Origin: Intestinimonas butyriciproducens
GTDB taxonomy: Bacteria; Bacillota; Clostridia; Oscillospirales; Butyricicoccaceae
Direction of reading: 5' to 3'
NCBI RefSeq assembly: GCF_016901775.1
Contig: NZ_JACJKW010000001.1
Span: forward strand, 186,001 to 250,000
Length of the DNA: 64,000 bases
Positions 1 to 64,000 of this stretch are shown one piece after another. The translations under genes and the position numbers were made by a program. Below the pieces are notes generated by a model. The model worked only from the letters and a program-made list of their open reading frames with translations, had not been told where the DNA came from and searched no databases. Within the stretch, counting starts at the first letter, position 1; every line of letters starts with the position of its first letter.

Positions 1-1559
1 TCCTGAATGTCGGCTTCTTCAAAGCCCAGGGCTTTGAACATCCGCTGCTGCACATCGCTGCGGTGGATACGGATGGAACCGCCGCCCAGCTCGGTGCCGT
101 TGAGCACGATGTCATAGGCCTTGGCCCGCATGGCGATGGGGTTTTGTTCAAACAAGGGCAGATCTTCGTCCTTGGGAGCGGTGAAGGGATGGTGCTTGGC
201 ATAAAGCCGCTTCTTCCCTTCGTCGTCCTCGCCGTACTCGAAGAGGGGGAAATCGGTGACCCACAGCAGTTTGTAGACCCCTTCGGGGATGACATCCATC
301 CGCCGGGCCACTTCGCACCGGAGCATACCCAGTGCATTGAGGGCGGTCTCCCGGTCTGCGTCGGCTACGATGAGCACCAGGTCTCCCTTCCCTGCCCCAG
401 CCTTCTCCAGCAGAGCGTCCATGGTCTCGGGTTTCAGGAACTTGGCAAAGGAAGAACTCAGCTCACCGTTTTCGTTGACCTTGGCCCAGGCCAGGCCCTT
501 TACCCGATAGGTCTTGACGAACTCAGTCAGGCTGTCGATCTCCTTGCGGCTGAATTTGGCGCCGCCTTCGATCTTGATGCCCCGCACAGTGCCGCCCTGC
601 TCCAATGCGCCGTCAAAGACGCCGAAGCCGCAGCCCTTCACCGTTTCCGACAGATCAAAGATCTCGTAGCCGAAGCGCAGGTCGGGTTTGTCGGAGCCAA
701 AGCGCTCCATGGCCTCCTGGTAGGGCAGGCGCTGGATGGGCAGAGTGATGTCCACATCCAGCACTTCTTTGAATACCCGCTGGAGGAAGCCTTCGTTGAC
801 GGCCATCACATCTTCCTGATCTACAAAGGACATCTCCAGGTCAATCTGGGTAAATTCCGGCTGACGGTCGGCCCGCAGGTCCTCGTCACGGAAGCAGCGG
901 ACGATCTGGATATACCGGTCAAAGCCGGAGAGCATCAGCAGCTGCTTGTACTGCTGGGGGGACTGGGGCAGAGCGTAAAACTCGCCGGGATGCACCCGGG
1001 AAGGCACCAGATAGTCCCGGGCCCCTTCGGGGGTGGATTTGGTGAGCATGGGGGTTTCGATTTCCAGGAATCCTTGCTCGTCAAAATACTGCCGGGCCAC
1101 ATGGGCGATCTTGTGGCGCAGAGCCAGGGACTTCTGCAAAGAGGGACGGCGCAGGTCCAGATAACGGTATTTCAGCCGCAGGGCGTCGTTGACCGAGGCC
1201 TCGTCGCTGATCTCAAAGGGCGGAGTGTCGGCTTTTTCGTAGATTTCCAGGCTGTCGGCCAGGATCTCAATGCGGCCGGTGGGGATCTTGTCATTGATGG
1301 AAGAGCGCTGGCGCACCACGCCTTCGATCTTCAGAGTGTATTCCGAGCGAACGGTGAAAGCCAGATCAAACAGCTCTTTGTTGTCGGCCTCGTCAAAGAC
1401 GCACTGGACAATGCCTTCCCGATCCCGCAGGTCGATGAAGATCAGGCCGCCCAGGTCCCGCATACGGGCGCACCAGCCGCAGACGGTGACCCGCTGCCCG
1501 ATGTGCTCTTCCCGCAGGGAGCCGCAGTAATGCCGTTGAGGGTTGAGAAAAATCGACAT
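1..1559 (-). CDS. aspS: Aspartyl-tRNA synthetase, C-terminus cut off by the window edge
   Basis: Class II synthetase that charges tRNA-Asp in the cytoplasm. About 519 of the usual ~590 residues are present: the N-terminal anticodon-binding OB fold (CGWCARMRDLGGLIFIDLRD), class II motif 2 (FRCFRDEDLRADRQPEF, where Arg contacts ATP) and the bacterial-type GAD insertion domain. Motif 3 lies outside the window. The start is ATG with AAGGAG upstream, 28 bp after hisS, so the two share the T-box-led transcript. The residue after RD in the OB fold is Leu, as in discriminating E. coli AspRS, rather than the His of non-discriminating enzymes. That hint is inferred from family knowledge. Confidence 0.97.
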   Translation of the reverse strand, partial: MSIFLNPQRHYCGSLREEHIGQRVTVCGWCARMRDLGGLIFIDLRDREGIVQCVFDEADNKELFDLAFTVRSEYTLKIEGVVRQRSSINDKIPTGRIEILADSLEIYEKADTPPFEISDEASVNDALRLKYRYLDLRRPSLQKSLALRHKIAHVARQYFDEQGFLEIETPMLTKSTPEGARDYLVPSRVHPGEFYALPQSPQQYKQLLMLSGFDRYIQIVRCFRDEDLRADRQPEFTQIDLEMSFVDQEDVMAVNEGFLQRVFKEVLDVDITLPIQRLPYQEAMERFGSDKPDLRFGYEIFDLSETVKGCGFGVFDGALEQGGTVRGIKIEGGAKFSRKEIDSLTEFVKTYRVKGLAWAKVNENGELSSSFAKFLKPETMDALLEKAGAGKGDLVLIVADADRETALNALGMLRCEVARRMDVIPEGVYKLLWVTDFPLFEYGEDDEGKKRLYAKHHPFTAPKDEDLPLFEQNPIAMRAKAYDIVLNGTELGGGSIRIHRSDVQQRMFKALGFEEADIQ

Positions 1560-1587
1560 AAAAACATCTCCTTATGGTGATAATCGT

Positions 1588-2937
1588 TTATTCTTCCGGA
1601 CGGATGGGCTTGCCCTGGCTGAGAAGGGCGATCTTGGAAAGCAGCCAGCCCGAGGCCTGCTCCTGGGGAATGGTCTCCTGCTCCCCTGTCCGCATGTTCT
1701 TGATGGAAACGGCGGCGGCGTTGACCTCATCCTCGCCCAGGAAGAGGACAAAGGGCACCTTCAGCTTGTCTGCATAGCTCATCTTGGCTTTGAATTTCTT
1801 CTGTTCGGTGTAAAGCTGGGTGCGGATGCTCGCCTGCCGCAGCTGAGTGGCCAGGGAGATGGCCGGGCTGATGTCTTCGGTCATGGGCAGAATCAGCACA
1901 TCCGCTGGGGCGGTGAGCAGCTCGTCGTTCAAAAGTCCCTGCTCTTCCAGCACATAAAACAGCCGGGTCAGGCCAATGGAAATGCCAACGCCGGGCAGCT
2001 GTTTATCGGTGTAGAACTCCGCCAGGTTGTCATAGCGGCCGCCGGAGCAGATGGAGCCGATTTCCGGATGCCGGGTCATCTGGGTCTCATAGACGGTGCC
2101 GGTGTAATAGTCCAGGCCCCGGGCGATGGTCAGGTCCACCTTGAAGTGGGTCTCCGGTACGCCGAAATCTCCCATGTGGCGCACCACCTGGGAAAGCTCC
2201 TGAATGCCGGTGTCCAGCAGCTCGTTCTGGCCTTTCAGTGTTTCCAGCGCTTCCATGGGATCGGCGCTTTCCAGCACTTCCAGCAGCTTGGAGGCAGCAT
2301 CTTCTGCCACAGCAAACTCGCCGGTGAGCACTTCCAGCACCTTTTCTTTTCCGATCTTCTCCAGCTTGTCAATGGTGCGCATCACATCGGTGGCCTTGTC
2401 CCCCAGCCCCAGCAGGTCAAACAGACCGCTGAGCACCTTCCGGTTGTTCAGCCGGATCTGGAAATCTTCAAGGCCCAGGGCGGTGAAGGTGCGGTAGATC
2501 ACCGAGGGGATCTCGGCTTCGCACAGGATGTCCAGCTTGCCGTCGCCGATGATGTCGATGTCTGCCTGGTAAAACTCCCGGAAGCGTCCACGCTGGGGCC
2601 GCTCGCCCCGGTAGACCTTGCCGATCTGATACCGGCGGAAGGGAAATGCCAGGTCATTATAGTGAAGGGCCACATATTTGGCCAGGGGTACGGTGAGATC
2701 AAAGCGGAGAGCCAGATCGCTGTCCCCCTTCTGGAAGCGGTAGATCTGCTTTTCGGTGTCGCCGCCGCCCTTGGCCAGCAGCACTTCGGCGGCCTCGATC
2801 ACCGGCGTGTCCAGGCCGGTGAAGCCATACAGCTCATAGCTTTGGCGCAGGATGTCCATCATCCAGTTCATCTGGGCCTGCCGGTGAGGCAGAAGCTCCA
2901 TAAAACCGGAAAGGGTGCGGGGTTTCATTTTGCTCAT
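1588..2937 (-). CDS. hisS: Histidyl-tRNA synthetase
   Basis: Class II synthetase that activates histidine and charges tRNA-His. Visible are motif 2 (YRGERPQRGRFREFYQ), the histidine-specific signatures ARGLDYYTGTVYE and SGGRYDNL, and motif 3 with its Arg (GVGISIGLTRLF). A C-terminal anticodon-binding domain follows (DVLILPMTEDISPA). At 449 residues it is slightly longer than the usual 420-430. It is the first gene of the hisS-aspS operon, with ribosome site AGGAG before ATG and a T-box leader upstream. Confidence 0.97.
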   Translation of the reverse strand: MSKMKPRTLSGFMELLPHRQAQMNWMMDILRQSYELYGFTGLDTPVIEAAEVLLAKGGGDTEKQIYRFQKGDSDLALRFDLTVPLAKYVALHYNDLAFPFRRYQIGKVYRGERPQRGRFREFYQADIDIIGDGKLDILCEAEIPSVIYRTFTALGLEDFQIRLNNRKVLSGLFDLLGLGDKATDVMRTIDKLEKIGKEKVLEVLTGEFAVAEDAASKLLEVLESADPMEALETLKGQNELLDTGIQELSQVVRHMGDFGVPETHFKVDLTIARGLDYYTGTVYETQMTRHPEIGSICSGGRYDNLAEFYTDKQLPGVGISIGLTRLFYVLEEQGLLNDELLTAPADVLILPMTEDISPAISLATQLRQASIRTQLYTEQKKFKAKMSYADKLKVPFVLFLGEDEVNAAAVSIKNMRTGEQETIPQEQASGWLLSKIALLSQGKPIRPEE

Positions 2938-2972
2938 AGTCCTTCTCCTGTTCTTTTGAGAGAAATAGAAAT

Positions 2973-3206
2973 AAAAAAACGCCTTCGTCCCTCACATGGG
3001 ACGAAAGCGCAGTCTTTCGTGGTGCCACCCAATTTCGGCGGAAAACCGCCCTTTTTGCCTCAAGGGTGCGGGAGGCTGCCGCAGGCGTCTCCGCCCGCCG
3101 TTCCGGCGCTGTCTTCCCCAGTTCCTTTCCGCAAAACGCTTTCAGCCAGGGCGTTTCTCTCTGCTGCGGCGGTGACCGGATACTAAGTCGCCTTCATCAC
3201 GGTGCT
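2973..3206 (-). ncRNA. T-box leader of hisS-aspS, specifier probably GAC (Asp)
   Basis: A tRNA-sensing attenuator. The T-box sequence TGGGTGGCACCACG lies at 3018-3031 on the minus strand. The following hairpin (CGCTTTCGTCCC pairing with GGGACGAAGGCG) runs into seven T residues at 2973-2979, the terminator form. In stem I an AGTA loop-E element faces GAA-GAC-A, which makes GAC at 3111-3113 the best specifier. GGCG and CGCC close the helix below it. Uncharged tRNA-Asp would therefore switch on both genes. The leader is certain from the T-box motif. The specifier is my manual fold. Confidence 0.9.
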
Positions 3207-3213
3207 TGGGGAT

Positions 3214-3242
3214 ATTCTATCCTTTTTGCAAGGGAAAGTCAA
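3214..3242 (-). promoter_or_regulatory. Sigma-A promoter of hisS-aspS
   Basis: TTGACT at 3237-3242 and TAGAAT at 3214-3219 on the minus strand, spaced 17 bp. It fires straight into the T-box leader. Confidence 0.8.
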
Positions 3243-3262
3243 GAGCCGGAAGAGAATCATTG

Positions 3263-3291
3263 TTGAAAGAAACTGGAGGATATGGTAATAT
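3263..3291 (+). promoter_or_regulatory. Candidate promoter of the S-layer-homology gene
   Basis: TTGAAA at 3263-3268 and TAATAT at 3286-3291, 17 bp apart. A TATAAT overlaps it at 3289-3294. It diverges from the hisS promoter. Confidence 0.5.
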
Positions 3292-3324
3292 AATTGCACA
3301 ATGAAACAGAAAGGAAGATGCTTG

Positions 3325-4665
3325 ATGAAAAAAACATGGTCTATGCTGGGCCGCCGGATGACGGCACTGCTGGCTTCCATGGTGCTGCTGGCCGGTGTGC
3401 TGCCGGTGCAGGCCGCAGGGCTCCAAATGCCCACGGCCCAAAAGGCACAGATGGAAGTGCCCTCTGAGTGGCTGTCGGTGAATGTGTATTCCTCCCTCAA
3501 GGATGTGAAGGCGGAGGATGTGAAGGTCACCGTCACCTATGACGGCTACCTGGGCAGCCTGAAGGCCTCTGATCTGGGGCTGGGGGGAGATGGAGAAGTT
3601 CCCGTGCTCAAGGAAGGCTCCCACATCCAGTTTGAGATCCAGCATGAAAACCCCATGACCTATTATAATTTCTGCTATGACGGCATTGTTGTGCCGGAAG
3701 ATATGCAGCCCATGGGCTGGGATGACTGCGGCGGCGGTCAGATTTATTACGGATCGGACAGCGAGGGCAGCTTCCCCATCCAGGTCTATGGCACAGGAAA
3801 GGAAAACCACAGCACCGCCCAGGCCGCCGGTATTGTCAACATGGAGGATTTCGGCACCTATCTGGGAAATGGCACTTACTCCTATCTGGCGGTGAACGGC
3901 CTGGTGGACTATGCCTTCCACAGCCAGGAGGCCCGGGATGCAGGCGGCAATTACCAGTACAATGACTACACCATCAACTATGCACTGGGTGCGGCTCTGA
4001 CCATCAATGAGCAGCAGGTGGAAGAGATGGAAAAGACCGGAACCATGACCTTCCTGGCCGGAACCCCTGCAGAGTACAAGATGGCCTATCCCGGTCTGAA
4101 GGAACTGCTGAGCAACGGGGAGAACACCCCTTCCTCCTGGGCGGAAAAGGAAGTAACGGCGGCCAAGGAGGCCGGTCTGGTTCCTGCTTTGGTGGATGAC
4201 CCCGCCTATCAGGACAGCACCACCCGGGAGCAGTTTGCCCAGCTGATCGTCCAGATGATCACCGTGGCCACCGGCAAGGAGATGGAAGCCGCTCCGACCG
4301 ATACATTCCAGGACACCGACAGCGAAGCGGTGCGCAAGGCTTACCAGGCCGGCATCATCAACGGCATGGGCGACGGCACCTTTGCTCCCAAACAGACCAT
4401 GACGAGAGAGCAGATGGCCACCATGATCCATCGGGCCATTTCCTATATCGAAAAGGAGACCGGCGTTAAGCTGCTGACCAAACCGGCTGTGATCCAGGGC
4501 TATACCGATGAAAACCAGGTATCCGATTGGGCCGCAGAAGGCATGAAGGCGCTGGTAGCCAATGGCGTCATCAATGGCACATCGGACACCACCCTGGCTC
4601 CCAAGGCCCCCTGCACCGTGGAGCAAGGCATTCTGCTTCTGTACCGGCTCTATGAAAAGATCTGA
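3325..4665 (+). CDS. Exported protein with three S-layer homology (SLH) repeats
   Basis: Secreted protein, probably held to the cell wall. The N-terminus is a signal peptide (KKTW..., a hydrophobic stretch, then VLPVQAAG). Residues of the middle ~230 form a domain I do not recognise. The last ~180 residues contain three SLH-type repeats, seen as TREQFAQLIVQMI, TREQMATMIHRAI with INGMGDGTFAPKQTM, and VINGTSDTTLAPKAPCTVEQ. SLH repeats in Firmicutes bind pyruvylated wall polymers. I chose ATG at 3325, 8 bp after AAGGAAG, over an in-frame ATG at 3301. It appears monocistronic, with a terminator directly after it. The natural ligand or activity of the N-terminal part cannot be told. Confidence 0.85.
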   Translation: MKKTWSMLGRRMTALLASMVLLAGVLPVQAAGLQMPTAQKAQMEVPSEWLSVNVYSSLKDVKAEDVKVTVTYDGYLGSLKASDLGLGGDGEVPVLKEGSHIQFEIQHENPMTYYNFCYDGIVVPEDMQPMGWDDCGGGQIYYGSDSEGSFPIQVYGTGKENHSTAQAAGIVNMEDFGTYLGNGTYSYLAVNGLVDYAFHSQEARDAGGNYQYNDYTINYALGAALTINEQQVEEMEKTGTMTFLAGTPAEYKMAYPGLKELLSNGENTPSSWAEKEVTAAKEAGLVPALVDDPAYQDSTTREQFAQLIVQMITVATGKEMEAAPTDTFQDTDSEAVRKAYQAGIINGMGDGTFAPKQTMTREQMATMIHRAISYIEKETGVKLLTKPAVIQGYTDENQVSDWAAEGMKALVANGVINGTSDTTLAPKAPCTVEQGILLLYRLYEKI

Positions 4666-4682
4666 TTTCTGCTAACTGTCAA

Positions 4683-4715
4683 AAATACCCCGGTTGCAAA
4701 CCGGGGTATTTTTTT
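4683..4715 (+). terminator. Terminator after the SLH protein gene
   Basis: Stem AAATACCCCGGTT pairs with AACCGGGGTATTT and is followed by a T run. Confidence 0.9.
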
Positions 4716-4787
4716 ACCCCTATGGTTGATGAAAATTTTCAAATCTGGTAAAATGAAGTCACGAAATCACAGAGAGGGGTGCAAGGA

Positions 4788-5276
4788 ATGAAGAAGATGG
4801 ACAAACGGAAAAAAGTTCGGTGGATTGCCGCTTTGGTGGTGCTGCTTTTGCTCCTTGTGCTCTATGTGCCCCGCCCGTTGTTTTTAAAGGGACAGCAGGT
4901 GGATACCATTTTGTACCGGGCGCCAGAGTGGGATACGCTCCATGTTTATTATCCCATTCAGGGAGTGGAACAGGAGCTTCCTCAGGATGCTTTGGAAAGT
5001 ATTTTGAAAAAAGCCTGGGTTGTTCCCCATTTTCTGCCCTTCCAAATGGCGGAACCCTTTCCCCAGGGAGCCGTGACCTATATGCTCACTCTGGAGGATG
5101 GCCGGACCATTCATCTGGGCGAAATGAACCGACTGGAAACCGATGTGTTTGGAAGTTACCGCCGCTATTACACCATCCTCAACGAAGATGAGCTGATGGA
5201 AGAACTGAACGCCCTGCTCAAGCCGGAGGAAAAGGAAAACCTGCCCTCTATTGTGGCAGGTGAAGTGGATGAATAA
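4788..5276 (+). CDS. Small membrane-anchored protein, unknown function
   Basis: About 162 residues that I do not recognise. A basic N-terminus (KKMDKRKKVRW) precedes one strong transmembrane segment (IAALVVLLLLLVLYV), so the rest should lie outside the membrane. The external part is mixed and acidic near its end (EELNALLKPEEKENLP), with no cysteines or catalytic motif that I can name. I chose the ATG 8 bp after AGAGAGGGG. An ATG at 4797 behind AAGGA is also possible. It sits alone between two terminators. Confidence 0.7.
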   Translation: MKKMDKRKKVRWIAALVVLLLLLVLYVPRPLFLKGQQVDTILYRAPEWDTLHVYYPIQGVEQELPQDALESILKKAWVVPHFLPFQMAEPFPQGAVTYMLTLEDGRTIHLGEMNRLETDVFGSYRRYYTILNEDELMEELNALLKPEEKENLPSIVAGEVDE

Positions 5277-5277
5277 T

Positions 5278-5312
5278 AAAAAACGCCGCCTGAGATACAG
5301 GCGGCGTTTTTT
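5278..5312. terminator. Bidirectional terminator between convergent genes
   Basis: Stem AACGCCGCCTG pairs with CAGGCGGCGTT, with an A run before it and a T run after it. It serves both the small membrane protein and mgsA. Confidence 0.9.
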
Positions 5313-5313
5313 A

Positions 5314-5724
5314 TTATTTGTTGTTTTTGGGATTGACGATATCACGCCAGGCCAGGTCGCCCCGGATCAGGCCCTGGATGAGCACTTCCGCCGTGGCCAC
5401 ATTGGTGGCAAAGGGGATGTTGTTCATGTCGCACAGACGCTGCAGGTTGGTGAAATCGGAATCGCCGCTGTATTTGTCCAGAGGGTCCCGGAAGATCAGC
5501 ACCATGTCCAGCTCGTTGTAGGCCGCTCGTGCGGCCACCTGCTCATCGCCGCCGCTGATGCCGGGCAGCAGGCAGTTGACCTTCAGCCCTGTGGCCTCCA
5601 TAATCAGCTTGCCGGTGGTACCGGTGGCACACAGCTCATGCTGGGAGAGAACGCCGCAATAGGCGATGCAGAACTGAACCATCAGCTCTTTTTTTCTGTT
5701 TTGCGCAATGATGGCGATATTCAT
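5314..5724 (-). CDS. mgsA: Methylglyoxal synthase family protein with altered active-site residues
   Basis: Family role is dihydroxyacetone phosphate to methylglyoxal plus phosphate, a glycolytic bypass. The 136 residues match the usual length. The phosphate-binding GTTG (CATGTTGKLI), the catalytic Asp in GGDEQ, FRDPL and the closing IPFATNVATAE are all present. However, the positions that hold His19 and His98 in the E. coli enzyme read Gln (IAQNRKK) and Gly (KYSGDSDF) here. Activity is therefore uncertain. It lies last in the minD transcript, 61 bp after minD, with an acceptable GGAG ribosome site. Confidence 0.85.
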   Translation of the reverse strand: MNIAIIAQNRKKELMVQFCIAYCGVLSQHELCATGTTGKLIMEATGLKVNCLLPGISGGDEQVAARAAYNELDMVLIFRDPLDKYSGDSDFTNLQRLCDMNNIPFATNVATAEVLIQGLIRGDLAWRDIVNPKNNK

Positions 5725-5785
5725 AATCTATTCTCACTCCGTTTCTCCGATCTGTATGGAAAGCCGGGAGACCCCGGCCCTTTGT

Positions 5786-6532
5786 TCAAAGCTTCATCAG
5801 CCGCACCTTTTCCCCCTTCAGGCGGCGGGCGATATTCTGATAGGCGGTGACAGCCGGGCCTTCGGAATAGAGCATCAGCACTTTTCCGGCGTTGCCGCAG
5901 GCGATGATATCCCGATCCTCGGGAACCACCCCCAAAAGGCCCAGGCCGGCAAGATCCATGGCCCGGTCGATATTCACCATATCCCCTTGCTCGATCATCC
6001 CCGGTCGTACCCGGTTGACCACAATGCGCACATTGTCCATCTTTTCCCGGTAGAAGATCTGAGCGGCCTGCTCAGCTCCCCGCAGGGAGGTATAATCCGG
6101 GGTGGACACAATCACCGCCCGGTCTCCCCCGGCGGCAAAATAGGAAATGGTGTCGGGAAGCCCCGCAGGGCAATCCACAATGGTATAAGTAAAATGGGCC
6201 CGGCAGTTCTGGAGAAAAGCGGCCACCCTTTCTTTGGTGACGCAGCTTTCCAGCTTGCTGGAGGCCGGGGCGGTGAGCACCCGCAGGTTTTTGACGATGG
6301 GGTGCCTGACGGCTGCCTCTTTCAGGGAAGCCCGTCCGGCGATCACATCGGAAAAGGAAAACAGCAGCTGGTCGGTCATGCCCAGGACGATATCCAGGTT
6401 CCGCAAACCGCTGTCTGCATCCACCAGAAGCACTTTTTCTCCCAGGGCACACAGGGCCACCGCCGTGCCGCAGCAAAAGGAGGTCTTACCCGTTCCTCCC
6501 TTGCCGGAGGCCGTGATGATCACCGTTCCCAC
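5786..6532 (-). CDS. minD: MinD-family ATPase without a membrane-targeting tail
   Basis: Deviant Walker A P-loop ATPase of the MinD/ParA superfamily: KGGTGKT at residues ~10-16, DADSGLRNLD at ~40-49, and Walker B TIVDCPAG. MinD normally dimerises on ATP, binds the membrane through a C-terminal amphipathic helix and recruits MinC to place the septum. At 248 residues it stops at GEKVRLMKL, about where that helix would begin. The in-frame sequence after the stop does not encode one. The start is GTG behind AAGGAG. No minC or minE is adjacent. It lies between mrdA and mgsA, an arrangement familiar from clostridial mre-min clusters. Confidence 0.85.
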   Translation of the reverse strand: MGTVIITASGKGGTGKTSFCCGTAVALCALGEKVLLVDADSGLRNLDIVLGMTDQLLFSFSDVIAGRASLKEAAVRHPIVKNLRVLTAPASSKLESCVTKERVAAFLQNCRAHFTYTIVDCPAGLPDTISYFAAGGDRAVIVSTPDYTSLRGAEQAAQIFYREKMDNVRIVVNRVRPGMIEQGDMVNIDRAMDLAGLGLLGVVPEDRDIIACGNAGKVLMLYSEGPAVTAYQNIARRLKGEKVRLMKL

Positions 6533-6602
6533 CGAAGAACATCTCCTTCCCGTTTGTGCTCCGCCACCAAAGGCGGCGGAGCATTTTCCCCATAATGATT
6601 TT

Positions 6603-6631
6603 ATTATACTGTATCAGATGCCGGCATGCAA
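6603..6631 (-). promoter_or_regulatory. Promoter of minD-mgsA
   Basis: TTGCAT at 6626-6631 and TATAAT at 6603-6608, 17 bp apart, in the 128 bp between mrdA and minD. A strong hairpin without a T run (6558-6582) lies in the resulting leader, just upstream of the minD ribosome site. Confidence 0.75.
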
Positions 6632-6660
6632 TGGAAAATCAATGGCGGCCCATTAGAAAA

Positions 6661-8895
6661 TCAGTAAATCAGAGTGTTTTCCTGAGGCGCCGGATCGGGA
6701 TTGGTCTGTTTGCCAAAATAGGCGTCATAAATATCCCGGACGATGGGAGCCACATTGCCGCCGCTGCCGCCGTGCTCCACCAGGACAAATATGGCGATCT
6801 GGGGATCGTCATAGGGGGCAAAGGAAATAAAGACGCCGTGGGCCGACTGACTCTTGCTGGCAGTAGTCTGGGCCGAACCGGTTTTGCCGCCTACGGCAAT
6901 GGGATAATCCCGGAAAACGCTGGCGGCGGTGCCGTCGTCGGTAACCACACCCCGCATGCCTTCCTTGATGGCCTCAATGGTGCTTTCGGAGATATCCATC
7001 TCGGCCAGGACTTCCGGCTGGTATTCTTCCACTACCTGGGTGTAATCGTAGCTTATCACCTGCTTGAGGAAGTGGGGACGGTACCGGGTGCCGCCATTGA
7101 GGATGGTGGCCATATAGTTTGCCATCTGGATGGGGGTGAACTGCTGTTCACTCTGGCCGATGGCGGCCTGGAGGGTTTCGCCGGGCCACCAGGTCTCGCC
7201 GTTTGCTTCCCGGCTTTCCGGGCCGGCCAGGTTGCCTGCCACTTCGCCGGGCAGTTCCACGCCGGTTTTCTGTCCCAGACCCAGCTGTTTGGCATAGTAG
7301 TTCAGAGTGTCGATGCCCATGAGACGGGAGGCTTCATAGAAGAAGTAGTTACAGGAGTATTTCAGAGCACCGCTCACATCCAGAAGACCGTGAGTGCCCC
7401 GCTTGTCGTTCCAGATCCAGCAGGCAGGGGTATAACCGCTGGAGGCATAATAGGTGTAAACGCCCTCGTCCCGGATCTTGGTGGAAGGGGTGATGGTGCC
7501 GCTTTCCAAAGCGGCCAGGGCGGTCACCGGCTTGAAGGTGGAGCCGGGAGGATAAGCGCCCATGATGGCCCGGTTGAACATGGGTTTCAGCGGGTCGTCA
7601 TAGAGCATCTGGTAATCCTGGTTGAAGGTGGCCAGATTGTAGGTGGGATAAGAGGCACAGGCCAGAATGCCGCCGGTGTCGATGTCGATGACCACTGCGG
7701 CGCCCCCTTCCACATCCCAGCCGCTGGTGTGGTTGCGCTGGCCCCGCTCTTTGATGGACTGGATGGTGCTGGCCAGGGATTCTTCGGCCACGGCCTGCAG
7801 ATCCAGATCCAGCGTCAGGATCACATTGCTTCCCGGCTGAGGCTGCTTGGTTTCGGTCTCATTGGTGATATCTCCGTCGATGTTGGTCTCCACCGCCTTT
7901 TCCCCGTCGATGCCCCGGAGATAGGATTCATAGGCTTTTTCCAGGCCGTCCTTGCCGATGGTGTCATTGAGGCCGTAGCCCTGGTCCTTCAGCTCATCGT
8001 ATTCTTCCCGGTAGATCTTCCCCACCCGGCCCAGCACATGGGAGGCATAGGTGGTGTCATACTGGCGCATATTGTCCACTGTGATGGTGACGCCGGGCAG
8101 CTGGCTGCTCCGCTCTTCCACCAGGGACACCGTTTCCACATCCACCTGACTGGCAAAGGTGTAAAGATTGTTGTAGGAGGAAAATTGCTGCTGGTCCATT
8201 TCATACCGGACACCGGCAATGAGCCGGGCTTCCCCATCGGAGAGGGAGGGATCGATGTCGTATTTCTCCCGCAAAAGCTCCATCAGCTCCGGAGCCGACA
8301 GATCTTCCAGGGTTCGCACGATGTAGTCGGGGGCGGTTTGGTCCACCACGGCGCTGAGGGCCTGGAGCGCCGAGTGTACCGCCTGCTCATCGGTGTCCGC
8401 ATCTTTCTCCGGCTTTTCATTGGCCGTTTCCTTCAGCTCATCCTTTTCCACCGGAATGCGCCACAGCTTTTCGTTGTCCTCGATGAAAGAACGGAGGTTT
8501 TTGGCCGTGTCTTCTTCGTAAGAGGCAAAGGTGTAGGCAAAGGGGGCATCGGTTGTGATGGGCAGGGTGTCATAATGTTCCAGGCCTGCCTGCTGGGTGA
8601 TGGCGCAGATGTCCAGGATCACCTGATTCTGTTCTTCTTTTTCCCAGGAATAGTAATCGAAGGAGATGGAAAAGCCCAGGGTATTGGACACCAGCGGACG
8701 GCCGTAGCAATCCAGGATCTCGCCCCGGGAGGCCGGCTGGTCATAGGTGCGCAGGATCTTCCGCTGGGCTTCTTCCCGATAGGCGGCGCCATTGACAATC
8801 TGCAGATCCACAAGGCGCAGCACCATCAGGCCCAGGGCGACCACCAGAAAACCGCTGAGCAGGGCCATTCGTTTCAGTTGACTTCTTCGGTTCAT
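6661..8895 (-). CDS. mrdA: Penicillin-binding protein 2, elongation-specific transpeptidase
   Basis: Class B PBP that crosslinks peptidoglycan during side-wall growth with the MreCD/RodA machinery. It has one N-terminal transmembrane anchor (LLSGFLVVALGLMVLRLV), a long pedestal and dimerisation region, and the transpeptidase domain. Catalytic motifs in order are SxxK (GSTFKPV, Ser near residue 449), SxN (YSCN, near 515) and KTG (GGKTGSAQT, near 671). The 744 residues include a pedestal insertion rich in charged residues around 150-180. It follows mreD by 24 bp in the zapA-mre transcript. Confidence 0.95.
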   Translation of the reverse strand: MNRRSQLKRMALLSGFLVVALGLMVLRLVDLQIVNGAAYREEAQRKILRTYDQPASRGEILDCYGRPLVSNTLGFSISFDYYSWEKEEQNQVILDICAITQQAGLEHYDTLPITTDAPFAYTFASYEEDTAKNLRSFIEDNEKLWRIPVEKDELKETANEKPEKDADTDEQAVHSALQALSAVVDQTAPDYIVRTLEDLSAPELMELLREKYDIDPSLSDGEARLIAGVRYEMDQQQFSSYNNLYTFASQVDVETVSLVEERSSQLPGVTITVDNMRQYDTTYASHVLGRVGKIYREEYDELKDQGYGLNDTIGKDGLEKAYESYLRGIDGEKAVETNIDGDITNETETKQPQPGSNVILTLDLDLQAVAEESLASTIQSIKERGQRNHTSGWDVEGGAAVVIDIDTGGILACASYPTYNLATFNQDYQMLYDDPLKPMFNRAIMGAYPPGSTFKPVTALAALESGTITPSTKIRDEGVYTYYASSGYTPACWIWNDKRGTHGLLDVSGALKYSCNYFFYEASRLMGIDTLNYYAKQLGLGQKTGVELPGEVAGNLAGPESREANGETWWPGETLQAAIGQSEQQFTPIQMANYMATILNGGTRYRPHFLKQVISYDYTQVVEEYQPEVLAEMDISESTIEAIKEGMRGVVTDDGTAASVFRDYPIAVGGKTGSAQTTASKSQSAHGVFISFAPYDDPQIAIFVLVEHGGSGGNVAPIVRDIYDAYFGKQTNPDPAPQENTLIY

Positions 8896-8919
8896 AAACG
8901 ATCCTCTCCGGGGGCAGGG

Positions 8920-9432
8920 TCATTCCTCTGCGGTGAAGCGGGAATGAATGTGTTTGACGATCAGATAGACCACAAGGGAAAAAGGCAGGGACAGCAGAAG
9001 GCTTTTCCCCGCCGTGAGCAATAGCCCTGGGGAATGGGCTTCATAGACCAGGGCATAAAAGAAGAAAAAGGACAAAAGGGTTTTGAACAGAGAGAGAAAA
9101 ATGCCGCACATCAGCAGCGTGGGGAACACTCTCCGCATATAGCGGGATGCAAAAAAACCTGCGCCCAAGCAGCCCAGGCTGTAATACATGGACAAAAGGG
9201 CTTCGGGGGCAGTGGAATTGACCGACAGAAGGATTCCCCCGGCAAAGCCGAAGATCGCTCCCACAAAGGGGCCCTCAAACAGGGCCACCGCTGCAAAAAG
9301 GAAGGGAAGCACATCGGGAGAGGCCTCCCACAGAACAAGGCGCGTGCCCCGGGAGGACTGAAGCAGAAAACACACAAGCAGAAGCAATGCATACAGAGCC
9401 ATCCGGCAGCGAAAATTTTTTCTTTCTTGCAT
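8920..9432 (-). CDS. mreD: Rod-shape determining membrane protein MreD
   Basis: A 170-residue polytopic protein with about five hydrophobic segments, for example LYALLLLVCFLLQ, VLPFLFAAVALFEG, and a C-terminal SLLLSLPFSLVVYLIV. MreD is an inner-membrane member of the elongasome and is recognised mainly by hydrophobic pattern and position between mreC and mrdA. It starts 4 bp after the mreC stop, so translation is probably coupled. No mreB lies in this cluster. Confidence 0.85.
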   Translation of the reverse strand: MQERKNFRCRMALYALLLLVCFLLQSSRGTRLVLWEASPDVLPFLFAAVALFEGPFVGAIFGFAGGILLSVNSTAPEALLSMYYSLGCLGAGFFASRYMRRVFPTLLMCGIFLSLFKTLLSFFFFYALVYEAHSPGLLLTAGKSLLLSLPFSLVVYLIVKHIHSRFTAEE

Positions 9433-9436
9433 GAGC

Positions 9437-10282
9437 TTACTCCGTGATGGTAAAGGACTTGATGATATATGCCTTTTTCAAAGAATCCAGCTGGGCGGCC
9501 GGTTTCACTTTGGCATAGGTGGAGATGCCGTGGCTTTCGGGGAGCACCTCGGTGATGGTGCCGATGAGCAGTCCCTTGGGGAAAATGCCGCCGTAGCCCG
9601 AGGTCTCCACCGTGTCGCCCACCAGCACATCGCTGTCGTTTTTCAGGTAGGACAGGCGCAGAAGTCCATCCTCCGCCAGGTCATAGCTGCCCTGGGCCAC
9701 CACCACTTCCCGGGTGCGGGAGATCACAGCACCCATTTTCAGGGAAATGTCGGTCACCGGTTTGACCTCGCAGAAGTTATAGCCCACGCTGGATACATAC
9801 CCCACCAGGCCGTCGCCTGTGACCACGGCGTCATTGACTTCGATGTCATCCTTTTCCCCCCGGCTGAGGGTATAGGTGGTGGAGACGCCGTCGCTGGAAA
9901 GACCGATCACCTCGGCCAGCTCGTATTCAAACTGGGAGTTTTTCCGGCGTAGACCGGCCAGCTCCCGCAGATAGGTGTTTTCGTCGATGGCGGCGTAATA
10001 TTCCCGCTCCTTCTGTTCCAGCTCCTGCACCCGCTTTTCCAGCTCCTGGTTTTCCTCCACCAGGCTGTCATAGCGGTAAAAATAGCCGAACACATCGCTG
10101 ACAAAATTCCCGGCCCGGGTCAGAGCCTGCTGCACCGGGGTCACCAGCACGCCGGTACCGTTGGTAAGAAAAGAGAGCCTGCCCGTGGCCAGGTTGAACC
10201 CCAGCAGCACCGAGGCGCACAAAAACAGGGCCAAAGCCCAGCAAAATAGTTTGGAAGAAAAAAGTTTCATGTTCTGCGGCAC
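9437..10282 (-). CDS. mreC: Rod-shape determining protein MreC
   Basis: Bitopic elongasome scaffold. A short cytoplasmic start and one transmembrane segment (FCWALALFLCASVLLGF) lead into a coiled coil (LVEENQELEKRVQELEQ, residues ~70-105). The beta-rich extracellular MreC domain follows (AEVIGLSSDGVSTTYTLSRG to the end). The 281 residues are typical. It starts 1 bp after the maf stop and is followed by mreD and mrdA, the usual elongation module. Confidence 0.93.
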   Translation of the reverse strand: MPQNMKLFSSKLFCWALALFLCASVLLGFNLATGRLSFLTNGTGVLVTPVQQALTRAGNFVSDVFGYFYRYDSLVEENQELEKRVQELEQKEREYYAAIDENTYLRELAGLRRKNSQFEYELAEVIGLSSDGVSTTYTLSRGEKDDIEVNDAVVTGDGLVGYVSSVGYNFCEVKPVTDISLKMGAVISRTREVVVAQGSYDLAEDGLLRLSYLKNDSDVLVGDTVETSGYGGIFPKGLLIGTITEVLPESHGISTYAKVKPAAQLDSLKKAYIIKSFTITE

Positions 10283-10283
10283 C

Positions 10284-10886
10284 TCACGCCGGATCGTTTG
10301 ACAGGGGCCCGCTGCCCCCTTCTCCCGCCCAGGGCAGCCCCATTTCCGAAAACAGCCGGGCCAGGGGCGCCAGAGGCAGGCCTACCACATTGTAAAAATC
10401 CCCTTCCACCCGCTGCACCAGTAAAGCGCCTTTGCTCTGGATGCCATAGGCGCCGGCCTTGTCCATGGGCTCGCCGGTGGAAAGATACCAATCGATCATG
10501 TCCCGGGACAGGGGGTAAAAGGTCACCGCCGTCTCTTCCCAATGGGTCAGGGTACGGCTGCGGCTCATGAGCACCAGGCCAGTGCACACCTTGTGGGTGC
10601 GGCCCGAGAGCATTTCCAGCATCTGACGGGCCTGGGCCAGAGTGCCCGGTTTGCCCAGAATGGTGTTTTCCAGACAGACCACGGTGTCGGCGGCCAGCAC
10701 CACATCCTCTTCCCCGGCCCCCTTTAAAGCGCTGCGGGCCTTTTGCAAAGCGATCTGGGTGACATAATCCTGAGGAAGGGCGGCGTTGCTCATTTCCTCA
10801 CAGTTCTGGGGGCGAACATCAAAAGCGAGCCCCAGCCCCCGCAGCAGCTGCCGGCGGCGGGGGGAGGCGGAAGCCAGAATCAGCAT
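10284..10886 (-). CDS. maf: Maf family nucleotide pyrophosphatase
   Basis: Cytoplasmic house-cleaning enzyme that hydrolyses non-canonical or methylated nucleoside triphosphates to monophosphates; some family members also affect septum formation. Signatures are SASPRR at residues 6-11, AADTVV with the metal and nucleotide Asp, and GAYGIQSKGALLV near the C-terminus. Length is 200 residues. It lies 9 bp after dut, another nucleotide-sanitising gene, and just before mreC. Confidence 0.93.
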   Translation of the reverse strand: MLILASASPRRRQLLRGLGLAFDVRPQNCEEMSNAALPQDYVTQIALQKARSALKGAGEEDVVLAADTVVCLENTILGKPGTLAQARQMLEMLSGRTHKVCTGLVLMSRSRTLTHWEETAVTFYPLSRDMIDWYLSTGEPMDKAGAYGIQSKGALLVQRVEGDFYNVVGLPLAPLARLFSEMGLPWAGEGGSGPLSNDPA

Positions 10887-10895
10887 AGGCCCTCC

Positions 10896-11348
10896 TTAGT
10901 TCCGGCCGGTGGAGCCGAAACCGCCGGCCCCCCGCTCTGTGGGATCCAGGGTTTCACAGGGCATGGGCTGGGCCTGCACCACCGGCACCACCATCAGCTG
11001 GGCGATCCGGTCGCCGTCCCGCACAGTGATGGGAGAGGAGGAAAGATTGATGACGCTGCACAGAATCTCTCCCCGGTAGTCGGTGTCGATGAGCCCCACT
11101 CCATTGGCCAAAGCCAGTCCCTGGCGGGTGGCAAGGCCGCTGCGGGCCAGTACCAGCCCGGCATGGAGGGGTGGCAGCTGAATGGCGATGCCCGTGGGGA
11201 TGGCGGCCCGCTCCATGGGCTTCAAAGTCATGGGTTCCAGGAGAAAAGCCCGCAGATCCATGGCACAGGAGCCAGGGGTGGCATATTGGGGCACAGGGGC
11301 CAGACGGCCCATTTTATCAGGGATACATTGTATTTTTAGTGTTTCCAT
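10896..11348 (-). CDS. dut: dUTP diphosphatase, trimeric type
   Basis: Hydrolyses dUTP to dUMP and pyrophosphate, which keeps uracil out of DNA and supplies dTMP synthesis. All five trimeric dUTPase motifs are visible: I PGSCAMDLRA, II ARSGLA, III GVGLIDTDYRGE (catalytic Asp), IV GDRIAQLM and V RGAGGFGSTG at the C-terminus. The 150 residues are full length. It lies in the run U32 peptidase, dut, maf. Confidence 0.96.
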   Translation of the reverse strand: METLKIQCIPDKMGRLAPVPQYATPGSCAMDLRAFLLEPMTLKPMERAAIPTGIAIQLPPLHAGLVLARSGLATRQGLALANGVGLIDTDYRGEILCSVINLSSSPITVRDGDRIAQLMVVPVVQAQPMPCETLDPTERGAGGFGSTGRN

Positions 11349-11411
11349 AGTACTCCTATCTTAACGCATCAGGCAGAAGATTTGGCGAACAAAAAGAAAA
11401 TTTTTATGGAT

Positions 11412-13508
11412 TTATTCCACGCCCCGGTAATAAAGACCCCGGGTGAAGCGTCCTTCCATGGCCAGGCCCTGGTCGTAGCGGCGGGCCACGGCGGCACATT
11501 CCTGGGCGCTTTCAGTGGTGAAGCACAGGCGGACATGGCGAAGGCCCAGACGGGTATAATCCTTCTTTTTGTCGCTGAGCACCACCGGTTCGCTGTTGTA
11601 GAGGGTGTTGCGGCATCCCGCCTCGGGAAAGAGGGGAAACTGGCGGCCGGTCTTGTCCGAAAGGAAATGCTGCCCTTCTTTGCAGGCGCATTTTCCCGCT
11701 CCCCGGCGGATGGCGCAGTTTTCAAAGATCATCAGGGGCAGACGGCCATAGACGATGGCTTCGCAGGGCAAAGCCTTGCTCACATCCCGCATCTGGGGGA
11801 AGGTCATTTCAAAAGACAGGGTGGCGCTTTGGAGCCCCTGGGCTTTCAGCTCTTTCAGCGCCTGGGAATTCATGATGTTCAGCCCAAAATCACCCCGCAG
11901 GGCAAAGCCGCTTTCCTTCAGAAGGGCGGCATGGCCCACATTGGAGCACACCACCTGGCCGATCCCCGCCTTTTTGCATTGGCGCAGCATCGCAAGGAAA
12001 GGAGGCCACTGGCTATCAAACATGATTCGGGGCAGAACCGCAGCCACCTGAATGCCCTTTTCCTCTTGCAGGGCGATGCACTCCGGCAGATGCCGGACGC
12101 ATTCCTCCAGGGGCAGATATATATAGTCCGGCTGGAGAACCAGAAGAGGGGCAGAAAGCTGGTCAAACCGCTGCACCTGGAAGATCAGGCCGGGCTCCCC
12201 CTGGTGTTCCAGACGCCGGGGACCGGGCTGCCACTCCCCTTCCCTCCGCCGGGGCGGCCGGCGGCGCAAAGAGGTAAGACCGTCCAGGCACTGGCGGCGC
12301 ATGGCGTTGATGGTGCTGGCCGGGATGCGCAGCATGGGGTCCAGAGTAATGTCCATCTTTTCCGGATAAAACACCGTGCCGCCGGTTTTGGACAGATTCC
12401 GTGCCACTTCTTCCTGGGTGGTGGCACGGGAAATGGCCCGTTCCGCCATAGGGGCCTGGGCTTCGTAGGAAAAACCGTCCCCATCGGTGGCGGTCAGCTT
12501 CATCTCCCGCCCATCCAGAGCGGTGAAGGACAAATGAATGGGCACCCGGGGCTCTTCCTTTCCCTCAAAGATCTGGCGGGCCTGGGCGTAAACGCCCCGG
12601 GCCGCCCGGGCATCCTCATCCCGGCGGACACCGAACATCTGGGGACCGGTTTTTCCTGTATAATACCCATCGGTAAAGCCGCTGCGGGAGAAAACCTGTT
12701 CCAGCTGCTGCATTTCCTCCTGGGTGGGGGCTCTTCCCTGCTGGATGGCCCGTTTGTAGATGCGGGTGACCAGAGCGGTGTATTCCGGCCGCTTCATCCG
12801 GCCTTCGATCTTGACGCAGGCCACCCCGGCCTGTTCCAGCTCCTGCAAGTGGGTGCACAGGGACAGATCCTTCAGGCTGAGCCAGGGAGCGGGCTTTCCG
12901 CCGTCGAAGCCATAGGCCATGCGGCAGGGCTGGGCGCACAGGCCCCGGTTGCCGCTGCGGCCGCCGATGGCAGCGGAGAGATAGCATTGGCCGGAATAGC
13001 ACATACACAAGGCGCCATGACAGAACACTTCGGTTTCGATGCCGCAGCGTTCTGTAATAAAGCGGATCTCATCCAAAGGCAGCTCCCGGGAGAGCACCAC
13101 CCGGGAAAAGCCCATCTCTTTGCAGGCAATGGCCCCCGCCAGATCATGGACGGTCATCTGGGTGGAGGCATGCACCGGCAGATCGGGGGCCAGAGCCCGC
13201 ACCATGCGCACTACGCCCAGATCCTGGACGATGACGGCGCTGGCGCCCTCCCGGTTCAGCGTAGCGATGAGGGAAGCGGCCTTTTGCAGTTCCCGGTCGG
13301 TGAGAAGGGTGTTCACCGTCACATAGGTGTGCACGCCCCGCAGGCGGCAATAGCGCAAAAGCTCGGGGAGCTCTTCTCCGGAAATGTTCTTGGCGCTGCG
13401 CCGGGCGTTAAAATCCCCGGCGCCGAAATAAATGGCGTCGGCGCCGCCGGCAATGGCGGCCATGGCCGATTCCAAAGAACCGGCAGGGCTCATCAGCTCC
13501 AAAGCCAT
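11412..13508 (-). CDS. U32 peptidase family protein, RlhA-like with DUF3656
   Basis: The N-terminal half is a U32 domain (LMSPAGSLESAMAAIAGGADAIYFG, then HASTQMTVHDLAGA and RVVLSRELPLDEI), with the cysteine cluster CHGALCMCYSGQCYLS followed by C-A-Q-P-C-R that in this family can hold an iron-sulfur centre. The C-terminal half resembles the DUF3656 region of E. coli RlhA. RlhA hydroxylates a 23S rRNA cytidine, and related TrhP proteins hydroxylate tRNA uridine, so an RNA-modifying role is more likely than proteolysis. It sits between zapA and dut. Which RNA is the substrate cannot be read from the sequence. Confidence 0.85.
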   Translation of the reverse strand: MALELMSPAGSLESAMAAIAGGADAIYFGAGDFNARRSAKNISGEELPELLRYCRLRGVHTYVTVNTLLTDRELQKAASLIATLNREGASAVIVQDLGVVRMVRALAPDLPVHASTQMTVHDLAGAIACKEMGFSRVVLSRELPLDEIRFITERCGIETEVFCHGALCMCYSGQCYLSAAIGGRSGNRGLCAQPCRMAYGFDGGKPAPWLSLKDLSLCTHLQELEQAGVACVKIEGRMKRPEYTALVTRIYKRAIQQGRAPTQEEMQQLEQVFSRSGFTDGYYTGKTGPQMFGVRRDEDARAARGVYAQARQIFEGKEEPRVPIHLSFTALDGREMKLTATDGDGFSYEAQAPMAERAISRATTQEEVARNLSKTGGTVFYPEKMDITLDPMLRIPASTINAMRRQCLDGLTSLRRRPPRRREGEWQPGPRRLEHQGEPGLIFQVQRFDQLSAPLLVLQPDYIYLPLEECVRHLPECIALQEEKGIQVAAVLPRIMFDSQWPPFLAMLRQCKKAGIGQVVCSNVGHAALLKESGFALRGDFGLNIMNSQALKELKAQGLQSATLSFEMTFPQMRDVSKALPCEAIVYGRLPLMIFENCAIRRGAGKCACKEGQHFLSDKTGRQFPLFPEAGCRNTLYNSEPVVLSDKKKDYTRLGLRHVRLCFTTESAQECAAVARRYDQGLAMEGRFTRGLYYRGVE

Positions 13509-13551
13509 GGCTTTTTCCTCCTTTGCCTGGTCTGTTTTTTGGGGTGTCCGG

Positions 13552-13845
13552 TTATCCCCGTTTCAGCCGGGCCAGCTCAGCCCGCAGGGAAGCGGCTTCA
13601 TCGGCGTATTCCCGGATCTGGCTGCGCAGGCTGTCCGAAGAGGCCTGGGCTTTATAATAATCGTCTGCAATATTCAAAGCGGCCATCACTGCCGCTGTCA
13701 AAGCCGAAAGATTGGCAGAACCATGCTGCACTTCCCGCAGTTTGCGGTCCACCAGCTCGGCGGTCTTTTTCACATATTGGGGGTCGTCATCGGCCAGAAG
13801 ATGATATTCCATGCCTCCAATGGTCACCGTCACTCGATTCTTCAC
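13552..13845 (-). CDS. zapA: Cell division protein ZapA
   Basis: Small FtsZ-ring bundling protein. It is 97 residues, with the N-terminal globular part KNRVTVTIGGMEYHLLADDDPQYV and a long C-terminal coiled coil (SLRSQIREYADEAASLRAELARLK). I chose the GTG start at the head of the conserved domain. The open frame extends further upstream but only through a GGCGGC/GCCGCC hairpin that lies close to the ribosome site. It is the first gene of the run that continues through the U32 peptidase to mrdA, fitting an envelope-growth cluster. Confidence 0.88.
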   Translation of the reverse strand: MKNRVTVTIGGMEYHLLADDDPQYVKKTAELVDRKLREVQHGSANLSALTAAVMAALNIADDYYKAQASSDSLRSQIREYADEAASLRAELARLKRG

Positions 13846-13953
13846 AGAAACCCGCCCTTTCCGGCGGCTTTGGCCGCCTTTTCTAAGGATAATATACCTA
13901 ATATAAAAGTATATCATAGGAACTGCTGTTTGTTAAGGGAAAAAACCCCCTTC

Positions 13954-13982
13954 TTGAGACGATGGACGGGCCGTGATACAAT
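13954..13982 (+). promoter_or_regulatory. Promoter of the CYTH-DUF3810 pair
   Basis: TTGAGA at 13954-13959 and TACAAT at 13977-13982, 17 bp apart. It diverges from zapA. Confidence 0.65.
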
Positions 13983-14050
13983 ACCCATATAAAATGGACA
14001 GGATCCACACGGTATGGCCGCAGATCATCTGCGGAGCAAAGGAGCAGACC

Positions 14051-14641
14051 ATGGAAATCGAAGTGAAGTACAAAGGTGAGGAAGGCATGGACCTGTTTGC
14101 CCATCCTCTTCTGGCTCCCTTTCTGGGGCCACGGAAGAAAACGCCCATGAGCGCCCTCTATTATGATACGCCGGAATCCGGCTGTGCCAAGGCCGGTTTT
14201 GCCCTGCGCCTGCGTCAGGAAGGGCCGGAGTCGGTGTGCACCGTCAAAGGCGGCGGAGTGCAGGATGGGGTAGCCCGCCGGGTGGAGATCGAAGAAAAGG
14301 CGGACACACTGGATCAAGGGGTACAGGCTCTGCTGAACCGATCCGATCTGCCGGAAAACTGGCGGGATGTTTTGAGAGGGCCCTTTCAGGAAAAGGCCCG
14401 GATGGAGTTTTGCCGCCTGTCCGCCCTGTTTTCCCGTGAGGGGCTGGTGGTGGAAGTGTGCAGGGATCAAGGGCGCATCCAGGCCGGAGACAAAGAGGCA
14501 CCCATCGACGAATGGGAGCTGGAACTGAAAGAGGGCCCCGAAGAGGAGTTTGACACCCTGCGCCGGGAACTGGAAAAGGGCCTGGGCCTGAAAGGCTGGG
14601 AAAAATCCAAATTCGCCCGGGCCATGGAGCTTCTGGCATGA
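14051..14641 (+). CDS. CYTH domain protein
   Basis: CYTH proteins form an eight-stranded tunnel that binds triphosphates with metal ions, and include inorganic triphosphatases and class IV adenylate cyclases. The N-terminal signature ExExK is present as MEIEVKYK. Charged strands follow (FALRLRQ, CTVKGGG, RVEIEEKA, WELELKEG, KSKFARAMEL), as expected for the tunnel. The ATG is chosen at this signature, 6 bp after GGAG. There is no CHAD domain. The substrate is unknown; triphosphatase is the commonest activity in stand-alone family members. Confidence 0.85.
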   Translation: MEIEVKYKGEEGMDLFAHPLLAPFLGPRKKTPMSALYYDTPESGCAKAGFALRLRQEGPESVCTVKGGGVQDGVARRVEIEEKADTLDQGVQALLNRSDLPENWRDVLRGPFQEKARMEFCRLSALFSREGLVVEVCRDQGRIQAGDKEAPIDEWELELKEGPEEEFDTLRRELEKGLGLKGWEKSKFARAMELLA

Positions 14642-15753
14642 GGGGGCGGAACATATTGACCTTTTTGAAAAGGAGCTATGGAAAACTGCGGCAGCTGTTG
14701 GGCCGGGCCCTTCCCGGAGCGTTGTGGGGCGGACTGTTCTGGTGCATCGTTTTACTGATGGGGCGCTTTTTCGGTGATGGCAGCCGGGCCATGGCCCGGG
14801 CGGTGACAGGGGCCATCGCCTTCTGCACCGAAAAGATCCCCCTTCCCCTTTCGGAGGTGTTTCTGGCCCTGGCCGCAGCGCTGGTGCTTTGGTTTCTTCT
14901 GGGCGGCGCCATCCGGGGAAAAGGCCGGGGATTTCTCCGGGGGCTCTGCTCTGTGGCGGCGCTGGCCCTTTGGCTGGGCGGTGCTTTTACCTTCCTGTGG
15001 GGCGTACAGTATCAGGCCCCTTCCCTGGCAGAGGAACTGGGCCTTTCCGTGCGGCCCCGGTCGGTGGATGAACTGATGGAAAGCGCCATGATCCTTGTCC
15101 GGCAGGCCAATGAGCTGGCCGATCAGGCGCCCCGGGAGGAAGACGGTACTTTTTTGGCGGGGGATTTTTCCGCCCTCAGCCAGGAGACCGGCGCCCAGTA
15201 TGAAAAACTGGGCGAAAGCTATCCGGTCTATGGAGCCGGTCGGGTGACTATGGCAAAGCAGGCCCGGCTGCTGGGGAAACTGATGCCCTGGGTGGGTATT
15301 GCAGGCTATTACTTCCCCTTTACCGCCGAACCCACTGTAGGGCCCACGGTGAGCACCCATCTGGCCTATAACATCGCCCATGAACAGGCTCACTGTCTGG
15401 GAGTGGCTCCTGAGGATGAAGCAGGCTTTTCTGCCTATCTGGCCTGTGTGACCAGCGATGACCCAGGGGTGCGGTACAGCGGCGTCATCAACGGCTATAT
15501 TTATCTGTCCAATGCCCTTTACGATGTGTCTCCGGAGCTGTCCTCCCTGCTCAGCAGTCAGGTGGGAGAAAATCTTCGCCGGGATATCCGGGCTCTCAAC
15601 GATTACCTCAGTCAGTTCGAAGGCCCGGCCAAAACGGCGGGCACGGCCGTCAACGATGCCTATCTGAAAGCCCAGAACCAGACCGCCGGCATCCAGAGTT
15701 ACGGCAATATGGCGGACTTGCTCATTGCCTATACGCTGGACGGTTTGGAATGA
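14638..15753 (+). CDS. DUF3810 membrane protein with a HExxH zinc-protease motif
   Basis: A 371-residue protein. It has two or three N-terminal transmembrane segments (LFWCIVLLMGRFF, VFLALAAALVLWFLLG, VAALALWLGGAFTFLWG) and then a large presumably extracellular domain carrying HEQAH in AYNIAHEQAHCLG. HExxH is the zinc-binding and catalytic motif of gluzincin-type metallopeptidases, and the downstream EDEAGFSAYLAC supplies acidic candidates for the third ligand. DUF3810 is the family I recognise. Substrate is unknown. Its ATG overlaps the CYTH stop (ATGA), so the two are translationally coupled. Confidence 0.85.
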   Translation: MRGRNILTFLKRSYGKLRQLLGRALPGALWGGLFWCIVLLMGRFFGDGSRAMARAVTGAIAFCTEKIPLPLSEVFLALAAALVLWFLLGGAIRGKGRGFLRGLCSVAALALWLGGAFTFLWGVQYQAPSLAEELGLSVRPRSVDELMESAMILVRQANELADQAPREEDGTFLAGDFSALSQETGAQYEKLGESYPVYGAGRVTMAKQARLLGKLMPWVGIAGYYFPFTAEPTVGPTVSTHLAYNIAHEQAHCLGVAPEDEAGFSAYLACVTSDDPGVRYSGVINGYIYLSNALYDVSPELSSLLSSQVGENLRRDIRALNDYLSQFEGPAKTAGTAVNDAYLKAQNQTAGIQSYGNMADLLIAYTLDGLE

Positions 15754-15785
15754 GAAATTTATGCAGAATGATGAATAAATAACTA

Positions 15786-15814
15786 TTGCAATTTTATGCG
15801 GAGTATCGTATAAT
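15786..15814 (+). promoter_or_regulatory. Promoter of the first binding-protein gene
   Basis: TTGCAA at 15786-15791 and TATAAT at 15809-15814, 17 bp spacing. Confidence 0.85.
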
Positions 15815-15866
15815 TATCCCATCAAAGACAACGCGGATGCATTTCAGATTGATGGAGGGAATTGCA

Positions 15867-16682
15867 ATGAAACTGCTGAAAAAACTCACCGCCCTGTTTT
15901 TGGCGGGTATCACCGCCGCCACTCTTACTGCCTGCACCAAGGAAGAGGGACAAAACGGAAACGGCTCCCAGAACCAGGAGGAGAAAGACCAGATCGTCCT
16001 GGGTACCTCGGCCGACTACGCTCCCTTTGAGTTTCACAAGATGGTCAACGGCGAGGACACCATCATGGGCTGCGATGTGGCCCTGGCCCAGAAGATCGCC
16101 GACGACATGGGCAAAGAGCTGGTAATCAAGGATATGGAATTTAACAGCCTGCTCAATGAACTGAACAATGGCACGGTGGATTTTGTCATCGCTTCCATGG
16201 CTCCCAATGAAGAGCGGAAGCAGCAGGTGGACTTTTCCGATTATTATTATACCGGCGGCATTTGCTGTCTGGTGCGGGCGGAAGATGTGGATACCTACAC
16301 CACCCCTGATAGCCTGGCCGGTCATTCGGTAGCGGCCCAGACCAGCTCTATCCATGAAGAAGTGGCCAAGGATCAGATGCCCGACTCTCCCCTGGTCTCT
16401 TTGGGCAAGGTGCCCGATATGATCATGCAGCTGAAAACCGGCAAGGTGGATGCTGTTCTGATGGATAAAGACACTGCCGATGGCTACCTGGCAGAGAACG
16501 ACGATCTGGCCCAGGCTTCCTTTGAGGTGTTTTATGAAGAGAGCACCTGCGCTGTGGCGGTGAAAAAGGGCAACACCCAGCTGCTGGAGCAAATCAATGA
16601 AACGGTGAAAGAAGTGAAGGAGCAGGGGCTGTTCGATCAGTATATGGAAGAAGCCAAGGCCCAGGCCCCTTCGGAGGAATGA
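15867..16682 (+). CDS. Amino-acid ABC transporter binding lipoprotein, first paralogue
   Basis: Family 3 solute-binding protein that captures polar amino acids outside the membrane. The signal peptide ends in lipobox LTAC (Cys at residue 23) and is followed by an acidic linker. The mature fold begins at QIVLGTSADYAPFEF and includes MGCDVALAQKIADDMGKEL, ERKQQVDFSDYYY and VAVKKGN. It is closely similar to the next gene but has its own promoter and no clear terminator after it. The start is ATG behind ATGGAGGG. The specificity-determining Arg seen in many family members is not obvious at the usual place, so the ligand is left open. Confidence 0.92.
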   Translation: MKLLKKLTALFLAGITAATLTACTKEEGQNGNGSQNQEEKDQIVLGTSADYAPFEFHKMVNGEDTIMGCDVALAQKIADDMGKELVIKDMEFNSLLNELNNGTVDFVIASMAPNEERKQQVDFSDYYYTGGICCLVRAEDVDTYTTPDSLAGHSVAAQTSSIHEEVAKDQMPDSPLVSLGKVPDMIMQLKTGKVDAVLMDKDTADGYLAENDDLAQASFEVFYEESTCAVAVKKGNTQLLEQINETVKEVKEQGLFDQYMEEAKAQAPSEE

Positions 16683-16764
16683 TTTTTTCACTCTTCCGTC
16701 ACATTGAACCAGTATTTTCCCTTTCCATTGGGGGATTTCATACAAGTTGATGGGTATTTTGCTA

Positions 16765-16793
16765 TTGAATCAATATGAATAGCGATGTATAAT
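16765..16793 (+). promoter_or_regulatory. Promoter of the second binding-protein gene
   Basis: TTGAAT at 16765-16770 and TATAAT at 16788-16793, 17 bp spacing. Confidence 0.85.
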
Positions 16794-16846
16794 TATTGCA
16801 CGCAATCAAAACGCCCCTTATGGGGATTACTGTGGAGGAAATGAAG

Positions 16847-17650
16847 ATGAAACTGAAGAAATTTGCAGCCTTGCTGCTGGCAGCTGTGATGACCCTTTCC
16901 ATGGCGGCCTGCACCAAGGAAGAAGGCCAGGCAGGCGGCGGTGAAAAGGAAGAGGAAAAGGACCAGCTGGTGCTGGGCACTTCCGCCGACTTTGCTCCCT
17001 ATGAGTTCCATAAGATGGTCGACGGCAAGGACACCATCCTGGGTTTCGATGTGGCTCTGGCCAAGAAGATCGCCGAAGAGATGGACAAAGAGCTGGTGAT
17101 CAAGGACATGGACTTCAACAGCCTGCTCAATGAGCTGAACAATGGCAGCGTTGATTTTGTGGCCGCCGGCCTGTCCCCCGATGAAGAGCGGAAAAAGCAG
17201 GTGGACTTCTCCGATCCTTATTATTTCGGTGAACAGTGCTGCATCATCCGCAAAGAGGATGCCGAAAAGTATACTTCCCTGGAATCTTTCAAAGACCAGC
17301 AGATCGCGGCCCAGACCGGTTCCATTCAGGAAGGCATCGCCAAGGAGCAGTTCCCCGGCTCTGTGCTGGTTTCCCTGCCCAAGCTGCCTGATGAGATCAT
17401 GTCCCTCAGCAGCGGCAAGGTAGAAGGCGTGATCGTGGAAGTGGCTGTGGCCAATGGCTTTATCGCCCAGAACCCCGATCTGATGATCGCCGATTTTGAG
17501 GTTCCCTATGACGCTACCGGCAGCTGCATTGCCGTGAAGAAGGGCAACACCGAGCTGCTGGATCACATCAATTCCGTCATCGCCGATGTGGTTGCTTCCG
17601 GCGAGATGGACGAGATGGTCAACCAGGCCAACCTGGATTCCGAGTATTAA
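16847..17650 (+). CDS. Amino-acid ABC transporter binding lipoprotein, second paralogue
   Basis: Second family 3 solute-binding protein. Lipobox MAAC (Cys at 22) is followed by the same TKEEGQ start of the mature protein as its neighbour. The shared blocks VLGTSADFAPYEFHKMV, FNSLLNELNNG and AVKKGNTELL show a tandem duplication. ATG at 16847 is preferred because GGAGG lies 8 bp upstream; the ATG at 16841 would be too close. It is followed by the permease and ATPase genes, so it is the more likely dedicated partner of this transporter. Confidence 0.93.
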   Translation: MKLKKFAALLLAAVMTLSMAACTKEEGQAGGGEKEEEKDQLVLGTSADFAPYEFHKMVDGKDTILGFDVALAKKIAEEMDKELVIKDMDFNSLLNELNNGSVDFVAAGLSPDEERKKQVDFSDPYYFGEQCCIIRKEDAEKYTSLESFKDQQIAAQTGSIQEGIAKEQFPGSVLVSLPKLPDEIMSLSSGKVEGVIVEVAVANGFIAQNPDLMIADFEVPYDATGSCIAVKKGNTELLDHINSVIADVVASGEMDEMVNQANLDSEY

Positions 17651-17660
17651 AAAAATACGG

Positions 17661-17687
17661 GCCGGACGGGGAGTCGCTCCGTCCGGC
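17661..17687 (+). terminator. Leaky terminator-like hairpin between binding protein and permease
   Basis: GCCGGACGG pairs with CCGTCCGGC but is followed by only a short T stretch. Partial termination or 3' protection here would give more binding protein than membrane subunits, a common arrangement. Confidence 0.5.
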
Positions 17688-17741
17688 TCTTGAGCACTTC
17701 CCAAGGCGAAAAACAGAGAGAGAACAAAGGAGGTTACCGGC

Positions 17742-18434
17742 TTGAATATATCCTTCTCCTTCCTGCCGGAGTACTGGCCCTATTTCAGAGACGGTGTTTA
17801 TTACACATTGGTGCTGGCTTTCCTCACGGTGGTCATTGCCGTGATCCCTGCCATCTGTCTGGCATTGATGCGTCTGTCCAAAAGCAAGATCCTCAGATTC
17901 ATTTCCGGCGCTTTTATTGAGATCATCCGCGGTACTCCTATGCTGGTACAGGTGTCCATTATTTATTATGGCGTGTTCGGCGCGGTAAAGCTGCCCAACT
18001 ATATGCTCTTCGGATTTATGAACTTTGCCATGTTCCTGCCCTGTATCATCGCTCTGGCCATCAACAGTTCGGCCTATGTGGCGGAAGTCATCCGGGCAGG
18101 CATTCTGGCGGTGGACCGGGGCCAGACCGAGGCGGCCCGCTCTTTGGGCATGACCCAGGGTCAGTGCATGCGCATGATCGTGCTGCCCCAGGCTGTGAAG
18201 AACATTCTTCCCGCCCTGGGCAACGAGTTTGTTACATTGGTAAAAGAATCTTCCATTTGCTCCACCATCGGCGTCAGCGAGCTGATGTTCGGCGCCAACC
18301 TGACCCGCGGCGCCACCTATCAGACCATGGGTCCGCTGCTGCTGGCTGCCGCTCTCTATCTGTGTATGACATTCCCGGCTTCCAAACTGCTGGGTTATGT
18401 GGAAAGGAGGATGCGCCGTGGCGACGCCCGCTAA
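17742..18434 (+). CDS. Amino-acid ABC transporter permease
   Basis: HisM/GlnP-type inner-membrane subunit of 230 residues with about five transmembrane segments. The cytoplasmic EAA loop that contacts the ATPase is clear ([23 protein letters not shown]). The start is TTG behind AAAGGAGG, since no ATG or GTG fits the conserved N-terminus. It forms a unit with the upstream binding protein and the overlapping ATPase gene. Confidence 0.93.
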
Positions 18435-19164
18435 TCATCTCATCGAAGTCCAGGGCCTGGTGAAAAAATTCGGCCCGGAGATCACCGCTCTCGACCATGT
18501 GAACTTGACCATCGACAAGGGCCAGGTGGTGGTCATCGTTGGCCCCTCCGGCTCGGGCAAATCCACCCTGCTCCGCTCTCTCAATCTGCTGGAGATCCCC
18601 ACCGAAGGCAGCGTCATTTTTGAGGGTGTGGATATCACCGATAAAAAGATCAATCTGGATCAGCATCGTCAGAAGATGGGCATGGTGTTCCAGCATTTTA
18701 ACCTCTTCCCCCACAAAACCGTGCTGGAGAACATGACTCTGGCTCCCATCAAGGTGAAGAAGATGCCCCAGGCCGAAGCCGAAAGCATGGCCATGGATCT
18801 GCTGCGCAAAGTGGGCCTGGAAGATCGTGCCCAGGCATATCCGGCCCAGCTCTCCGGCGGCCAGAAGCAGCGTATCGCCATTGTGCGGGCCCTGTGCATG
18901 CAGCCCGATGTGATGCTCTTTGACGAGCCCACCTCGGCTCTGGATCCGGAAATGGTGGGTGAGGTGCTGGAGGTTATGAAGGACCTGGCCGCCCAGGGCA
19001 TGACCATGGTGGTGGTCACTCACGAAATGGGCTTTGCCCGGGAAGTGGGTACCCGGGTACTCTTTATGGACCAGGGCCATCTGTTGGTGGATCAGCCGCC
19101 GGAGGAGTTCTTCGGCCATCCCGAAAACCCCCGCCTGCAGGAGTTCTTGTCCAAAGTGCTGTAA
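18418..19164 (+). CDS. Amino-acid ABC transporter ATP-binding protein
   Basis: GlnQ-type ATPase of 248 residues powering polar amino-acid import. Walker [11 protein letters not shown]-loop [10 protein letters not shown], signature LSGGQKQR, Walker [12 protein letters not shown] and the H-loop [10 protein letters not shown] are all intact. The GTG start follows GGAAAGGAGG and overlaps the permease C-terminus by 17 bp, indicating translational coupling. Confidence 0.95.
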
Positions 19165-19170
19165 ATTTCA

Positions 19171-19201
19171 AAATGGGCCGGAGTTTTCCTCCGGCCCATT
19201 T
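19171..19201 (+). terminator. Terminator of the amino-acid transporter operon
   Basis: AAATGGGCCGGAG pairs with CTCCGGCCCATTT around a short loop. Confidence 0.85.
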
Positions 19202-19298
19202 GTTTCGGCGATATTGACAAAAAAATATCAAAGTTTTGTCCACTTTGCCTCTTTCTTTTTGGGAAAAAAAGGCGCATAATAAGGCCGAAATCAAAAGA

Positions 19299-19320
19299 AA
19301 CGCTGCGGCGTTCTTTTTTT
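19299..19320 (+). terminator. Weak terminator-like hairpin in the leader of the alcohol dehydrogenase gene
   Basis: AACGC-TGCG-GCGTT is followed by CTTTTTTTT. It lies between the likely promoter region (TTGACA at 19214-19219) and the gene, so it could attenuate transcription. The stem is only five pairs. Confidence 0.4.
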
Positions 19321-19328
19321 GAGGTTAA

Positions 19329-19346
19329 GCGTTAAAAAAATAACAA
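19329..19346 (+). promoter_or_regulatory. Candidate Rex (NADH-sensing repressor) operator
   Basis: The 18-mer reads GCGTTAA-AAAA-ATAACAA against the clostridial Rex consensus TTGTTAA-N4-TTAACAA, matching 11 of 14 specified bases by my count. Its position just upstream of an NAD(P)H-linked alcohol dehydrogenase suits Rex control. A long A run makes chance similarity possible. Confidence 0.4.
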
Positions 19347-19380
19347 ATGCGGCACGGCCGCAAACTGAGGAGGAATTGCT

Positions 19381-20571
19381 ATGGCACGATTTACATTGCC
19401 CCGGGATCTGTATCATGGTAAGGGCGCGATTGAAGAACTGAAGAATCTGAAAGGCAAAAAGGCCATTGTTGTGGTAGGCGGCGGTTCCATGAAGCGTTTT
19501 GGCTTCCTGGATAAAGCGGTGAACAACCTGAAGGCGGCCGGCATGGAAGTGCAGCTGTTTGAGAATGTGGAGCCCGATCCTTCTGTGGAGACCGTCATGC
19601 GCGGCGCCCAGATGATGCGGGAGTTTGAGCCCGACTGGATCGTGGCCATGGGCGGCGGTTCCCCCATCGATGCGGCCAAAGCCATGTGGGCCTTCTATGA
19701 ATATCCGGAGACCACCTTTGAGCAGCTGATCACCCCCTTCAACTTCCCCACCCTGCGCACCAAGGCTCGTTTCTGCGCCATTCCCTCCACTTCGGGCACA
19801 GCCACCGAGGTCACAGCTTTCAGCGTCATCACCGACTATGAGAAGGGCATCAAGTATCCTCTGGCCGACTTTAACATTACCCCCGATGTGGCCATTGTGG
19901 ACCCGGATCTGGCCGAGACCATGCCCAAGAAGCTGACGGCCCACACCGGTATGGACGCCATGACCCACGCCATCGAGGCCTATGTGTCCACCGCTCATTG
20001 CGATTACACCGATCCTCTGGCCCTCCACGCCATCCATATGATCCATGAGGATTTGATCGCCTCCTTCCAGGGAGATATGGCCGCCCGGGATCGGATGCAC
20101 AACGCCCAGTGCCTGGCCGGTATGGCCTTCTCCAATGCGCTGCTGGGCATTGTTCACTCCATGGCCCACAAGACCGGCGCTGCCTTCTCCGGCGGGCACA
20201 TCGTCCATGGCTGCGCCAACGCCATGTACCTGCCCAAGGTCATTCGCTATAACGCCAAGAATCCGGAAGCTGCGGAGCGCTATGCTCAGATCGCTAAATT
20301 CCTCCACCTCTCCGGCAGCAACACCGAAGAGCTGGTTACCAGCCTGATTGAAGAGCTGAAGAAGATGAACAAGGCCCTGGAGATCCCCTCCTGCATCAAG
20401 GATTACGAGGGCGGCATCATCGACGAGAATGAGTTCATGGAGAAACTGCCCCAGGTGGCCGAGCTGGCCATTGGCGATGCCTGCACTGGCACCAATCCCC
20501 GCATCCCCACCCAGGAAGAGATGGAGAAGCTGCTGAAGGCTTGCTATTACGACCTGGAGATCGATTTCTAA
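19381..20571 (+). CDS. Iron-containing alcohol dehydrogenase
   Basis: Type III dehydrogenase that interconverts aldehydes and alcohols with NAD(P)H, typically at the end of fermentation. The 396 residues show the nucleotide-binding MGGGSPIDAAKAMW, the AIPSTSGTATEVTAF block, and the metal-site region HTGMDAMTHAIEAYVS with HSMAHKTGAAF and GGHIVHGCANA, which together supply the Asp and three His iron ligands. The whole length resembles clostridial butanol or 1,3-propanediol-type enzymes; the substrate cannot be fixed. Ribosome site is GAGGAGG. It appears to be transcribed alone. Confidence 0.93.
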   Translation: MARFTLPRDLYHGKGAIEELKNLKGKKAIVVVGGGSMKRFGFLDKAVNNLKAAGMEVQLFENVEPDPSVETVMRGAQMMREFEPDWIVAMGGGSPIDAAKAMWAFYEYPETTFEQLITPFNFPTLRTKARFCAIPSTSGTATEVTAFSVITDYEKGIKYPLADFNITPDVAIVDPDLAETMPKKLTAHTGMDAMTHAIEAYVSTAHCDYTDPLALHAIHMIHEDLIASFQGDMAARDRMHNAQCLAGMAFSNALLGIVHSMAHKTGAAFSGGHIVHGCANAMYLPKVIRYNAKNPEAAERYAQIAKFLHLSGSNTEELVTSLIEELKKMNKALEIPSCIKDYEGGIIDENEFMEKLPQVAELAIGDACTGTNPRIPTQEEMEKLLKACYYDLEIDF

Positions 20572-20587
20572 AATAGATCACAACAAA

Positions 20588-20616
20588 AAGCAGCGCCGCA
20601 TTTCGCGGCGCTGCTT
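20588..20616 (+). terminator. Terminator hairpin, left duplicate flanking repeat element A
   Basis: AAGCAGCGCCGC-ATTT-GCGGCGCTGCTT type hairpin, 29 bp, identical to 20871-20899. This copy keeps the A run on its left but has no T run on its right. Confidence 0.85.
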
Positions 20617-20870
20617 CAGACTGTCGAAAAACCTATATAACGAAAAGGGTCATCCGCCCTACCCCTATAAATCCGCAAAAAGCCGCGACCTGTGCGTGGC
20701 TTTTTGCACTTCTCAAGGGCGGGGCGCCCGCTGGCAAACATTCTTTGCCCGGGTCAACACAACCGGCCAAGGCAAAGAAAGGAACGGGTCCAGCGTCACG
20801 CTGGGCGGCTCGCCGCCAGCCCCTTGCAAAAACTCGAAAAAGTGGCCTAAGCCACTTTTTCGACACGCTC
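20617..20870 (+). mobile_element. Structured repeat element, copy A
   Basis: A 254 bp insert separates two identical copies of the same 29 bp terminator hairpin. Its ends carry imperfect inverted repeats (TGTCGAAAAA at the left end and its complement at the right end). Inside are a long hairpin built from GCAAAAAGCC and GGCTTTTTGC, and a right-end hairpin AAAAAGTGGC/GCCACTTTTT. It shares these blocks in order with copies B (52016-52205) and C (58101-58278), but has about 72 bp extra in the centre. It lies between convergent genes and has no transposase. I infer a non-autonomous mobile element. Confidence 0.7.
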
Positions 20871-20899
20871 AAGCAGCGCCGCATTTCGCGGCGCTGCTT
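20871..20899 (+). terminator. Terminator hairpin, right duplicate flanking repeat element A
   Basis: Identical to the 29 bp hairpin at 20588-20616. This copy is followed by the T run and so is the functional rightward terminator. Confidence 0.85.
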
Positions 20900-20915
20900 T
20901 TTTGCTTGTTACAGG

Positions 20916-21443
20916 TTACAGCGGGATGTCTTTCAGATCCACTTTGCATTCGTTCCAATCTGCAAAAGTGTGGTTTTCTTCAAATTTTTTCAAAGGAATA
21001 CAGGAAAACCGGGCTTTGCATCCCAGCAGGGTTCCCTCTCCCCAACCGGCGTAAAAATGATACCGGTCCTCTGAACCAAAGGTGTAGGTTTCGGTGATGC
21101 TTTCAAAGGGCAGCAGCACCGGCTGATCGGTGACGCTGAGAGTGGACTGGAGAGTGGGATCGGGCCGGCCCAGGGCTTCATTATAGGAGAAGGGAGTAAA
21201 CACCGAGCCGCTGTAGGCGATGCGCTGGGGCCAGGGCGTATTGTTTCGTAGAGTGCACTGGACGGTGATCGTTCCTTCGTTTTTGTCGCTGGGTTTCTGG
21301 AGGATCTTCATGGAAAGGCTAAAGTCCTCTAAAGCGGCGATCTGATCCCGCTGGAAGCCATAATAGAGCCAGCCGCCGACACCAAGACCGATGGCAAGAA
21401 GCAGGGCCAGTGAGGAAAGTATCCATTTTGTCTTTCTTTTCAC
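20916..21443 (-). CDS. Membrane-anchored protein, unknown function
   Basis: About 175 residues, not recognised. A basic N-terminus (KRKTKW) and a single transmembrane segment (ILSSLALLLAIGLGVGGWLYYG) lead to an external beta-rich domain (EGTITVQCTLRNNTPWPQRI, SITETYTFGSEDRYHFYAGW). The start is taken as GTG because AAAGGAGG lies just upstream; the open frame reaches an earlier ATG at 21467, before that ribosome site. It resembles the other small anchored proteins here only in layout. Confidence 0.65.
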   Translation of the reverse strand: MKRKTKWILSSLALLLAIGLGVGGWLYYGFQRDQIAALEDFSLSMKILQKPSDKNEGTITVQCTLRNNTPWPQRIAYSGSVFTPFSYNEALGRPDPTLQSTLSVTDQPVLLPFESITETYTFGSEDRYHFYAGWGEGTLLGCKARFSCIPLKKFEENHTFADWNECKVDLKDIPL

Positions 21444-21547
21444 GGGAAACACCTCCTTTGGATACATTTATTATAAAATAAAATATTTTTTGCGTCACTG
21501 GGAAAAATTACAGAAGGCTCCCCAGAAAAATTGTGGATTACGGCAAA

Positions 21548-21582
21548 AAAAGAACGCTGTGCGTTGCACAGCGTTCTTTTTT
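21548..21582 (-). terminator. Terminator of the sodium-pump decarboxylase operon
   Basis: AAGAACGCTGTGC pairs with GCACAGCGTTCTT, with a T run on the minus strand. Confidence 0.9.
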
Positions 21583-21594
21583 GAGGCTTGCGGT

Positions 21595-22761
21595 TTAGCC
21601 GAACATTTTCAGCAGGAAGCCCGCCGCCACAGCGCTGCCGATTACGCCGGCCACATTGGGGCCCATGGCAAACATCAGCAGATAATTGGCTTTGTTGTAC
21701 TTCTGGCCTTCCACATTGGCCACACGGGCGGCCATGGGCACAGCAGACACGCCGGCCGCACCGATCAGGGGGTTGATCTTGCCGTGGGACAGTTTGCACA
21801 TCACCTTGCCCAGCAGCACGCCGCCGACGGTGGAGAAGGCAAAAGCCACAAGGCCCAGGCAGATGATCATCAGAGTCTGGGGCTTGAGGAAGATGGTGCC
21901 GTCGGCGCTGGCGCCCACAGACACACCCAGCAGAATGGTGATGATGTTGATCAGAGCATTCTGAGCGGTGTCACTGAGGCGAGGCACAACGCCGCTTTCC
22001 CGGAACAGGTTGCCCAGCATGAACATACCCAGCAGAGGAGCCACAGAGGGGAGCATCAGCACCACCACGATGGTCACGGCGATGGGGAAGATGATCTTTT
22101 CGGTCTGAGAGACCTTCCGCAGCTGCTTCATCTGGATCTTCCGCTCTTTTTCCGTGGTCAGCAGCCGCATGATGGGGGGCTGGATCAGGGGGATCAGAGC
22201 CATGTAGGAATAGGCCGCCACCGCAATGGGAGCCAATAGCTCAGAAGCCAGCTTGGTGGCAAGGAAGATGGCCGTGGGGCCGTCGGCGCCGCCGATGATG
22301 GCGATGGCCGCTGCCTGCTGAGGGGTGAAGTCGATGCCAGGAATGGTGTGGCCCATGACGATAGCCAGCACAAAGGCCACATAAATGCCCAGCTGAGCAG
22401 CAGCGCCCAGCAGCAGGCTCATGGGGTTGGCCAGCATGGGACCGAAGTCGGTCATGGCGCCTACGCCCATAAAGATCAGGCAGGGGAAAATACTGCTCTT
22501 AACGCCTTGGCTGAACAGATACAGCAGTCCGGCCTTGGTCCAGCTCTCCCCTTCCGGCGGCGGGCTCATCAGTCCGCCCAGAGGCAGGTTGACCAGCAAC
22601 ATGCCAAAAGCGATGGTCAAAAGGAGCATGGGCTCGAATTTTTTCACAATGGCCAGATACAGCAGGGCACAGGCTACCAGGATCATAACGACCTGCTGCC
22701 AGGTGATGGCAGAAAATCCGCTGTCCATCACCAGACCCTTGAGAACTTCGGTGATATTCAT
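21595..22761 (-). CDS. oadB: Sodium-pumping decarboxylase beta subunit
   Basis: Integral membrane subunit that removes CO2 from carboxybiotin and couples it to Na+ export. The 388 residues carry many hydrophobic segments, the re-entrant loop motif [10 protein letters not shown] with the conserved Asp used in Na+ transport, and the C-terminal block [11 protein letters not shown]. It is the last gene of a four-gene operon that also encodes the carboxyltransferase, gamma-like and biotin-carrier subunits. Confidence 0.95.
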
Positions 22762-22776
22762 AAAAAGGGCCTCCGC

Positions 22777-23190
22777 TTAGGAAATCACAAAGAGCAGATC
22801 GCCGGTGTTCACCTGAGCGCCCTTGGTGGTGGCCATCTGAGCGATGGTACCGGAGCAGGGAGCGGTGATCTCGTTTTCCATCTTCATGGCTTCCAGGATG
22901 ATGACCACATCCCCTTCCTTGACAGCGGCACCGGTCTGGACCTTGATGTCGATGATGGAGCCGGGCATGGGGGATTCCACCTTGGTGCCGGCGGCTGCGG
23001 CCACAGGAGCGGGAGCAGCAGCGGGGGCCGGGGCGGCTGCGGGAGCAGGTGCTGCGGCGGGAGCCGGAGCGGGTGCTGCAGGAGCGGCTGCTACCACCAC
23101 AGGAGCGTCGGTGACGCTTTCCAGAATGGCCTCGCCCTTTTCCACCAGGACTTCATAATTTTTGCCGTTGAGTGTGACGATGTATTTCAT
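22777..23190 (-). CDS. Biotin carboxyl carrier protein of the sodium-pump decarboxylase
   Basis: A 137-residue carrier. A short N-terminal strand region (KYIVTLNGKNYEVLVEKG) is followed by a flexible Ala-Pro linker of repeated AAPAPA units (residues ~34-65). The biotinyl domain follows, with its target lysine in EAMKMEN and the opposing PMPGSI turn. It shuttles the carboxyl group from the alpha to the beta subunit. The carrier is free-standing here rather than fused to the alpha subunit. Confidence 0.95.
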   Translation of the reverse strand: MKYIVTLNGKNYEVLVEKGEAILESVTDAPVVVAAAPAAPAPAPAAAPAPAAAPAPAAAPAPVAAAAGTKVESPMPGSIIDIKVQTGAAVKEGDVVIILEAMKMENEITAPCSGTIAQMATTKGAQVNTGDLLFVIS

Positions 23191-23207
23191 TTGCTCTTGT
23201 TCCTCCC

Positions 23208-23588
23208 TTAGTCGATGGGCCGGATGGAGATGAACCGCAGGGTATTCAGCGGCTCGCCCATCTGGTCGGCTACGATGGCCATGATCATGGCAGCGTCTTT
23301 TTCGTCCACAGTGGTCAGGTCACATTCCCCGCGGGACTGCGTAACGGGGATGGGTTTGCCCTGGGGCTTGGGGGGCTCCTGGGGCTTGGGAGCCGGAGCG
23401 GGTGCCGCAGGCTCCGCCTTGGCGGGGGCGTTGTCTTCCTGAGCCAGACGGGCCACGATCTTGGACATGATGGCAATGATCACGGCCAGAAGGGCCAGAA
23501 CAGCCATAACCACCACAATGCCAAGACCAGCGGTGACCAGAGCTTCGCCCACCGACATTTCCGTGATGGCCAAAACGATGTTTGTCAT
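23208..23588 (-). CDS. Sodium-pump decarboxylase gamma subunit (OadG family)
   Basis: A 126-residue protein. One N-terminal transmembrane helix (AGLGIVVVMAVLALLAVIIAIM) precedes a Pro/Ala-rich linker and a small C-terminal domain (DEKDAAMIMAIVADQMGEPLNTLRF). OadG-type subunits anchor and assemble the complex. It lies between the alpha and carrier genes. The family is called by topology and position more than by strict motifs. Confidence 0.8.
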   Translation of the reverse strand: MTNIVLAITEMSVGEALVTAGLGIVVVMAVLALLAVIIAIMSKIVARLAQEDNAPAKAEPAAPAPAPKPQEPPKPQGKPIPVTQSRGECDLTTVDEKDAAMIMAIVADQMGEPLNTLRFISIRPID

Positions 23589-23600
23589 ACCGCAGCCTCC

Positions 23601-24980
23601 TTAGTCCACTTTGCGGATCTGATAGGAGACGGTGTTGTGTTCCCGCTCCTCCCGCTCTTTGAAGAACTTCTCGGCGATCTGGGGGAAGGCCACATAGGAC
23701 AGCACATCCTCATCGCTGCGGGCCAGGTCACCGATTTCCTTCTTGGCCTTTTCAAAGCCGGGCTCCAGGGTGTCGGCAAAGCGGCACTCCAGGGGCTTCT
23801 CATCCCCCAGCACCTTCTTGACCAGCTCGGCGTTCAGCTCGCCGGGAGCTCTGCCGTATTCACCGCGGATGTAGGCCTTGATCTCCTTGGTGATGTTCTT
23901 ATACCGCTGGCCGGAGAGCACATTGTTGGCCGCCTGCACGCCCACCATCTGGCTGGAGGGGGTGACCAGGGGCGGATAACCCAGATCGGCGCGGACTCTG
24001 GGAGTCTCTTCCAGAACCTCCTGGAGACGGTCCAGAGCGTTCTGGGCCTTCAGCTGAGCGATCAGGTTGGACAGCATGCCGCCGGGCACCTGATAGGTCA
24101 GGGAATCGGGATCGGTGCCCATGACCACCGGGTTGAGCAGGCCGGTTTCCAGAGCCTTGTCCCGGATGGGGCGGAAGAAATCGTTGATTTCTTTCAGCAC
24201 ATCCTCGTTCAGGCCGGCGTCATAGCCGAACTGCTTGAGGGTGTAGTTCATGGACTCTGTGGGGGGCTGGGAAGTGCCGCCGGACATGCAGGCGATGGCG
24301 CAGTCGATGGTGGTAGCACCGGCTTCGATGGCCTTCAGATAGGTCATGGGGCCCAGGCCGGTGGTGCAGTGGGTGTGAACCACGATGGGCAGCTTGACAG
24401 CTTCCTTCACCGCCTTGACCAGGTCATAAGCCTCCTTGGGAGACATGATGCCGGCCATATCTTTGATGCAGATGCTGTGGCAGCCCATCTTCTCCAGCTG
24501 ACGGGCCAGGTTCACGAAGTTTTCCGGGGTGTGGATGGGGCTGGTGGTGTAGCACAGGGTACCCTGAACATGGGCGCCGGCCTTGATGGCCTCGTCCACC
24601 GCCACTTCGATGTTCCGCAGGTCGTTGAGGGCGTCGAAGATGCGGATGATGTCGATGCCGTTTTCCACGCTCTTGCGCACGAAAGCCCGGACGATGTCAT
24701 CGGGATAGTGCTTGTAGCCCAGCAGGTTCTGGCCGCGCAAAAGCATCTGCAACTTGGTGTTCTTTACCACTTTGCGGATCTTGCGCAGACGCTCCCAGGG
24801 ATCTTCATGCAGGTAGCGCAGGCAGGAATCGAAGGTGGCGCCGCCCCAGCACTCCAGGGCATAGTAGCCGGCCTTGTCCATGGTCTCCAGGATGGGCTCA
24901 AAGTCGCTCATGGGCATGCGGGTGGCGATCAGCGACTGGTTGGCGTCCCGAAGTACCGTTTCGGTGATGTTGATTTTCAT
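23601..24980 (-). CDS. oadA: Carboxyltransferase alpha subunit, oxaloacetate decarboxylase / pyruvate carboxylase B type
   Basis: HMGL-like TIM barrel that moves a carboxyl group between oxaloacetate and biotin. Key blocks are the N-terminal TVLRDANQSLIATRM, ECWGGATFDSCLRYL, the lysine-containing CIKDMAGIMSP (the Lys is carbamylated in relatives) and VVHTHCTTGLGPM (metal-binding His pair). The conserved carboxyltransferase domain follows, and there is no fused biotin domain at about 459 residues. ATG at 24980 follows GGAGG; a slightly earlier ATG is possible. Oxaloacetate is the likely substrate, and pyruvate carboxylase-type use cannot be excluded. Confidence 0.92.
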   Translation of the reverse strand: MKINITETVLRDANQSLIATRMPMSDFEPILETMDKAGYYALECWGGATFDSCLRYLHEDPWERLRKIRKVVKNTKLQMLLRGQNLLGYKHYPDDIVRAFVRKSVENGIDIIRIFDALNDLRNIEVAVDEAIKAGAHVQGTLCYTTSPIHTPENFVNLARQLEKMGCHSICIKDMAGIMSPKEAYDLVKAVKEAVKLPIVVHTHCTTGLGPMTYLKAIEAGATTIDCAIACMSGGTSQPPTESMNYTLKQFGYDAGLNEDVLKEINDFFRPIRDKALETGLLNPVVMGTDPDSLTYQVPGGMLSNLIAQLKAQNALDRLQEVLEETPRVRADLGYPPLVTPSSQMVGVQAANNVLSGQRYKNITKEIKAYIRGEYGRAPGELNAELVKKVLGDEKPLECRFADTLEPGFEKAKKEIGDLARSDEDVLSYVAFPQIAEKFFKEREEREHNTVSYQIRKVD

Positions 24981-25033
24981 CTGCTTTTCCTCCATCTGAT
25001 TAAAAGTGACAGATCAAAATTTCCGTTATTTTC

Positions 25034-25061
25034 ATAGTACCATAAAATTGCTTAAAATCAA
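25034..25061 (-). promoter_or_regulatory. Promoter of the sodium-pump operon
   Basis: TTGATT at 25056-25061 and TACTAT at 25034-25039, 16 bp spacing, 54 bp upstream of the first start codon. Confidence 0.6.
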
Positions 25062-25208
25062 AGAACATTGTTATTTTCTAAACGGATTCTAAAGAAAATG
25101 TAAAAAGGGGCCAAAGGGACTTTTTTTTCTTTTTTCTTTTTCTCCATGCTTTTCTTTTATAAGGAAAGTATGATATAATTTAATTTTAAAAAGAAGAATA
25201 TGCCGCAA

Positions 25209-25240
25209 AGAGCCCCATATATTTCGGGGCTCTTTTTTTT
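25209..25240 (+). terminator. Orphan terminator in a divergent promoter region
   Basis: AGAGCCCC pairs with GGGGCTCT and is followed by eight T residues. There is no gene before it on this strand; the nearest upstream signal is a TATAAT at 25174-25179. It would end a short RNA of about 55 nt. Confidence 0.8.
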
Positions 25241-25251
25241 CGCTTTGACCT

Positions 25252-25280
25252 TTGCCGTAGTTGACAGGATATGATACAAT
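25252..25280 (+). promoter_or_regulatory. Promoter of DUF1934-argS
   Basis: TTGCCG at 25252-25257 and TACAAT at 25275-25280, 17 bp spacing. Confidence 0.5.
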
Positions 25281-25335
25281 AACATATTGTCAGTATCTAT
25301 ATAAAAGCCGCCTTTGGCGGGAAAGGAGGAGCGGG

Positions 25336-25755
25336 ATGAGCCGGGATGTGACGATCGTCCTCCGCAGCAGCCAGCGCTATCCCCAGCAGGAGCCGGAAGA
25401 GATGGAACTGACGGTACATGGCAAGCTCTATTTCCGGGGCGGCAGCGTTTTTATCTCCTATGAAGAAAGCGCCATGACCGGCATGGAGAACACCCGAACC
25501 ACTTTGAAAGTGGAACCGGGGCGGGTGGAGATCATCCGCACGGGAAAAAACCACAGCCGCCTGTGCTTTCAGGAAGGGCTGCGCCATGAGAGCCTCTACC
25601 GCACCCCCTACGGTCTTTTGCAGCTGGCCACGGTGACCCATCACCTCGTGACCCATATGGGACAGGAAGGCGGCACTCTGTCCATTCGCTATCAGGTGGA
25701 GCTGGAGGGCCAGCTGGCTTCAGAAAATCATTTGCAGATCGAAGTGCGCCCCTAG
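25336..25755 (+). CDS. DUF1934 (YwiB-like) beta-barrel protein
   Basis: A 139-residue cytoplasmic protein of the DUF1934 family, related in fold to small beta-barrel or lipocalin-like proteins. Visible blocks are HGKLYFRGGSVFISYEE, TTLKVEPGRVEIIRTG, and the C-terminal LATVTHHLVTHM with LSIRYQVELEG. Function is not established in the family. It is found next to argS in many Firmicutes, as here, 35 bp upstream with a shared transcript. Ribosome site is AAAGGAGG. Confidence 0.85.
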   Translation: MSRDVTIVLRSSQRYPQQEPEEMELTVHGKLYFRGGSVFISYEESAMTGMENTRTTLKVEPGRVEIIRTGKNHSRLCFQEGLRHESLYRTPYGLLQLATVTHHLVTHMGQEGGTLSIRYQVELEGQLASENHLQIEVRP

Positions 25756-25790
25756 ATGCAGAGGAAGAATAAATTTGGAGGTTTGACCTT

Positions 25791-27482
25791 ATGAATCATG
25801 TGCTCAACGCAAAGGAGCAGGCCCAGAGCCTGATCCTCAACGCTTACCGGAAGGCGGCGGAAGAAGGACTGCTGCCCTCCCACCCCTTTGAGACCGCTCC
25901 GGTGGAGATCCCCAAGGATGTGAAGAACGGCGACTTTGCTTCCACCTTTGCCATGCAGGCGGCAAAGCCTTTGGGCATGAATCCCCGGAAGATCGCCGAG
26001 GCCATCTGTGAGAAGGCCCAGCTGGAGGGAACCATCTTCTCCGGTCTGGAAATCGCCGGCCCTGGCTTCCTCAACCTGCGCCTGGGCCACGGTTATTTTG
26101 AAAATGTGCTGCGGGATATCCAGGAGGAAGGGAAAAACTACGGCCGCAGCCAAAGCGGGAAAAAGGAAAAGATCATGGTGGAATTCGTTTCCGCCAACCC
26201 CACCGGCCCCATGCACATGGGCAACGCCCGGGGCGGCGTTCTGGGCGACAGCCTGGCGGAGGTTCTGTCCCGGGCGGGCAACGATGTGTCCCGGGAATTC
26301 TATGTGAACGACGCCGGCAACCAGATCGAAAAGTTCGCTCAGTCTCTGGAGGCCCGGTATTTTCAGATCTTGGACGGGGAAGAGAATGTCCCCTTCCCCG
26401 AGGACGGCTATCACGGCGACGACATCCGGGAACTGGCCAAAATCTTCTATGAGCAGCATGGGGATTCCTACCGGAATGTATCCCAGAAGGAGCGTCATGA
26501 TGCTTTGGTGCAGTTCGGCCTGGAAAAGAACCTGGCCAAAATGCGCCGGGATCTGGAAAAGTACCGGATCACCTATGACACCTGGTTCTTTGAATCCACC
26601 CTCCATGACTCCGGTTATGTAAAGGAGACGGTGGATCTGCTCACCCAGAAGGGCGCCACCTATGAAAATGAAGGGGCTCTGTGGCTGCGCACCAGCGATT
26701 ATGGATGCGAAAAGGACGATGTGCTCCGCCGGGCCAACGGCTTCTATACCTATTTTGCCGCCGATATCGCCTATCATCGGAACAAGTTTGAGCAGCGGGG
26801 CTTTGATCGGGTCATCAACATCTGGGGCGCCGATCACCACGGTCATGTGGCCCGTCTGAAGGCCGCTCTGGACATCCTGGGCCTGGACGGCTCTCACCGG
26901 CTGGAGATCGTGTTGATGCAGCTGGTGCGGCTGATGCGGGACGGCGAAGTGGTGCGTATGAGCAAGCGTACCGGCAAGGCCATCACCCTGTCCGATTTGC
27001 TGGATGAGATCTCCTGCGATGCCGCCCGCTACTTCTTCAATTCCCGGGCCGCCGATACCCATCTGGAGTTTGACCTGGGTCTGGCCGTGCGGGAGGACAA
27101 TGAAAACCCGGTGTATTATGTCCAGTATGCCCACGCCCGGGTCAAGAGCATCCTGCGGAACCTGGAGCAGGAAGGGGTGCAGTGCAGCCTGAATCCCGAC
27201 CTGTCTCTGCTGCAAAGCGAAGAGGAGCTGGAACTCATCCGGGAACTGGCTCGCCTGCCTGAAGAGATCCGCCTGGCCGCCCGGGATCGGGAGCCTTCCC
27301 GCATCAACCGGTATGTAAACAATGTGGCCGCTGCCTTCCACCGGTTCTATACCGTCAGCCGTATCCGGGATGCAGAGACAGAGGCCCTGCGGGATGCCCG
27401 GGTCTATCTGATATGCCAGGTGGCCACCGTCATCGAAAACGGCCTGTCGGTCTTTGGCGTCACCGCCCCTGACAAGATGTAA
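25791..27482 (+). CDS. argS: Arginyl-tRNA synthetase
   Basis: Class I synthetase that charges tRNA-Arg. The 563 residues carry the N-terminal Arg-specific domain, the HIGH-type motif as HMGN (NPTGPMHMGNARGG), and the KMSKS-type motif as MSKRTGK near residue 390. The C-terminal DALR anticodon-binding helix bundle is also present (YAHARVKSILRNLEQE; FYTVSRIRDAE). The start is ATG behind GGAGG. Confidence 0.97.
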   Translation: MNHVLNAKEQAQSLILNAYRKAAEEGLLPSHPFETAPVEIPKDVKNGDFASTFAMQAAKPLGMNPRKIAEAICEKAQLEGTIFSGLEIAGPGFLNLRLGHGYFENVLRDIQEEGKNYGRSQSGKKEKIMVEFVSANPTGPMHMGNARGGVLGDSLAEVLSRAGNDVSREFYVNDAGNQIEKFAQSLEARYFQILDGEENVPFPEDGYHGDDIRELAKIFYEQHGDSYRNVSQKERHDALVQFGLEKNLAKMRRDLEKYRITYDTWFFESTLHDSGYVKETVDLLTQKGATYENEGALWLRTSDYGCEKDDVLRRANGFYTYFAADIAYHRNKFEQRGFDRVINIWGADHHGHVARLKAALDILGLDGSHRLEIVLMQLVRLMRDGEVVRMSKRTGKAITLSDLLDEISCDAARYFFNSRAADTHLEFDLGLAVREDNENPVYYVQYAHARVKSILRNLEQEGVQCSLNPDLSLLQSEEELELIRELARLPEEIRLAARDREPSRINRYVNNVAAAFHRFYTVSRIRDAETEALRDARVYLICQVATVIENGLSVFGVTAPDKM

Positions 27483-27531
27483 TGTAACTGTCTTTGTTCT
27501 CTTTTGGTCTGTCCCAGGAAAGGAAAAAAAG

Positions 27532-29091
27532 ATGAAAACCGCGAGAAAACTCACAGCGCTTTTGTGTGCTTTGGTCCTTTGTGTTTCCCTGAGCGTGCCG
27601 GCGTTTGCCTACACAGCAGAGGAACAGTATGACAACCTGATGGCCATTGTGGATCTGATCCGCCAGGTGGCGGTGGATTCCTCCATGAGCGATGACCCGC
27701 TGGCCAGAGGCCTCAAGACCCTTTTTGAAGAAGATCCTGAGGCTTACGAAAAGCTGATGAGCAGCATGCTCAGCAGCTATGACCGGTATTCCAACTATGT
27801 GCCTGCCGGTCAGTATGATGTGAGCTATCCCAGCAATGCCAGTTATGTGGGCGTGGGCGTCACCCTGGAACAGTACGGGGAAGATGTGCGCATCGCCGCC
27901 GTCACCGAAGGGGGCAGCGCCCAGAAAGCCGGCATCCGGCCGGGGGATATCCTGGTGTCGGTGAACGGCACTTATACCCACGGCATGACGCTGGATCAGG
28001 TCTCTCCCCTGCTGCGGGGTGCAGAAGGCACCAAGGTCACCGTCAGCATCCGGCGGAGCACCGGCGGACACACCTTTGTGCTGGAGCGCAGTTATATTCA
28101 GGTCTCCAACTTTTCCTCCCAGGTGCTGGAGGACGGCATCTATTATATGAAGTGGACCCGCTTTGCTGAAACCACTTCCTACCTCCAGTTTGTCTTTGCC
28201 ATCAAGGACATGGTGGAAAACCAGTGCGGCGTGCTTATTCTGGATCTGCGGGGCAATCCCGGCGGCGAAGTGAACATGGCCCTCAACGCCCTCAACCGGC
28301 TGATCCCCGACGAAGGGAAGAATTTCTTCGCCATTTCCAGCCGCCAGGGAGAGGACAAGAACATCGAGGTCTACAAATCCGAGGGCATGGGCCCCCGGCT
28401 CAACAAGATCCTCATCCTTCAGGATGAAGGCAGCGCCAGTGCTTCGGAGATCGTCATCAGTTCTCTGTGCGATCTGGGCTATGCCGAAAGCGTAGGCACC
28501 ACTACTTATGGCAAGGCCCGGGGCCAGTATCATCTGGTGTTCGACGACGGTTCCGCCGTGGTCATCACCGGCCTGGAGCTGATCGCCCCTTCTACCCCGG
28601 ACTATGACGGCGTAGGCCTGGCCCCTGACCATGAGGTGGAAAACACGGCAGAGCCCCATCCGGCGGCTCAGTGCGACAAGGTGCCCGAGCGGTTCCTCAA
28701 CATCACCAACTGGTCGGAAGATACCTATAAACTCAACTGCGCGCTGGTGGCGCTGGGCCTTCTGGACGAGAGCCAGAAAGCCGATATGTATGAGTTTGAT
28801 CAGCTCACCGCCGATGCCCTCAATGCATTCCGCGGCTATCGGGGCATTGCACCCCAGAATTATCTGGACGCCCAGACAGCGGCCCTGATCAACCAGCAGC
28901 TCACTGACATGGCCTCTCAGCAGGTGGTGGCGGACAAGCAGCTTCAGTATGCTTTGGAGCTGGCCCGGGAATATGCCAAGCAGCCGCTGCAATACACCGT
29001 GGATGAATACGGCAACTTTACCAACCTGCCTCAGGCAGAGGAGACCCCTGCACCGGAAGAAACCCAGAGCGGGGAGACTCCGGCCGCCTAA
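27532..29091 (+). CDS. S41 family C-terminal processing protease with a PDZ domain, exported
   Basis: Secreted serine protease of the CtpA/CtpB type. Order: signal peptide (ALLCALVLCVSLSVPAFA), a helical lead, and PDZ (YVGVGVTLEQYGEDVRIA to GTKVTVSIRR, residues ~105-185). The S41 catalytic domain follows, with the nucleophile Ser in GSASASE near residue 302 and the general-base Lys in YGKARGQ near 328. After it comes a peptidoglycan-binding-like helical segment (LTADALNAFRGYRGIAP), and an acidic tail closes the 519 residues. In spore formers such proteases can cleave SpoIV or wall factors; the target here is unknown. Confidence 0.93.
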   Translation: MKTARKLTALLCALVLCVSLSVPAFAYTAEEQYDNLMAIVDLIRQVAVDSSMSDDPLARGLKTLFEEDPEAYEKLMSSMLSSYDRYSNYVPAGQYDVSYPSNASYVGVGVTLEQYGEDVRIAAVTEGGSAQKAGIRPGDILVSVNGTYTHGMTLDQVSPLLRGAEGTKVTVSIRRSTGGHTFVLERSYIQVSNFSSQVLEDGIYYMKWTRFAETTSYLQFVFAIKDMVENQCGVLILDLRGNPGGEVNMALNALNRLIPDEGKNFFAISSRQGEDKNIEVYKSEGMGPRLNKILILQDEGSASASEIVISSLCDLGYAESVGTTTYGKARGQYHLVFDDGSAVVITGLELIAPSTPDYDGVGLAPDHEVENTAEPHPAAQCDKVPERFLNITNWSEDTYKLNCALVALGLLDESQKADMYEFDQLTADALNAFRGYRGIAPQNYLDAQTAALINQQLTDMASQQVVADKQLQYALELAREYAKQPLQYTVDEYGNFTNLPQAEETPAPEETQSGETPAA

Positions 29092-29103
29092 AAAGGAGAG
29101 CGA

Positions 29104-30078
29104 ATGATGAAACCACTTCCCTTTTCCCTTCCTGCCCTGCTGTGTCCCCAGCCTTCTCCGGAAGGCGAAAGCGAAAAACTGTCCTGGCCGCTGCACCGGC
29201 CCGACCGCCTGCTGTTTCCCTTGCCGGAACAGGAGGGAGAGGGCACCCAGCAGTGGGTGGAGCAGTTCAAAACCATCATCGGGGACGCCCAGGGATTCGT
29301 CATGGCCGATTGCGGCATGTCCGTGCCGCAGCAGCGGGCTGCTCTGCTGGCCTGTCAGGAAAGCCCCGGGAAGCCGGCCTTTGTGGCCTGCCTCACCCTG
29401 GACGAAGAGAGCCATACCCCGGACGGCTGGGATGGGGATGCGTCTCTGGTGCTGCTGCAAAGCATGGGTTGTGCAGCGGTGCTCTTTACCGCCGGAGACA
29501 AAGAGGTGATGGAAGAGCTGCCCCGCCTGTTCAGCACCTTGTGGGAGGATGCCCGCATTCCGGTGGGGGTCATTCTGCCCAAGGAAAGCGACCGGCAGCT
29601 GGTGGCCGCCTTCCCCCGGTCCTGTCTGATGATGGGGCCGGATGAAGGCGCCTGCGCCCATCTGGGAAAGCTGGGAGAGGAAACGGGATTCTGGAAGCGG
29701 GAGCTGGTGATGGCCGATCCTCCCGAAGAGGATTGGTTCATCGCTGTATCCAATGGCCGGGACCATTTGCTGGATCCCACCTTTGACATCGACGGGGAGC
29801 TGGAGTGCCAGGGGGATTTCACCCAGCAGCTGCTGGATCTGGAAAGCGATGGATGCACCGCCCTGCGCCTGCTGCTGCCCGATGAAGATGCAGTGGATCT
29901 CTTTGCCGCAGAGCAGTATATGGTGAAAATGCCCGTCAGCTTGTGTGTGCAGGACCCGGTGCTGTTGGAGCGGGCGCTGCGGGCTTTCTGGGGCCGGGCT
30001 GTCTATGACGGCACCTGGCCGCTGGAAGAGGAAGATCTGGGGCCGCTGGTGGAGAAATACGGCCTGATCTTGCTGTAA
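29104..30078 (+). CDS. Divergent homocysteine-methyltransferase-like protein
   Basis: A 324-residue soluble protein I recognise only weakly. The segments FVMADCGMSVPQQRAALLACQ, KPAFVACLTLDEESHTP, and SLVLLQSMGCAAVLFTAGD follow the repeat pattern of the Hcy-methyltransferase TIM barrel (aldehyde-style KPVFVTMTFDE and LGVDALGINC in true members). The zinc-binding Cys-Cys pair expected near the end of that fold is not visible, so methyl transfer is doubtful. The C-terminal half (TQQLLDLESDGCTALRLLLP) resembles pterin- or cobalamin-enzyme helices. It starts 12 bp after the S41 protease with AAGGAG. Confidence 0.5.
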   Translation: MMKPLPFSLPALLCPQPSPEGESEKLSWPLHRPDRLLFPLPEQEGEGTQQWVEQFKTIIGDAQGFVMADCGMSVPQQRAALLACQESPGKPAFVACLTLDEESHTPDGWDGDASLVLLQSMGCAAVLFTAGDKEVMEELPRLFSTLWEDARIPVGVILPKESDRQLVAAFPRSCLMMGPDEGACAHLGKLGEETGFWKRELVMADPPEEDWFIAVSNGRDHLLDPTFDIDGELECQGDFTQQLLDLESDGCTALRLLLPDEDAVDLFAAEQYMVKMPVSLCVQDPVLLERALRAFWGRAVYDGTWPLEEEDLGPLVEKYGLILL

Positions 30079-30090
30079 TAGAAAAAATCC

Positions 30091-30119
30091 TTGCATTTTT
30101 CACCAGAACATGATATTAT
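30091..30119 (+). promoter_or_regulatory. Promoter of secG
   Basis: TTGCAT at 30091-30096 and TATTAT at 30114-30119, 17 bp spacing. Confidence 0.75.
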
Positions 30120-30179
30120 ATTGAGTGCATTGAAATCAAAGTATTTACCATCCTATGATTGACCGGAGGTTTTTTTAGA

Positions 30180-30419
30180 ATGAATGAGACCGTTCGTCTT
30201 GTATTGACCATTGTCCAGGTGATTGTCAGCCTGGTGCTGATTCTGACCGTTATTTTCCAGTCCGGCAAGCAGGCCGGCCTCTCCGGTTCCATCAACGGTG
30301 TGGCCGATACCTTCTTCGGAAAGAATAAAGCCCGTTCTCTGGACGCCAAGCTGGAGCGGCTGACCACCATCACCGCCATTTGCTTTATCGTCCTCACCTT
30401 TATTCTCACCATCCTGTAA
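30180..30419 (+). CDS. secG: Protein translocase subunit SecG
   Basis: Small subunit of the SecYEG export channel. The 79 residues form two transmembrane helices (VLTIVQVIVSLVLILTVIFQ and TITAICFIVLTFILTIL) joined by the conserved loop GKQAGLSGSINGVADTFFGK. The start is ATG after GGAGG. It stands alone, with its own promoter and terminator. Confidence 0.95.
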   Translation: MNETVRLVLTIVQVIVSLVLILTVIFQSGKQAGLSGSINGVADTFFGKNKARSLDAKLERLTTITAICFIVLTFILTIL

Positions 30420-30431
30420 GAGAAAAACAAA

Positions 30432-30462
30432 CAGACCTGGGATTTTTCCCAGGTCTTTTTTT
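30432..30462 (+). terminator. Terminator of secG
   Basis: AGACCTGGGA pairs with TCCCAGGTCT, then a T run. Confidence 0.9.
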
Positions 30463-30556
30463 ACATTCTGTTTCTTTTCTGCGAAGAAACCTGTGCTATA
30501 CTGAGAAAAATCGGATGGTTGGTTGCGCAATGGGGTTATGGCAAGGAGGGTATTTT

Positions 30557-30937
30557 ATGAAAAGCATCAAGCCCGGGCGGGGTCCTTCCATGATGGGAGG
30601 GCTGAGCAGTATTCTGGCCGGCGTATTCGGCGTCATCTGGACCATGGCGGCGGTGCAGATGGGGGCCGGAATTTTTGCCCTGTTCGGTGTGGTCTTTATT
30701 GTGTTTGCCGTGTTGCAGGCCGTTTATCAGTTCAAAAATGCCACCGGGGAAAACCGGTATTCGGTGTTTGATATCACCGAGGAAGGGGAGGAACCTGACC
30801 CGCTGGAAAAGCGGTTTTCCCCCTCCTCCCCCGAGGAAGAAAACAAAAGGCCGGAAGGAGGCTTTTGCCCTTATTGCGGGACCCCGGCAGAAAAGGACTA
30901 TGATTTCTGCCGCCGCTGCGGCAAAAAACTGCCTTGA
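30557..30937 (+). CDS. Small membrane protein with a C-terminal zinc ribbon
   Basis: A 126-residue protein. Two hydrophobic segments (LSSILAGVFGVIWTMAAV and IFALFGVVFIVFAVLQAVY) are followed by an acidic linker and a rubredoxin-like zinc ribbon with two CxxC knuckles (CPYCG and CRRCG). The ribbon should face the cytoplasm. Function is unknown; such double-knuckle tails are widespread in clostridial membrane proteins. The ATG sits behind AAGGAGGG. It is followed closely by remnant D of the repeat family. Confidence 0.7.
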   Translation: MKSIKPGRGPSMMGGLSSILAGVFGVIWTMAAVQMGAGIFALFGVVFIVFAVLQAVYQFKNATGENRYSVFDITEEGEEPDPLEKRFSPSSPEEENKRPEGGFCPYCGTPAEKDYDFCRRCGKKLP

Positions 30938-30948
30938 CAGGAAACGCC

Positions 30949-31054
30949 AGACTGTGGAAAAACCGATATAGCCAGAGGGAAGCATTTGCTTTACCTCTTA
31001 TCAATTTGCAAACCCCAGACCTGTGCGCCGGTTTTTGCATCTCTTAAAAAGGAC
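30949..31054 (+). repeat. Repeat family remnant D (left half)
   Basis: Degenerate left part of the same element as copy A. It shares the terminal block AGACTGT.GAAAAACC.ATATA and the central GACCTGTGCG..GGTTTTTGCA. No right end or flanking duplicated hairpin is visible. It lies between the zinc-ribbon gene and the MATE promoter. Confidence 0.6.
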
Positions 31055-31066
31055 CTCCTGGGTCGC

Positions 31067-31095
31067 TTGCGGAATCCCTGATTTTGTGATATGAT
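31067..31095 (+). promoter_or_regulatory. Promoter of the first MATE transporter gene
   Basis: TTGCGG at 31067-31072 and TATGAT at 31090-31095, 17 bp spacing, directly after repeat remnant D. Confidence 0.6.
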
Positions 31096-31159
31096 TTGCA
31101 TTACAGCAGTTTCGACTCTAAACTGTTTGCCGGTGAAAATCATGGAAGGAAGTGATCCC

Positions 31160-32536
31160 ATGGCCAAAGGCCTTGCCCGCTTTATGGGCGCCCAGGATAT
31201 GACGGTGGGCAGCCCGGTGAAAAAACTCATCCAGTTTTCCATCCCTTTGCTGATTGGAAATCTGGCTCAGCAGCTTTACAACACGGTGGACTCCATTGTG
31301 GTGGGCCGCTATGTGGGGGACAATGCCCTGGCCGCCGTGGGCGCCAGCGGTCCCATGATCAATCTGCTTCTGGTACTGTTTGTGGGCATTTCCACCGGAG
31401 CCAATGTGATGGTGGCCCAGTATTTTGGCGCCAAACGCCGCTCCGAGCTGTCTGACACGGTGGGAACGGTCATCACCCTGACCCTGCTGGCTTCCATTGT
31501 CATTATGATCGTCGGCCCGCTGCTGGTGCCGCCATTTCTGCGCATGGTGGATACGCCGGCAGAGATCTTTGATATGACTTCCTCTTACCTTATCATCTAT
31601 TTCCTGGGCATTGCCGGCATGGCCTATTACAATATCATTGCCGGTGTACTGCGGGGCATGGGCGACTCGGTGATGCCGCTGATTTTTCTGATGGCGGCCT
31701 GTCTGACCAATATCGTTCTGGACCTTTTGTTTGTGGTGCGCTTTGGATGGGGTGTGGCCGGTGTAGCCATTGCCACCATCATCGCCCAGTTCCTGTCGGC
31801 TTTCCTTTGCCTGTTCCGTCTTTGCCGGATGAAAGAGACGCTGGACATCAATTTCCGCACGCTCAGACCCCATGCCATTCTGGCCAAGGAGCTGTTGATC
31901 CTGGGCCTGCCTTCCGGTTTGTCCCAGGCCATCTTCTCCATGTCGGCCATTGTGGTGCAGTCGCTCACCAACAGTTTCGGCGCTTTGGTGGTGGCGGTGA
32001 ACACCGTGGTCATGCGGGTGGACGGCTTTGCCATGATGCCCAACTTCACCTTTGGCAATGCCATGACCACCTATACCGGCCAGAATATGGGTGCCGGACG
32101 CACCGACCGGGTGGAAGAAGGCATCCGGGATGGTTTGCGTCTGGGACTGGTGGTCATCGCTGTGCTGGTGGCGGCCATTGTGATCTTTGGCTCCTCTCTC
32201 ATCCGGTTGTTCACCGACACGCCGGAAGTGGTGGAGATGGGCCGGAATATGCTGCGGGTGCTGGCGCTGGGCTATATCGCCATGGCCATTACTCAGACTC
32301 TGTCCGGCGTCATGCGGGGCGCTGGCGATACCATGACCCCCATGTGGATCTCCCTGATCACCACAGTGGTCATCCGGGTGCCGCTGGCCTATGGCCTGGC
32401 GGCCGTGATGCACTCCCCCTATTGCCTGTTTATCAGTTTGCTGATTTCCTGGTGTATGGGCGCTATGCTGTCGGTGATCGCCTACCGCCGGGGCAAATGG
32501 CGGAAAAAAGCCATTGTGAAAAAAGAAGAAGCGTAA
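31160..32536 (+). CDS. MATE family efflux transporter
   Basis: Multidrug and toxin extrusion transporter of 458 residues with twelve predicted membrane helices in two pseudo-symmetric halves (N-half starting LIQFSIPLLIGNLAQQLYNTVD, C-half starting LLILGLPSGLSQAIFSM). MATE proteins expel cationic drugs or metabolites in exchange for Na+ or H+. ATG at 31160 follows GGAAGGAAG; an upstream ATG at 31142 is also in frame. It runs towards a terminator shared with the ABC exporter operon. Confidence 0.92.
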   Translation: MAKGLARFMGAQDMTVGSPVKKLIQFSIPLLIGNLAQQLYNTVDSIVVGRYVGDNALAAVGASGPMINLLLVLFVGISTGANVMVAQYFGAKRRSELSDTVGTVITLTLLASIVIMIVGPLLVPPFLRMVDTPAEIFDMTSSYLIIYFLGIAGMAYYNIIAGVLRGMGDSVMPLIFLMAACLTNIVLDLLFVVRFGWGVAGVAIATIIAQFLSAFLCLFRLCRMKETLDINFRTLRPHAILAKELLILGLPSGLSQAIFSMSAIVVQSLTNSFGALVVAVNTVVMRVDGFAMMPNFTFGNAMTTYTGQNMGAGRTDRVEEGIRDGLRLGLVVIAVLVAAIVIFGSSLIRLFTDTPEVVEMGRNMLRVLALGYIAMAITQTLSGVMRGAGDTMTPMWISLITTVVIRVPLAYGLAAVMHSPYCLFISLLISWCMGAMLSVIAYRRGKWRKKAIVKKEEA

Positions 32537-32573
32537 AAAAAGCTGTCCGGAAATTTTTCCGGACAGCTTTTTT
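32536..32573. terminator. Bidirectional terminator between MATE and ABC exporter genes
   Basis: AAGCTGTCCGGAAA pairs with TTCCGGACAGCTT, with A and T runs outside the stem. Confidence 0.9.
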
Positions 32574-32584
32574 CTTTGACTGGA

Positions 32585-34477
32585 TCAGGACAATTCGAAT
32601 TTGCCGGTATAGAGCTGATAGTACTGGCCTTTCTGCTCCATCAGTTCTTCGTGGGTGCCCCGTTCGATGATGTTGCCGTTTTCCAGCACCATGATGGCGT
32701 TGGAATTGTGGACGGTGGACAGGCGGTGGGCAATGACAAAGACGGTTCGGCCCGACATCAGATTGTCCATGCCTTCCTGAACGATCCGTTCGGTACGGGT
32801 ATCGATGGAAGAGGTGGCTTCATCCAGAATGAGCACCGGCGGGTCGGCCACGGCCACACGGGCAATGGCCAGCAGCTGGCGCTGGCCCTGGGACAGGCTG
32901 CCGCCATCGGCGGTGAGCATGGTGGCATACCCCTGGGGCAGCTGTTCGATAAAGGTGTCGGCGTTGGCCAGGCGTGCGGCCCGGATCACTTCTTCATCGG
33001 TGGCGTCCAGACGGCCATAGCGGATGTTGTCCATGACGGTGCCGGTGAACAGATGGGTATCCTGCAAAACAATGCCCAGAGAGCGGCGGAGGGATTCTTT
33101 GTGGATGCGGCTGACCGGGATGCCGTCGTAGAGGATCTCGCCCCGGTCGATGTCGTAAAACCGGTTGATCAGGTTGGTGATGGTGGTTTTGCCTGCGCCG
33201 GTGGCGCCCACAAAGGCGATTTTCTGGCCCGGCTTGGCATAGAGGCTGATGTTGTGAAGCACAGTTTTTTCCGGCACATAGCCGAATGTCACATCCTTCA
33301 TGCGCACATCGCCCTTCAAGGGGATGAGAGAGCCGTCGGGTTTTTTCCAGGCCCACAGCTCGGTGCGTTCCGGGGTCTCCTGAAGCTTGCCGTTTTTGTC
33401 TAAAGAGGCATTGACCAAAGTCACATCCCCCTCGTCCTCTTCCGGTGTTTCGTCCAGCAGGGTAAAGATCCGCTGAGCGCCGGCCAGGGCCATGATGATG
33501 GCATTGATCTGCTGGGAGATCTGGGAGATGGGCTGGTTGAAGCTGCGGTTGAACTGGAGGAAGGAGGCAAGGCCGCCCAGTGTGAAGCCGCCTACGCCGC
33601 CGATGGCCAGAAGGGCGCCCACAATGGAGGTGAGCACATAGCTCAGGTTGCCCATGTTGCCCATGATGGGCATGAGGATGTTGGCAAAGCCGTTGGCGTT
33701 GTCGGCGCTGTGAAACAGCTGGTCATTGATCTGGTTAAACCGGTCTACATTTTCCTTTTCGTGGCAGAAGACTTTGATGACCTTCTGCCCTTCCATCATC
33801 TCTTCGATGTAGCCATTGACCGTGCCCAGGTTTTTCTGCTGGGCCACAAAATAGCGGGAAGAACGGCTGGTGATCTGCCGGGTGATGAGCAGCATCAGCG
33901 CCACCATAAACAAGGACAGGCAGGTAAGTGGGACATTCAGGGAGATCATGGAGAACAGGACACCCAGGATGGTCACGGCCGAGGACACCAGCTGAGGCAT
34001 GCTCTGGCTGATCATCTGACGGAGAGTATCGATGTCGTTGGTATAGATGCTCATGATATCCCCGTGGGGATGGGTGTCAAAATAGCGGATGGGCAAGGTC
34101 TCCATATGACGGAACAGATCGCAGCGCAGGCTGCGCAGGGTGCCCTGGGTCACATACACCATGATCTGGTTGTAGGTCAGAGTGGACAGGGCGCCCACCA
34201 GAAAGATCAGGCCCATGCGGGCAAGTTGAAGGAGCAAGGGGGTGAAATCGGGAGAACTCTGGGTGAGGAACGGGACGATATAATCGTCGATCAATGTCTT
34301 GATGAACAGGTTGCCCATGACCATGGCAGCGGTGCCGCACAAAATGAGCACGAACACCAGGAGACATTGGAATTTATAGCGCTTGAGCAAGTAGGCGAAC
34401 AGACGGCGCAGCACCTTCCAGGGATGGGCCACGGCGGGGCCTTTCTGCATCATGGGGCCTTTGTGCATAGGGCTCAT
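32585..34477 (-). CDS. ABC exporter, canonical half of a heterodimer
   Basis: A 630-residue type IV ABC exporter half: six transmembrane helices then a nucleotide-binding domain. Walker A is GATGAGKTT, signature LSQGQRQ and Walker B VLILDEATSSID with the catalytic Glu present. A Pro-rich N-terminal extension (MSPMHKGPMMQKGP) and a charged insertion just before the ATPase domain mark it as the BmrD/LmrD-like partner. Its start overlaps the stop of the other half (ATGA), so the two are made together. Probable substrates are drugs or lipids. Confidence 0.93.
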   Translation of the reverse strand: MSPMHKGPMMQKGPAVAHPWKVLRRLFAYLLKRYKFQCLLVFVLILCGTAAMVMGNLFIKTLIDDYIVPFLTQSSPDFTPLLLQLARMGLIFLVGALSTLTYNQIMVYVTQGTLRSLRCDLFRHMETLPIRYFDTHPHGDIMSIYTNDIDTLRQMISQSMPQLVSSAVTILGVLFSMISLNVPLTCLSLFMVALMLLITRQITSRSSRYFVAQQKNLGTVNGYIEEMMEGQKVIKVFCHEKENVDRFNQINDQLFHSADNANGFANILMPIMGNMGNLSYVLTSIVGALLAIGGVGGFTLGGLASFLQFNRSFNQPISQISQQINAIIMALAGAQRIFTLLDETPEEDEGDVTLVNASLDKNGKLQETPERTELWAWKKPDGSLIPLKGDVRMKDVTFGYVPEKTVLHNISLYAKPGQKIAFVGATGAGKTTITNLINRFYDIDRGEILYDGIPVSRIHKESLRRSLGIVLQDTHLFTGTVMDNIRYGRLDATDEEVIRAARLANADTFIEQLPQGYATMLTADGGSLSQGQRQLLAIARVAVADPPVLILDEATSSIDTRTERIVQEGMDNLMSGRTVFVIAHRLSTVHNSNAIMVLENGNIIERGTHEELMEQKGQYYQLYTGKFELS

Positions 34478-36201
34478 TCTTCGTCCCCTCCTTTCTGCTG
34501 GGAAAGATAGATCTCTTTATAGATGGGGCTGGTGTTGAGAAGCTGCTCATGGGTGCCATAGGCGCAGACGCTTCCGGCGTCCAGAAGCAGGATGTGGTCG
34601 CAGTCCTGCACCGAGGAAATCCGCTGGGCAATGATGATTTTGGTGGTGCCCGGCAGCTCCTGAGCCATGGCGTCCCTGATCAGCTTGTCGGTGCGGGTGT
34701 CCACGGCACTGGTGGAGTCGTCCAGGATCATGATCTTGGGATTTTTCAGAATGGCCCGGGCCAGGCACAGCCGCTGCTTCTGGCCGCCGGACACATTGGT
34801 GCCGCCCTGCTCGATATAGGTGTCATACCCCTGGGGCAGCGCCGTGACAAAGTCGTGGGCCTGGGCCAGACGGCAGGCGTGCTCCAGTTCTTCCTGGGTG
34901 GCGTCTTTTTTGCCCCATTGCAGGTTTTCCCGGATGGTGCCGGAGAAAAGCACATTCTTCTGAAGTACCATGGCCACTTCATTGCGCAGGGTCTGAAGGT
35001 CATAGCGGCGCACATCCACACCGCCCACAGCCACCGAGCCTTCGCTTACATCATAGAGCCGGGGGATCAGCTGCACCAGGCTGGATTTGGAAGAGCCGGT
35101 GCCGCCGATGATGCCCAGAGTTTCCCCCGGTTCCACCGTCAGATCCACATCCCGCAGCACCGGTTTGCCTCCGGCGGAATACCGCAGGGTCACATGGGAA
35201 AACTGGATGGAGCCGTCTTTGACGGTGGTTACCGGATTTTCCGGGTTTTCCAGGTCGGGCTCTTCGGTGAGTACCTGGGCGATACGGTCGGCCGAAGCCC
35301 GGGCCATGGTGATCATAACAAAGACCATGGAGATCATCATCAGACTGATCAGGATGTTCATCACATAGGAAAACAGGCTCATCAGCTGACCGGTGGTCAG
35401 ATCGCCCACCACGATCATCTTGGCGCCCAGCCAGCACAGCAACAGAATGCAGCCATAGACAGTCAGCTGCATCACCGGAGCGTTGAGCACCAGCACCCGC
35501 TCGGCCCGGACAAACAGCCGGTATACATTCTGGCAGGCTTTTTCAAATTTGCTGATCTCATGGTCTTCCCGCACATAGGACTTCACCACCCGGATGGCGC
35601 CCACATTTTCCTGGACGCTGGCATTGAGGGCGTCATATTTCCGGAAGACCCGGAGAAAGACCGGATGGGAGTTTTTGGTGATGAGCACCAGGCAGAAGCC
35701 CAGAAAAATAATGGCCGCAACAAAGATAAGGGACAGGCGGGCGTTGATGGAAAAGGCCATGATCAGAGCGCACAGCAGCATCGTGGGCGCTCGGGTGCAC
35801 ATGCGCAGGATCATCTGAAAGGCGTTTTGCACATTGGTCACATCGGTGGTCATACGGGTAACCAGGCCGGCGGTGGAGTATTTATCCAGGTTGGAAAAGG
35901 CAAAGCGCTGGATGTTTGCAAACATACCCCGGCGCAGATTGCGGGCAAAGCCGCTGCTGGCCTTGGCGGCCAGGCGTCCGGCGCAGGCGCCGAAAAACAG
36001 GGAGAGCATCGCCATGAGCACCATCAGCAGACCGGTGCGGTACACATAGTCCATGTTCCCCTTCTCCACCCCGTTGTCGATGATGGCGGCCATCATCAGG
36101 GGGATGAGCACCTCCATCACCACTTCCAGCACCACAAAGATGGGTGTGAGGATGGAGACCCGTTTAAATTCCCGCAGATGGGAAAGCAGTGTTTTGAGCA
36201 T
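34474..36201 (-). CDS. ABC exporter, degenerate half of a heterodimer
   Basis: A 575-residue ABC exporter half. The Walker A is GGTGSSKSS (Ser in place of the last Gly), the signature is VSGGQKQR, and Walker B reads IMILDDSTSAVD. The catalytic Glu is therefore Asp, as in the non-catalytic subunit of BmrCD or TM287/288-type exporters. Six membrane helices precede it. It is the first exporter gene after the MarR regulator, and its ATG sits behind AAGGAGG. Confidence 0.93.
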   Translation of the reverse strand: MLKTLLSHLREFKRVSILTPIFVVLEVVMEVLIPLMMAAIIDNGVEKGNMDYVYRTGLLMVLMAMLSLFFGACAGRLAAKASSGFARNLRRGMFANIQRFAFSNLDKYSTAGLVTRMTTDVTNVQNAFQMILRMCTRAPTMLLCALIMAFSINARLSLIFVAAIIFLGFCLVLITKNSHPVFLRVFRKYDALNASVQENVGAIRVVKSYVREDHEISKFEKACQNVYRLFVRAERVLVLNAPVMQLTVYGCILLLCWLGAKMIVVGDLTTGQLMSLFSYVMNILISLMMISMVFVMITMARASADRIAQVLTEEPDLENPENPVTTVKDGSIQFSHVTLRYSAGGKPVLRDVDLTVEPGETLGIIGGTGSSKSSLVQLIPRLYDVSEGSVAVGGVDVRRYDLQTLRNEVAMVLQKNVLFSGTIRENLQWGKKDATQEELEHACRLAQAHDFVTALPQGYDTYIEQGGTNVSGGQKQRLCLARAILKNPKIMILDDSTSAVDTRTDKLIRDAMAQELPGTTKIIIAQRISSVQDCDHILLLDAGSVCAYGTHEQLLNTSPIYKEIYLSQQKGGDEE

Positions 36202-36304
36202 AGGGACCTCCTTAAAATTGAAAAATATAGCAAATTGTTATGGAGCTGACTGTAAGCATCCTAACTATATAGACGGGAGAAACGCCGCCCGAGGCGGCGG
36301 TTGT

Positions 36305-36745
36305 TTATTTCTTTTCCAGATGATGGCGGAGCTTGTCGGTGATGATGAAAAACTGCTCCAGCTCTTCCGGCGTGAGGCAGCTGTACAAATCATTTTCGCT
36401 TTGGATGATCCGTTCTTCAATGCACTGGTGAACGGCCAGGGCCTTGGGGGTGAGCACCAGTTTTTTCAGTCTGCCGTCCCGGGCCACCGGGCGGCGCTCC
36501 AGAAGTCCCTTCTTCTCCAAGAGCTGCAAAATACCTGTGGCCGTGGAGCGGCGGATCTGAAACTCTTCCTCAATATCCCTCTGAAAAATATCCTGATCCT
36601 GATGATGCCCCAGGTAACCCACAATGCGCCCCTGCATTCCAGTGAGAGGCTCGATCCCGATTGCGGACATGGATTGATCCACCCGCCGTTTGAGCAGATT
36701 GGAAAGGGATTTGATCCGGGCGCCGATCATCCGTTCCAGCTTCAA
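36305..36745 (-). CDS. MarR family transcriptional regulator
   Basis: Winged-helix dimeric repressor of 146 residues. The recognition helix region is RRSTATGILQLLEKKGLLERR and the wing is ARDGRLKKLVLTPKA. The start is read as TTG, 7 bp after GAAGG, ahead of KLERMIGARIKSL. It directly precedes the ABC exporter pair, 103 bp upstream, and likely represses itself and the exporter until a ligand binds. A direct regulatory link is inferred from position and from similar motifs near both promoters. Confidence 0.9.
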   Translation of the reverse strand: MKLERMIGARIKSLSNLLKRRVDQSMSAIGIEPLTGMQGRIVGYLGHHQDQDIFQRDIEEEFQIRRSTATGILQLLEKKGLLERRPVARDGRLKKLVLTPKALAVHQCIEERIIQSENDLYSCLTPEELEQFFIITDKLRHHLEKK

Positions 36746-36762
36746 TCGCCATCCTTCTTTCT

Positions 36763-36816
36763 AAAACTAATTAGGACACTAACTAATAGTATAGCCAAAG
36801 CATCTTGTCTCGTCAA
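36763..36816 (-). promoter_or_regulatory. Promoter and probable autoregulatory operator of the MarR gene
   Basis: TTGACG at 36811-36816 and TATACT at 36788-36793, 17 bp apart. Just downstream, at about 36763-36787, lies an AT-rich inverted-repeat block with TTAG-TGTC-CTAA at its core and flanking TTAG and CTAA repeats. A bound dimer there would block the start of transcription. Confidence 0.65.
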
Positions 36817-36952
36817 GAGGGGATGGAAAACTTATATGAAGGACGGAAAAAGCAGAAAAGACATCAGGATTTCTTCCCGTCTTTGTCCGTATAACCGCCC
36901 ATGGATTCCATACACTATTCCCAGTATCTGAAATAAAAGGAGAAATTGGCAT

Positions 36953-37486
36953 ATGAAAGCTACCGGTATCGTCCGGCGCATTGACGATCTGGGGCGGGTG
37001 GTGATCCCCAAGGAGATCCGGCGCACTTTGCGCATCCGGGAGGGAGACCCGCTGGAGATCTTTACTGAAAAGGACGGCAGCGTGATTTTTAAAAAATATT
37101 CCATGATGGATGATCAGGGGGAATTTGCCCAGCAGATGTGCGATGCCATTTTCCGCACCCTGGGCTGCAGCGCCGTAGTCACCGACCGGGACTCGGTGTT
37201 GGCTGCGGCCGGGCCTTGCCGCAAAGAGGTGCAGGAAGGCCGGCTCTCCCCGGAACTATGTCAGATGATGGAGGAGCGGCAGGTGTATCGGGCCGGTGCA
37301 GGAAAACCTCTGCCCTTGTGCCAGGGAGAAACACCTTTGGTTGTCACTTCCGCCGCCCCCATTCTGGCGGGAGGGGATCTGTTGGGAGCGGTAGTCTGTC
37401 TGGGAGAAAGCAAGACCTCCTCCGACAGCGAAAGCAAACTTTGCCAGGCCATGGCTGCCTTTCTGGGCCGGCACATGGAACACTGA
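36953..37486 (+). CDS. spoVT: Stage V sporulation protein T, AbrB-type regulator
   Basis: Forespore transcription regulator. The N-terminal 50 residues are an AbrB swapped-hairpin DNA-binding domain (MKATGIVRRIDDLGRVVIP, KEIRRTLRIREGDPLEIF). The rest is a GAF-like sensor domain. Length, 177, is almost that of B. subtilis SpoVT. It implies the organism can form spores. Upstream, GTATAA at 36889 and TACACTA at 36911 loosely resemble a sigma-G promoter. The match is imperfect, with 16 bp between them. Confidence 0.93.
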   Translation: MKATGIVRRIDDLGRVVIPKEIRRTLRIREGDPLEIFTEKDGSVIFKKYSMMDDQGEFAQQMCDAIFRTLGCSAVVTDRDSVLAAAGPCRKEVQEGRLSPELCQMMEERQVYRAGAGKPLPLCQGETPLVVTSAAPILAGGDLLGAVVCLGESKTSSDSESKLCQAMAAFLGRHMEH

Positions 37487-37495
37487 AACAAATGA

Positions 37496-37527
37496 AGCCC
37501 CGGCGGGATTTCCCGCCGGGGCTTTTG
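37496..37527. terminator. Bidirectional terminator between spoVT and clpC
   Basis: AGCCCCGGCGGGA pairs with CCCGCCGGGGCT, then TTTT. Confidence 0.9.
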
Positions 37528-37530
37528 CTT

Positions 37531-39996
37531 TCAGGAAAGGGCCGGAGCAAAAGCAGGCTCCCGGTCCTCTGTTTTTTTCAGCAGCACCCCGTCATCATCC
37601 AGGGTAAACAGCACACAATCCCCTTTTTTCACATGGCCTTCCAACAGCTCCATGGCGGCCAGGTCCTCAATCCGGGTCTGTACCGCCCGGCGCAGCGGCC
37701 GTGCTCCATAATCCGGGTCAAAGCCGATTTCGGCCAGGTGATCCAGCAGAGCGCCGTCATAGGAGGCTTCCAGTCCGGCCCTCCGGAGCCGCTCCACCAC
37801 CTGATCCATCAGACGGGCAGCGATCTGGCGGACCTCATCCTTCTGCAAACGGGTAAAGACGATGGTGTCGTCGATGCGGCCCAGAAACTCCGGGCGGAAG
37901 GTCTTTTTCAGCTGGGCCAGCAGCTCTTTTTTCATCTGCCGCCCCTCTGCTTCTCCCTGTGCGCCGCCAAAGCCCAGGGGACGCTTGTTTTGCAGCTGGC
38001 TGGCTCCCACATTGGAGGTCATGATGATGATGGTGTTTTTAAAATCCACCCGGCGGCCCTGGGAATCGGTGAGAATGCCGTCGTCCAGTACCTGCAAAAG
38101 CAGATTGAACACATCGGGGTGGGCCTTTTCGATCTCGTCGAAAAGCAGCACGCAGTAAGGTCTGCGCCGCACTTTTTCGGTGAGCTGTCCCGCTTCTTCA
38201 TAGCCCACATATCCCGGCGGAGAACCCACCAGCTTGGAGACGCTGTGGCGCTCCATATATTCGCTCATGTCCAGACGGATCAGGGATTTTTCCTCCCCGA
38301 AAACGCTGTAGGCCAGCGCCTTGGCCAGTTGGGTTTTTCCCACGCCGGTGGGACCCAGGAAGAGAAAGCTGCCCACGGGACGGTTCGGGTCCTTCAGTCC
38401 CACCCGTCCCCGGCGAATGGCTTTGGCCACGGCCTGCACGGCTTCCTCCTGTCCCACCACCTGGCGGTGGAGTTCCTCTTCCAGATGGGCCAGGCGAAGG
38501 GCTTCGTCCTCGGTCATCCGGGCCACCGGAATACCGGTGAGCAAAGCGGCCACCTGGGCGATGTCCTCCAGGCCGATGGCTCCGGAGATCCGGCTCCGGG
38601 AAAGGGCCCATTGCTCTTTTTGCTCTTCCAGATGGGTCCTCTGCTGCTTTTCTTCATCCCGCAAAGCAGCAGCCCGTTCAAAGTCCTGGGCATCTGCTGC
38701 TTCTTCCTTTTCCTTTTCCGTTTGGGCAATGGTATCTTCCAACACCTTGAGAGATGGCGGCGGCGTCATATTTTTCAGCCTGGCCCGGGAAGCCGCTTCG
38801 TCCAGCAGGTCCAGGGCTTTGTCCGGCAGATACCGGTCGGGAATATACCGGGCGCTGATCTCCACCGCCCCCCGGATGGCCTCGTCAGTGATCTTGATTT
38901 TGTGATGGGCTTCGTATTTGTCCCGCAGGCCCAGCAGGATTTTTTGGGCGTCCTCCTGGGAGGGCTCTTCCACCGTCACCGGCTGGAAGCGGCGCTCCAG
39001 GGCGGCATCTTTTTCAATGTGCTTCCGGTATTCCTGGGTGGTGGTGGCGCCGATCACCTGGAGTTCGCCCCGGGAAAGGGCAGGTTTTAAGATGTTGGCG
39101 GCATCCACTGCTCCTTCAGCCGCCCCGGCCCCCACAATCATGTGCAGCTCGTCAATAAAGAGGATGATGTTTCCCGCCTGTTTCACTTCCTGGAGAGCAT
39201 TTTTCAGCCGCTCTTCAAATTCACCCCGGTATTTGGCCCCGGCCACCATGGCGCTGAGGTCCAGTGTAATCAGCCGCTTGCCGCTGAGGGTTTCGGGAAC
39301 ATCCCCCTGAACGATCTTTTGGGCCAGACCCTCGGCAATGGCGGTCTTGCCCACGCCCGGCTCCCCGATGAGACAGGGATTGTTTTTCTGGCGCCGGGAA
39401 AGAACCTGCATCACCCGCTGGATTTCCTGCTCCCGGCCGATCACCGGATCCAGTTCGCCCTCCCGGGCCCGGGCGGTCAGGTCTGTGCCGAACTGTCCCA
39501 GAGCCTTGAGTGTGTGCTTCTCCCCGCTTTTCCGGCCCTCTCCCGGATTTGCAAGGGGGGATTCTTCTCTCCCTCCCTCGTCCAGCGTCCGGCAAATGGC
39601 CCGGGTGTCGGCGCCCAAAGTCCGCAGCAGCCCCATGGCAGCGCTGTCCTTCTCCCGGAGAATCGCCATGAGCAGATGCTCGGTGCCGATGTATCCCGCC
39701 CCCTGGCCGGCTGCTTCGGCAGCAGCCCGTTCCATGATCTCCTTGGCATGGGGCGTCATACCCATGGGCTGGACGCCGGGAGTTCCTTTGCCGATGGCCC
39801 GGACGATGGCGGCGGTGAGGGCGTCCCCGGAAACCCCATAGGACAGGAGTATTTTGGAGGCCACTCCCCGTTTTTCTCCCAAAAGGCCCAGAAGAATATG
39901 CTCCGAACCCACATAGTTGTGGCCCAGGGCGCTGGCCGCCTCATAGGAAAGGCGCAGGGCGTTTTGGGCTTTTTCCGTCCATCTGTTGTTTGCCAT
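37531..39996 (-). CDS. clpC: ClpC ATPase, unfoldase of the ClpCP protease
   Basis: A 821-residue Hsp100 unfoldase that feeds proteins to ClpP. The N-domain holds two Clp_N repeats whose TEH/SEH turns (VGSEHILLG and IGTEHLLMA) contain the two glutamates that bind phospho-arginine in B. subtilis ClpC. AAA domain 1 has Walker [10 protein letters not shown], the middle coiled segment includes a UVR-like stretch ([16 protein letters not shown]), and AAA domain 2 has GPTGVGKTQ. It closes the ctsR operon, 22 bp after mcsB. Confidence 0.96.
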
Positions 39997-40018
39997 GTGA
40001 AATGGTGACCTCCTTTGT

Positions 40019-41029
40019 TCAGTCCTCCAAGGGCTTTTGGGAAAGGACGCGGCGGAAGCAGCGGGCCCGGGCTTCCTCTTCCTCCTGAGGGGAAAGGCTC
40101 CGGCCTGCCCGCAGAGTCAGAAGAGCCGGATGGATCTCTTCCTCCAGCCCCATGAGCTCTCTGGGAGAAAACCCGGGCAGAATGTCCTGGGATGCTCCCA
40201 GCCGCAGCTGGGAGACAGCCAGCTGCCCTTCCTCCCAATCCATCCGCCGGGCGCAGCGGGCAATGCCCATGGCCCGCCATACCCGGTCTTCCATCACCCC
40301 GGGGTGCTGGCGGCGGAATGCCTGCCGCCAGGCCATTTCCCGGGATGCAATTTCCTGAGCGGACTCATTGACCTTGTGAATGATTTCTTCTTCCTCCATG
40401 CCCAGTGTCATCTGGTTCAAAAGTCGATAGCTTTCCCGGCGGCCGTAGGCATTTTCCATTTTTATGCCCACCTGCCGGAGCGCAGCCGCCACATTCCGGA
40501 TCTGGCCGGTGCGGGTGAGCAGGGGCAGATGGAGCACCACCGAAGCCTGCAATCCGGTGCCGATACGCTGGGGATCCTGGGTGAGGAAACCCCACTGCGG
40601 GTCATAGGAAAAATCCAGGCTCTCTTCCAGCAGCGTTTCCAGGCTCATGGCCTCTTTTAGCAGCCGTTCCAGATCAGGGGCTTTTCCCTGGGCCTGGATG
40701 GTCAGGTGGTCTTCCCCATTGACCAGAATCCCCAGACTTTTGTCCTGGCCCCAGATCAGGCCGCAATGGTCTTTTTCTTCCATATCCCGGGAAATCAGCC
40801 CCTGGACCACCAGGCCCTGGCGGCAATCGGGGGAAAGATCCTGCAAAGGTACCAAAGCCATCTGGGCGCCCGATGCCCGCTTGGCTGCATCCTCGGCCCG
40901 ATGCAGCAGGCGAAGGGCCTCTGCTTTCTGCAAACGGGCACCAAAGGGCAGACCGTCCACATTGCGCCCCAGACGAACCTGGGCGCCCAGGGCCAGATAG
41001 GGGTCGCTCAGCCATGCGTTCTGGGTCAT
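40019..41029 (-). CDS. mcsB: McsB-like protein, probable pseudo-arginine-kinase
   Basis: Phosphagen-kinase fold protein at the mcsB position. True McsB phosphorylates protein arginines to mark them for ClpCP. Fold landmarks survive: VRLGRN near 18-23, NGEDHLTIQ near 104-112, GTGLQASVVLHLP near 157-169, and LNQMTLG. But compared with B. subtilis McsB, the catalytic Cys167 aligns with Asp152 (LTQDPQ), the catalytic Glu212 with Arg197 (AYGRRE for IYGEGSE), and nucleotide-binding Arg positions read Gln, Thr or Glu. At 336 residues it is shorter at the C-terminus. Kinase activity is therefore unlikely. It overlaps mcsA by 4 bp. Confidence 0.85.
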   Translation of the reverse strand: MTQNAWLSDPYLALGAQVRLGRNVDGLPFGARLQKAEALRLLHRAEDAAKRASGAQMALVPLQDLSPDCRQGLVVQGLISRDMEEKDHCGLIWGQDKSLGILVNGEDHLTIQAQGKAPDLERLLKEAMSLETLLEESLDFSYDPQWGFLTQDPQRIGTGLQASVVLHLPLLTRTGQIRNVAAALRQVGIKMENAYGRRESYRLLNQMTLGMEEEEIIHKVNESAQEIASREMAWRQAFRRQHPGVMEDRVWRAMGIARCARRMDWEEGQLAVSQLRLGASQDILPGFSPRELMGLEEEIHPALLTLRAGRSLSPQEEEEARARCFRRVLSQKPLED

Positions 41030-41514
41030 ATATTTCCCTCCTTGGGGGTGCTTTCCATCTGATGCAGCGCATCCCGCAAAAGGGCGGCTTTCTCATATTC
41101 TTCCTGCTTCACTGCCTGCTGAAGCTGCCGGCGCAGACGCAGGATGTTCTGCTGTCCCTCCTGACTCCGGGGGACTTGCCCCTGGTGGAAATGATCTCCC
41201 TGCATTTTGGAGATCAAGGGGGCAAAAAGATCCCGGAAGGTTTCATAACAATGGGCGCAGCCTGGTTTTCCGGTGCGCCGGATCTCTTCCTCCCGGGCGC
41301 CGCAGCGGCAGACCCGGCCGGGGGAAGGCGCCGCTTCCGGTGCAGGGGGAAGCAGATCCGCCAGGGAAGGGGCCCCATTGCCCTTGCAGGGGATGGCTTC
41401 TTCCTCTCTGGCGCAGTCCGGACACAGCCACATGGTCACCCACCCGTTTTCCGAAAAGCAGCGGAAAGTGCCTTCTCCTTGATTCTTGCCACATTTCTGG
41501 CACAGCATACCCAT
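41026..41514 (-). CDS. mcsA: McsA zinc-finger regulator
   Basis: A 162-residue adaptor that in B. subtilis activates McsB and helps control CtsR. Zinc knuckles are visible as CQKCG and CPDCA near the N-terminus, then CRCGA and CAHC, with a C-terminal UVR motif (EYEKAALLRDALHQME). All expected elements are present even though the neighbouring McsB looks catalytically dead. It starts 15 bp after ctsR. Confidence 0.92.
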   Translation of the reverse strand: MGMLCQKCGKNQGEGTFRCFSENGWVTMWLCPDCAREEEAIPCKGNGAPSLADLLPPAPEAAPSPGRVCRCGAREEEIRRTGKPGCAHCYETFRDLFAPLISKMQGDHFHQGQVPRSQEGQQNILRLRRQLQQAVKQEEYEKAALLRDALHQMESTPKEGNI

Positions 41515-41529
41515 CGTCTCCTTTCTCGG

Positions 41530-41985
41530 TTATTGCTCTGCCGCCAGAGCCGCCAGAGCGGCCCCCAGCATTTCCGCCCGCAGCCGGGGACGGAGGAGCT
41601 GAGGAACGGCGGAGAGAGCCTGGTCTCCCAGGCAGGCCTTCAGGGCGCAGAAGCATTCCTCTCCCAGGATCCCTGCCTTGTGCAGGTCGTACAGAAGCAG
41701 CTGGGCTGCCGACTGATCCACCTGCTGGCCCAATGCGGCCACGGTGTGCTGCAAAAGGGCAGAGGGTCCCATGGGCACCCGGACAATGCGGATATATCCC
41801 CCGCCGCCACGGCGGGATTCCACACTGAACCCCCGGGCCGGGGAAAACCGGGTCTCGATCACATAGTTGATCTGGCTGGGGGCGCAGCCGAAGCGGCTGG
41901 CCAGCTGGCTGCGCTGCAGCTCCACGGCATCCTGGCCGGTGAGCTGCTCGGTGATGAATTGAGCGATGAGATCGGATAGTTTCAT
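41530..41985 (-). CDS. ctsR: CtsR heat-shock repressor
   Basis: Winged-helix repressor of class III heat-shock genes, 151 residues. The N-terminal DNA-binding domain includes LASRFGCAPSQINYVIETRF, and the glycine-rich wing RRGGGGYIRI is the thermosensing loop that lets go of DNA on heating. The C-terminal dimer and McsB-contact region follows. It is first in the operon, and its own operator overlaps its promoter region. Confidence 0.95.
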   Translation of the reverse strand: MKLSDLIAQFITEQLTGQDAVELQRSQLASRFGCAPSQINYVIETRFSPARGFSVESRRGGGGYIRIVRVPMGPSALLQHTVAALGQQVDQSAAQLLLYDLHKAGILGEECFCALKACLGDQALSAVPQLLRPRLRAEMLGAALAALAAEQ

Positions 41986-42007
41986 GGGATCCCCTTCTTG
42001 TGAAATA

Positions 42008-42068
42008 TTTGACTTTGACTTTCTTTGACCTTATGCCAACAGTATAACAAATATTTTTGAAATTGCAA
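42008..42068 (-). promoter_or_regulatory. ctsR operon promoter with CtsR box
   Basis: TTGCAA at 42063-42068 and TATACT at 42041-42046 with 16 bp spacing. Downstream at 42008-42030 are tandem heptads GGTCAAA, AGTCAAA and a further GTCAAA, matching the CtsR direct-repeat operator. The operon is therefore autorepressed. Confidence 0.92.
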
Positions 42069-42083
42069 GAGGCGGCGTATGTA

Positions 42084-42112
42084 GCCCAAAACCGGTTCAC
42101 CGGGTTTTGGGC
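42084..42112 (-). other. Strong hairpin without a T run
   Basis: GCCCAAAACC pairs with GGTTTTGGGC around a short GC-rich loop. It lies upstream of the ctsR promoter, at the end of a possible small minus-strand ORF. Confidence 0.5.
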
Positions 42113-42240
42113 TGGGAGGAAAGAGCGGCCGGGGACGGCGCCTGGCCGAACCGGTTTTCGTGGGGAAGGGTCACAGGTCCGCCCAACTGCTGACGAAGCT
42201 GCTGCCAGGACGGGTTTTCCAGATTTTGATGTTTTTCCAT
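42097..42240 (-). CDS. Possible small ORF, unknown
   Basis: A 47-codon frame beginning MEKHQNLENPSWQQL, with AAGGCGGTG about 9 bp upstream. The product would be Gln- and Pro-rich and soluble. It ends inside the hairpin at 42084-42112. I recognise no family, and no clear promoter was found. Listed because the 240 bp around it would otherwise be empty. Confidence 0.25.
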   Translation of the reverse strand: MEKHQNLENPSWQQLRQQLGGPVTLPHENRFGQAPSPAALSSQPKTR

Positions 42241-42312
42241 TTCTTTTGACACCGCCTTTTTTGTCATTTTTACGATGAGGGTATTTTTTCCGAAGATTCG
42301 CAAAAAATTCAT

Positions 42313-42340
42313 TTGCAATTTCCGCAAATCATGGTATGAT
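42313..42340 (+). promoter_or_regulatory. Promoter of the ferredoxin gene
   Basis: TTGCAA at 42313-42318 and TATGAT at 42335-42340, 16 bp spacing. Confidence 0.75.
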
Positions 42341-42373
42341 GAATCTGTAATTTAAAGAGGAGGTGCTTTTCCC

Positions 42374-42544
42374 ATGGCTTATAAAATCAGCGATGCTTGC
42401 GTAAGCTGCGGTGCTTGCGCGGCTCAGTGCCCCGTCAGCGCGATCAGCGAAGGCGATTCTCACTACGAGATCAATGCCGACACCTGTGTGTCCTGCGGCG
42501 CTTGTGCTTCTACTTGCCCCGTTGGCGCCATCAGCGAGGAATAA
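42374..42544 (+). CDS. 2[4Fe-4S] ferredoxin
   Basis: A 56-residue clostridial-type ferredoxin. Two CxxCxxCxxxCP motifs are present (CVSCGACAAQCP and CVSCGACASTCP), each followed by an AISE turn, giving eight cysteines for two clusters. It carries low-potential electrons for reactions such as pyruvate:ferredoxin oxidoreductase and hydrogenase. It has its own promoter, the ribosome site GAGGAGG and a terminator. Confidence 0.97.
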   Translation: MAYKISDACVSCGACAAQCPVSAISEGDSHYEINADTCVSCGACASTCPVGAISEE

Positions 42545-42561
42545 GACATTCGGACAAGCCT

Positions 42562-42597
42562 GGCCGTTTTGCAAAGAAATCCTTTGCAAAACGGCCT
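42562..42597 (+). terminator. Ferredoxin terminator
   Basis: GGCCGTTTTGCAAAG pairs with CTTTGCAAAACGGCC, then TTTG. Its 3' arm also contains the -35 box of the moxR promoter. Confidence 0.85.
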
Positions 42598-42613
42598 TTG
42601 TCATATCTATATA
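42584..42613 (+). promoter_or_regulatory. Promoter of the moxR operon
   Basis: TTGCAA at 42584-42589, inside the terminator stem, and TATATA at 42608-42613, 18 bp spacing. Confidence 0.5.
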
Positions 42614-42654
42614 GGAATTTCTGTATCCCCATGTTTGGAAAGGAGTTTTTGCCT

Positions 42655-43599
42655 GTGGATATCAAACGATTTGAAATGTTCCGCGACGCCGTTTTAGAGC
42701 CGGTGTGCTCGGTGATCGTGGGAAAAAAAGAGGTGGCCCAGCTGGTGCTCACCTGCTTTGTCTGTTCGGGCCATGTGCTGCTGGAGGATGTGCCGGGCAC
42801 CGGCAAAACCATGATGCTGAGAGCCTTTTCCAAGGTGTTGGGCGGCAAGTTCAGCCGCATCCAGTTCACCCCGGACCTGCTGCCCTCTGACCTGACCGGC
42901 ATCGATTTTTACAACCAGAAGACCGGGGAATTTGAATTTCGTCCCGGGCCCCTTTTCGCCAATATCGTGCTGGCCGACGAGATCAACCGGGCCACGCCCC
43001 GCACCCAGTCCAGTCTGCTGGAAGCCATGGAGGAGCGGCAGATCTCGGTGGACGGCAAGACCTATCCCCTGGAAGAGCCGTTTATGGTGATGGCCACCCA
43101 GAACCCCTTGGAGTCCTACGGCACCTTCCCTCTGCCGGAAGCCCAGACCGACCGGTTCTTCATGCGTCTGCACATGGGATACCCTGACCGGCAGGAGGAG
43201 CTGGAGCTGATCGGCCGGCCCAGCACAGCCCATATGATCGACTCTTTGCAGGCCACCGTCACCCCGGAGGACATCGCCTATGTGCGGGAAAACTATACCC
43301 AGGTGAAATTTTCTCCCGTGGTTTCCGGCTATCTGATGGATCTGGTGGAAAAAACCCGCCAGGACAGCGGCTTTTCCGTGGGCGTCAGCACCCGGGGCGC
43401 CATCGCTTTGTATAAAGCCGCTCAGGTGACAGCCGCCTTCCACGGCCGGGATTTTGTCATTCCCGAGGATGTGAAGGATATGGCGCCTCATGTGCTGGGG
43501 CATCGTCTGTCCTCCTCTTCCCTGGCTTCCTCCCGGGATGTGCAGACCTATCTGCAAAAACTCATCGCCGCCGTGCCGGTGCCCACAGAAAACCTGTAA
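42655..43599 (+). CDS. MoxR family AAA+ ATPase
   Basis: Chaperone-like ATPase of 314 residues that works with von Willebrand-type or DUF58 partners. Walker A is EDVPGTGKT, Walker B IVLADEINRATP, and the sensor region ATQNPLESYGTFPLPEAQ is intact. The GTG start follows GGAAAGGAG. It is first in a run with DUF58 and DUF4129-like genes, the usual MoxR neighbourhood. The terminal transglutaminase gene often found with them is not adjacent. Confidence 0.95.
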   Translation: MDIKRFEMFRDAVLEPVCSVIVGKKEVAQLVLTCFVCSGHVLLEDVPGTGKTMMLRAFSKVLGGKFSRIQFTPDLLPSDLTGIDFYNQKTGEFEFRPGPLFANIVLADEINRATPRTQSSLLEAMEERQISVDGKTYPLEEPFMVMATQNPLESYGTFPLPEAQTDRFFMRLHMGYPDRQEELELIGRPSTAHMIDSLQATVTPEDIAYVRENYTQVKFSPVVSGYLMDLVEKTRQDSGFSVGVSTRGAIALYKAAQVTAAFHGRDFVIPEDVKDMAPHVLGHRLSSSSLASSRDVQTYLQKLIAAVPVPTENL

Positions 43600-43613
43600 A
43601 GGAGGGAGGCGTT

Positions 43614-44690
43614 TTGCTTTTCCTTCTTTTTCTGCTCATTGTCTGCGCCCTGATTTGCGAGCTGGTGTCGGTGAAAAATGCACTGTTCCATGTTTCCTAT
43701 CATTGCCGGCCGTCCCAGAGCGTGGTGGAACCGGGGGAGGAATTTCAGATTCTCACCACCATACAAAACGGCAAATGGCTGCCGGTGTCCTATCTCCAGG
43801 TGGTGCAGAACCTGCCCCACGACATCTGTCTCAATGCCTATCTGGGTCACTTCCAAAGCGATCCCACAGTGGCCCGGCTGTATTCTTCCTGCTTTTTAGG
43901 TCCTCGCCAAAAGCTCACCCGGCGCATCAAGGCCAGTCTTCCCCAAAGAGGGCGGCGCATTATTTCCGACGCGTCCATCACCGGCGGGGACCTGTTGGGA
44001 TTTACCAGCCGGTCCCGGAATGTCCCCCTTTTTTATGAGATCGTGGTGCTGCCGGCCCGGGTGGAAGAGCCGGCTCTCAGCCGGGCTTTGGGCGGCTTTC
44101 TGGGAGACATTTCGGTACAGCGGTTTATTCTGGAAGACCCTATGCTCACCATCGGCGCCCGGGAATACACCGGCAGGGAGCCTGTGAAGTCCATCAGCTG
44201 GAAGCACTCGGTGCGTACCGGCCATCTGATGGTCAAAGAGCTGGATCACACGGTGGAAAACACCGTCACTGTGCTGCTCAATGTGGAGGGGGGCAGCCAT
44301 GAAGAACTGGAACGGTGCTTTTCCCTCACCCGCATGGTGCTGGAGGCGCTGGAGAAGCGGGGCTTTTCCTGCTCTTTTCTCACCAACGCAGCCACCGCCG
44401 GCGCCATTGGCCAGTGGAACCAGGTGTCTGATGGCCTGGGCGCTGGCCATACCCGCGCCATCCTGGAGGGCCTGGGACGGGCCACCTATGACGTGCGGGA
44501 ACCTTTTTCCTCCTTGGTCAACCGGGCGGTGCTTGGGGCCAGGGACGGACAGGCCCATGTCCTGATCACTCCGGCGCCGCTGCACAAGGGCGATGCTTTT
44601 CTGGCTCCCCTGCTGCAGCAGAGCCAGGGCCGGCTGTTTATCATCTGCGCCAGGGAAGATGGGATGGGCTCCCAGGAGGTGAGGGGATGA
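43614..44690 (+). CDS. DUF58 domain protein
   Basis: A 358-residue protein, with an N-terminal hydrophobic segment (LLFLLFLLIVCALICELV) and a beta-rich external or peripheral middle. The DUF58 core is EYTGREPVKSISWKHSVRTGHLMVKELDH, close to a von Willebrand A fold. Such proteins are thought to be substrates or cofactors of MoxR ATPases. The start is TTG behind AAGGAGGGAGG. Confidence 0.9.
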   Translation: MLFLLFLLIVCALICELVSVKNALFHVSYHCRPSQSVVEPGEEFQILTTIQNGKWLPVSYLQVVQNLPHDICLNAYLGHFQSDPTVARLYSSCFLGPRQKLTRRIKASLPQRGRRIISDASITGGDLLGFTSRSRNVPLFYEIVVLPARVEEPALSRALGGFLGDISVQRFILEDPMLTIGAREYTGREPVKSISWKHSVRTGHLMVKELDHTVENTVTVLLNVEGGSHEELERCFSLTRMVLEALEKRGFSCSFLTNAATAGAIGQWNQVSDGLGAGHTRAILEGLGRATYDVREPFSSLVNRAVLGARDGQAHVLITPAPLHKGDAFLAPLLQQSQGRLFIICAREDGMGSQEVRG

Positions 44691-45922
44691 ATTTGCTGTT
44701 TTGTTTTAAAATGGTGTCGGAGTTTTCCTTTTATTTCATCCTGGGCAACTATTTTGCCACTCAGATAAAAGGAGACGGAGTTCCCCTGCCCCTGTGTCTG
44801 CTTCCCCCTTTGACTGTGGCGCTGTGCCGTCTGCTGAACAGCCGGAAAAGCAAATGGGAACGCCCGGCCCTGCTGCTTTGCCTTTTGGGACTTTTCTTTT
44901 TACATACCGTCCCGGACATAGGAATCTATCTCTTTGGCTGTCTTTATGGAACGCTGCTGGTGTTTCGCAAGATCTATTATCATTCCTATGATATGGCCCT
45001 GGAGAATTTCAACCGCTGTTCCATCATTCTGGCCATTGCCATGCCCCTTCTGGCCCTGGCCAACGGCGGGGTGGCGGCCCTCACCGACGGGGTGCCCCTG
45101 GCCTTTCTCTTTTTGGCGTCTTCGGTGCTCCAGACCCGGATGCTGCGCCACAGCCCGGCCATGCTGGAAGACAAGAAGTTTTTGCTGCGGAATCTGGCTG
45201 TGCTGGTTTTTCTGGCTGTACTCACATTGCTTTCGGCCACCCAGCCGGCTCAGATCCTTTACCGAAACGGCCTGGCTCTGCTGTATAATCTGATTGTGGT
45301 CAATCTGGCCCGTCTTGTGCTGGTTCTGGTCACGGTGGGGGCCTATGTGTTCCGGTTTATTTATTCCCTGTTTCAGGGAAAGTTCGAGCCCACGCTGCCC
45401 ACCGAGGGAGAGATGGAGCTGGCCTTCGGACTCAAGGGAATGGAATATGAACAGGTAACGCAAACGCCCATGTGGGTGCAGCGCATCATCATCGGCGCTC
45501 TGATCCTGGCGCTGATGGCCGCCATCGGCTATGTGCTCTGGCGCATGACCAGGCGGCGGTATGGTGACGACCGGCAAACAGAGATGGAGGACACCCGGGA
45601 AGAATGGCGGGAGCCCAAAAGCCCCCGGCGGGAGATCTTTACGCCCCGGGACCCTCGCCGGGCGGTGCGCCATTACTATGCCCGATTTCTCCGGGATGCC
45701 CATAAACGGGGTATCCACATCACCCCGGAGAGCACCACCCGGGAGATTTTGCAGCGGTGTCTGTCCTGCTATGAACAGGAGGGGCTGACCCTTCTGCGGC
45801 AGGTCTATCTGTCGGCCCGCTACGATCCCTCGCCGGTGGATCGCGTCCTTGTCAAGCAGGCCCGGGAGTACTATAATAAAACCATTCGTTCGGCCCGAAA
45901 TCATAAGGAGGAAATCAAATGA
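44687..45922 (+). CDS. Polytopic membrane protein with a DUF4129-like tail
   Basis: A 411-residue protein. About eight hydrophobic segments are followed by a cytoplasmic C-terminal region with RRAVRHYYARFLRDAHKRG and TTREILQRC. That tail resembles DUF4129, found at the end of MoxR-DUF58 operons. Its ATG overlaps the DUF58 stop (ATGA). Function is unknown, probably part of the same membrane-associated ATPase system. Confidence 0.75.
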   Translation: MNLLFCFKMVSEFSFYFILGNYFATQIKGDGVPLPLCLLPPLTVALCRLLNSRKSKWERPALLLCLLGLFFLHTVPDIGIYLFGCLYGTLLVFRKIYYHSYDMALENFNRCSIILAIAMPLLALANGGVAALTDGVPLAFLFLASSVLQTRMLRHSPAMLEDKKFLLRNLAVLVFLAVLTLLSATQPAQILYRNGLALLYNLIVVNLARLVLVLVTVGAYVFRFIYSLFQGKFEPTLPTEGEMELAFGLKGMEYEQVTQTPMWVQRIIIGALILALMAAIGYVLWRMTRRRYGDDRQTEMEDTREEWREPKSPRREIFTPRDPRRAVRHYYARFLRDAHKRGIHITPESTTREILQRCLSCYEQEGLTLLRQVYLSARYDPSPVDRVLVKQAREYYNKTIRSARNHKEEIK

Positions 45923-47106
45923 ATCCCTATCTGAAACGCGCCTATGAACTCCAGGAGGAGATCACCGAAAACCGCCGGTATATCCACTCTCACGCCGGCG
46001 TGGGTTTTGATTTGGACGACACTGTGGAACGGATCATGAGCCAGCTTCGTGCCATGGGCATTGAAGGGGAGCGCTGCGGCAAGGCCGGGGTGGTGGTCAC
46101 CCTGGGCAAGCCGGGCAAAACCATCCTGCTGCGGGGAGACATCGACGCTCTGCCCATCCCGGAGCAGACCAATCTGCCCTTTGCCAGCAAAAACGGCTGT
46201 ATGCACGCCTGTGGCCACGATTTCCACGCCGCCATGCTGCTGGGAGCGGCAAAGCTGCTGAAGGAAAATGAAAGCGCCCTCCCGGGCACTGTCAAGCTGA
46301 TGTTCCAGCCGGCGGAGGAAAAACTGGCCGGCGCCCGGGATATGGTGGAAAACGGCGTGCTGGAAAATCCCCATGTGGACGCCGCCTTTGCCATGCACAT
46401 CGGCACCGGCAATTCGGAAAGCCCGGTGGGCAGCGTCAAATTCACCAAAGGCCCCTCCCACGCCTCGGGAGACAGCTTCCGCATCATCGTCCAGGGCAAA
46501 GGCTGCCATGGAGCCTCCTCCTATCAGGGGGTGGATGCCATCAGCGTCGCCGCCCATATTCTCATCGCTTTGGAAGAGATCCCGGCCAGAGAAGTGCCGG
46601 CCGATCAGCTGTCCATCGTCACCGTAGGGGTGTTCCAGGGCGGCTCGGCCTGCAATATCATCGCCGACACCGCCACACTGGAAGGCACCATCCGGGCCCT
46701 GTCTCCGGAAAACCGGGAATTTCTCATCCGCCGGGTACGGGAAGTGGCCGAAAGCATCGCCAAGGCCTTCCGGGCCACCATCCGGGTGGAAGAGCCCACC
46801 GGAGGCACACCTCCTTCCTATAATAACCCGGCTCTGTGCGAAGAAATGCTCCCCTTTATCAAAGAGATCGTGCCGGAGGATAAGGTCTTTGTCCGGGAAA
46901 ACCAGCCCTCTCTGGGCAGCGAGGACTTTGCCTATGTGTCCACCAAAGTGCCGTCCATGATGATCAACCTGGGGGCAGGCAGCACCGAGGAAGGGTATAC
47001 CTATGCCCTCCACAGCCCCTTTGTCACCCCGGACGAAGGCTGTCTGCCGGTGGGCGCCGCCCTCTACGCCCATTGCGCCACCCGCTGGCTGGAAGAAAAC
47101 CAATAA
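45919..47106 (+). CDS. M20 family amidohydrolase
   Basis: Di-zinc hydrolase of 395 residues, of the kind that splits N-acyl amino acids or acyl-amino compounds. The metal ligands lie in LRGDIDALP, ACGHDFHAAML and QPAEE, with a lid domain in the middle and a final His in ALHSPFVTPDE. Hippurate hydrolase-like and N-acetyl-diaminopimelate-type enzymes share this layout. The start overlaps the previous gene by four bases, so it belongs to the moxR operon transcript. The exact substrate is open. Confidence 0.92.
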   Translation: MNPYLKRAYELQEEITENRRYIHSHAGVGFDLDDTVERIMSQLRAMGIEGERCGKAGVVVTLGKPGKTILLRGDIDALPIPEQTNLPFASKNGCMHACGHDFHAAMLLGAAKLLKENESALPGTVKLMFQPAEEKLAGARDMVENGVLENPHVDAAFAMHIGTGNSESPVGSVKFTKGPSHASGDSFRIIVQGKGCHGASSYQGVDAISVAAHILIALEEIPAREVPADQLSIVTVGVFQGGSACNIIADTATLEGTIRALSPENREFLIRRVREVAESIAKAFRATIRVEEPTGGTPPSYNNPALCEEMLPFIKEIVPEDKVFVRENQPSLGSEDFAYVSTKVPSMMINLGAGSTEEGYTYALHSPFVTPDEGCLPVGAALYAHCATRWLEENQ

Positions 47107-47129
47107 AAACCGTTTGAGAGGTCAGAAAG

Positions 47130-47828
47130 ATGAAAAAATCCATTGGCATCCTGGGAGGCATGGGGCCGCTGGCCACCGCCGATTTGTTCAAGAAGATCGT
47201 ACTGCTCACCAAGGCTGGCTGCGATAACGACCATATCCGCATTTACATCGATGACAACGCCCAGATCCCCGACCGCACCACCGCGATTCTGGAAGGGGGA
47301 ACCGATCCGGTGCCCGCCATGACCGATTCGGTGAAGAAGCTCTCTTCCATCGGGGCCGATGTGCTCATCATGCCCTGCAACACCGCCCATTATTTCCTGC
47401 CCCGGCTGAAAGAAATCTCCCCCATCCCCTTCATCAGCATGCTGGAGGAGACCGCCCGCACCTGCCGGGAGAGCCACGGCGACACCCCGGTGGGACTGCT
47501 GGGAACCACCGGCACCATTCGTTCGGGGATCTATCACAAGGCCCTGGAAGAGCAGGGCGTCCCCTGCATCGCTCCCGACGAAGAGCAGCAGAAAGTGCTG
47601 ATGGAGTTGATCTACGGTGTGAAATCGGGCAGCGAAAACCTGGATGAAGGAGCTTTCCGCAAGGTTTTGCAGCAGATGAAGGAAAAGGGCGCCGGCTACT
47701 TTATCCTGGGCTGCACCGAGCTTCCCATTCTCCAGGAGCTGTTCCATCTGGAAGAGGAATGCGTCGATCCCACCACGGTTCTGGCCAAGGCCGCCATCAC
47801 CTATTGCGGTTATTCGGTGAAAGAATAA
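47130..47828 (+). CDS. Aspartate/glutamate racemase family protein
   Basis: Cofactor-independent racemase of 232 residues. It has a glycine-rich start (IGILGGMGPLATADL) and the two catalytic cysteines in MPCNTAH and LGCTELP. Such enzymes interconvert L- and D-Asp or Glu; D-amino acids are used in peptidoglycan. It follows the M20 hydrolase by 23 bp and may act on amino acids released by it. That pairing is inference. Confidence 0.93.
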   Translation: MKKSIGILGGMGPLATADLFKKIVLLTKAGCDNDHIRIYIDDNAQIPDRTTAILEGGTDPVPAMTDSVKKLSSIGADVLIMPCNTAHYFLPRLKEISPIPFISMLEETARTCRESHGDTPVGLLGTTGTIRSGIYHKALEEQGVPCIAPDEEQQKVLMELIYGVKSGSENLDEGAFRKVLQQMKEKGAGYFILGCTELPILQELFHLEEECVDPTTVLAKAAITYCGYSVKE

Positions 47829-47857
47829 AAAAGCATCAAATTTTTCTTCTTTTTGCC

Positions 47858-47886
47858 TTTACATCTATGGGCAGCTATGGTAAAAT
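47858..47886 (+). promoter_or_regulatory. Promoter of rpsO
   Basis: TTTACA at 47858-47863 and TAAAAT at 47881-47886, 17 bp spacing. The leader then holds a hairpin GGCTTTG/CAAAGC near 47928-47951, a candidate S15-binding site. Confidence 0.65.
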
Positions 47887-47997
47887 CCAAATGTGTGCCC
47901 TTGTGCTTTGTCCGGGGATTCGGGCTTTGTTTCAGCAAAGCGCCTTCCTGGCCCCCCACACAGCCTTGCGGCGAATGAAAAACAGGAGGAAATACCA

Positions 47998-48264
47998 ATG
48001 ATTCTCAAAGACAAAAAGGCCGAAGTGATCGAAGCCAACCGCCTGCACGAGACCGACACCGGTTCTCCCGAAGTGCAGATCGCCATTCTGACTGCCCGGA
48101 TCAACGAGCTGACCGAGCACCTGAAGGTCCACAAGAAGGACAACCACAGCCGCCGTGGCCTGCTGATGATGGTCGGCCAGCGCCGTGGCCTGCTGGCTTA
48201 TCTCCAGAAGAAGGATGTGGAGCGTTACCGCGCCATCGTCAAGAAGCTGGGCCTGCGTAAGTAA
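47998..48264 (+). CDS. rpsO: Ribosomal protein S15
   Basis: Primary 16S rRNA-binding protein of the small subunit, 88 residues, matching the family length. Conserved stretches are [38 protein letters not shown] and the C-terminal [27 protein letters not shown] follows ACAGGAGG. It is immediately upstream of pnp, the classic rpsO-pnp pairing. Confidence 0.98.
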
Positions 48265-48275
48265 AGAAATATGCA

Positions 48276-48304
48276 AAAGGGGGGACAAATCTTTGTCCTC
48301 CCTT
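48276..48304 (+). terminator. Terminator-like hairpin after rpsO
   Basis: GGGGGGACAAA pairs with TTTGTCCTCCC, with further pairing of ATGC and GCAT outside. The T run is interrupted, so read-through into pnp is likely. Confidence 0.6.
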
Positions 48305-48358
48305 CTGCGCATTTTCTTTCATCCAGAATATCACAATCACCTGCGGTGCCCCCTGCCT

Positions 48359-48415
48359 TTTTAGCAGTTGAATGACCCGGCCTCATGGCAAGGCCCGGCC
48401 ATTCAAGTGCTAAAA
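48359..48415 (+). promoter_or_regulatory. Long hairpin in the pnp leader
   Basis: TTTTAGCA-TTGAATG on the left pairs with CATTCAA-TGCTAAAA on the right, with further G-C pairing inside (CCGG against CCGG) around a loop near 48384-48392. There is no T run, so it is not a terminator. It resembles the RNase III-cleaved stem through which E. coli pnp autoregulates. Confidence 0.7.
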
Positions 48416-48454
48416 GCATTGGGTATCCGCACCGGAAAAGGAGGAACCTTTTTT

Positions 48455-50602
48455 ATGATTACCAAGATGGAATTCCCCAACGAAAGAAGATTTGAAACCA
48501 CCCTGGCCGGCCGGCCTCTGGTGGCGGAGACCGGCAAACTGGCCGGCCTGTCCAACGCTTCCTGCATGGTGCGCTGGGGCGATACCTGCGTGCTGGTCAA
48601 TGCCACTGCTTCCAAGAAGCCCCGGGACGGCATCGATTTCTTCCCCCTGTCTGTGGACTTTGAAGAAAAACTGTATGCCGTGGGCCGCATCCCCGGCAGC
48701 TTCATGCGCCGGGAAGGCCGTCCTTCCGAGCGGGCCATCCTGGCTTCCCGCCTGATCGACCGGCCCATCCGTCCCCTCTTCCCCTCGGATATGCGCAATG
48801 ATGTGGTCATCAGCTGCACCGTTATGAGCGTGGATCACGACAACCTGCCGGAGATCGCCGCCATGATCGGCACCTCCATTGCCCTGTCCATTTCCGACAT
48901 TCCCTGGGGCGGCCCCATCGGCGGCGTCAACATGGGCTATGTCAACGGCGCTTATGTGGTGTGCCCCAACTCCGAGCAGCGGCAGAAGAGCCAGCTGAAT
49001 GTGACCGTGGCCGGCACTGCCGACAAAGTGGTTATGATCGAGGCTGGCGCCGATCAGTTCCCCGACGACCAGATGCTCCGGGCCATCGCCATTGCCCACG
49101 ATGAAATCAAGAAGCTGGTGGCCTTCATCGACGGCATCAAGAAGGAGATCGGCAAAGAGAAGTTTGATTTTGAACACATCACCGTGCCCGCTGAGATGTA
49201 CGAAGATGTGAAGAATTACGCCGAGGCTCAGGTGCGGGAAGCGATTCTGGCCGTGGACAAAACCGTGCGGGACAAGGCCATCGACGCCCTCACCGACGAA
49301 GTGATCGAGAAGTTCGGCGAGAAATATCCCGACAGCGAAAAGCTCTTCGGCGAGTGTATGTACAAGCTGCAGAAGTATGTGGTGCGCCGCATGCTGCTGG
49401 ATGAGCAGAAGCGTGTGGACGGCCGCAGCCTCACCGAGGTGCGTCCCCTGGCCGCCGAAGTGGGCCTGCTGCCCCGGGTCCATGGCTCGGGCCTGTTCAC
49501 CCGCGGCCAGACCCAGGTTCTGACCACCTGTACCCTGGGCACTCTCCGGGATGCTCAGGAGCTGGACACCATCTACGAAGAAACCGAAAAGCGCTATATG
49601 CATCAGTACAACTTCCCCGGCTATTCTGTGGGTGAGGCCAAGCCCTCCCGTTCCCCCGGCCGCCGGGAGATCGGCCACGGCGCTCTGGCCGAGCGTGCAC
49701 TGGAATGCGTCATCCCCTCTGTGGAAGAGTTCCCCTATTCCTTCCGTCTGGTCTCTGAAGTGCTCTCTTCCAACGGTTCCACTTCCCAGGGCAGCGTCTG
49801 CGGCTCCACTCTGGCGCTGATGGATGCCGGTGTGCCCATCAAGGCCCCTGTGGCCGGCATTTCCTGCGGCCTTGTGGTGGAAGGCGACCGCCATATCACC
49901 TTCACCGACATCCAGGGCATCGAAGACTTCTTCGGCGACATGGACTTCAAGGTGGCTGGCACCGAGAAGGGTATCACCGCTATCCAGGTGGACATCAAGT
50001 GCGATGGCCTGACCATGGAGATCATCGAAGAAGCCTTTGAAAAGACTCGCGTGGCCCGGATGGAGATCCTCAACGAGGTGATGCTCCCCTGCATCCCCGC
50101 TCCCCGTCCTGAGCTGTCTGCCTATGCTCCCAAGATGGTGCGCTTCACCATTGATCCTGAGAAGATCCGCGATGTCATCGGCAAGGGCGGCTCTGTGATC
50201 CAGAAGATCACCGCCGACACCAACACCAAGATCGACATCGAGGACGACGGCTCGGTGTGTATTGCCGCTATCAATGCCGCCGACTGCGACGCTGCCAAGA
50301 AGACCATCCTGGCCATTGTCAAGGACCCGGAGATCGGCGACATCTTCTATGGCAAAGTGGTGCGCATCATGAGCTTTGGCGCCTTTGTGGAAATCGCCCC
50401 CGGTAAGGATGGACTGATCCACATTTCCAAGCTGGACAACCGCCGGGTGGAGAAGGTGGAAGATGTGCTGAATATCGGCGACATGACCTGGGTCAAGGTG
50501 GTGGAGATCGACGACAAGGGCCGGATCAACCTGTCCCGCAAGGATGCCATTGCTGAGATCAACGCCCGGGGCGGTGCCAAGCCCGGCGAACATATCCGGT
50601 AA
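48455..50602 (+). CDS. pnp: Polynucleotide phosphorylase
   Basis: Phosphorolytic 3'-5' exoribonuclease, 715 residues, acting in mRNA decay. It has two RNase PH-like domains (first around RIPGSFMRREGRPSE, second with the active FTRGQTQVLT, VGEAKPSRSPGRREIGHG and STSQGSVCGSTLALMDAGVP). A KH domain follows (IGKGGSVIQKITADTNTKI), then an S1 RNA-binding domain (IFYGKVVRIMSFGAFVEIAP). ATG is chosen behind AAGGAGG. An earlier in-frame ATG lies upstream in the leader hairpin. Confidence 0.98.
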   Translation: MITKMEFPNERRFETTLAGRPLVAETGKLAGLSNASCMVRWGDTCVLVNATASKKPRDGIDFFPLSVDFEEKLYAVGRIPGSFMRREGRPSERAILASRLIDRPIRPLFPSDMRNDVVISCTVMSVDHDNLPEIAAMIGTSIALSISDIPWGGPIGGVNMGYVNGAYVVCPNSEQRQKSQLNVTVAGTADKVVMIEAGADQFPDDQMLRAIAIAHDEIKKLVAFIDGIKKEIGKEKFDFEHITVPAEMYEDVKNYAEAQVREAILAVDKTVRDKAIDALTDEVIEKFGEKYPDSEKLFGECMYKLQKYVVRRMLLDEQKRVDGRSLTEVRPLAAEVGLLPRVHGSGLFTRGQTQVLTTCTLGTLRDAQELDTIYEETEKRYMHQYNFPGYSVGEAKPSRSPGRREIGHGALAERALECVIPSVEEFPYSFRLVSEVLSSNGSTSQGSVCGSTLALMDAGVPIKAPVAGISCGLVVEGDRHITFTDIQGIEDFFGDMDFKVAGTEKGITAIQVDIKCDGLTMEIIEEAFEKTRVARMEILNEVMLPCIPAPRPELSAYAPKMVRFTIDPEKIRDVIGKGGSVIQKITADTNTKIDIEDDGSVCIAAINAADCDAAKKTILAIVKDPEIGDIFYGKVVRIMSFGAFVEIAPGKDGLIHISKLDNRRVEKVEDVLNIGDMTWVKVVEIDDKGRINLSRKDAIAEINARGGAKPGEHIR

Positions 50603-50646
50603 AAAAGAAAAAATACTGTTACGGAGCCAGACAAAGCTCCGGGAAA

Positions 50647-50676
50647 CGGGGCGGGTCTCATGGCCCGCCCCGCCTT
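50647..50676 (+). terminator. Terminator of pnp
   Basis: CGGGGCGGG pairs with CCCGCCCCG, then CCTTTT. Confidence 0.75.
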
Positions 50677-50718
50677 TTACGCGGCAGGGCCGCAGATTTT
50701 TGCGTTTGAGGTGTGACT

Positions 50719-51978
50719 ATGATCGAAAAAATCACTTTGCCCAACGGCGTGCGTATTCTTTATGAGCAGGTTCCCTCGGTGCGCTCTTGCGCCCTGGGCG
50801 TTTGGGTGGAAAGCGGCTCCCGTCATGAGCCGGAAGAGCTGGGAGGCATTTCCCACTACATCGAGCATATGCTGTTCAAAGGCACCGAAAGCCGCACAGC
50901 GGCCCAGCTGGCCACCGCCTTTGACGCCATTGGCGGCCAGGTCAATGCCTTTACTACAAAAGAAAACACCTGCTATTATGCCCGGGTGCTGGATACCCAC
51001 ATCCAGGAAGCCGCCGATCTTCTGTGCGATATGTATTTCCACTCCCGGTTCGGCCGGCAGGAGACCGATCTGGAGCGGGGCGTCATTCTGGAAGAGATCG
51101 GCATGTATGAAGACACCCCCGACGATCTGGTGATCGAGCGGCTGTCCTCTGCCATTTACAAGGGCTCTTCCCTGGGCCGTCCCATTCTGGGCACCCGGGA
51201 GACCCTGGAGAAGATTCAGGGAGATACCCTGCGGGATTATTGCAGCAGCCGTTATTCTGCCGCCAATACCGTGGTGTCGGTAGCCGGCAGCTTTACCATG
51301 AACGACATCGACCAGATCGCCCGCCGGTTTGAAAAGATGCCCGGGGGAGAGCCGCTGACAGCGCCTCAGGCCGTCTATCAGCCCTCCTTTACCACCAAGA
51401 CCAAGGACATTGAGCAGAACCATCTGTGCCTGGCCTTCCCCGGCATTGCCGCCGGAAGCCCGGACCGTTACCGGATGCAGGTGCTCAGCAACATCCTGGG
51501 CGGCGGAATGTCCTCCCGCCTGTTCCAGCGGGTGCGGGAGCAGAAGGGTCTGTGTTATACCATTTACTCCTTCTCTTCGGCTCATCGGGACACCGGCTAT
51601 TTCGGCGTCTATACCGCTTTGGGCCGCAGTACCGAAATGCAGGCTCTGGAGCTGATCGGCCAGGAAGTGCGGGCCTTTGCCCAGGAAGGCCCCACAGAGG
51701 AAGAGGTGCGGCGTTCGGTGGAGCAGCTGAAGAGCTCGGCTCTTATGAGCCTGGAAAGCATGAACAGCCGGATGAATGCCAACGCCCGGGGCGAGTTCCT
51801 TTATGGCCATCCCCTCAGCGCCGAGGACATCATCCGCGGCTACGATGCCGTCACCCGGGATGGAGTCCATCAGTTGGCTCAAGAGCTGTTTAAGCTGCCC
51901 AATGCCTCCTTCTCCGCTGTGGGCAAGGTTTCCTCCCAGGAGGAATACCAGGCCGTTATCCGCGCCGCCCTTTGCTGA
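50719..51978 (+). CDS. M16 family zinc peptidase
   Basis: Processing-peptidase-like metallopeptidase of 419 residues. The inverted zinc motif HxxEH is SHYIEHMLFKG near residue 47, with the third ligand region GVILEEIGMYEDTPDD. The second half is the inactive M16 repeat. Bacterial homologues such as YmxG/PqqL-type proteins lie next to pnp in many Firmicutes, as here. Start at ATG 5 bp after GAGGTG. Confidence 0.93.
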   Translation: MIEKITLPNGVRILYEQVPSVRSCALGVWVESGSRHEPEELGGISHYIEHMLFKGTESRTAAQLATAFDAIGGQVNAFTTKENTCYYARVLDTHIQEAADLLCDMYFHSRFGRQETDLERGVILEEIGMYEDTPDDLVIERLSSAIYKGSSLGRPILGTRETLEKIQGDTLRDYCSSRYSAANTVVSVAGSFTMNDIDQIARRFEKMPGGEPLTAPQAVYQPSFTTKTKDIEQNHLCLAFPGIAAGSPDRYRMQVLSNILGGGMSSRLFQRVREQKGLCYTIYSFSSAHRDTGYFGVYTALGRSTEMQALELIGQEVRAFAQEGPTEEEVRRSVEQLKSSALMSLESMNSRMNANARGEFLYGHPLSAEDIIRGYDAVTRDGVHQLAQELFKLPNASFSAVGKVSSQEEYQAVIRAALC

Positions 51979-51988
51979 AAAAAGAGAA

Positions 51989-52017
51989 CCCCGCCGTTTG
52001 CATAGCAAGCGGCGGGG
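51989..52017 (+). terminator. Terminator hairpin, left duplicate flanking repeat element B
   Basis: CCCCGCCGTTTGC pairs with GCAAGCGGCGGGG around ATA. The core 25 bp (51991-52015) match the right copy at 52206-52230 with two differences. There is no T run after this copy. Confidence 0.85.
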
Positions 52018-52205
52018 TGAGTGTTCCGAAAAAGTGGCTTAGGCCACTTTTTCGGGTTTTTGCAAGGGGCTGTGTGCAGCCATTCGGCCACACTGGCCCC
52101 TTGCAAGGTGCAAAAAGCCACCCGCAGGTCGCGGATTTTTGCGGATTGATGAGGGGGAGGAAACAGGTTTCGCTCCAGCTGGATCTGTTTTGCGATAGTC
52201 TGAAT
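52016..52205 (-). mobile_element. Structured repeat element, copy B
   Basis: About 190 bp between two near-identical terminator hairpins, in reverse orientation to copy A. Read on the minus strand, it starts TTCAGACTATCG and contains AATCCGCAAAAATCCGCGACC, then GTGGCTTTTTGCA. It continues to CAGCCCCTTGCAAAAAC and ends with the hairpin AAAAAGTGGC/GCCACTTTTT. These blocks are shared with A and C in the same order. It separates the convergent M16 peptidase and ornithine-cyclodeaminase-family genes. No protein gene is convincingly present. Confidence 0.7.
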
Positions 52206-52232
52206 CCGCCGCTTGAATAGCAAGCGGCGGAT
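52204..52232 (-). terminator. Terminator hairpin, right duplicate flanking repeat element B
   Basis: ATCCGCCGCTTG pairs with CAAGCGGCGGAT. The plus-strand side continues into ATTTTC. It also serves as the first hairpin after the leftward ornithine-cyclodeaminase-family gene. Confidence 0.85.
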
Positions 52233-52263
52233 TTTCTGTACAGGTCGGATTTTGATCAACAGA

Positions 52264-53247
52264 TCAGCCGATTTCCACCATGGTGCCCCTTCCTTTTTCC
52301 AGGGCCAGCCGGTAAATAAGGTGGGCGGCGGACAGGTCTTCCACAGCAATGCCCACCGATTCAAAAAAGGTGATTTCTTCCGGACTTTGCCGGCCGGGCA
52401 CGGTGCCCAGAAGCACCTGGCCCACTTCGCCCCGGATGTTGTCCATGGAAAGCTCCCCTTTTTCCAGAGGGATCACCAGATCTCCGCCGTCCCGCAAAGC
52501 GGCCTGGCGCTGATCCAGGTAGATGGCCGAGCGGCAGACGGTGCGGCTGTCCACCTCCCGGGCTGTGGGGGCGCAGGCGCCTACGGCGTTGATGTGGGCG
52601 CCTTTTTTGATCCATTCTCCTTTCACCAGCGGTTCCTTGGCCTGGGTAACGGTGCAGAGAATATCCGCCTGTTCTACGGCTTCATGAGGAGTTTTGCACA
52701 GGACGGCCGTGAGCCCCAGCTGCTCTTCTGCCCATTTGCAGCAGGCTTCTCCACCGGCGGGAGTGCGGTTCCAAACGAAGACACGGCGGATGGGGCGCAC
52801 CTGGGATATGGCCTGGATATGCATCCGGCCAATGCGCCCGGCGCCCAGCAGTCCCAGGTCACAGCTGCCCTCCCGGGCCAGCACACGGGTGGCCGCGGCG
52901 CTGGCTGCGGCGGTGCGCAGCGCAGTAATGTGCTCGGCGTCCACAATGGCCAGAAGAGCGCCGGTAACGCTGTCAAACAAGGGGATAATTCCCTGACTGG
53001 TGCCGTTTTTCTTGGCCTCGGCGCCGGGAAAGACAATGGTCTTGACGCCGCAGATTTCCTGCTGCTGGTTGTCCGATGCCATGAGAGCAAACATATTTCC
53101 CTTTTTCTGAGGCATCATGCTCCGCTGAAGCATAGCGGTTTTTCCGGCAGAAATGTCCCGGAATGTTTCCTCCATGGCACAGATGCAGGCTTCCATGGTG
53201 AGAAGTTCTTCTGCGTCTTTTTTTCCGATGATCAGAGTCTGGTTCAT
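52264..53247 (-). CDS. Ornithine cyclodeaminase / mu-crystallin family oxidoreductase
   Basis: NAD(P)-dependent enzyme of 327 residues. It has the substrate-side LRTAAASAAATRVLA, the Rossmann turn GLLGAGRIGRMHIQA near residue 130, the HINAVGACAPTAREVD block and the late ESVGIAVEDLSAA. Family members include ornithine cyclodeaminase, alanine dehydrogenase and ketimine reductases, and the substrate cannot be told here. It has its own promoter and runs towards repeat element B. Confidence 0.9.
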   Translation of the reverse strand: MNQTLIIGKKDAEELLTMEACICAMEETFRDISAGKTAMLQRSMMPQKKGNMFALMASDNQQQEICGVKTIVFPGAEAKKNGTSQGIIPLFDSVTGALLAIVDAEHITALRTAAASAAATRVLAREGSCDLGLLGAGRIGRMHIQAISQVRPIRRVFVWNRTPAGGEACCKWAEEQLGLTAVLCKTPHEAVEQADILCTVTQAKEPLVKGEWIKKGAHINAVGACAPTAREVDSRTVCRSAIYLDQRQAALRDGGDLVIPLEKGELSMDNIRGEVGQVLLGTVPGRQSPEEITFFESVGIAVEDLSAAHLIYRLALEKGRGTMVEIG

Positions 53248-53290
53248 GGCGGTCCCCCTCTTTCCTTTGGATGATTTTTATGATAGTCCT

Positions 53291-53319
53291 ATTATAAAAC
53301 GAAAAAAAGGCGGCCGCAA
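53291..53319 (-). promoter_or_regulatory. Promoter of the ornithine-cyclodeaminase-family gene
   Basis: TTGCGG at 53314-53319 and TATAAT at 53291-53296, 17 bp spacing. The -35 box lies in the loop of the preceding terminator hairpin. Confidence 0.7.
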
Positions 53320-53333
53320 GGCCGCCTTTTGAA
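53306..53333 (-). terminator. Terminator of the DUF3592 gene
   Basis: AAAAGGCGGCC pairs with GGCCGCCTTTT around TTGC on the minus strand, with a longer T run after it. Confidence 0.85.
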
Positions 53334-53344
53334 TGTGCCCTCAA

Positions 53345-53400
53345 AGGGGCAAAAGCCAATATTCCGGTTTTTACAAGAGGCTGTGTGCGGTGCGGGACAT
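53345..53400 (-). repeat. Repeat family remnant E (right half)
   Basis: On the minus strand GCACACAGCCTCTTGTAAAA and the following CCGG..TATTGGC match the right half of copies B and C. The left half and duplicated hairpins are absent. It lies directly at the stop codon of the DUF3592 gene. Confidence 0.5.
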
Positions 53401-54279
53401 TCAGCTTTTTTGCCGGCGCTTCTGCCGGGTCAGGCCCCAGATGCCCCAGGACAGGGTGATCATCCCCATGGCGCTTCCGCCCAGTGCACCGGTCCACACA
53501 AGGCCCCGGTTGGCCGGGATATGCCCTTGCTGCCAGCCGGTGTTGTAGTAGATAATCAATTTGTCACCCCGGTAATAGCTGTTGGGCAGCAAGGAGAAGG
53601 GCGAGGTCACCGCATGGACGCCCTTTTCCTTGTCTTTCCACTGGAAAGTGACGCTGGCGCCACGGCCGTCTCCATCGGGGTATTGGACCTGGGCCCGCAC
53701 CTGCACACCGGTCCAGATATAGCGAAGTTCGGTAGCCACCAGCAGAATGACAAAAACCATGCATACCACACCGGTCAGGATCAGAATGCGGAAAATCCGT
53801 CCTTTGGCCTGGTGGGATTTGCCTTTTTCCATGTCCCGCCGCATCCATGCTGCCCGTGTACCGATGACAAAGGCGCAGCAGGCGGCCAGACCCATGACCC
53901 CCGACAGCACCAGACGCCGGGCATCGCCTTTGGCGATCACAAGACCGGTTTCCGGCCAATAATAAAGGGAGCGGGTTTCTCCGATTTCCACATCCCCCCG
54001 GGCGTCGCCAGTCAGGCGCAGTTCTTCCCCGCCATAGGTAAATTCATATACCGGGAACTGGTCGTAGGAGTTGTAGTATCCTCCGTTTTTGTTCTGACGC
54101 AGCGAGCGGCTGCGTTCCATGTCCACCACCGTGCCTTCCACCTGGATGCTTCCTCGCTTTTCGCTGAAATGCACCGCCAGAGGGGGCATGGCCATGGCGG
54201 CAAACAGCGCCGTCAGCACAAAGGCCACGATCATGGTCCGCCTGGTGGGAAGCGGTTTCTTTGTTCTCCCTTTTTCCAT
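53401..54279 (-). CDS. DUF3592 family membrane protein
   Basis: A 292-residue protein. A transmembrane helix (MIVAFVLTALFAAMAMPPLAV) precedes a beta domain with the DUF3592-like pattern GTVVDMERSRS, PVYEFTYGGEEL, and IGETRSLYYWPETG. Two more helices are followed by a second similar external beta domain (VRAQVQYPDGDGRG to LIIYYNTGW) and a final helix, so it looks like a tandem duplication of the domain. ATG at 54279 follows GGGAGG. Function is unknown. Confidence 0.7.
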   Translation of the reverse strand: MEKGRTKKPLPTRRTMIVAFVLTALFAAMAMPPLAVHFSEKRGSIQVEGTVVDMERSRSLRQNKNGGYYNSYDQFPVYEFTYGGEELRLTGDARGDVEIGETRSLYYWPETGLVIAKGDARRLVLSGVMGLAACCAFVIGTRAAWMRRDMEKGKSHQAKGRIFRILILTGVVCMVFVILLVATELRYIWTGVQVRAQVQYPDGDGRGASVTFQWKDKEKGVHAVTSPFSLLPNSYYRGDKLIIYYNTGWQQGHIPANRGLVWTGALGGSAMGMITLSWGIWGLTRQKRRQKS

Positions 54280-54319
54280 TGTGTCCTCCCTCTGTTCCTT
54301 TTCAGGGAAATCTTTTCCC

Positions 54320-54348
54320 ATTGTACCCCCATTTGCAGCCTGGTACAA
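54320..54348 (-). promoter_or_regulatory. Promoter of the DUF3592 gene
   Basis: TTGTAC at 54343-54348 and TACAAT at 54320-54325, 17 bp spacing. Confidence 0.65.
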
Positions 54349-54361
54349 GGCCCGGGCCCTA

Positions 54362-54391
54362 CAAAAAAGCGGGAGGCTTGCCTCCCGCTTT
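54362..54391 (-). terminator. Terminator of the LeuA-regulatory-domain gene
   Basis: AAAGCGGGAGGC pairs with GCCTCCCGCTTT, with a T run on the minus strand. Confidence 0.9.
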
Positions 54392-54393
54392 GG

Positions 54394-54795
54394 TTACTTT
54401 GCCAGAATCTGATTGACGCCGTCCAGATAGGCTTTGATACTGGCTTCGATGATGTCGGTGCTCAGGCCCACGCCGGTGATGGTGTTTCCATCATGCTCCA
54501 GCTGCACCTCCACCTGGCCTTGGGCGTCCATGCCCCGGCTCATCGAGCGGATGCTGTAACTGACCAGCTGGGCGCCGGTCTGTACAATGTTTTCAATGGC
54601 GTGAAAGGCTGCCTCGATGGGACCGATGCCGAAGGCCACCGTCTCCATGCCATCTCCATTGTAGCACAGGCTCACATTGGCAGTTGCCGAAATATGGGAG
54701 CCGGAGTTGACCACATAGCCCTGAAGCATCCAGCGGTCTTTGCACCAGTCTTCTTCTTCCCAATTTTCGTCCCGGGTTTTTTTGATCAGATCCAT
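54394..54795 (-). CDS. Free-standing 2-isopropylmalate synthase regulatory (LeuA dimerisation) domain
   Basis: A 133-residue protein that matches only the C-terminal allosteric domain of LeuA, which binds leucine for feedback control. The strands GYVVNSGSHISATANVSL, VAFGIGPIEAAFHAIENIV, and the end signature GVGLSTDIIEASIKAYLDGVN are typical. No catalytic TIM barrel is encoded in this frame or beside it. The ATG is preceded by AGAGGAGAAGG. It is expressed behind a leucine T-box, so it should be made when leucine-tRNA is uncharged. Confidence 0.88.
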   Translation of the reverse strand: MDLIKKTRDENWEEEDWCKDRWMLQGYVVNSGSHISATANVSLCYNGDGMETVAFGIGPIEAAFHAIENIVQTGAQLVSYSIRSMSRGMDAQGQVEVQLEHDGNTITGVGLSTDIIEASIKAYLDGVNQILAK

Positions 54796-54841
54796 TTTTC
54801 CTTCTCCTCTTTCGATGAAAACTGGCAGGGGAGGCAAACCA

Positions 54842-55116
54842 ATAAAAAACCGTCTCCTGCAAAAAGATGCAAGAGACGGAATCAGGTGCAATCCCGCGGT
54901 ACCACTCTTGTTGGCCAAAGGGCCCACTCGGTCGGGGCCATCACCCCGTGCCCTGATAACGGTGGGCTTCCGGCGCGCTTACTGGGCAAAATGCCGTTGG
55001 GCTTGCTGCTCATGGGTCAGTTAGAAAAGCCTTCTGCCGCTGTCTTGCACCATCCGACAGCTCTCTGCAGGCCAGGCGGGCTTCTTTTCCCCCAGTCAAT
55101 GCATTTGGGTTGGTTT
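54842..55116 (-). ncRNA. T-box leader with CUG (Leu) specifier
   Basis: The T-box GAGTGGTACCGCGG lies at 54894-54907 on the minus strand. The terminator stem CCGTCTCTTGCA / TGCAGGAGACGG then runs into TTTTTT (54842-54879). Stem I shows the distal AGAGAGC bulge and GGATGGTGCAAG loop, and TAA-CTG-ACC, which places specifier CTG at 55018-55020. It controls the free-standing LeuA domain. Confidence 0.92.
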
Positions 55117-55122
55117 CTTACA

Positions 55123-55151
55123 AGATTAAACCATTTTTCTCTGGTTGTCAA
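55123..55151 (-). promoter_or_regulatory. Promoter of the Leu T-box transcript
   Basis: TTGACA at 55146-55151 and TAATCT at 55123-55128, 17 bp spacing. Confidence 0.85.
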
Positions 55152-55177
55152 GGGCGATTTCTGCCAAAAAAGCAGCT

Positions 55178-55894
55178 TCAGTGCAGGAGGGAAAGAACTT
55201 TTCCCACACTGTCCTGGATAAACAGGCTGGCTCGTCCCTCCCGGCCGGTTTCGGTGCGGTTGATGAGCACCAGGTGCCGGCCGTTGAAATAGTCCAGCAG
55301 TCCTGCGGCAGGATAGACAACCAGAGAAGTGCCTGCCACGATCAGCAGATCGGCCCGGGCGATCTCTTCCACCGCCTGGGTAAGAATGCGGGTATCCAGA
55401 CTTTCTTCATAGAGCACCACATCGGGCTTGATCACGCCCCCGCAGGGACAGAGGGGAACGCCTTCGCTGCGCAGGATATCGCTCATGCCGAAAAGTCTGC
55501 CGCATTTCTGGCAGTAATTCCGGTGTACCGTGCCGTGAAGCTCCAGCACCCGGCGGCTGCCTGCCATCTGATGCAGTCCGTCGATGTTCTGGGTGATCAC
55601 CGCTTTCAGCTTTCCCTCCTGTTCCAGCTGGGCCAGCTTTTCGTGGGCCGGGTTGGGCTGGGCCTCCGGCCAGAGCATCTTATCCCGGTAAAACCGGTAA
55701 AATTCCTCCGGATCCTTTTCGAAAAAACTGCGGCTGATGATCTGCTCCGGGGGATAGTGGTATTTCATATGATAGAGTCCGTCGGTGCTGCGAAAATCGG
55801 GGATGCCGCTTTCGGTGGAGACGCCGGCGCCGCCAAAAAAGACGATATAGCTGCTTTCGTCCACAAACTGCTGCAGCTGTTGTATCTTGTCCAT
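55178..55894 (-). CDS. Sir2-family NAD-dependent protein deacylase
   Basis: Sirtuin of 238 residues that removes acyl groups from lysines while consuming NAD+. It has the NAD site FFGGAGVSTESGIPDFRS, TQNIDGLH, the catalytic His in ELHGTVH, a four-Cys zinc site (CQKCG ... CPCGG) and GTSLVVYPAAG. ATG at 55894 follows AAGGAG; an upstream ATG at 55915 is less likely. It ends the arsC/spx-yccF-thpR-M55-sir2 run. Confidence 0.95.
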   Translation of the reverse strand: MDKIQQLQQFVDESSYIVFFGGAGVSTESGIPDFRSTDGLYHMKYHYPPEQIISRSFFEKDPEEFYRFYRDKMLWPEAQPNPAHEKLAQLEQEGKLKAVITQNIDGLHQMAGSRRVLELHGTVHRNYCQKCGRLFGMSDILRSEGVPLCPCGGVIKPDVVLYEESLDTRILTQAVEEIARADLLIVAGTSLVVYPAAGLLDYFNGRHLVLINRTETGREGRASLFIQDSVGKVLSLLH

Positions 55895-55921
55895 GAACCA
55901 GGACTCCTTTCGCAAGAGGAT

Positions 55922-56719
55922 TTAAAGAACAAACCGGAAGAAGCGCATCACTTCAAAATAATCATCGGTTTCAAAGGAGATGGTGCAGTCATCCAAACGC
56001 TGTGCGCCAGGATAAAAAGCGTTTTTGGCCGCCAGATTGTGGTCTTTGTAGCACACTTCTACGGTAAAATGCTCCGGAAGAGCGGAAACTTTCCCCTGAA
56101 AAGGCTGGGAGAGGGCACGCTTCACATCGGCCCGGATGAGCTGCTGGGCCTTCTGAGGAGCCAGGCAGCGCAGCGCACCGCCCACACCGGCCTTGACTGC
56201 CGTAGTCACCAGGCAGGGGTGGAGATCCTGGGAATCTTCGCACAGCTGCTGGTCCCCGGAAAGGTAGACAGTGGGCACGCCCAGGCTGGCGGCGCACAGG
56301 CTGAACATCATAAATTCGCTGCAAATCCGGCCGTTGAGCTTGATGTAGGCCGCCCGTCCGCTGACGGTGTGGGACATGGGATTGCCCTCCCGGGAAGCGG
56401 CGCCATGATAACCCACGAACAAGGCGGCGTCAAAGCTCTTGTCCAGCCCCTCCACCATCAGGAAGGGATGCCCCGACCAGCCTTTGATGATCTGGGCGCA
56501 GGGCGGCAGGACTTTGCTGTCGATGTTGCAGGCTGGGCCGTGGGCGTCTTTGATGACGATCTCGTCGGCTCCCGCCTCCATGGCCCCTTCACAGGCTGCC
56601 AGCACTTCTTTTGTCATTTCGTCGCAGTGGTAGGGATAGTTGGGATTGCCGGGGCGGCAATCCTCGTGGGAAAGAGTGGTGGCTATGCCTTCGATGTCGG
56701 CGCTGATGAATACTTTCAT
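55922..56719 (-). CDS. M55 family D-aminopeptidase
   Basis: Zinc aminopeptidase of 265 residues related to B. subtilis DppA, which trims D-Ala-containing peptides from the wall. Zinc-site motifs are SADIEG (Asp and Glu, residues 6-11), DAHG, GYHG and the later SGDQQLCED. It overlaps thpR by 4 bp and lies 27 bp before sir2. Function in wall peptide recycling is inferred from the family. Confidence 0.9.
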   Translation of the reverse strand: MKVFISADIEGIATTLSHEDCRPGNPNYPYHCDEMTKEVLAACEGAMEAGADEIVIKDAHGPACNIDSKVLPPCAQIIKGWSGHPFLMVEGLDKSFDAALFVGYHGAASREGNPMSHTVSGRAAYIKLNGRICSEFMMFSLCAASLGVPTVYLSGDQQLCEDSQDLHPCLVTTAVKAGVGGALRCLAPQKAQQLIRADVKRALSQPFQGKVSALPEHFTVEVCYKDHNLAAKNAFYPGAQRLDDCTISFETDDYFEVMRFFRFVL

Positions 56720-57267
56720 ATGGATCGCTCCTTTCGATTGGTATGCATTTCTTCCAAATGGATCTGATGCAGGATGCGGTAGCTGGTGCCGCCAGGGGAC
56801 GGGATGGATTCCATGAGAGAAATCGTCCGCACAGGGAGAACCAAGGGAGACAGGGGAAGGCGCTCCCAGGCTGTTTCCTTTTTCCCCCGACGCAGAAGGG
56901 TGATGTGAGGGGAAAAGGGCCGTTTTTCCAAAAAGATGCCCTCTTGCTCCAGCTGCTGAGCCAACCGTTTTTGTATTTCCATGAGGGGATGGCTTGGCTG
57001 CGGACGCAGGAAGATCACATCTCCTTTTTCCCCGGGAAATCGTCCCAGGTGGGAAAAGGTGAGAGCAAATTCTCGGCCTTCCACCCTGGAAAGGGCCTGA
57101 CAGGCGGCCTTTTCATCGGGCTGCTCTCCCAGAAAGGCCAAAGTCAGATGGAATTTTTCCGGTCTTTCCCATCGGGCCAGCGGGTCCCGTTTTTGCAGCC
57201 GCTGGGAAAGACCCCAGATCTGTTCCCGGCAGCGCCTTGTCACCGGCAGGGCGATAAACAGACGCAT
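56716..57267 (-). CDS. thpR: RNA 2',3'-cyclic phosphodiesterase (LigT/ThpR)
   Basis: 2H phosphoesterase of 183 residues that opens 2',3'-cyclic phosphates. Its two catalytic HxTx motifs are HLTL in EKFHLTLAFLGE and HITL in FSPHITLLRR, at the expected separation. It starts 9 bp after the yccF gene and overlaps the M55 gene. Confidence 0.94.
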   Translation of the reverse strand: MRLFIALPVTRRCREQIWGLSQRLQKRDPLARWERPEKFHLTLAFLGEQPDEKAACQALSRVEGREFALTFSHLGRFPGEKGDVIFLRPQPSHPLMEIQKRLAQQLEQEGIFLEKRPFSPHITLLRRGKKETAWERLPLSPLVLPVRTISLMESIPSPGGTSYRILHQIHLEEMHTNRKERSI

Positions 57268-57276
57268 AGCCCCTCC

Positions 57277-57636
57277 TTATTTCACCCGGGCCCCAAAGGG
57301 CATCAGAGCCAGTTGAGCCAGCTTGAAGCACTGGAGCCCGAAAGGAATGCCGATAATGGTGATGCAATAGAGCAGGCCGGCTCCCACGGATACCAGGGCC
57401 AAGGGCAGGCCGCTGACGATGAGCCATACCAGATTGAACAAAAAGGATACGGCGCCGCCTCCGTAGACCACTTCCTTGCCAAAGGGAAACAGAGCCAGCC
57501 CGGCAAATTTAAAGCATTGCAGGCCGATGGGGATGCCCACAATGGTGATGCACCACAGCACGCCGGCCAGCAGCCAGGAAAGGCCTAGCGACCAGCCGCC
57601 CAGGCAGAGCCACAGCAGATTGCCCAAACAGCCCAT
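57277..57636 (-). CDS. YccF domain membrane protein
   Basis: A 119-residue protein with two copies of the YccF motif (GVLWCITIVGIPIGLQCFKFA and GLLYCITIIGIPFGLQCFKLA), each a membrane hairpin. Function is unknown. It starts 6 bp after the arsC/spx-like gene in the same transcript. Confidence 0.92.
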   Translation of the reverse strand: MGCLGNLLWLCLGGWSLGLSWLLAGVLWCITIVGIPIGLQCFKFAGLALFPFGKEVVYGGGAVSFLFNLVWLIVSGLPLALVSVGAGLLYCITIIGIPFGLQCFKLAQLALMPFGARVK

Positions 57637-57642
57637 AGCCTG

Positions 57643-57999
57643 TTATCCCTCCAAAGCGGCGGCCCATTCCCCTTCTTTGAACCCCAGAAGGACCCGGCCG
57701 TTGTCCAGAAGCAGGATGGGCCGCTTGACCAGCATGCCATCCTGGGCCAGCAGATCATATTGGGCCTTTTCCTCCATTTCCCCCAGCTTGTCCTTCAGCC
57801 CCATTTTCTGATAGAGCTGGCCGCTGGTGTTGAAGAATTTTTTCAAAGGCAGGCCGCTTTGTTTATGCCACTTCTCCAGCTCCTGGGCAGTGGGGTTCTG
57901 CTCCTTGATGGGCCGGGATTCATAAGAAAGACCGTGGCTGTCCAAAAAGGCCTGCGCTTTTTTGCAGGTGCTGCATTTGTTATAACAGATGAATACCAT
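57643..57999 (-). CDS. ArsC/Spx family thioredoxin-fold protein
   Basis: A 118-residue protein with an N-terminal redox motif CSTC (NKCSTCKKAQAFL), as in Spx and in thioredoxin-linked arsenate reductases. The C-terminal MLVKRPILLLDNGRVLLGF is typical of both. I cannot separate the two roles; a Spx-like or Spx-paralogue regulator is as likely as arsenate reduction. It heads the run of five genes ending with sir2. Confidence 0.85.
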   Translation of the reverse strand: MVFICYNKCSTCKKAQAFLDSHGLSYESRPIKEQNPTAQELEKWHKQSGLPLKKFFNTSGQLYQKMGLKDKLGEMEEKAQYDLLAQDGMLVKRPILLLDNGRVLLGFKEGEWAAALEG

Positions 58000-58041
58000 A
58001 AATTCCTCCTTGTGAAACAGATGGCGGATTTGTATGCCCCT

Positions 58042-58070
58042 ATTGTACCCCTATTCCAGAAAAGGGGCAA
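58042..58070 (-). promoter_or_regulatory. Promoter of the arsC/spx-yccF-thpR-M55-sir2 run
   Basis: TTGCCC at 58065-58070 and TACAAT at 58042-58047, 17 bp spacing. It abuts the left hairpin of repeat element C. Confidence 0.75.
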
Positions 58071-58075
58071 CAAAA

Positions 58076-58100
58076 AAGCCCTGGTATGCAGGGCTTTTTT
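58076..58100 (-). terminator. Terminator hairpin, left duplicate flanking repeat element C
   Basis: AAGCCCTG-GTATG-CAGGGCTT followed by T, identical over 25 bp to 58279-58303. On the minus strand this copy keeps its T run and is the effective terminator for nrdG. Confidence 0.85.
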
Positions 58101-58278
58101 GTTGTTGAAAACGACATAGGCAGGAAGGAGCTTTTGCCCTATCCCGAATCAATCTGCAAAAAGTCACGACCTGTGGGTGGCTTTTTGCACTTCTCAAGGG
58201 GCCAGTGTGGCCGGTGGGCTGCACGCAGCCCCTTGCAAAAACTCGAAAAAGTGGCATAGCCACTTTTTCCACATGTGT
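58101..58278 (+). mobile_element. Structured repeat element, copy C
   Basis: A 178 bp insert between two identical copies of the nrdG terminator hairpin. It has the long hairpin GCAAAAAGTC.../GGCTTTTTGCA, a central palindromic GGGGCCAGTGTGGCC and the CTGCACGCAG-CCCCTTGCAAAA block. The right-end hairpin is AAAAAGTGGC/GCCACTTTTT. These match copies A and B block by block. Orientation is opposite to that of the nearest gene nrdG, so the element is not simply part of one gene's 3' end. Confidence 0.7.
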
Positions 58279-58303
58279 AAGCCCTGGTATGCAGGGCTTT
58301 TTT
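58279..58303 (-). terminator. Terminator hairpin, right duplicate flanking repeat element C
   Basis: Same 25 bp as 58076-58100. It begins in the nrdG stop codon. On the minus strand its T run is cut off by the element, leaving ACAC. Confidence 0.85.
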
Positions 58304-58794
58304 CATTGGGGAGGCAGAACCTCTTTTAAAACCAGAATGCGTTGGTTGGAGCTGCCCCGGAAGGACAGGGTCAGATCCCGCAGCGCTTCCACATAGGGAC
58401 CGTCCACCAGAATATCGCAGGCGTGGAGCAAATCCCCAATGGCCGGACGGTCTTTGGCCATTTCCAGAAGCTGTTCCAGGGTGTAGCCCGAATAGATGGT
58501 CACATCCTTCCCCTGTTCCCTGGCCCCGCGGGCCAGAGGGAGAAGAGCTTCCGGCTGGCAGAATGGCTCCCCACCGGAGATGGTCAGGCCTTGCAGCAGG
58601 GGATTTTCTCCCATCCGCCGCAGCAGATCGGGAGTATCCCCCAAAAATCCCCCTTCAAAAGGATGGGTCTGGGGATTGTGGCAGCCAGGACAGTGGTGGG
58701 GGCAGCCTTGGGTAAAGACCACAAAGCGGATGCCCTCCCCGTCCACAATGGATTCCTCCACAATGCCGCTGAGCCGCAGCTCTTTAGACGCCAT
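58303..58794 (-). CDS. nrdG: Anaerobic ribonucleotide reductase activase (radical SAM)
   Basis: Radical-SAM enzyme that makes the glycyl radical on NrdD. The 4Fe-4S motif CxxxCxxC is CPHHCPGC, preceded by VVFTQG, and TISGGEPF is the SAM-binding loop. The ATG overlaps the tail-ORF by 11 bp, so the two proteins are translationally coupled. Length, 163 residues, is normal for NrdG. Confidence 0.95.
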   Translation of the reverse strand: MASKELRLSGIVEESIVDGEGIRFVVFTQGCPHHCPGCHNPQTHPFEGGFLGDTPDLLRRMGENPLLQGLTISGGEPFCQPEALLPLARGAREQGKDVTIYSGYTLEQLLEMAKDRPAIGDLLHACDILVDGPYVEALRDLTLSFRGSSNQRILVLKEVLPPQ

Positions 58795-58942
58795 GCTTGA
58801 TCCGGTCCTTTTCCTCCGCCCGCTTGGCGTTGTTAAAGCGGTCGGTGGTGCCCACCAGATAACCGGTGATCCGGCGGATCCGCTCAAATTTCACGCCCTG
58901 GCCTACGCAGGCCTCTTTCTGTGTCAGTTTTCCTTCGGTCAT
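58784..58942 (-). CDS. Separate glycyl-radical tail of class III ribonucleotide reductase
   Basis: A 52-residue protein. Residues 20-50 (RRITGYLVGTTDRFNNAK and RAEEKDRIKH) match the C-terminal glycyl-radical loop that in E. coli NrdD is part of the big subunit (there RRVCGYLGSPDARPFNAGK...). The radical site would be Gly27. It has its own ribosome site (GAAAGGAAG) and ATG, 43 bp after the nrdD stop, with stops between in the nrdD frame. It is followed by nrdG. Whether it joins NrdD as a stable subunit or as a replaceable part is not visible. Confidence 0.85.
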   Translation of the reverse strand: MTEGKLTQKEACVGQGVKFERIRRITGYLVGTTDRFNNAKRAEEKDRIKHGV

Positions 58943-58985
58943 GATGCAGACTTCCTTTCTATACAAAGTGAAATTTATTATTTAA

Positions 58986-61325
58986 TTATTCCAAGCCGTA
59001 AAAATTCGGCATACCGGGGAATTTCTTCCGCAGCTCCCGGAGTTTTTCGATGGACACGCCTTCCCCTTCTCTCCGGCCGCAGCGGGGACAAACCTCGTCG
59101 ATGACGCCGGTATAGCCGCACACCGGATCCCGGTCCACCGGATGATTCACCGAGCCATAACCCACACCGGCCTCCTTCATGCAGCGGATTACCGCCTCAA
59201 AGGCCTTGGGGTTTTTGCACACATCCCCGTCCAGCTCCACATAGCTGATGTGGCCGGCGTTGGTCAGGGCGTGATAGGGAGCTTCCAGCCGGATCTTGTC
59301 AAAGGCCCGGATGGGGAAATACACAGGGATGTGGAAGGAGTTGGTGTAATAGTCCCGGTCGGTGATTCCCGGAAGCTTGCCATAGATCTTCTGGTCGATG
59401 CGGAGGAAGCGGCCGGAAAGCCCTTCGGCCGGAGTGGCCAACAGGGTGAAGTTCAGGCCGGTCTTTTGGGATTCCTCATCCATCCGCCGGCGCATGTGGC
59501 TGATGATCTCCAGGCCCAGCTTCTGGCTTTCCGGGCTCTGGCCGTGATGTTTGCCGGTGAGGGCCACCAGGGTTTCGGCCAGGCCGATAAAGCCCACGCT
59601 GAGGGTGCCGTGCTTGAGGATCTCACCCACAGGCTCGTCCACATCCAGGTTGTCGCTGTCGATCCACACACCCTGTCCCATGAGGAAGGGGTAATTGCGG
59701 CTTTTTTTGGCGGCCTGGATCTTGAAGCGGTGAAGCAGCTGGCGGATGACCAGGTCGATCTTCTCATCCAGCATCTCATAAAAGCGGTCCAGATCCCCGT
59801 GGGCTTCGATACCCAGGCGGGGCAGATTGATGGAGGTAAAGCTCAGGTTGCCCCGGCCGCAGGTGATTTCCCGCTCCGGATCATGCACATTGCCCATCAC
59901 CCGGGTGCGGCAGCCCATATAGGCCACTTCGCTGTTATAATCCCCTTCCTTGTAGTATTGCAGGTTAAAGGGGGCATCCAGGAAGCTGAAATTGGGGAAC
60001 AGCCGCTTGGCCGATGTGCGGATGGCCAGCTGGAACAGATCGTAGTTGGGGTCCTGGGAGTTGTAGTTGATTCCCTCTTTTACTTTGAAGATTTGTACCG
60101 GGAAAATGGGAGTCTCCCCATTGCCCAGACCGGCATCGGTGGCCAAAAGCAGATTGCGGATCACCATCCGCCCTTCGGGGGAGGTGTCGGTGCCGTAGTT
60201 CACCGAGCTGAAGGGAACCTGGGCCCCGGCCCGGGAGTTCATGGTGTTCAGGTTGTGCACCAGAGCTTCCATGGCTTGATAGGTGGCCCGGTCGGTTTCC
60301 GCCATGGCGGTCTGGGTGGCCATATCATGGGCCTTCTGGGCCTGTGCAGCGGTGAGAGTACCGCCCTGGGGCAGCGCTTGCTGGGTCAGCCAGGGCACCA
60401 GCTGTTCGCCGTAGAGCTGGGGCTGGCCCATGGACACATCCTCCCCCACCTGTGCTTTGGCATTCTGAACCAGAGCCTGTCCCTGACCGTATTCCAGGGA
60501 GCAGAAGGCATTGAGATATTGTCCCAGTGCCTTGAAATATTCCTTGCGGAAGGTTTTGGCCACACCGGGAGCCATGGCATAGTCGAAGTTGGGCACCGAC
60601 TGGCCGCCGTGCATTTCATTCTGGTTGGCCTGGATGGCGATGCAGCCCAGAGCGGAATAGCTTTGGATGCTGGCCGGCTCCCGCAGATAGCCGTGACCGG
60701 TGGAAAAGCCGTTTTTGAACAGCTTCAGCAGATCGATCTGGCAGCAGGTTTCGGTGAGCATATAGAAGTCCTTGTCGTGGATGTGGATGTCGCCGTTGAT
60801 GTGCGCGGCGGCCACATCCCGGGGAAGGATGTAGTTGTCCACAAAATATTTGGCCCCCTCGGAGCCGTATTTCAGCATGGTTCCCATGGCGGTATCGGCG
60901 TCGATGTTGGCGTTTTCCCGCTTGATGTCGGCGTCGGCGGCATAGGAGAAGGTCAGTTCTTTATAGATCTCCATCAGGTCGGTTTCCGACTGACGGATTT
61001 TGGCGTGTTCCGCCCGATAGAGGATGTAAGCTTTGGCCGTTTTGGCATAACCGGCTTTGATAAGGGTCTCCTCCACCAGATCCTGAACCTGTTCCACTCC
61101 GGGGATCTGGCCCTGGGGAATGGAGCGGGTCACCCGGCGGGTCAGCTCATCCAGGGCAGCGGAGGGAAGGGATTCTTCCCGCACGGACACATTGGATTTG
61201 CGGATGGCCTCCCGGATCTTGCTGGGATCAAAGGGCACCACATCTCCGCTGCGTTTGCGGATGGATACCGGTCCGGCCCAGGAAGCGGCGCTTACCCGCA
61301 CCGGCAGCCGTTTGGAAGCAGCCAT
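58986..61325 (-). CDS. nrdD: Anaerobic ribonucleoside-triphosphate reductase, body without glycyl-radical loop
   Basis: Class III reductase that makes dNTPs without oxygen. The 779 residues have an N-terminal ATP-cone (SIRKRSGDVVPFDPSKIREAI), a large alpha/beta barrel with active-site cysteines in ETCCQIDLLK and GCRTRVMG regions, and a C-terminal zinc motif CGYTGVIDEVCPRCG. It ends at GMPNFYGLE and lacks the glycyl-radical segment that normally follows the zinc site; that segment is the next gene. ATG at 61325 follows AAAGGAGG. The promoter is overlaid by NrdR boxes. Confidence 0.93.
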   Translation of the reverse strand: MAASKRLPVRVSAASWAGPVSIRKRSGDVVPFDPSKIREAIRKSNVSVREESLPSAALDELTRRVTRSIPQGQIPGVEQVQDLVEETLIKAGYAKTAKAYILYRAEHAKIRQSETDLMEIYKELTFSYAADADIKRENANIDADTAMGTMLKYGSEGAKYFVDNYILPRDVAAAHINGDIHIHDKDFYMLTETCCQIDLLKLFKNGFSTGHGYLREPASIQSYSALGCIAIQANQNEMHGGQSVPNFDYAMAPGVAKTFRKEYFKALGQYLNAFCSLEYGQGQALVQNAKAQVGEDVSMGQPQLYGEQLVPWLTQQALPQGGTLTAAQAQKAHDMATQTAMAETDRATYQAMEALVHNLNTMNSRAGAQVPFSSVNYGTDTSPEGRMVIRNLLLATDAGLGNGETPIFPVQIFKVKEGINYNSQDPNYDLFQLAIRTSAKRLFPNFSFLDAPFNLQYYKEGDYNSEVAYMGCRTRVMGNVHDPEREITCGRGNLSFTSINLPRLGIEAHGDLDRFYEMLDEKIDLVIRQLLHRFKIQAAKKSRNYPFLMGQGVWIDSDNLDVDEPVGEILKHGTLSVGFIGLAETLVALTGKHHGQSPESQKLGLEIISHMRRRMDEESQKTGLNFTLLATPAEGLSGRFLRIDQKIYGKLPGITDRDYYTNSFHIPVYFPIRAFDKIRLEAPYHALTNAGHISYVELDGDVCKNPKAFEAVIRCMKEAGVGYGSVNHPVDRDPVCGYTGVIDEVCPRCGRREGEGVSIEKLRELRKKFPGMPNFYGLE

Positions 61326-61429
61326 AAAAAACCTCCTTTGCATGGCGGAAGCAGGGAAGGCATCCCCCCTGCTCCCCAGCGGCGGCCCATTCGGGGCAGC
61401 GCCCTTGTTCTTGTGTGCCGTCGTTTTGC

Positions 61430-61476
61430 CATACTATATATAGTGATGATAATCGTTTCAAACTGTATATATAGTA
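61430..61476 (-). promoter_or_regulatory. nrd promoter with two NrdR boxes
   Basis: On the minus strand, TTGAAA (61455-61460) and TATAGT (61432-61437) form a promoter with 17 bp spacing. NrdR boxes centred near 61437 (ACTATATATAGT) and 61468 (ACTGTATATATAGT) lie 31 bp apart, three helical turns. The first covers the -10 and the second sits just upstream of the -35, so NrdR with ATP/dATP would block transcription. Confidence 0.9.
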
Positions 61477-61481
61477 ATTCA

Positions 61482-61625
61482 CCCCCTGGAAAAATGCAAG
61501 GGGGATTTTTCAGTCAAGCCCCTGTCCGGTGGCCCGTTCTGGCGACCTTCCCCCATGGGAGCCTTGCAGCTGCAAGGGTTTGAGAGACGGGATAAAAATT
61601 CGGAGAAAAATAAGGCCAAAATTTG
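61482..61625. other. Spacer between nrd and MATE control regions
   Basis: No gene is seen. It contains CCCCC/GGGGG flanking TGGAAAAATGCAA and followed by ATTTTT (61482-61510), and a perfect 16 bp palindrome centred on TTGCAGCTGCAA (61562-61577). No convincing promoter. Confidence 0.4.
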
Positions 61626-61671
61626 TGCAAGGTATTATCTGGAAGACTCTTTTTACAAAAAGTAAATTTTT

Positions 61672-61722
61672 CCCCATGGTATACCATGGGGTGTGAAAAC
61701 GGAGTCTGTTTAGTGACTAAAC
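61672..61722 (+). promoter_or_regulatory. Two palindromes upstream of the second MATE gene
   Basis: A perfect 20 bp palindrome CCCCATGGTATACCATGGGG at 61672-61691 and GTTTAG-TGA-CTAAAC at 61708-61722, followed by T7. The first has no T run and looks like an operator. The second could be an operator (it resembles the TTAG..CTAA core in the MarR promoter) or a weak attenuator. Confidence 0.55.
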
Positions 61723-61739
61723 TTTTTTTGCCCCTCGGC

Positions 61740-61768
61740 TGGACAGGGTAGTTGAATTGTAATATACT
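61740..61768 (+). promoter_or_regulatory. Promoter of the second MATE gene
   Basis: TGGACA at 61740-61745 and TATACT at 61763-61768, 17 bp spacing. Confidence 0.75.
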
Positions 61769-61799
61769 ATTTACAAAGAAATGCGGAGAAAGGGGAGTG

Positions 61800-61832
61800 A
61801 TGGCAGCCGCGCACTGCGCGACGGTCTTATGA
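61800..61832 (+). CDS. Ten-residue leader ORF coupled to the MATE gene
   Basis: ATG GCA GCC ... TTA TGA encodes MAAAHCATVL. GGAGAAAGGGGAG lies just upstream. Its TGA overlaps the MATE ATG (ATGA). The codons GCCGCGCAC and TGCGCGACGG form a hairpin. This looks like a translated leader that couples or regulates MATE translation; a coding role for the peptide itself is not shown. Confidence 0.55.
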   Translation: MAAAHCATVL

Positions 61833-63286
61833 AAACGAAATCTTCTGTCCAGCCCTCCCTGGCTCTGGACCTTGTGGAACCGGGCCGGGACGAACACATG
61901 GTGGCCGCACGAAAGACCACCGAAAAGCTGCCGGAAGGGGTCACTTCCAAGATGATGTACCGGGATGTGGTACGCATCGCCTGGCCCTCCTTCATCGAGC
62001 TGACGCTGACTCAGCTGGCCTCTATGGTGGACCTGATGATGGTGGGCAAATTGGGAGCTGCCGCCATCGCCGGCGTGGGGCTGACCACTCAGCCCAAATT
62101 TTTGATGATGACCATGTTCCAGGCCATGAATGTGGGCGCTACTGCCCTGGTGGCCCGGTACAAAGGCGCTTCCCAGCAGAACAAAGCCAACCTGATCCTG
62201 CGTCAGGCCTTGCTGCTGACTCTGGTGCTGTCGCTGATCGGCGGCGTGCTGGTGTTTCTGTTTGCAGAGCCGCTGGTGAAGTTTATGGGCGCGGCCGAGG
62301 CATCCACTCTGGCCGACGGTACCATCTATCTGCAGATCCAGGCATTGGGCATCGTCACCGTGGCCCTCACCAGTACCATCACCGCATCCCTGCGGGGCGC
62401 CGGCAACAGCCGCACCGCCATGATGTACAATCTGGCGGCCAATGTGGTCAATGTGATCTTCAACTATTTGCTGATCTACGGCAATTTTGGTTTCCCCCGT
62501 ATGGAAGTGGCCGGTGCGTCTTTGGCCACTGTCATCGGCCAGGCGGTGGCTATGGTTCTGGCCTTTGCTTCGGTGATGGGCCACCGGAATTATGTTCACC
62601 TGTCCATCCATGATTTCCCCCGGGGATTCAAGCCTCAGAAAGAGGCCATGTTCTCCATTTTCAATGTGGGCATTCCCGCTATGATCGAGCAGTTGGTCAT
62701 GCGTACCGGTATGATCATCTATTCCCGTACCGTGGCTGGTCTGGGCACGGTGGCCTTTGCCACACATCAGGTATGTATGAACATTCAGGCGCTGTCTTTT
62801 ATGAATGGCCAGGCCTTCGCTGTGTCGGCCACTTCCCTTATGGGTCAGAGCCTGGGAAAAAAGCGGCCCGATATGGCGGAATATTACACCTCCCGGACCC
62901 GGCGTCTGGGCATGTGCGTGTCCCTGTTCATCATGGCCAGCTTTATTCTCTTCGGCAGAACCATTGTGGGGCTGTACAATGACGATCCCCAGATCGTGGA
63001 AACGGGCGCCAAGATCCTGATGTTTGTAGCGTTGATTCAGCCTTTCCAGTCCAGTCAGTTTATTCTGGCCGGTGCATTGCGAGGGGCCGGAGATACCCGT
63101 GCTACCGCTGTGATCACTGCCATTACCGTGCTGTTTGTACGGCCTGGCCTGGCGATCCTGCTCATCAATCTGACGAGCCTGGGCCTTTATGGCGCTTGGG
63201 TTGCTTTGGCAGCCGATCAGCTTCTTCGTTCTCTGCTGGTCTGGCTCCGGTTTGTTTCCGGCAAGTGGAAAAAAATACGCATCTGA
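61829..63286 (+). CDS. MATE family efflux transporter, second copy
   Basis: A 485-residue MATE transporter with twelve membrane helices (N-half from RIAWPSFIELTLTQLASMVD, C-half from FSIFNVGIPAMIEQLVMRTG). It is not closely related to the MATE at 31-32.5 kb, with a longer cytoplasmic N-terminus. The start chosen overlaps the leader ORF stop. An earlier in-frame ATG at 61781 lies only about 12 bp from the predicted transcript start and is less likely. A terminator follows. Confidence 0.92.
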   Translation: MKTKSSVQPSLALDLVEPGRDEHMVAARKTTEKLPEGVTSKMMYRDVVRIAWPSFIELTLTQLASMVDLMMVGKLGAAAIAGVGLTTQPKFLMMTMFQAMNVGATALVARYKGASQQNKANLILRQALLLTLVLSLIGGVLVFLFAEPLVKFMGAAEASTLADGTIYLQIQALGIVTVALTSTITASLRGAGNSRTAMMYNLAANVVNVIFNYLLIYGNFGFPRMEVAGASLATVIGQAVAMVLAFASVMGHRNYVHLSIHDFPRGFKPQKEAMFSIFNVGIPAMIEQLVMRTGMIIYSRTVAGLGTVAFATHQVCMNIQALSFMNGQAFAVSATSLMGQSLGKKRPDMAEYYTSRTRRLGMCVSLFIMASFILFGRTIVGLYNDDPQIVETGAKILMFVALIQPFQSSQFILAGALRGAGDTRATAVITAITVLFVRPGLAILLINLTSLGLYGAWVALAADQLLRSLLVWLRFVSGKWKKIRI

Positions 63287-63292
63287 GCAAAG

Positions 63293-63321
63293 GCCCTCCG
63301 GTTTTCCGGAGGGCTTTTTTT
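63293..63321 (+). terminator. Terminator of the second MATE gene
   Basis: GCCCTCCGG pairs with CCGGAGGGC, then seven T residues. Confidence 0.95.
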
Positions 63322-63438
63322 GTGTTTTTGGTAAATCCTCTGGACGAATAGAGCAAAATAGTGTATTACTATAATAAGCTGTGACAAAGGTGGGCGGGAT
63401 GCTCCTTTTGGATGCTGCAAAGAAAAGAGGGCAACGCC

Positions 63439-64000
63439 ATGAATGTGATCGAACGGATCCAGGAAAAATATGGGGATATGACCAGGAAGCAAAGGGTATT
63501 GGCCGATTATATGCTGGAAAACCCGGATTCCATGTCCTTTATGACCATGAAAAATCTGTCCGGCCGGACTCAGGTTTCGGAGATGACCATTTTAAATTAC
63601 TGTACCGCGCTGGGATATGGGAATTACAATGAGCTGAAATATGAGTTTCGCAAGTACATCAACGAGAGAAACAAGATCGAAGTGCAGCGTCAGAATGAAT
63701 ATCTTAATGCCAGTGTACCGGAATACGAGCTGGATGACAAACAGAATCTGCTGTATCAGGTGTGTCAGGAAGAGTTTGATCTTCTCAAGCTGCTGTTTGC
63801 TCATATCGATATTCCTTCCCTGTTTCAGGGGGCGGAGATGATGCTGGATGCCGACTGCACGGTGTTTTGCGCCCGGGGCGTGTCCCTGCAGATTGCCGAC
63901 TTTCTGTCCATGCGCCTGGCCACTATGGGGCTTCCATCCATTGTGATGAACACCGAGCTGAATGACAGCGTGCAGTCGGCCCTCCCCTTGCTGAAAGGGG
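63439..64000 (+). CDS. RpiR/MurR family transcriptional regulator, 3' end outside the window
   Basis: Sugar-phosphate-sensing regulator. The N-terminal 77 residues are the HTH_6 domain (MTRKQRVLADYMLENPDSM, then TQVSEMTILNYCTALGYG). The start of the SIS phosphosugar-binding domain follows (DCTVFCARGVSLQIADFLS). About 187 residues are present of the usual 270-290. The ATG sits after GAGGG. A TATAAT at 63370-63375 marks its promoter. Target genes are outside the window. Confidence 0.9.
   Translation, partial: MNVIERIQEKYGDMTRKQRVLADYMLENPDSMSFMTMKNLSGRTQVSEMTILNYCTALGYGNYNELKYEFRKYINERNKIEVQRQNEYLNASVPEYELDDKQNLLYQVCQEEFDLLKLLFAHIDIPSLFQGAEMMLDADCTVFCARGVSLQIADFLSMRLATMGLPSIVMNTELNDSVQSALPLLKG

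Follow-up and report, generated by a model that had tools for sequence, protein, structure and literature searches.

We analyzed a window of 64,000 nucleotides (the whole stretch of DNA under study) from the Intestinimonas butyriciproducens genome, hereafter the home genome. Within the window, an ORF on the plus strand (19381-20571) points at an intergenic site, and an ORF on the minus strand (20916-21467) points at the same site from downstream. Between them lie two identical 29 bp hairpins, AAGCAGCGCCGCATTTCGCGGCGCTGCTT, in direct orientation (100% identity), and the hairpins enclose an insert of exactly 254 bp, which we call copy A (Table 1). The hairpin loop, ATTTC, is asymmetric and has the same reading direction in both copies; therefore, the 29 bp unit is a direct repeat and not merely a palindrome. 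There is an A-run on the outer left side and a T-run on the outer right side, and the ends of the insert carry inverted TGTCGAAAAA. The identical hairpins, the A-run and T-run, and the insert with its inverted ends had been described in an earlier sequence-only reading of the window, and we confirmed each of them. Because both flanking genes run toward the site, the ancestral hairpin probably terminated transcription in both directions. The orthologous site in genome G001 falls at the start of a contig.

The sequence-only reading had also noted copies B and C, with a common insert and locus-specific hairpins. This held: both have their insert in common with copy A, and each lies between hairpins of its own. 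The two hairpins that flank copy C differ at the foot, and the differences are compensatory. That these hairpins were kept by compensatory changes led us to suggest that both terminators at an occupied site may still be in use.

Table 1. Coordinates of the element copies and their parts in the window.
Feature	Position	Strand	Basis or remark
Left duplicated terminator hairpin, copy A	20588..20616	.	100% identical to 20871-20899
Element copy A, 254 bp (usual ~183 bp)	20617..20870	+	Covariance-model places, family homologues
Left terminal inverted repeat, CAGACTGTCGAAAAAC	20617..20632	+	Common to copies here and in other genera
Hairpin 1, conserved loop G-ACMTGYG-C	20675..20707	+	Invariant loop residues, covarying stem
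Hairpin 2 (CAAGGG...CCCCTTGCA), opened by extra segment in copy A	20715..20828	+	Core copies ~45 nt here
Hairpin 3, 3' arm carries the right inverted repeat	20834..20863	+	Perfect 13 bp stem
Right terminal inverted repeat, TTTTTCGACACGCTC	20856..20870	+	Carried by the 3' arm of hairpin 3
Right duplicated terminator hairpin, copy A	20871..20899	.	Identical to 20588-20616
Degenerate copy, right-truncated, left end and hairpin 1 only	30948..31047	+	Runs into promoter-like sequence
Copy C, between diverged, compensated hairpins (52206-52230, 51991-52015)	51991..52230	-	Model match C1:238061-238144
Copy B, between duplicated hairpins GCCCTGGTATGCAGGGC (58078-58094, 58281-58297)	58078..58297	+	Model match C1:244154-244237

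The extra segment that opens hairpin 2 of copy A matches other intergenic repeats and is derived from a different intergenic repeat. It spans 20720-20815 of the window (GCAAACATTCTTTGCCC...GGGTCCAGCGTCACGCTGG) and is part of that repeat, which is arranged in tandem-like modules on two contigs, C3 and C10 (loci L075, L076, L077, and L078). A relative of the segment occupies the same position in elements L002, L005, L007, L008, and L011. The degenerate copy, with its left end and hairpin 1, continues into promoter-like sequence ahead of the next gene (30948-31130).

The element family and its folded core

The typical element is ~183 bp long, has inverted ends (AGnnTGTCGAAAAA) and three hairpins, and is gene-free. 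A blastn-type search recovered many home-genome copies beyond the three already noted, with near-identical, recent ones among them (e.g., 98%). We then built a covariance model on the 85-position core of the element. It gave 82 matches in the home genome, five of which were weak reverse-strand echoes, leaving 77 places. Thus, the three copies of the sequence-only reading are real, but the total is far larger, and the usual length is ~183 bp rather than 254 bp. The element has moved at least 75 times inside the home genome, mostly into terminator hairpins. With the same model, matches were found in 37 of the 87 genomes of the family Butyricicoccaceae, with up to 39 strict matches per genome outside the home genome and 20 in G015. 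Like architecture, with duplications, occurs in genera g15, g6 (Agathobaculum/Butyricicoccus), and g11, and examples of flanking hairpin duplications in other genera are L045, L057, L068, L137, L140, L144, L145, L223, L224, L227, L228, and L229.

In being short, non-coding, and multi-copy, with terminal inverted repeats and a target duplication, the element resembles a MITE; no known autonomous element with the same ends was found. Rfam 15 gave no match at the gathering score and nothing relevant at relaxed thresholds, an IMG/VR scan returned no exact match, and we found no published description of the family within the open-access literature. Relative to genes, both orientations occur. The idea that insertion is steered by the sense of transcription was rejected, as there is no orientation bias. 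Intervals between convergent genes hold 24 of the 52 classified sites, a count based on simple and noisy ORF calls.

The core consists of hairpin 1, with the loop G-ACMTGYG-C on a covarying stem; hairpin 2, whose sides CAAGTGT and GCAG are conserved; and hairpin 3, in which the right inverted repeat forms one arm. Across 31 sequences, 97.7% of cells pair, the covariation is 0.318 (0.137 in shuffles), and 57 cells show changes on both sides, versus 15.5 in shuffles. On the plus strand there are 98 G.T pairs and 11 A.C pairs. The stems hold better on this strand than on the complement, with 97.7% versus 85.5% of cells paired, an alifold score of -24.1 versus -18.2, and a single-copy fold of -68.0 versus -61.8 kcal/mol, although this comparison favors the plus strand somewhat, since the consensus structure was derived on it, and hence is no proof. 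Because of this strand difference in the modeled folds, which lies in the G.T pairs, we suggest that the working form of the element may be RNA or single-stranded DNA.

Insertion duplicates the whole hairpin

We asked whether the hairpins on the two sides of a copy match each other. Among 72 copies with sufficient flank, the left and right flanks of the same locus scored at least 28 at 45 loci, versus 0.9% of non-own (shuffled) pairs. Stricter scoring of 57 home-genome copies found a clear hairpin on both sides of 28, on one side of 23, and on neither side of 6. The members of the pair are near-identical in 26 of the 28 two-sided copies. Thus, the flanking repeats that were to be looked for at every copy are present at about half of them, and most of the others are one-sided, usually retaining the right hairpin.

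Nearly all of the one-sided copies in the home genome keep the right hairpin, and many have decayed left ends. We therefore read them as old copies, on the assumption that they have decayed. In old home-genome copies, loss of the left hairpin and left end is far more frequent than loss of their right counterparts. This retention of the right side led us to propose that selection may be preserving the right part, hairpin 3 together with the right terminator, for its function as a terminator.

The flanks of six copies in G015 were then searched in its sister species, G036, and in a third species, G027. In G036, all five sites at which both flanks were found carry a single undivided terminator and lack the element. 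These sites bear directly on the proposal that an orthologous empty site should carry a single terminator, and each has one hairpin, not two. The empty site of L227 in G036 reads AATAATAAAAGCCACCCATAGCGGTGGCTTTTTTATGGC. The left flank of L045 was placed wrongly in the alignment, and there the junction was read from the sequence itself. At the L068 and L228 sites, G027 is also without the element (within 400 nt). This favors gain of the insertions in G015 over their precise loss in G036. Insertion of the element is therefore accompanied by duplication of the whole hairpin, and the flank matches and empty sites together support the earlier proposal of a terminator-targeting element whose target duplication is the hairpin.

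To describe the cut, we fixed the element ends from the inverted repeats and measured the distance from the hairpin dyad to the joint in the right copy (h5) and in the left copy (h3) of 18 elements with clear ends. The two distances differ by at most 1 nt in 17 of 18 copies and average 13.5. The joints lie 0 to 6 nt outside the G-C stem and never inside it (0/18). Both distances rise with stem length (slopes of 0.62 and 0.73). The stagger between the two joints is 23 to 34 bp, reaching 32 to 34 bp on long stems, and duplication lengths cluster at 24 to 30 bp. An initial correlation between the lengths of duplication and palindrome was dropped because A/T pairs outside the duplication confounded it, and the dyad measure replaced it. 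An earlier, rougher measure had short stems offset by larger joint distances, leaning to a fixed ruler. In our reading, the foot of the hairpin determines where the joint falls, with some minimum spacing; a partial ruler is conceivable from the earlier measure.

Candidate mechanisms and known systems

Our main reading, to which we give a probability of about 0.78, is that the element is mobile but non-autonomous, that its targets are palindromic hairpins (in almost all cases intrinsic terminators), and that each insertion leaves the entire hairpin in two copies. The enzyme and the chemistry of insertion we infer. A trans-acting recombinase would bind the inverted ends of the element and recognize a dyad-symmetric target, either as an extruded hairpin or cruciform or as symmetry in duplex DNA. 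The enzyme would join one element end to each of the two opposite strands, at the hairpin's 5' feet, and gap filling by host repair would then copy the hairpin on both sides. The mobilizing protein probably binds the internal hairpins, whose G.T pairs make them strand-specific, in the form of RNA or single-stranded DNA. Since each side retains a complete terminator, intergenic insertion would cost little, and this low cost can explain the high copy number. More tentatively, we envisage a structured mobile family of Butyricicoccaceae, perhaps of Clostridia more widely, whose novel and probably vertically inherited enzyme would integrate the element by reading the dyad of the hairpin rather than a sequence; the element, as RNA or single-stranded DNA, would itself be an essential component of the machinery.

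We searched for the mobilizing enzyme. There are no genes inside the element, and no ORF-bearing unit bounded by element ends was found among the fetched loci. Among the end-pattern matches listed for the home genome, pairs occur only at element size; in the fetched loci, they are element-sized or belong to separate copies. The only recurrent ORFs beside hairpin 1 are conserved host genes or the element's own frames. The full-length autonomous copy anticipated by the sequence-only reading was therefore sought in vain: none with the same ends was found. The partner search covered the Pfam families rve, Y1_Tnp, DUF772, DDE_Tnp_1, and RVT_1, and each of them is lacking in genomes with many copies. 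Because multi-copy genes may drop out of draft assemblies, a family missing from one genome is weak evidence, and one missing from many genomes is stronger. We found rve twice in G000 (frames of 308 and 252 aa) and not in G015; Y1_Tnp twice in G000, at contig ends, and not in G067, G026, or G011; and DUF772 once in G067, where no TGTCGAAAAA ends were seen at the locus. Neither DUF772 nor DDE_Tnp_1 was found in G000, G015, G036, G062, G063, G064, G070, G072, or G075, and RVT_1 was not found in G000, G015, G036, G067, G070, or G075. Given this absence from the transposase families searched, the enzyme may be host-encoded or of a type outside them.

The element could instead be a MITE of a DDE insertion sequence, such as one of the IS1202 group, with a fixed long stagger of ~26 bp and with hairpins hit through a preference for dyad symmetry or A/T-runs. 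The IS1202 group has an rve-type (DDE) transposase and makes duplications of 16 to 28 bp (PMC10132070), a range that overlaps the 24 to 30 bp cluster seen here. The inverted ends of the element contain TGT, like IS1202-family ends (PMC10132070), and by one measure, the offset shrinks as the stem grows. However, rve is unmatched in G015 despite its 20 strict model matches, and the stagger tracks stem length up to 32 to 34 bp. Moreover, the duplication does not abut the TGT, from which it is separated by five shared bases, no hairpin target is reported for IS1202, and no conserved target is reported for the long-duplication group (PMC10132070). We consider this origin unlikely.

The closest known systems are IS1272 and TnSha1 of the IS1182 family, which target hairpin-forming inverted repeats, often terminators, of any sequence and in both orientations (PMC4923244, PMC5678879). 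The element has the same kind of target, without sequence specificity, and its terminal inverted repeats are like theirs (~16 bp). However, IS1272 carries its own transposase, and IS1272 and TnSha1 delete the target hairpin and make no duplication (PMC4923244, PMC5678879). The statement in the sequence-only reading that no described family fits must therefore be narrowed: targeting of terminator hairpins is known from IS1272 and TnSha1, and duplication of the hairpin sets the element apart from them. A cruciform target has been proposed, and joining at its 5' feet, drawn as a predicted alternative (pathway b), would duplicate the whole stem-loop (PMC5678879). The element family behaves like pathway b. 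IS1182-family transposition in trans, joining 5' instead of 3' feet of the cruciform, would thus account for both target and product. DUF772 and DDE_Tnp_1 were searched for and are missing from most hosts, including the nine genomes listed above, and we therefore did not file the element under IS1182 and regard this route as improbable.

Group IIC introns resemble the element in being structured and in preferring terminator hairpins. They integrate next to the hairpin, with no known target duplication, and depend on a reverse transcriptase. Retrotransposition of an RNA by such an enzyme would agree with the conserved RNA-like structure with its G.U pairs and with the terminator target, but RVT_1 was not found in the six genomes named above, no target duplication is known for group IIC introns, and there is no sense bias toward genes; we consider it very improbable. 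Two pre-existing terminators around a conserved regulatory RNA, homogenized by gene conversion, would suit the conserved structure and the copies fixed in operons, but are refuted at the five tested sites, where empty sites carry one hairpin, and are scarcely credible elsewhere, as hairpins match within loci and differ between loci and the joints are only 0 to 6 nt from the stem.

The preferred reading, a hairpin-duplicating element mobilized in trans, also invites comparison with other small repeats. REPINs (RAYT, IS200/IS605-like Y1) are likewise short, structured, intergenic, non-coding, and possibly mobilized in trans by a gene of the host. They are not known to make a target duplication, and they use Y1, whereas for the element, Y1_Tnp was not found in G067, G026, or G011. 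BOX, RUP, SPRITE, and bacterial MITEs share with the element short length, lack of coding capacity, structure, intergenic position, and inverted ends; for none of them did we find a description (PMC3049150) of the terminator-hairpin duplication that characterizes the element.

As a rule, the transposase fixes the length of the target duplication, which is short. In this family, what is duplicated is an entire functional part, a terminator, and the length of the duplication depends on the structure of the target, so that the element can spread while leaving adjacent genes their stop signals. The family supplies many natural cases of a hairpin-duplicating outcome that had previously only been drawn (PMC5678879), which opens the reading of a hairpin by a recombinase to experimental test. 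An integrase guided by structure would be of interest for applications as well.

Related sequences in other settings

The hairpin duplication is absent around some homologues in conserved operons. In several Agathobaculum genomes, homologues lie at the same position in the infB-rbfA region, and others lie between infA/map and rpsM. These homologues (L141, L153, L155-L157, L292, L302, L305, L321, and L324) are apparently fixed and have no flanking hairpin repeats; it is possible that they have been recruited as regulatory RNA.

Two copies in Agathobaculum desmolans (L252 and L264) stop directly after hairpin 2 and lack both hairpin 3 and the inverted repeat it carries, yet duplicated hairpins flank them. 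The right inverted repeat may be dispensable.

Hairpin 1 also occurs with the exact loop in contigs filed as Candidatus Saccharibacteria (L262, L276, and L301), in two of which it adjoins an apparent RNase P RNA gene. These occurrences could be real, convergent, or misbinned. In ruminant-gut Clostridia (L258, L260, L267, L270, L274, L285, L307, and L331), hairpin 1 heads longer composites (GAGTGCCGCGAGCGG..., GTCGAGAGCGAAGCGAC), which look like further, distinct interspersed families.

Follow-up and report, generated by a model that had tools for sequence, protein, structure and literature searches.

An apparent McsB pseudokinase in an intact ctsR operon of Intestinimonas butyriciproducens, and probable recurrent conversion of McsB to a pseudokinase in its order, accompanied by loss of YwlE

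McsB marks proteins with phospho-arginine (pArg) for ClpCP. The literature treats it as a protein arginine kinase and also as a Clp adaptor, two activities that are hard to separate (review, PMC5506225). In B. subtilis, reduced McsA binds McsB and prevents it from acting on DNA-bound CtsR, and oxidised McsA lets go, so that McsB strips CtsR off the DNA with the kinase off; the ClpC-activating adaptor role of B. subtilis McsB requires kinase activity (PMC5506225). In the S. aureus complex, the McsA zinc finger touches the McsB loop Y147-Y153, which positions the catalytic Cys157 (PMC12467219). The corresponding C167S mutant of B. subtilis McsB is the standard kinase-inactive form, and seven arginines (R29, R31, R34, R125, R176, R207 and R337) are each essential, as R-to-K mutants have shown, while mutants of R86, R255, R272, R281 and R341 exhibit only weak autophosphorylation that McsA no longer stimulates (Lilge et al. 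2020, PMC7235348). R337 and D338 hold the pArg that stabilises the McsB octamer (PMC8370763). No description of McsB pseudokinases was found in the open-access literature, to which our search was confined.

The window analysed here, a stretch of 64,000 nucleotides of the I. butyriciproducens genome, carries ctsR, mcsA, mcsB and clpC one after another on its minus strand. The ctsR start codon is preceded, at a distance of 28 bases, by an exact CtsR operator (Table 1), and the intact ctsR operon described in the earlier note is upheld. The exact operator is present once in the genome that includes the window (G000) and once in G001, the sole other genome of the genus compared, each time in front of ctsR, suggesting that CtsR controls mainly its own operon; the regulon seems to be reduced to that operon in both genomes. 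The predicted product of the mcsB-like gene matches PF00217 (131 bits) and its best solved relatives are all McsB, but it misses the NCBIfam McsB equivalog cut-offs (227.4 bits vs 385, and 184.2 vs 500) and shares 29% identity with the known McsB kinases of B. subtilis, Geobacillus and Staphylococcus. By descent the gene is an mcsB orthologue: it occupies the mcsB place in ctsR-mcsA-mcsB-clpC and, in a tree built without the catalytic columns, its product is sister to the canonical McsB of G001 (SH-aLRT 96). Three long open frames on the plus strand, antisense to mcsB (40037-40660, 40647-41000 and 40706-41062), resemble shadows of a GC-rich coding strand rather than genes.

Table 1. Features of the ctsR operon and of the mcsB active-site codons in the window. 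Residues lost are numbered as in B. subtilis McsB.
Feature	Position	Strand	Remarks
mcsB-like gene	40019..41029	-	336 aa; predicted McsB fold with an active site almost certainly disabled (pseudokinase)
ctsR repressor gene	41530..41985	-	HTH and C-terminal domains intact
mcsA	41026..41514	-	retains the UVR motif and the cysteine pairs of the zinc finger; 4-base overlap with mcsB
clpC	37531..39996	-	full length; N-domain and both AAA modules
CtsR operator GGTCAAAGAAAGTCAAA	42014..42030	-	exact consensus
D152 codon, place of Cys167	40574..40576	-	alignment
Lid loop E192-E199 (ENAYGRRE), shortened	40433..40456	-	R207 replaced; 5-residue in-frame deletion
Q17 codon, place of essential Arg29	40979..40981	-	alignment
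T110 codon, place of essential Arg125	40700..40702	-	alignment
Q161 codon, place of essential Arg176	40547..40549	-	alignment
E317-E318 codons, place of R337-D338 (RDxxRA phospho-arginine pocket)	40076..40081	-	alignment

An AlphaFold2 model of the window McsB, built with 49 homologues (pLDDT 94.2, pTM 0.90), was compared with solved structures using VIA-align and superposes on pArg-bound McsB 6FH3 with a Z score of 40.9 and 1.8 Å over 329 residues. The next matches are 6TV6, 6FH1, 6FH2 and the McsA complexes 8GQD, 8WTC and 8WTB. Together with the PF00217 match, this identifies a phosphagen-kinase fold with the McsB dimerisation domain, and the whole McsB fold, dimer domain included, is predicted to be intact, in keeping with the open frame and the fold landmarks noted earlier. 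The window protein resembles canonical McsB of B. subtilis, Geobacillus and Staphylococcus (6TV6, 6FH1-3, 8GQD, 8WTB) in its place in the operon, full-length fold, dimer domain and McsA-contact loop.

It differs from them in the active site. The protein was aligned with McsB of B. subtilis, whose numbering is used here (the sequence used agrees with the PDB chain), and with 133 relatives. Around the catalytic cysteine the alignment is ungapped, with GYLTSCPTNVGTGLRASV in B. subtilis and GFLTQDPQRIGTGLQASV in the window protein, and Cys167, present in practically all of the 113 canonical McsBs surveyed, is replaced by Asp. The Glu212 position is Arg197, which lies beside the deletion in the GEGSEA lid, R207 is replaced by Glu (Glu or Asn, by alignment), H92 by Gly, and R29, R125 and R176 by Gln, Thr and Gln, respectively. 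The pArg pocket motif RDxxRA reads EExxRA. Hence, five of the seven essential arginines (R29, R125, R176, R207 and R337) are replaced, none of them by lysine. E121, R31 and R34 are retained, as are R255, R272, R281 and R341, which are shared with canonical McsB. Among 51 near-invariant columns of the canonical proteins, with ligand columns of our own choosing, the window McsB keeps 5 of the 20 catalytic or ligand columns and 26 of the 31 others (Fisher p 4e-5). The changes listed in the earlier note, Cys167 to Asp, Glu212 to Arg and nucleotide-contact arginines to Gln, Thr or Glu, are all recovered in the alignment with the 133 relatives; retention of E121 and loss of the RDxxRA pocket had not been mentioned there. 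With essential residues replaced and point mutants published for them, loss of the kinase is as certain as sequence allows, and the window McsB has almost certainly lost arginine-kinase activity.

The genome (2.58 Mb, 99.5% complete) encodes one PF00217 protein, and a search with the canonical protein of the genus-mate found no second McsB; as the genome searches with PF00217 and PF05848 gave no signal in the B. subtilis control, their results were supplemented with protein searches and with the operator pattern. No second McsB was found in the other altered genomes defined below. Unlike canonical McsB systems, the genome also lacks the phosphatase YwlE, as no protein matched the LMWPc family (PF01451) and the YwlE P-loop signature CxGNTCRSP was not found. 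Loss of the enzyme, as first proposed from the window alone, is therefore strongly supported by the residues, by the published point mutants and by the lack of a second McsB and of YwlE. G001 carries a canonical McsB with all of the residues and a YwlE-type phosphatase.

To place the window protein, 133 near-complete McsBs of the order were aligned, and those with Cys167 and/or Glu212 changed were classed as altered. L066, where the apparent alteration arises from a truncated reading frame, was omitted from the altered set. Canonical residues were found in 113 of the 133, and the remaining 20 are altered (the window McsB and those of G108, G173, G100, G276, G413, G222, G358, G397, G144, G287, G417, G271, G353, G160, G305, G348, G184, G145 and G243). 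Severity varies, the change in the pocket of G100 and G276 being mainly Cys to Ser and G348 retaining the Cys. The residues lost also vary among lineages, and no new motif is shared. In the tree without catalytic columns, the altered state requires at least 9 changes, 4 of which are forced by well-supported branches. A single ancestral paralogue family of dead McsBs was considered and rejected, since altered proteins fall in several clades and the window McsB lies beside that of its canonical genus-mate. Comparison with relatives thus shows a state that recurs across the order, with the window allele itself found in only one species; near relatives with the same allele were not detected in the named genomes scanned. 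Of 80 further McsBs taken from named genomes, which are chiefly Bacillota, 79 have the canonical Cys167 and Glu212. A Clostridiales McsB from outside the order (L310) has Cys167 replaced by Tyr and keeps Glu212 and the arginines.

The altered state is accompanied by loss of the phosphatase signature, which is present in 52 of 55 canonical genomes, 1 of 20 altered genomes and none of 5 McsB-less genomes (Fisher p 1e-13, kinship ignored). Phylogenetically independent pairs contrasting McsB state with YwlE, of which there are four on supported branches, gave a mean of 3.6 concordant and 0 discordant, too few pairs for significance (p 0.125). The finding extends beyond the earlier note: McsB appears to have been converted to a pseudokinase repeatedly, and the conversion goes together with loss of YwlE. 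The lone altered McsB with a YwlE-type P-loop signature in its genome is that of G145 (locus L189), perhaps a recent loss. Three genomes with canonical McsB (G094, G383 and G330) lack the exact signature and probably carry a variant YwlE P-loop.

The most constant feature of the altered loci is McsA. The mcsA gene adjoins mcsB in 20/20 altered cases, and a UVR-like motif is kept in 18 of the 20 McsAs. The McsA-contact loop of S. aureus corresponds to B. subtilis residues 157-163, a mapping of our own made by counting back from the cysteine. All 20 altered McsBs have a residue of the aromatic class at both 157 and 163 and retain G162, and the regional consensus is 0.76, vs 0.85 in canonical proteins. 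Likewise, the dimer domain consensus is 0.78 in altered and 0.82 in canonical McsBs, whereas that of the lid drops from 0.92 to 0.32, and Cys167, only four residues past the contact loop, survives in 1 of the 20. Two further features were examined as discriminators and set aside. Only 40 of 111 canonical McsAs of the order have an Arg at R96, which is required for kinase stimulation in B. subtilis, and this position is uninformative; the E32 and E106 equivalents of the pArg site in the ClpC N-domain, both kept in the window clpC, do not discriminate, since canonical and altered lineages both have them.

Other partners are less constant. CtsR is missing from 11 of the 17 altered genomes checked, namely six f23 genomes (G108, G173, G271, G353, G160 and G243) and G184, G397, G144, G287 and G417; in G348 its status is uncertain, as the contig ends there, and operators are present. 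At least six of the eleven, the f23 genomes, are also missing full-length ClpC and have only ClpE-like and ClpB-like matches. Neither CtsR nor ClpC can thus be the general reason for keeping McsB, and the constant partner is McsA. Of the partners named in the earlier note, McsA holds throughout, while CtsR and ClpC hold for the window, where both are present, but not as a general explanation. The f23 mcsA-mcsB pairs are a close parallel to the window, with McsA beside a McsB that lacks Cys167 and Glu212 and with no YwlE signature, though they differ from it in the absence of CtsR and ClpC. In f23, pairs without ctsR and clpC were seen at L094, L095, L119, L120, L126 and L187. A TPR-like gene of about 220 aa lies directly 3′ of the pair at L094, L119 and L187, and its product may be a new partner; S1-domain-like and peptidyl-prolyl isomerase-like genes, read by eye, are nearby at L119, L120 and L187.

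Whether the altered genes are maintained was addressed from substitution patterns. The dead McsBs of G108 and G173 differ by 11 nonsynonymous and 62 synonymous changes (dN/dS 0.05, p 5e-34), and for those of G353 and G160 pN is 0.13 and pS 0.79. This indicates that purifying selection maintains the dead protein in both lineages. The window allele occurs in one genome only, and selection on it is consequently not directly measurable; here retention is probable, given that the frame is open, that the fold is preserved and that residues have been kept selectively. The proposal that McsB is retained for a non-enzymatic role is accordingly supported in part, by purifying selection in the two other lineages and, for the window's genome with its single species, only by this indirect route.

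The foremost alternative is that the window mcsB is a relic in decay, arginine phosphorylation having been abandoned and the gene being carried between mcsA and clpC, perhaps through translation coupled to its neighbours, on its way out. We regard this as unlikely, though several observations fit it. The end branch of the window McsB is 1.47, vs 0.32 in its sister (4.6 times longer), dN/dS against G001 is raised, at about 0.5 with dS near saturation, and McsA and CtsR of the operon are likewise fast-evolving, all of which fits weakening constraint. McsB is absent from about every second genome of the family, and in five such genomes that were tested CtsR and the YwlE signature are missing as well. 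Erosion of McsB has gone much further in the f20 lineages. Against decay, the frame is fully open at a synonymous distance to G001 of about 1.2 over both branches, whereas under simulated neutral drift a frame stays open in 5% of cases at 0.1 substitutions per site and in 0.05% at 0.3. In addition, pN (0.41) is below pS (0.60) relative to the diverged canonical sister (p 5e-7), GC by codon position resembles that of clpC, and loss is concentrated in ligand-binding columns. The strong purifying selection on dead McsB in the two other lineages also argues against it.

Further states of the module were seen elsewhere. The f20 McsB-like proteins L102 and L103 (G287 and G417), L100 and L101 have 20-30% identity to the canonical protein, and their eroded genes lie between mcsA and clpC in genomes without CtsR. 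Five near-complete genomes of the same family as the window's (G056, G041, G073, G033 and G060) have no McsB, CtsR or YwlE signature, nor any full-length protein with the degree of identity expected of ClpC, and the whole module appears to have been lost together.

A changed enzyme, in which a rebuilt site binds nucleotide or transfers phosphate to another substrate, is improbable. Replacement of the Cys alone does not always abolish phosphagen kinase activity, a C271A arginine kinase structure exists, and E121, R31 and R34 are kept. However, the phosphate-binding arginines, E212, H92 and the lid have been lost together, the losses are lineage-specific with no common new motif, and a single R-to-K change at any of five such places kills McsB (PMC7235348). 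An ordinary active McsB that has been misaligned, or an artefact of sequencing or assembly, can be dismissed, as nothing was found in its favour and the alignments contradict it: the alignment near Cys167 is ungapped, the fold match extends over 329 residues, and the changes are in-frame, multi-site, codon-consistent and matched by the same state in independent genomes.

The explanation that we favour, and consider reasonably likely, is that the window McsB is a kinase-dead protein with a kept non-enzymatic role, an McsA-bound pseudokinase. Arginine-kinase activity would have been lost while McsB survived in the ctsR operon, still binding McsA through the conserved contact loop and still dimerising, and the McsA-McsB complex would work without phosphate transfer. 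How it would act can only be guessed at. Perhaps it serves as a partner switch, in which McsB released by oxidised McsA would remove CtsR from the operon's own operator, and/or as a Clp adaptor, bringing clients to a Clp ATPase independently of a kinase, with ClpC, ClpE or ClpX acting without a pArg tag. The parts needed for kinase-independent action, CtsR and its operator, the McsA cysteine pairs, the contact loop and dimer domain of McsB, and ClpC, are all in the window. In B. subtilis, C167S McsB partly supports turnover of MgsR, for which ClpX rather than ClpC is implicated, and ClpE binds McsB (PMC7235348). As activation of ClpC in B. subtilis depends on the kinase, the simplest ClpC adaptor model is disfavoured, and ClpC in the window's genome must be activated otherwise. 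Set against the pseudokinase explanation, the kinase-independent roles of McsB are minor in B. subtilis. The retained role may also differ among lineages, some of which have neither CtsR nor ClpC.

A close precedent is the C167S mutant, which is kinase-dead but keeps part of the effect on client turnover, reported as a kinase-independent adaptor function (PMC7235348). That protein is a laboratory point mutant with an otherwise intact pocket, whereas the window McsB has lost Cys167, Glu212, the lid, R29, R125, R176, R207, H92 and R337-D338, so that the whole pocket, together with the phosphatase, has been lost by evolution. Bacterial Ser/Thr pseudokinases likewise keep a kinase fold and lose the catalytic residues (PMC12599244), but theirs is the unrelated protein-kinase-like fold and that of McsB the phosphagen-kinase fold.

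For the order as a whole, we judge it an evenly balanced proposition that McsA-McsB has repeatedly (at least 4 times, probably 9) given rise to a pseudokinase that is bound to McsA and selected for a function of its own, free of phospho-arginine and YwlE and, in some lineages, of CtsR and ClpC. In lineages that are without catalysis and phosphatase but have a selected McsB, the kinase function would have been separated from the non-kinase functions in nature. A selected dead McsB implies that the McsA-McsB complex is useful without phospho-arginine, and the annotation "protein arginine kinase" in such genomes is not evidence of phospho-arginine signalling.

Follow-up and report, generated by a model that had tools for sequence, protein, structure and literature searches.

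An element of 184 bp lodged between two copies of a terminator hairpin in Intestinimonas butyriciproducens (copy B in the window, the whole stretch of 64,000 nucleotides analysed here) is very probably a non-autonomous MITE with ends that the DDE transposase of an IS1182 clade of Oscillospiraceae recognises; this clade targets hairpins and duplicates them whole. The features that can be read directly from the sequences are an element family with terminal inverted repeats (TIRs), duplication of an entire hairpin centred on its dyad axis, an empty site holding one hairpin, and the same features in full IS1182 elements.

Copy B and its family in the genome

Along with two decayed fragments, the window holds three full copies of the family, whose coordinates are given in Table 1.

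Table 1. Features of the three full copies in the window and of the genes flanking copy B
Feature	Position	Strand	Basis or remark
Copy A, whole unit	20588-20899	-	genome survey label L032
Copy A element, 254 bp	20617-20870	-	hairpin-2 tip longer
Copy A flanking hairpins, 29 nt	20871-20899 and 20588-20616		identical
Gene, M16 peptidase	50713-51978	+	flanks copy B
Copy B, whole unit with both hairpins	51988-52233		
Duplicated terminator hairpin, left copy, 31 nt	51988-52018	.	sequence
MITE copy B, 184 bp	52019-52202	+	limits set by TIRs and direct repeat
Left TIR of copy B, GAGTGTTCCGAAAAA	52019-52033	+	consensus GAGCGTGTCGAAAAA
Internal hairpin 1 of copy B	52026-52055	+	terminator-like: 14 pairs, then TTTTT
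Internal hairpin 2 of copy B	52060-52106	+	outer stem conserved, tip variable
Core hairpin 3 of copy B	52108-52142	+	most widely conserved part; 67.4 bits, E 8e-17; covariation
Right TIR of copy B, - strand reads CAGACTATCGCAAAA	52188-52202	-	consensus CAGACTGTCGAAAAA
Duplicated terminator hairpin, right copy, 31 nt	52203-52233	.	sequence
Gene, ornithine cyclodeaminase/mu-crystallin family	52264-53247	-	flanks copy B
Third copy, whole unit	58076-58303	-	genome survey label L013
Third copy element, 178 bp	58101-58278	-	
Third copy flanking hairpins, 25 nt	58279-58303 and 58076-58100		identical

The preliminary description had placed copy B, in reverse orientation, between two hairpins identical at 23 of 25 core positions. 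We found its coordinates right and reproduced that match (51991-52015 against 52206-52230); over the full repeat, 25 of 31 positions are identical. The orientation was also read correctly, since the matching counterparts of copy B (+ strand) at 20.6-20.9 kb and 58.1-58.3 kb are both on the opposite strand, and so was the convergence of the M16 peptidase gene (+) and the ornithine cyclodeaminase-like (OCD-like) gene (-). The changes in the outer stem are indeed compensated, with two C-G pairs on the left replaced by A-T and T-A on the right and pairing intact. Folded as single-stranded DNA, the left and right hairpins reach -16.4 and -16.7 kcal/mol, compared to averages of -5.5 and -4.1 kcal/mol for shuffled sequences, and 0 of 200 shuffles attained the observed value. 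In sequence, the left hairpin retains a T-run serving the leftward OCD-like gene (51979-51987 side), and the right hairpin one serving the rightward M16 peptidase gene.

The same description took copy B for an older insertion. Its element has 80% identity to the consensus, with group medians of 82-86%, a value consistent with the claim. Genome-wide, however, the divergence of the paired hairpins used as a clock was not significantly linked to the divergence of the elements (P = 0.27), and therefore an older insertion is a reasonable reading of copy B that is not demonstrated. At the same locus the congener G001 has a terminator and no element; at ≈75% identity, the two sequences are too diverged to define an exact empty site.

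In the whole genome, a draft of 2.58 Mb in 74 contigs, the family has at least 60 copies (at least 62 if counted by distinct flanks), and 60 copies were testable for flanking repeats. A direct repeat scoring at least 16 flanks 38 of them, compared to 4 of 2,357 control pairings in which the left side of one copy was paired with the right side of another. The median element is 185 bp and the median duplication 26 nt, and the two hairpins are identical in 23 of the 38 pairs. Immediately outside the duplicated pair we observed 52% A before and 60% T after, as around bidirectional intrinsic terminators. The duplicated hairpin sequences vary from site to site; therefore, the hairpin is a part of the target rather than of the element. 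The remaining 22 copies have no clear duplication, some being truncated and some perhaps old. The family thus consists of short, gene-less, multicopy elements with imperfect TIRs (GAGCGTGTCGAAAAA on the left, CAGACTGTCGAAAAA on the right) and a target-site duplication, as is characteristic of MITEs.

The two decayed fragments are at 53303-53388 (+) and at about 30950-31050 (-). The former is a 5' fragment directly past a terminator hairpin (AAAGGCGGCCGCAAGGCCGCCTTT then GAATGTGCCC...GTTTTTACAAGAGGCTGTGTGC) and has 75% identity to copy B over 60 bp. The latter, a 3' fragment, retains a core that can still be recognised (27.5 bits, E 1.9e-5), as well as the right end CCACAGTCTGG.

The interior and its core hairpin

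Behind the left end come three hairpins, of which the first is terminator-like and the third is the core; in copy B the core is degenerate (CCCGCAGG in place of CGCACAGG). Of 217 genomes of the order, 22 have the core hairpin, spread over 11 of 122 genera in several families. It covaries strongly, with double changes at 6 of its 12 pairs (40 cells compared to 8.8 expected; 0 of 500 shuffles), and almost no variation occurs in its apical loop, G[CT][AG]CANG[CT]C. Neither the element nor the core matched an Rfam family at the gathering cut-off. With respect to strand preference, the counts of G-U and A-C pairs were 1 and 8 in the core hairpin, while hairpins 1 and 2 lean the opposite way. Such an inconsistency between the hairpins does not indicate transcription as RNA.

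Several observations concern the arrangement of these hairpins. In several species of one genus, strings of core-bearing hairpins occupy a shared position with no duplicated terminator (L049-L054, L057), before an rbfA-like gene starting MSTRIDRISEEV; these strings are an old, fixed copy. Tandem arrays of core-bearing units with a period of 160-183 bp are present in L198 (1004-1839) and in L185 and L186 (1220-1857). The arrays of L185 (family f19) and L186 (family f3) look alike, which suggests transfer or contamination. Two copies, in the window at 20617-20870 (-) and in L042, carry a longer and different hairpin-2 tip (CTTTGC...GGGCAAAGAATGTTTGCC), so the tip is exchangeable while the base of the stem is kept.

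A core that is conserved across genera and families, covaries and has a nearly invariant loop could also belong to an element acting as a structured RNA or as single-stranded DNA, which the host carries for the function, cellular or selfish, that it performs; mobility through ends of the IS1182 type would then have come later or be secondary. Tandem arrays would fit such an element too, as would intergenic copies that recur at one position in several species and show no visible duplication. On the other hand, the element has no match at the Rfam gathering cut-off, the G-U strand preference differs between hairpins, and most of the analysable copies in the genome resemble insertions. We consider this account possible, though rather unlikely.

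If the element is a MITE, as we prefer, its interior could still matter. We tentatively suggest that the MITE serves as a vehicle for a still unnamed family of structured nucleic acids in the order; a transposase that has hairpins as its only insertion sites, and copies them, would spread the MITE, and the core would act in the cell, for example by binding a protein or an RNA. This proposal, too, is more doubtful than likely. If true, the element multiplies through the doubling of the terminators of its genome. The conserved and covarying core, unnamed and absent from Rfam, provides an additional lead across many gut bacteria.

An IS1182 clade with matching ends

A full insertion sequence with comparable ends was found in G047 (L084). 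It has 1,571 bp and one transposase of 492 aa, it lies between identical 30-bp terminator hairpins, and its ends are CAGTCTGTCGAAAAA and CAGCCTGTCGAGAAA, compared to CAGACTGTCGAAAAA for the right end of the MITE. The transposase belongs to the IS1182 family (NF033551, 403.5 bits at a cut-off of 270; domains DDE_Tnp_1_6 and DUF772). The right end of the MITE fits the end of the IS clade, CAGNCTGTCGAAAAA, while on the left only ≈12 of the 15 TIR positions agree with the IS. The IS found here is not the source of the MITE interior.

Scanning named genomes produced 80 relatives, mostly in Oscillospiraceae; their hosts include Flavonifractor, Pseudoflavonifractor and Oscillibacter valericigenes, the last with many copies. 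Most of the full-length relatives examined, in these genera and others, sit between duplicated perfect hairpins, and the 21 full IS copies that were measured likewise lie between duplicated hairpins centred on the dyad. Elements with protein identity of 46-93% duplicate hairpins, while no hairpin duplication was seen in distant IS1182 elements at 22-29%; therefore, hairpin duplication is a property of the clade. The strain O. valericigenes Sjm18-20 (L115-L122, L130-L136, L149), which is culturable, carries many copies of the clade, most of them between perfect duplicated hairpins. Other candidates, namely the PF13751 transposases in G028 (L076) and the distant IS1182 elements L270, L271, L273 and L274, had no matching ends or duplicated hairpins and were rejected.

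The shared right end and the shared mode of duplication suggest that an IS1182 transposase of this clade moves the MITE in trans. A further carrier of these MITEs, G005, has the C-terminal end of an IS1182-type transposase, and after it come the same end and a terminator hairpin. No IS1182 transposase was found in the draft assembly of the I. butyriciproducens genome, so its MITEs may be orphaned, with mobilisation in the past, or the IS may have been missed in the assembly. Absence of a transposase from the same genome is common for MITEs, and it weakens the claim of present activity, not that of origin.

The many short palindromic intergenic copies, and two truncated Y1 fragments in the same genome, also bring to mind a REP/REPIN-like element mobilised by a Y1 transposase (RAYT, IS200/IS605-type). 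Y1 transposons are not known to make target duplications, unlike the elements described here, and a Y1 protein is entirely lacking from the carriers G003, G028, G215 and G268. A Y1/RAYT mover was rejected on these two grounds, and we regard such an origin as very improbable.

Insertion into hairpins and relation to known systems

A pair of filled and empty sites was available for another member of the family. The element L074 of G005 is absent from the sister genome G006, in which flanks 99% identical to those of G005 overlap by exactly 33 bp, a single hairpin AAGGAACCGAAACTGTTTTGTTTCGGTTCCTTT. When the flanks were joined with one hairpin, a gap-free alignment to the empty site was obtained, with 99.4% identity over 650 bp. 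Exact excision in G006 would look identical; either way, the unit is the element and one hairpin.

The preliminary description had named stepwise accretion as what would contradict an insertion. Accretion would mean two terminators of separate origin or duplicated locally, with the stretch between them built or captured later. The 6 of 31 positions at which the hairpins of copy B differ would agree with it. However, at more than 30 sites this element is enclosed by duplicated hairpins whose sequence differs from site to site, most of the hairpin pairs are identical and the empty site has exactly one hairpin. Judged by this alignment, accretion is excluded at the L074 site, where the sequences indicate an insertion with target-site duplication of a whole terminator; for the family it is refuted, and we give it almost no credence. 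The proposed insertion into terminators with hairpin duplication is thus supported by the family, by the filled and empty sites and by the matching IS1182 elements. A terminator-seeking retroelement related to group IIC introns, which also insert next to terminator hairpins, would agree with the high degree of structure in the element but is as hard to credit. The element has a target duplication and inverted ends in common with a DDE insertion sequence, introns are not known to have either transposon-type inverted ends or target duplication, and no Rfam intron match was found in the window.

The geometry of the duplications was similar in the MITEs and in the IS. The centre of the duplication lies within 2 nt of the dyad axis in 28 of 33 MITE cases and in 20 of 21 IS cases, and the length of the duplication grows with the span of the hairpin (r = 0.48 and 0.58, respectively). 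The centring and the trend in length fit an enzyme that reads the hairpin and joins the element ends at its two feet.

In the mechanism that we propose, the transposase would choose its targets by structure, not sequence, the target being a perfect inverted repeat and usually a bidirectional intrinsic terminator, perhaps extruded as a cruciform. At the feet of the hairpin both strands would be joined to the element, in a manner symmetrical about the dyad axis, and repair of the gap with the single-stranded hairpin would yield the second whole copy. Each neighbouring gene would retain a hairpin followed by the T-run that serves it, and a further terminator-like hairpin would come from the element itself; therefore, a low cost of insertion for the host is expected. 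Termination is thus likely to be preserved after insertion, which would give a mobile element a way into the most harmless spot behind a gene, with a terminator left on each side.

The hairpins of copy B had been described as both kept able to fold, and the genome-wide comparison agrees for the most part. Across 37 hairpin pairs we counted 25 differences, 14 of which are in the loops that make up 19% of the sites (P = 3.5e-5). This concentration in loops suggests that stems are maintained in both copies, yet of the 11 differences in stems, 5 leave one copy with a broken pair. Maintenance of the stems may come from selection for termination or from palindrome repair, and the data do not separate the two.

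Among known systems, the nearest is the IS1182 family itself (NF033551). Its members share with our elements a partner transposase above the cut-off, the TIR length (inverted repeats of 16 bp are reported for IS1272) and inverted-repeat targets without a common sequence; they differ in that the window element has no transposase and that whole hairpins are duplicated in this clade. For IS1182, duplications of 0-60 bp are listed in ISfinder, and single hairpin-long examples may be recorded there. Hairpin targeting by IS1182 elements is already known; new here is a MITE family of an IS1182 clade that duplicates whole terminators.

Short, gene-less, TIR-bounded elements present in multiple intergenic copies with target duplication are familiar from the bacterial MITEs RUP, BOX, ERIC, SPRITE, MITEAba12 and BrickBuilt (PMC10969869). 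None of these, however, is described in that review as duplicating an entire terminator hairpin or as depending on IS1182, which is unmentioned there. REP elements used as IS targets (PMC1525189) are palindromic DNA as well, but they share sequence, while the targets here have only structure in common.

IS1272 and TnSha1 of staphylococci also target hairpins, many of them terminators, chosen by structure (PMC4923244, PMC5678879). IS1272, however, deletes or replaces the hairpin without duplication (PMC4923244, PMC5678879), whereas the clade described here duplicates it. Duplication of a whole stem-loop was drawn only as an alternative outcome (pathway b of Fig 13 in PMC5678879), and our elements match that outcome. 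In the literature searched, with most subscription papers and ISfinder outside the search, we found no whole-terminator target duplication beyond that drawing. The family provides dozens of natural products of structure-guided transposition, in which the duplication is exactly one hairpin and is centred on the axis, and it is directly relevant to the reading and cutting of palindromic DNA by IS1182 transposases. As a complement to the hairpin-removing IS1272, it makes the geometry of target cutting testable with the two clades together.
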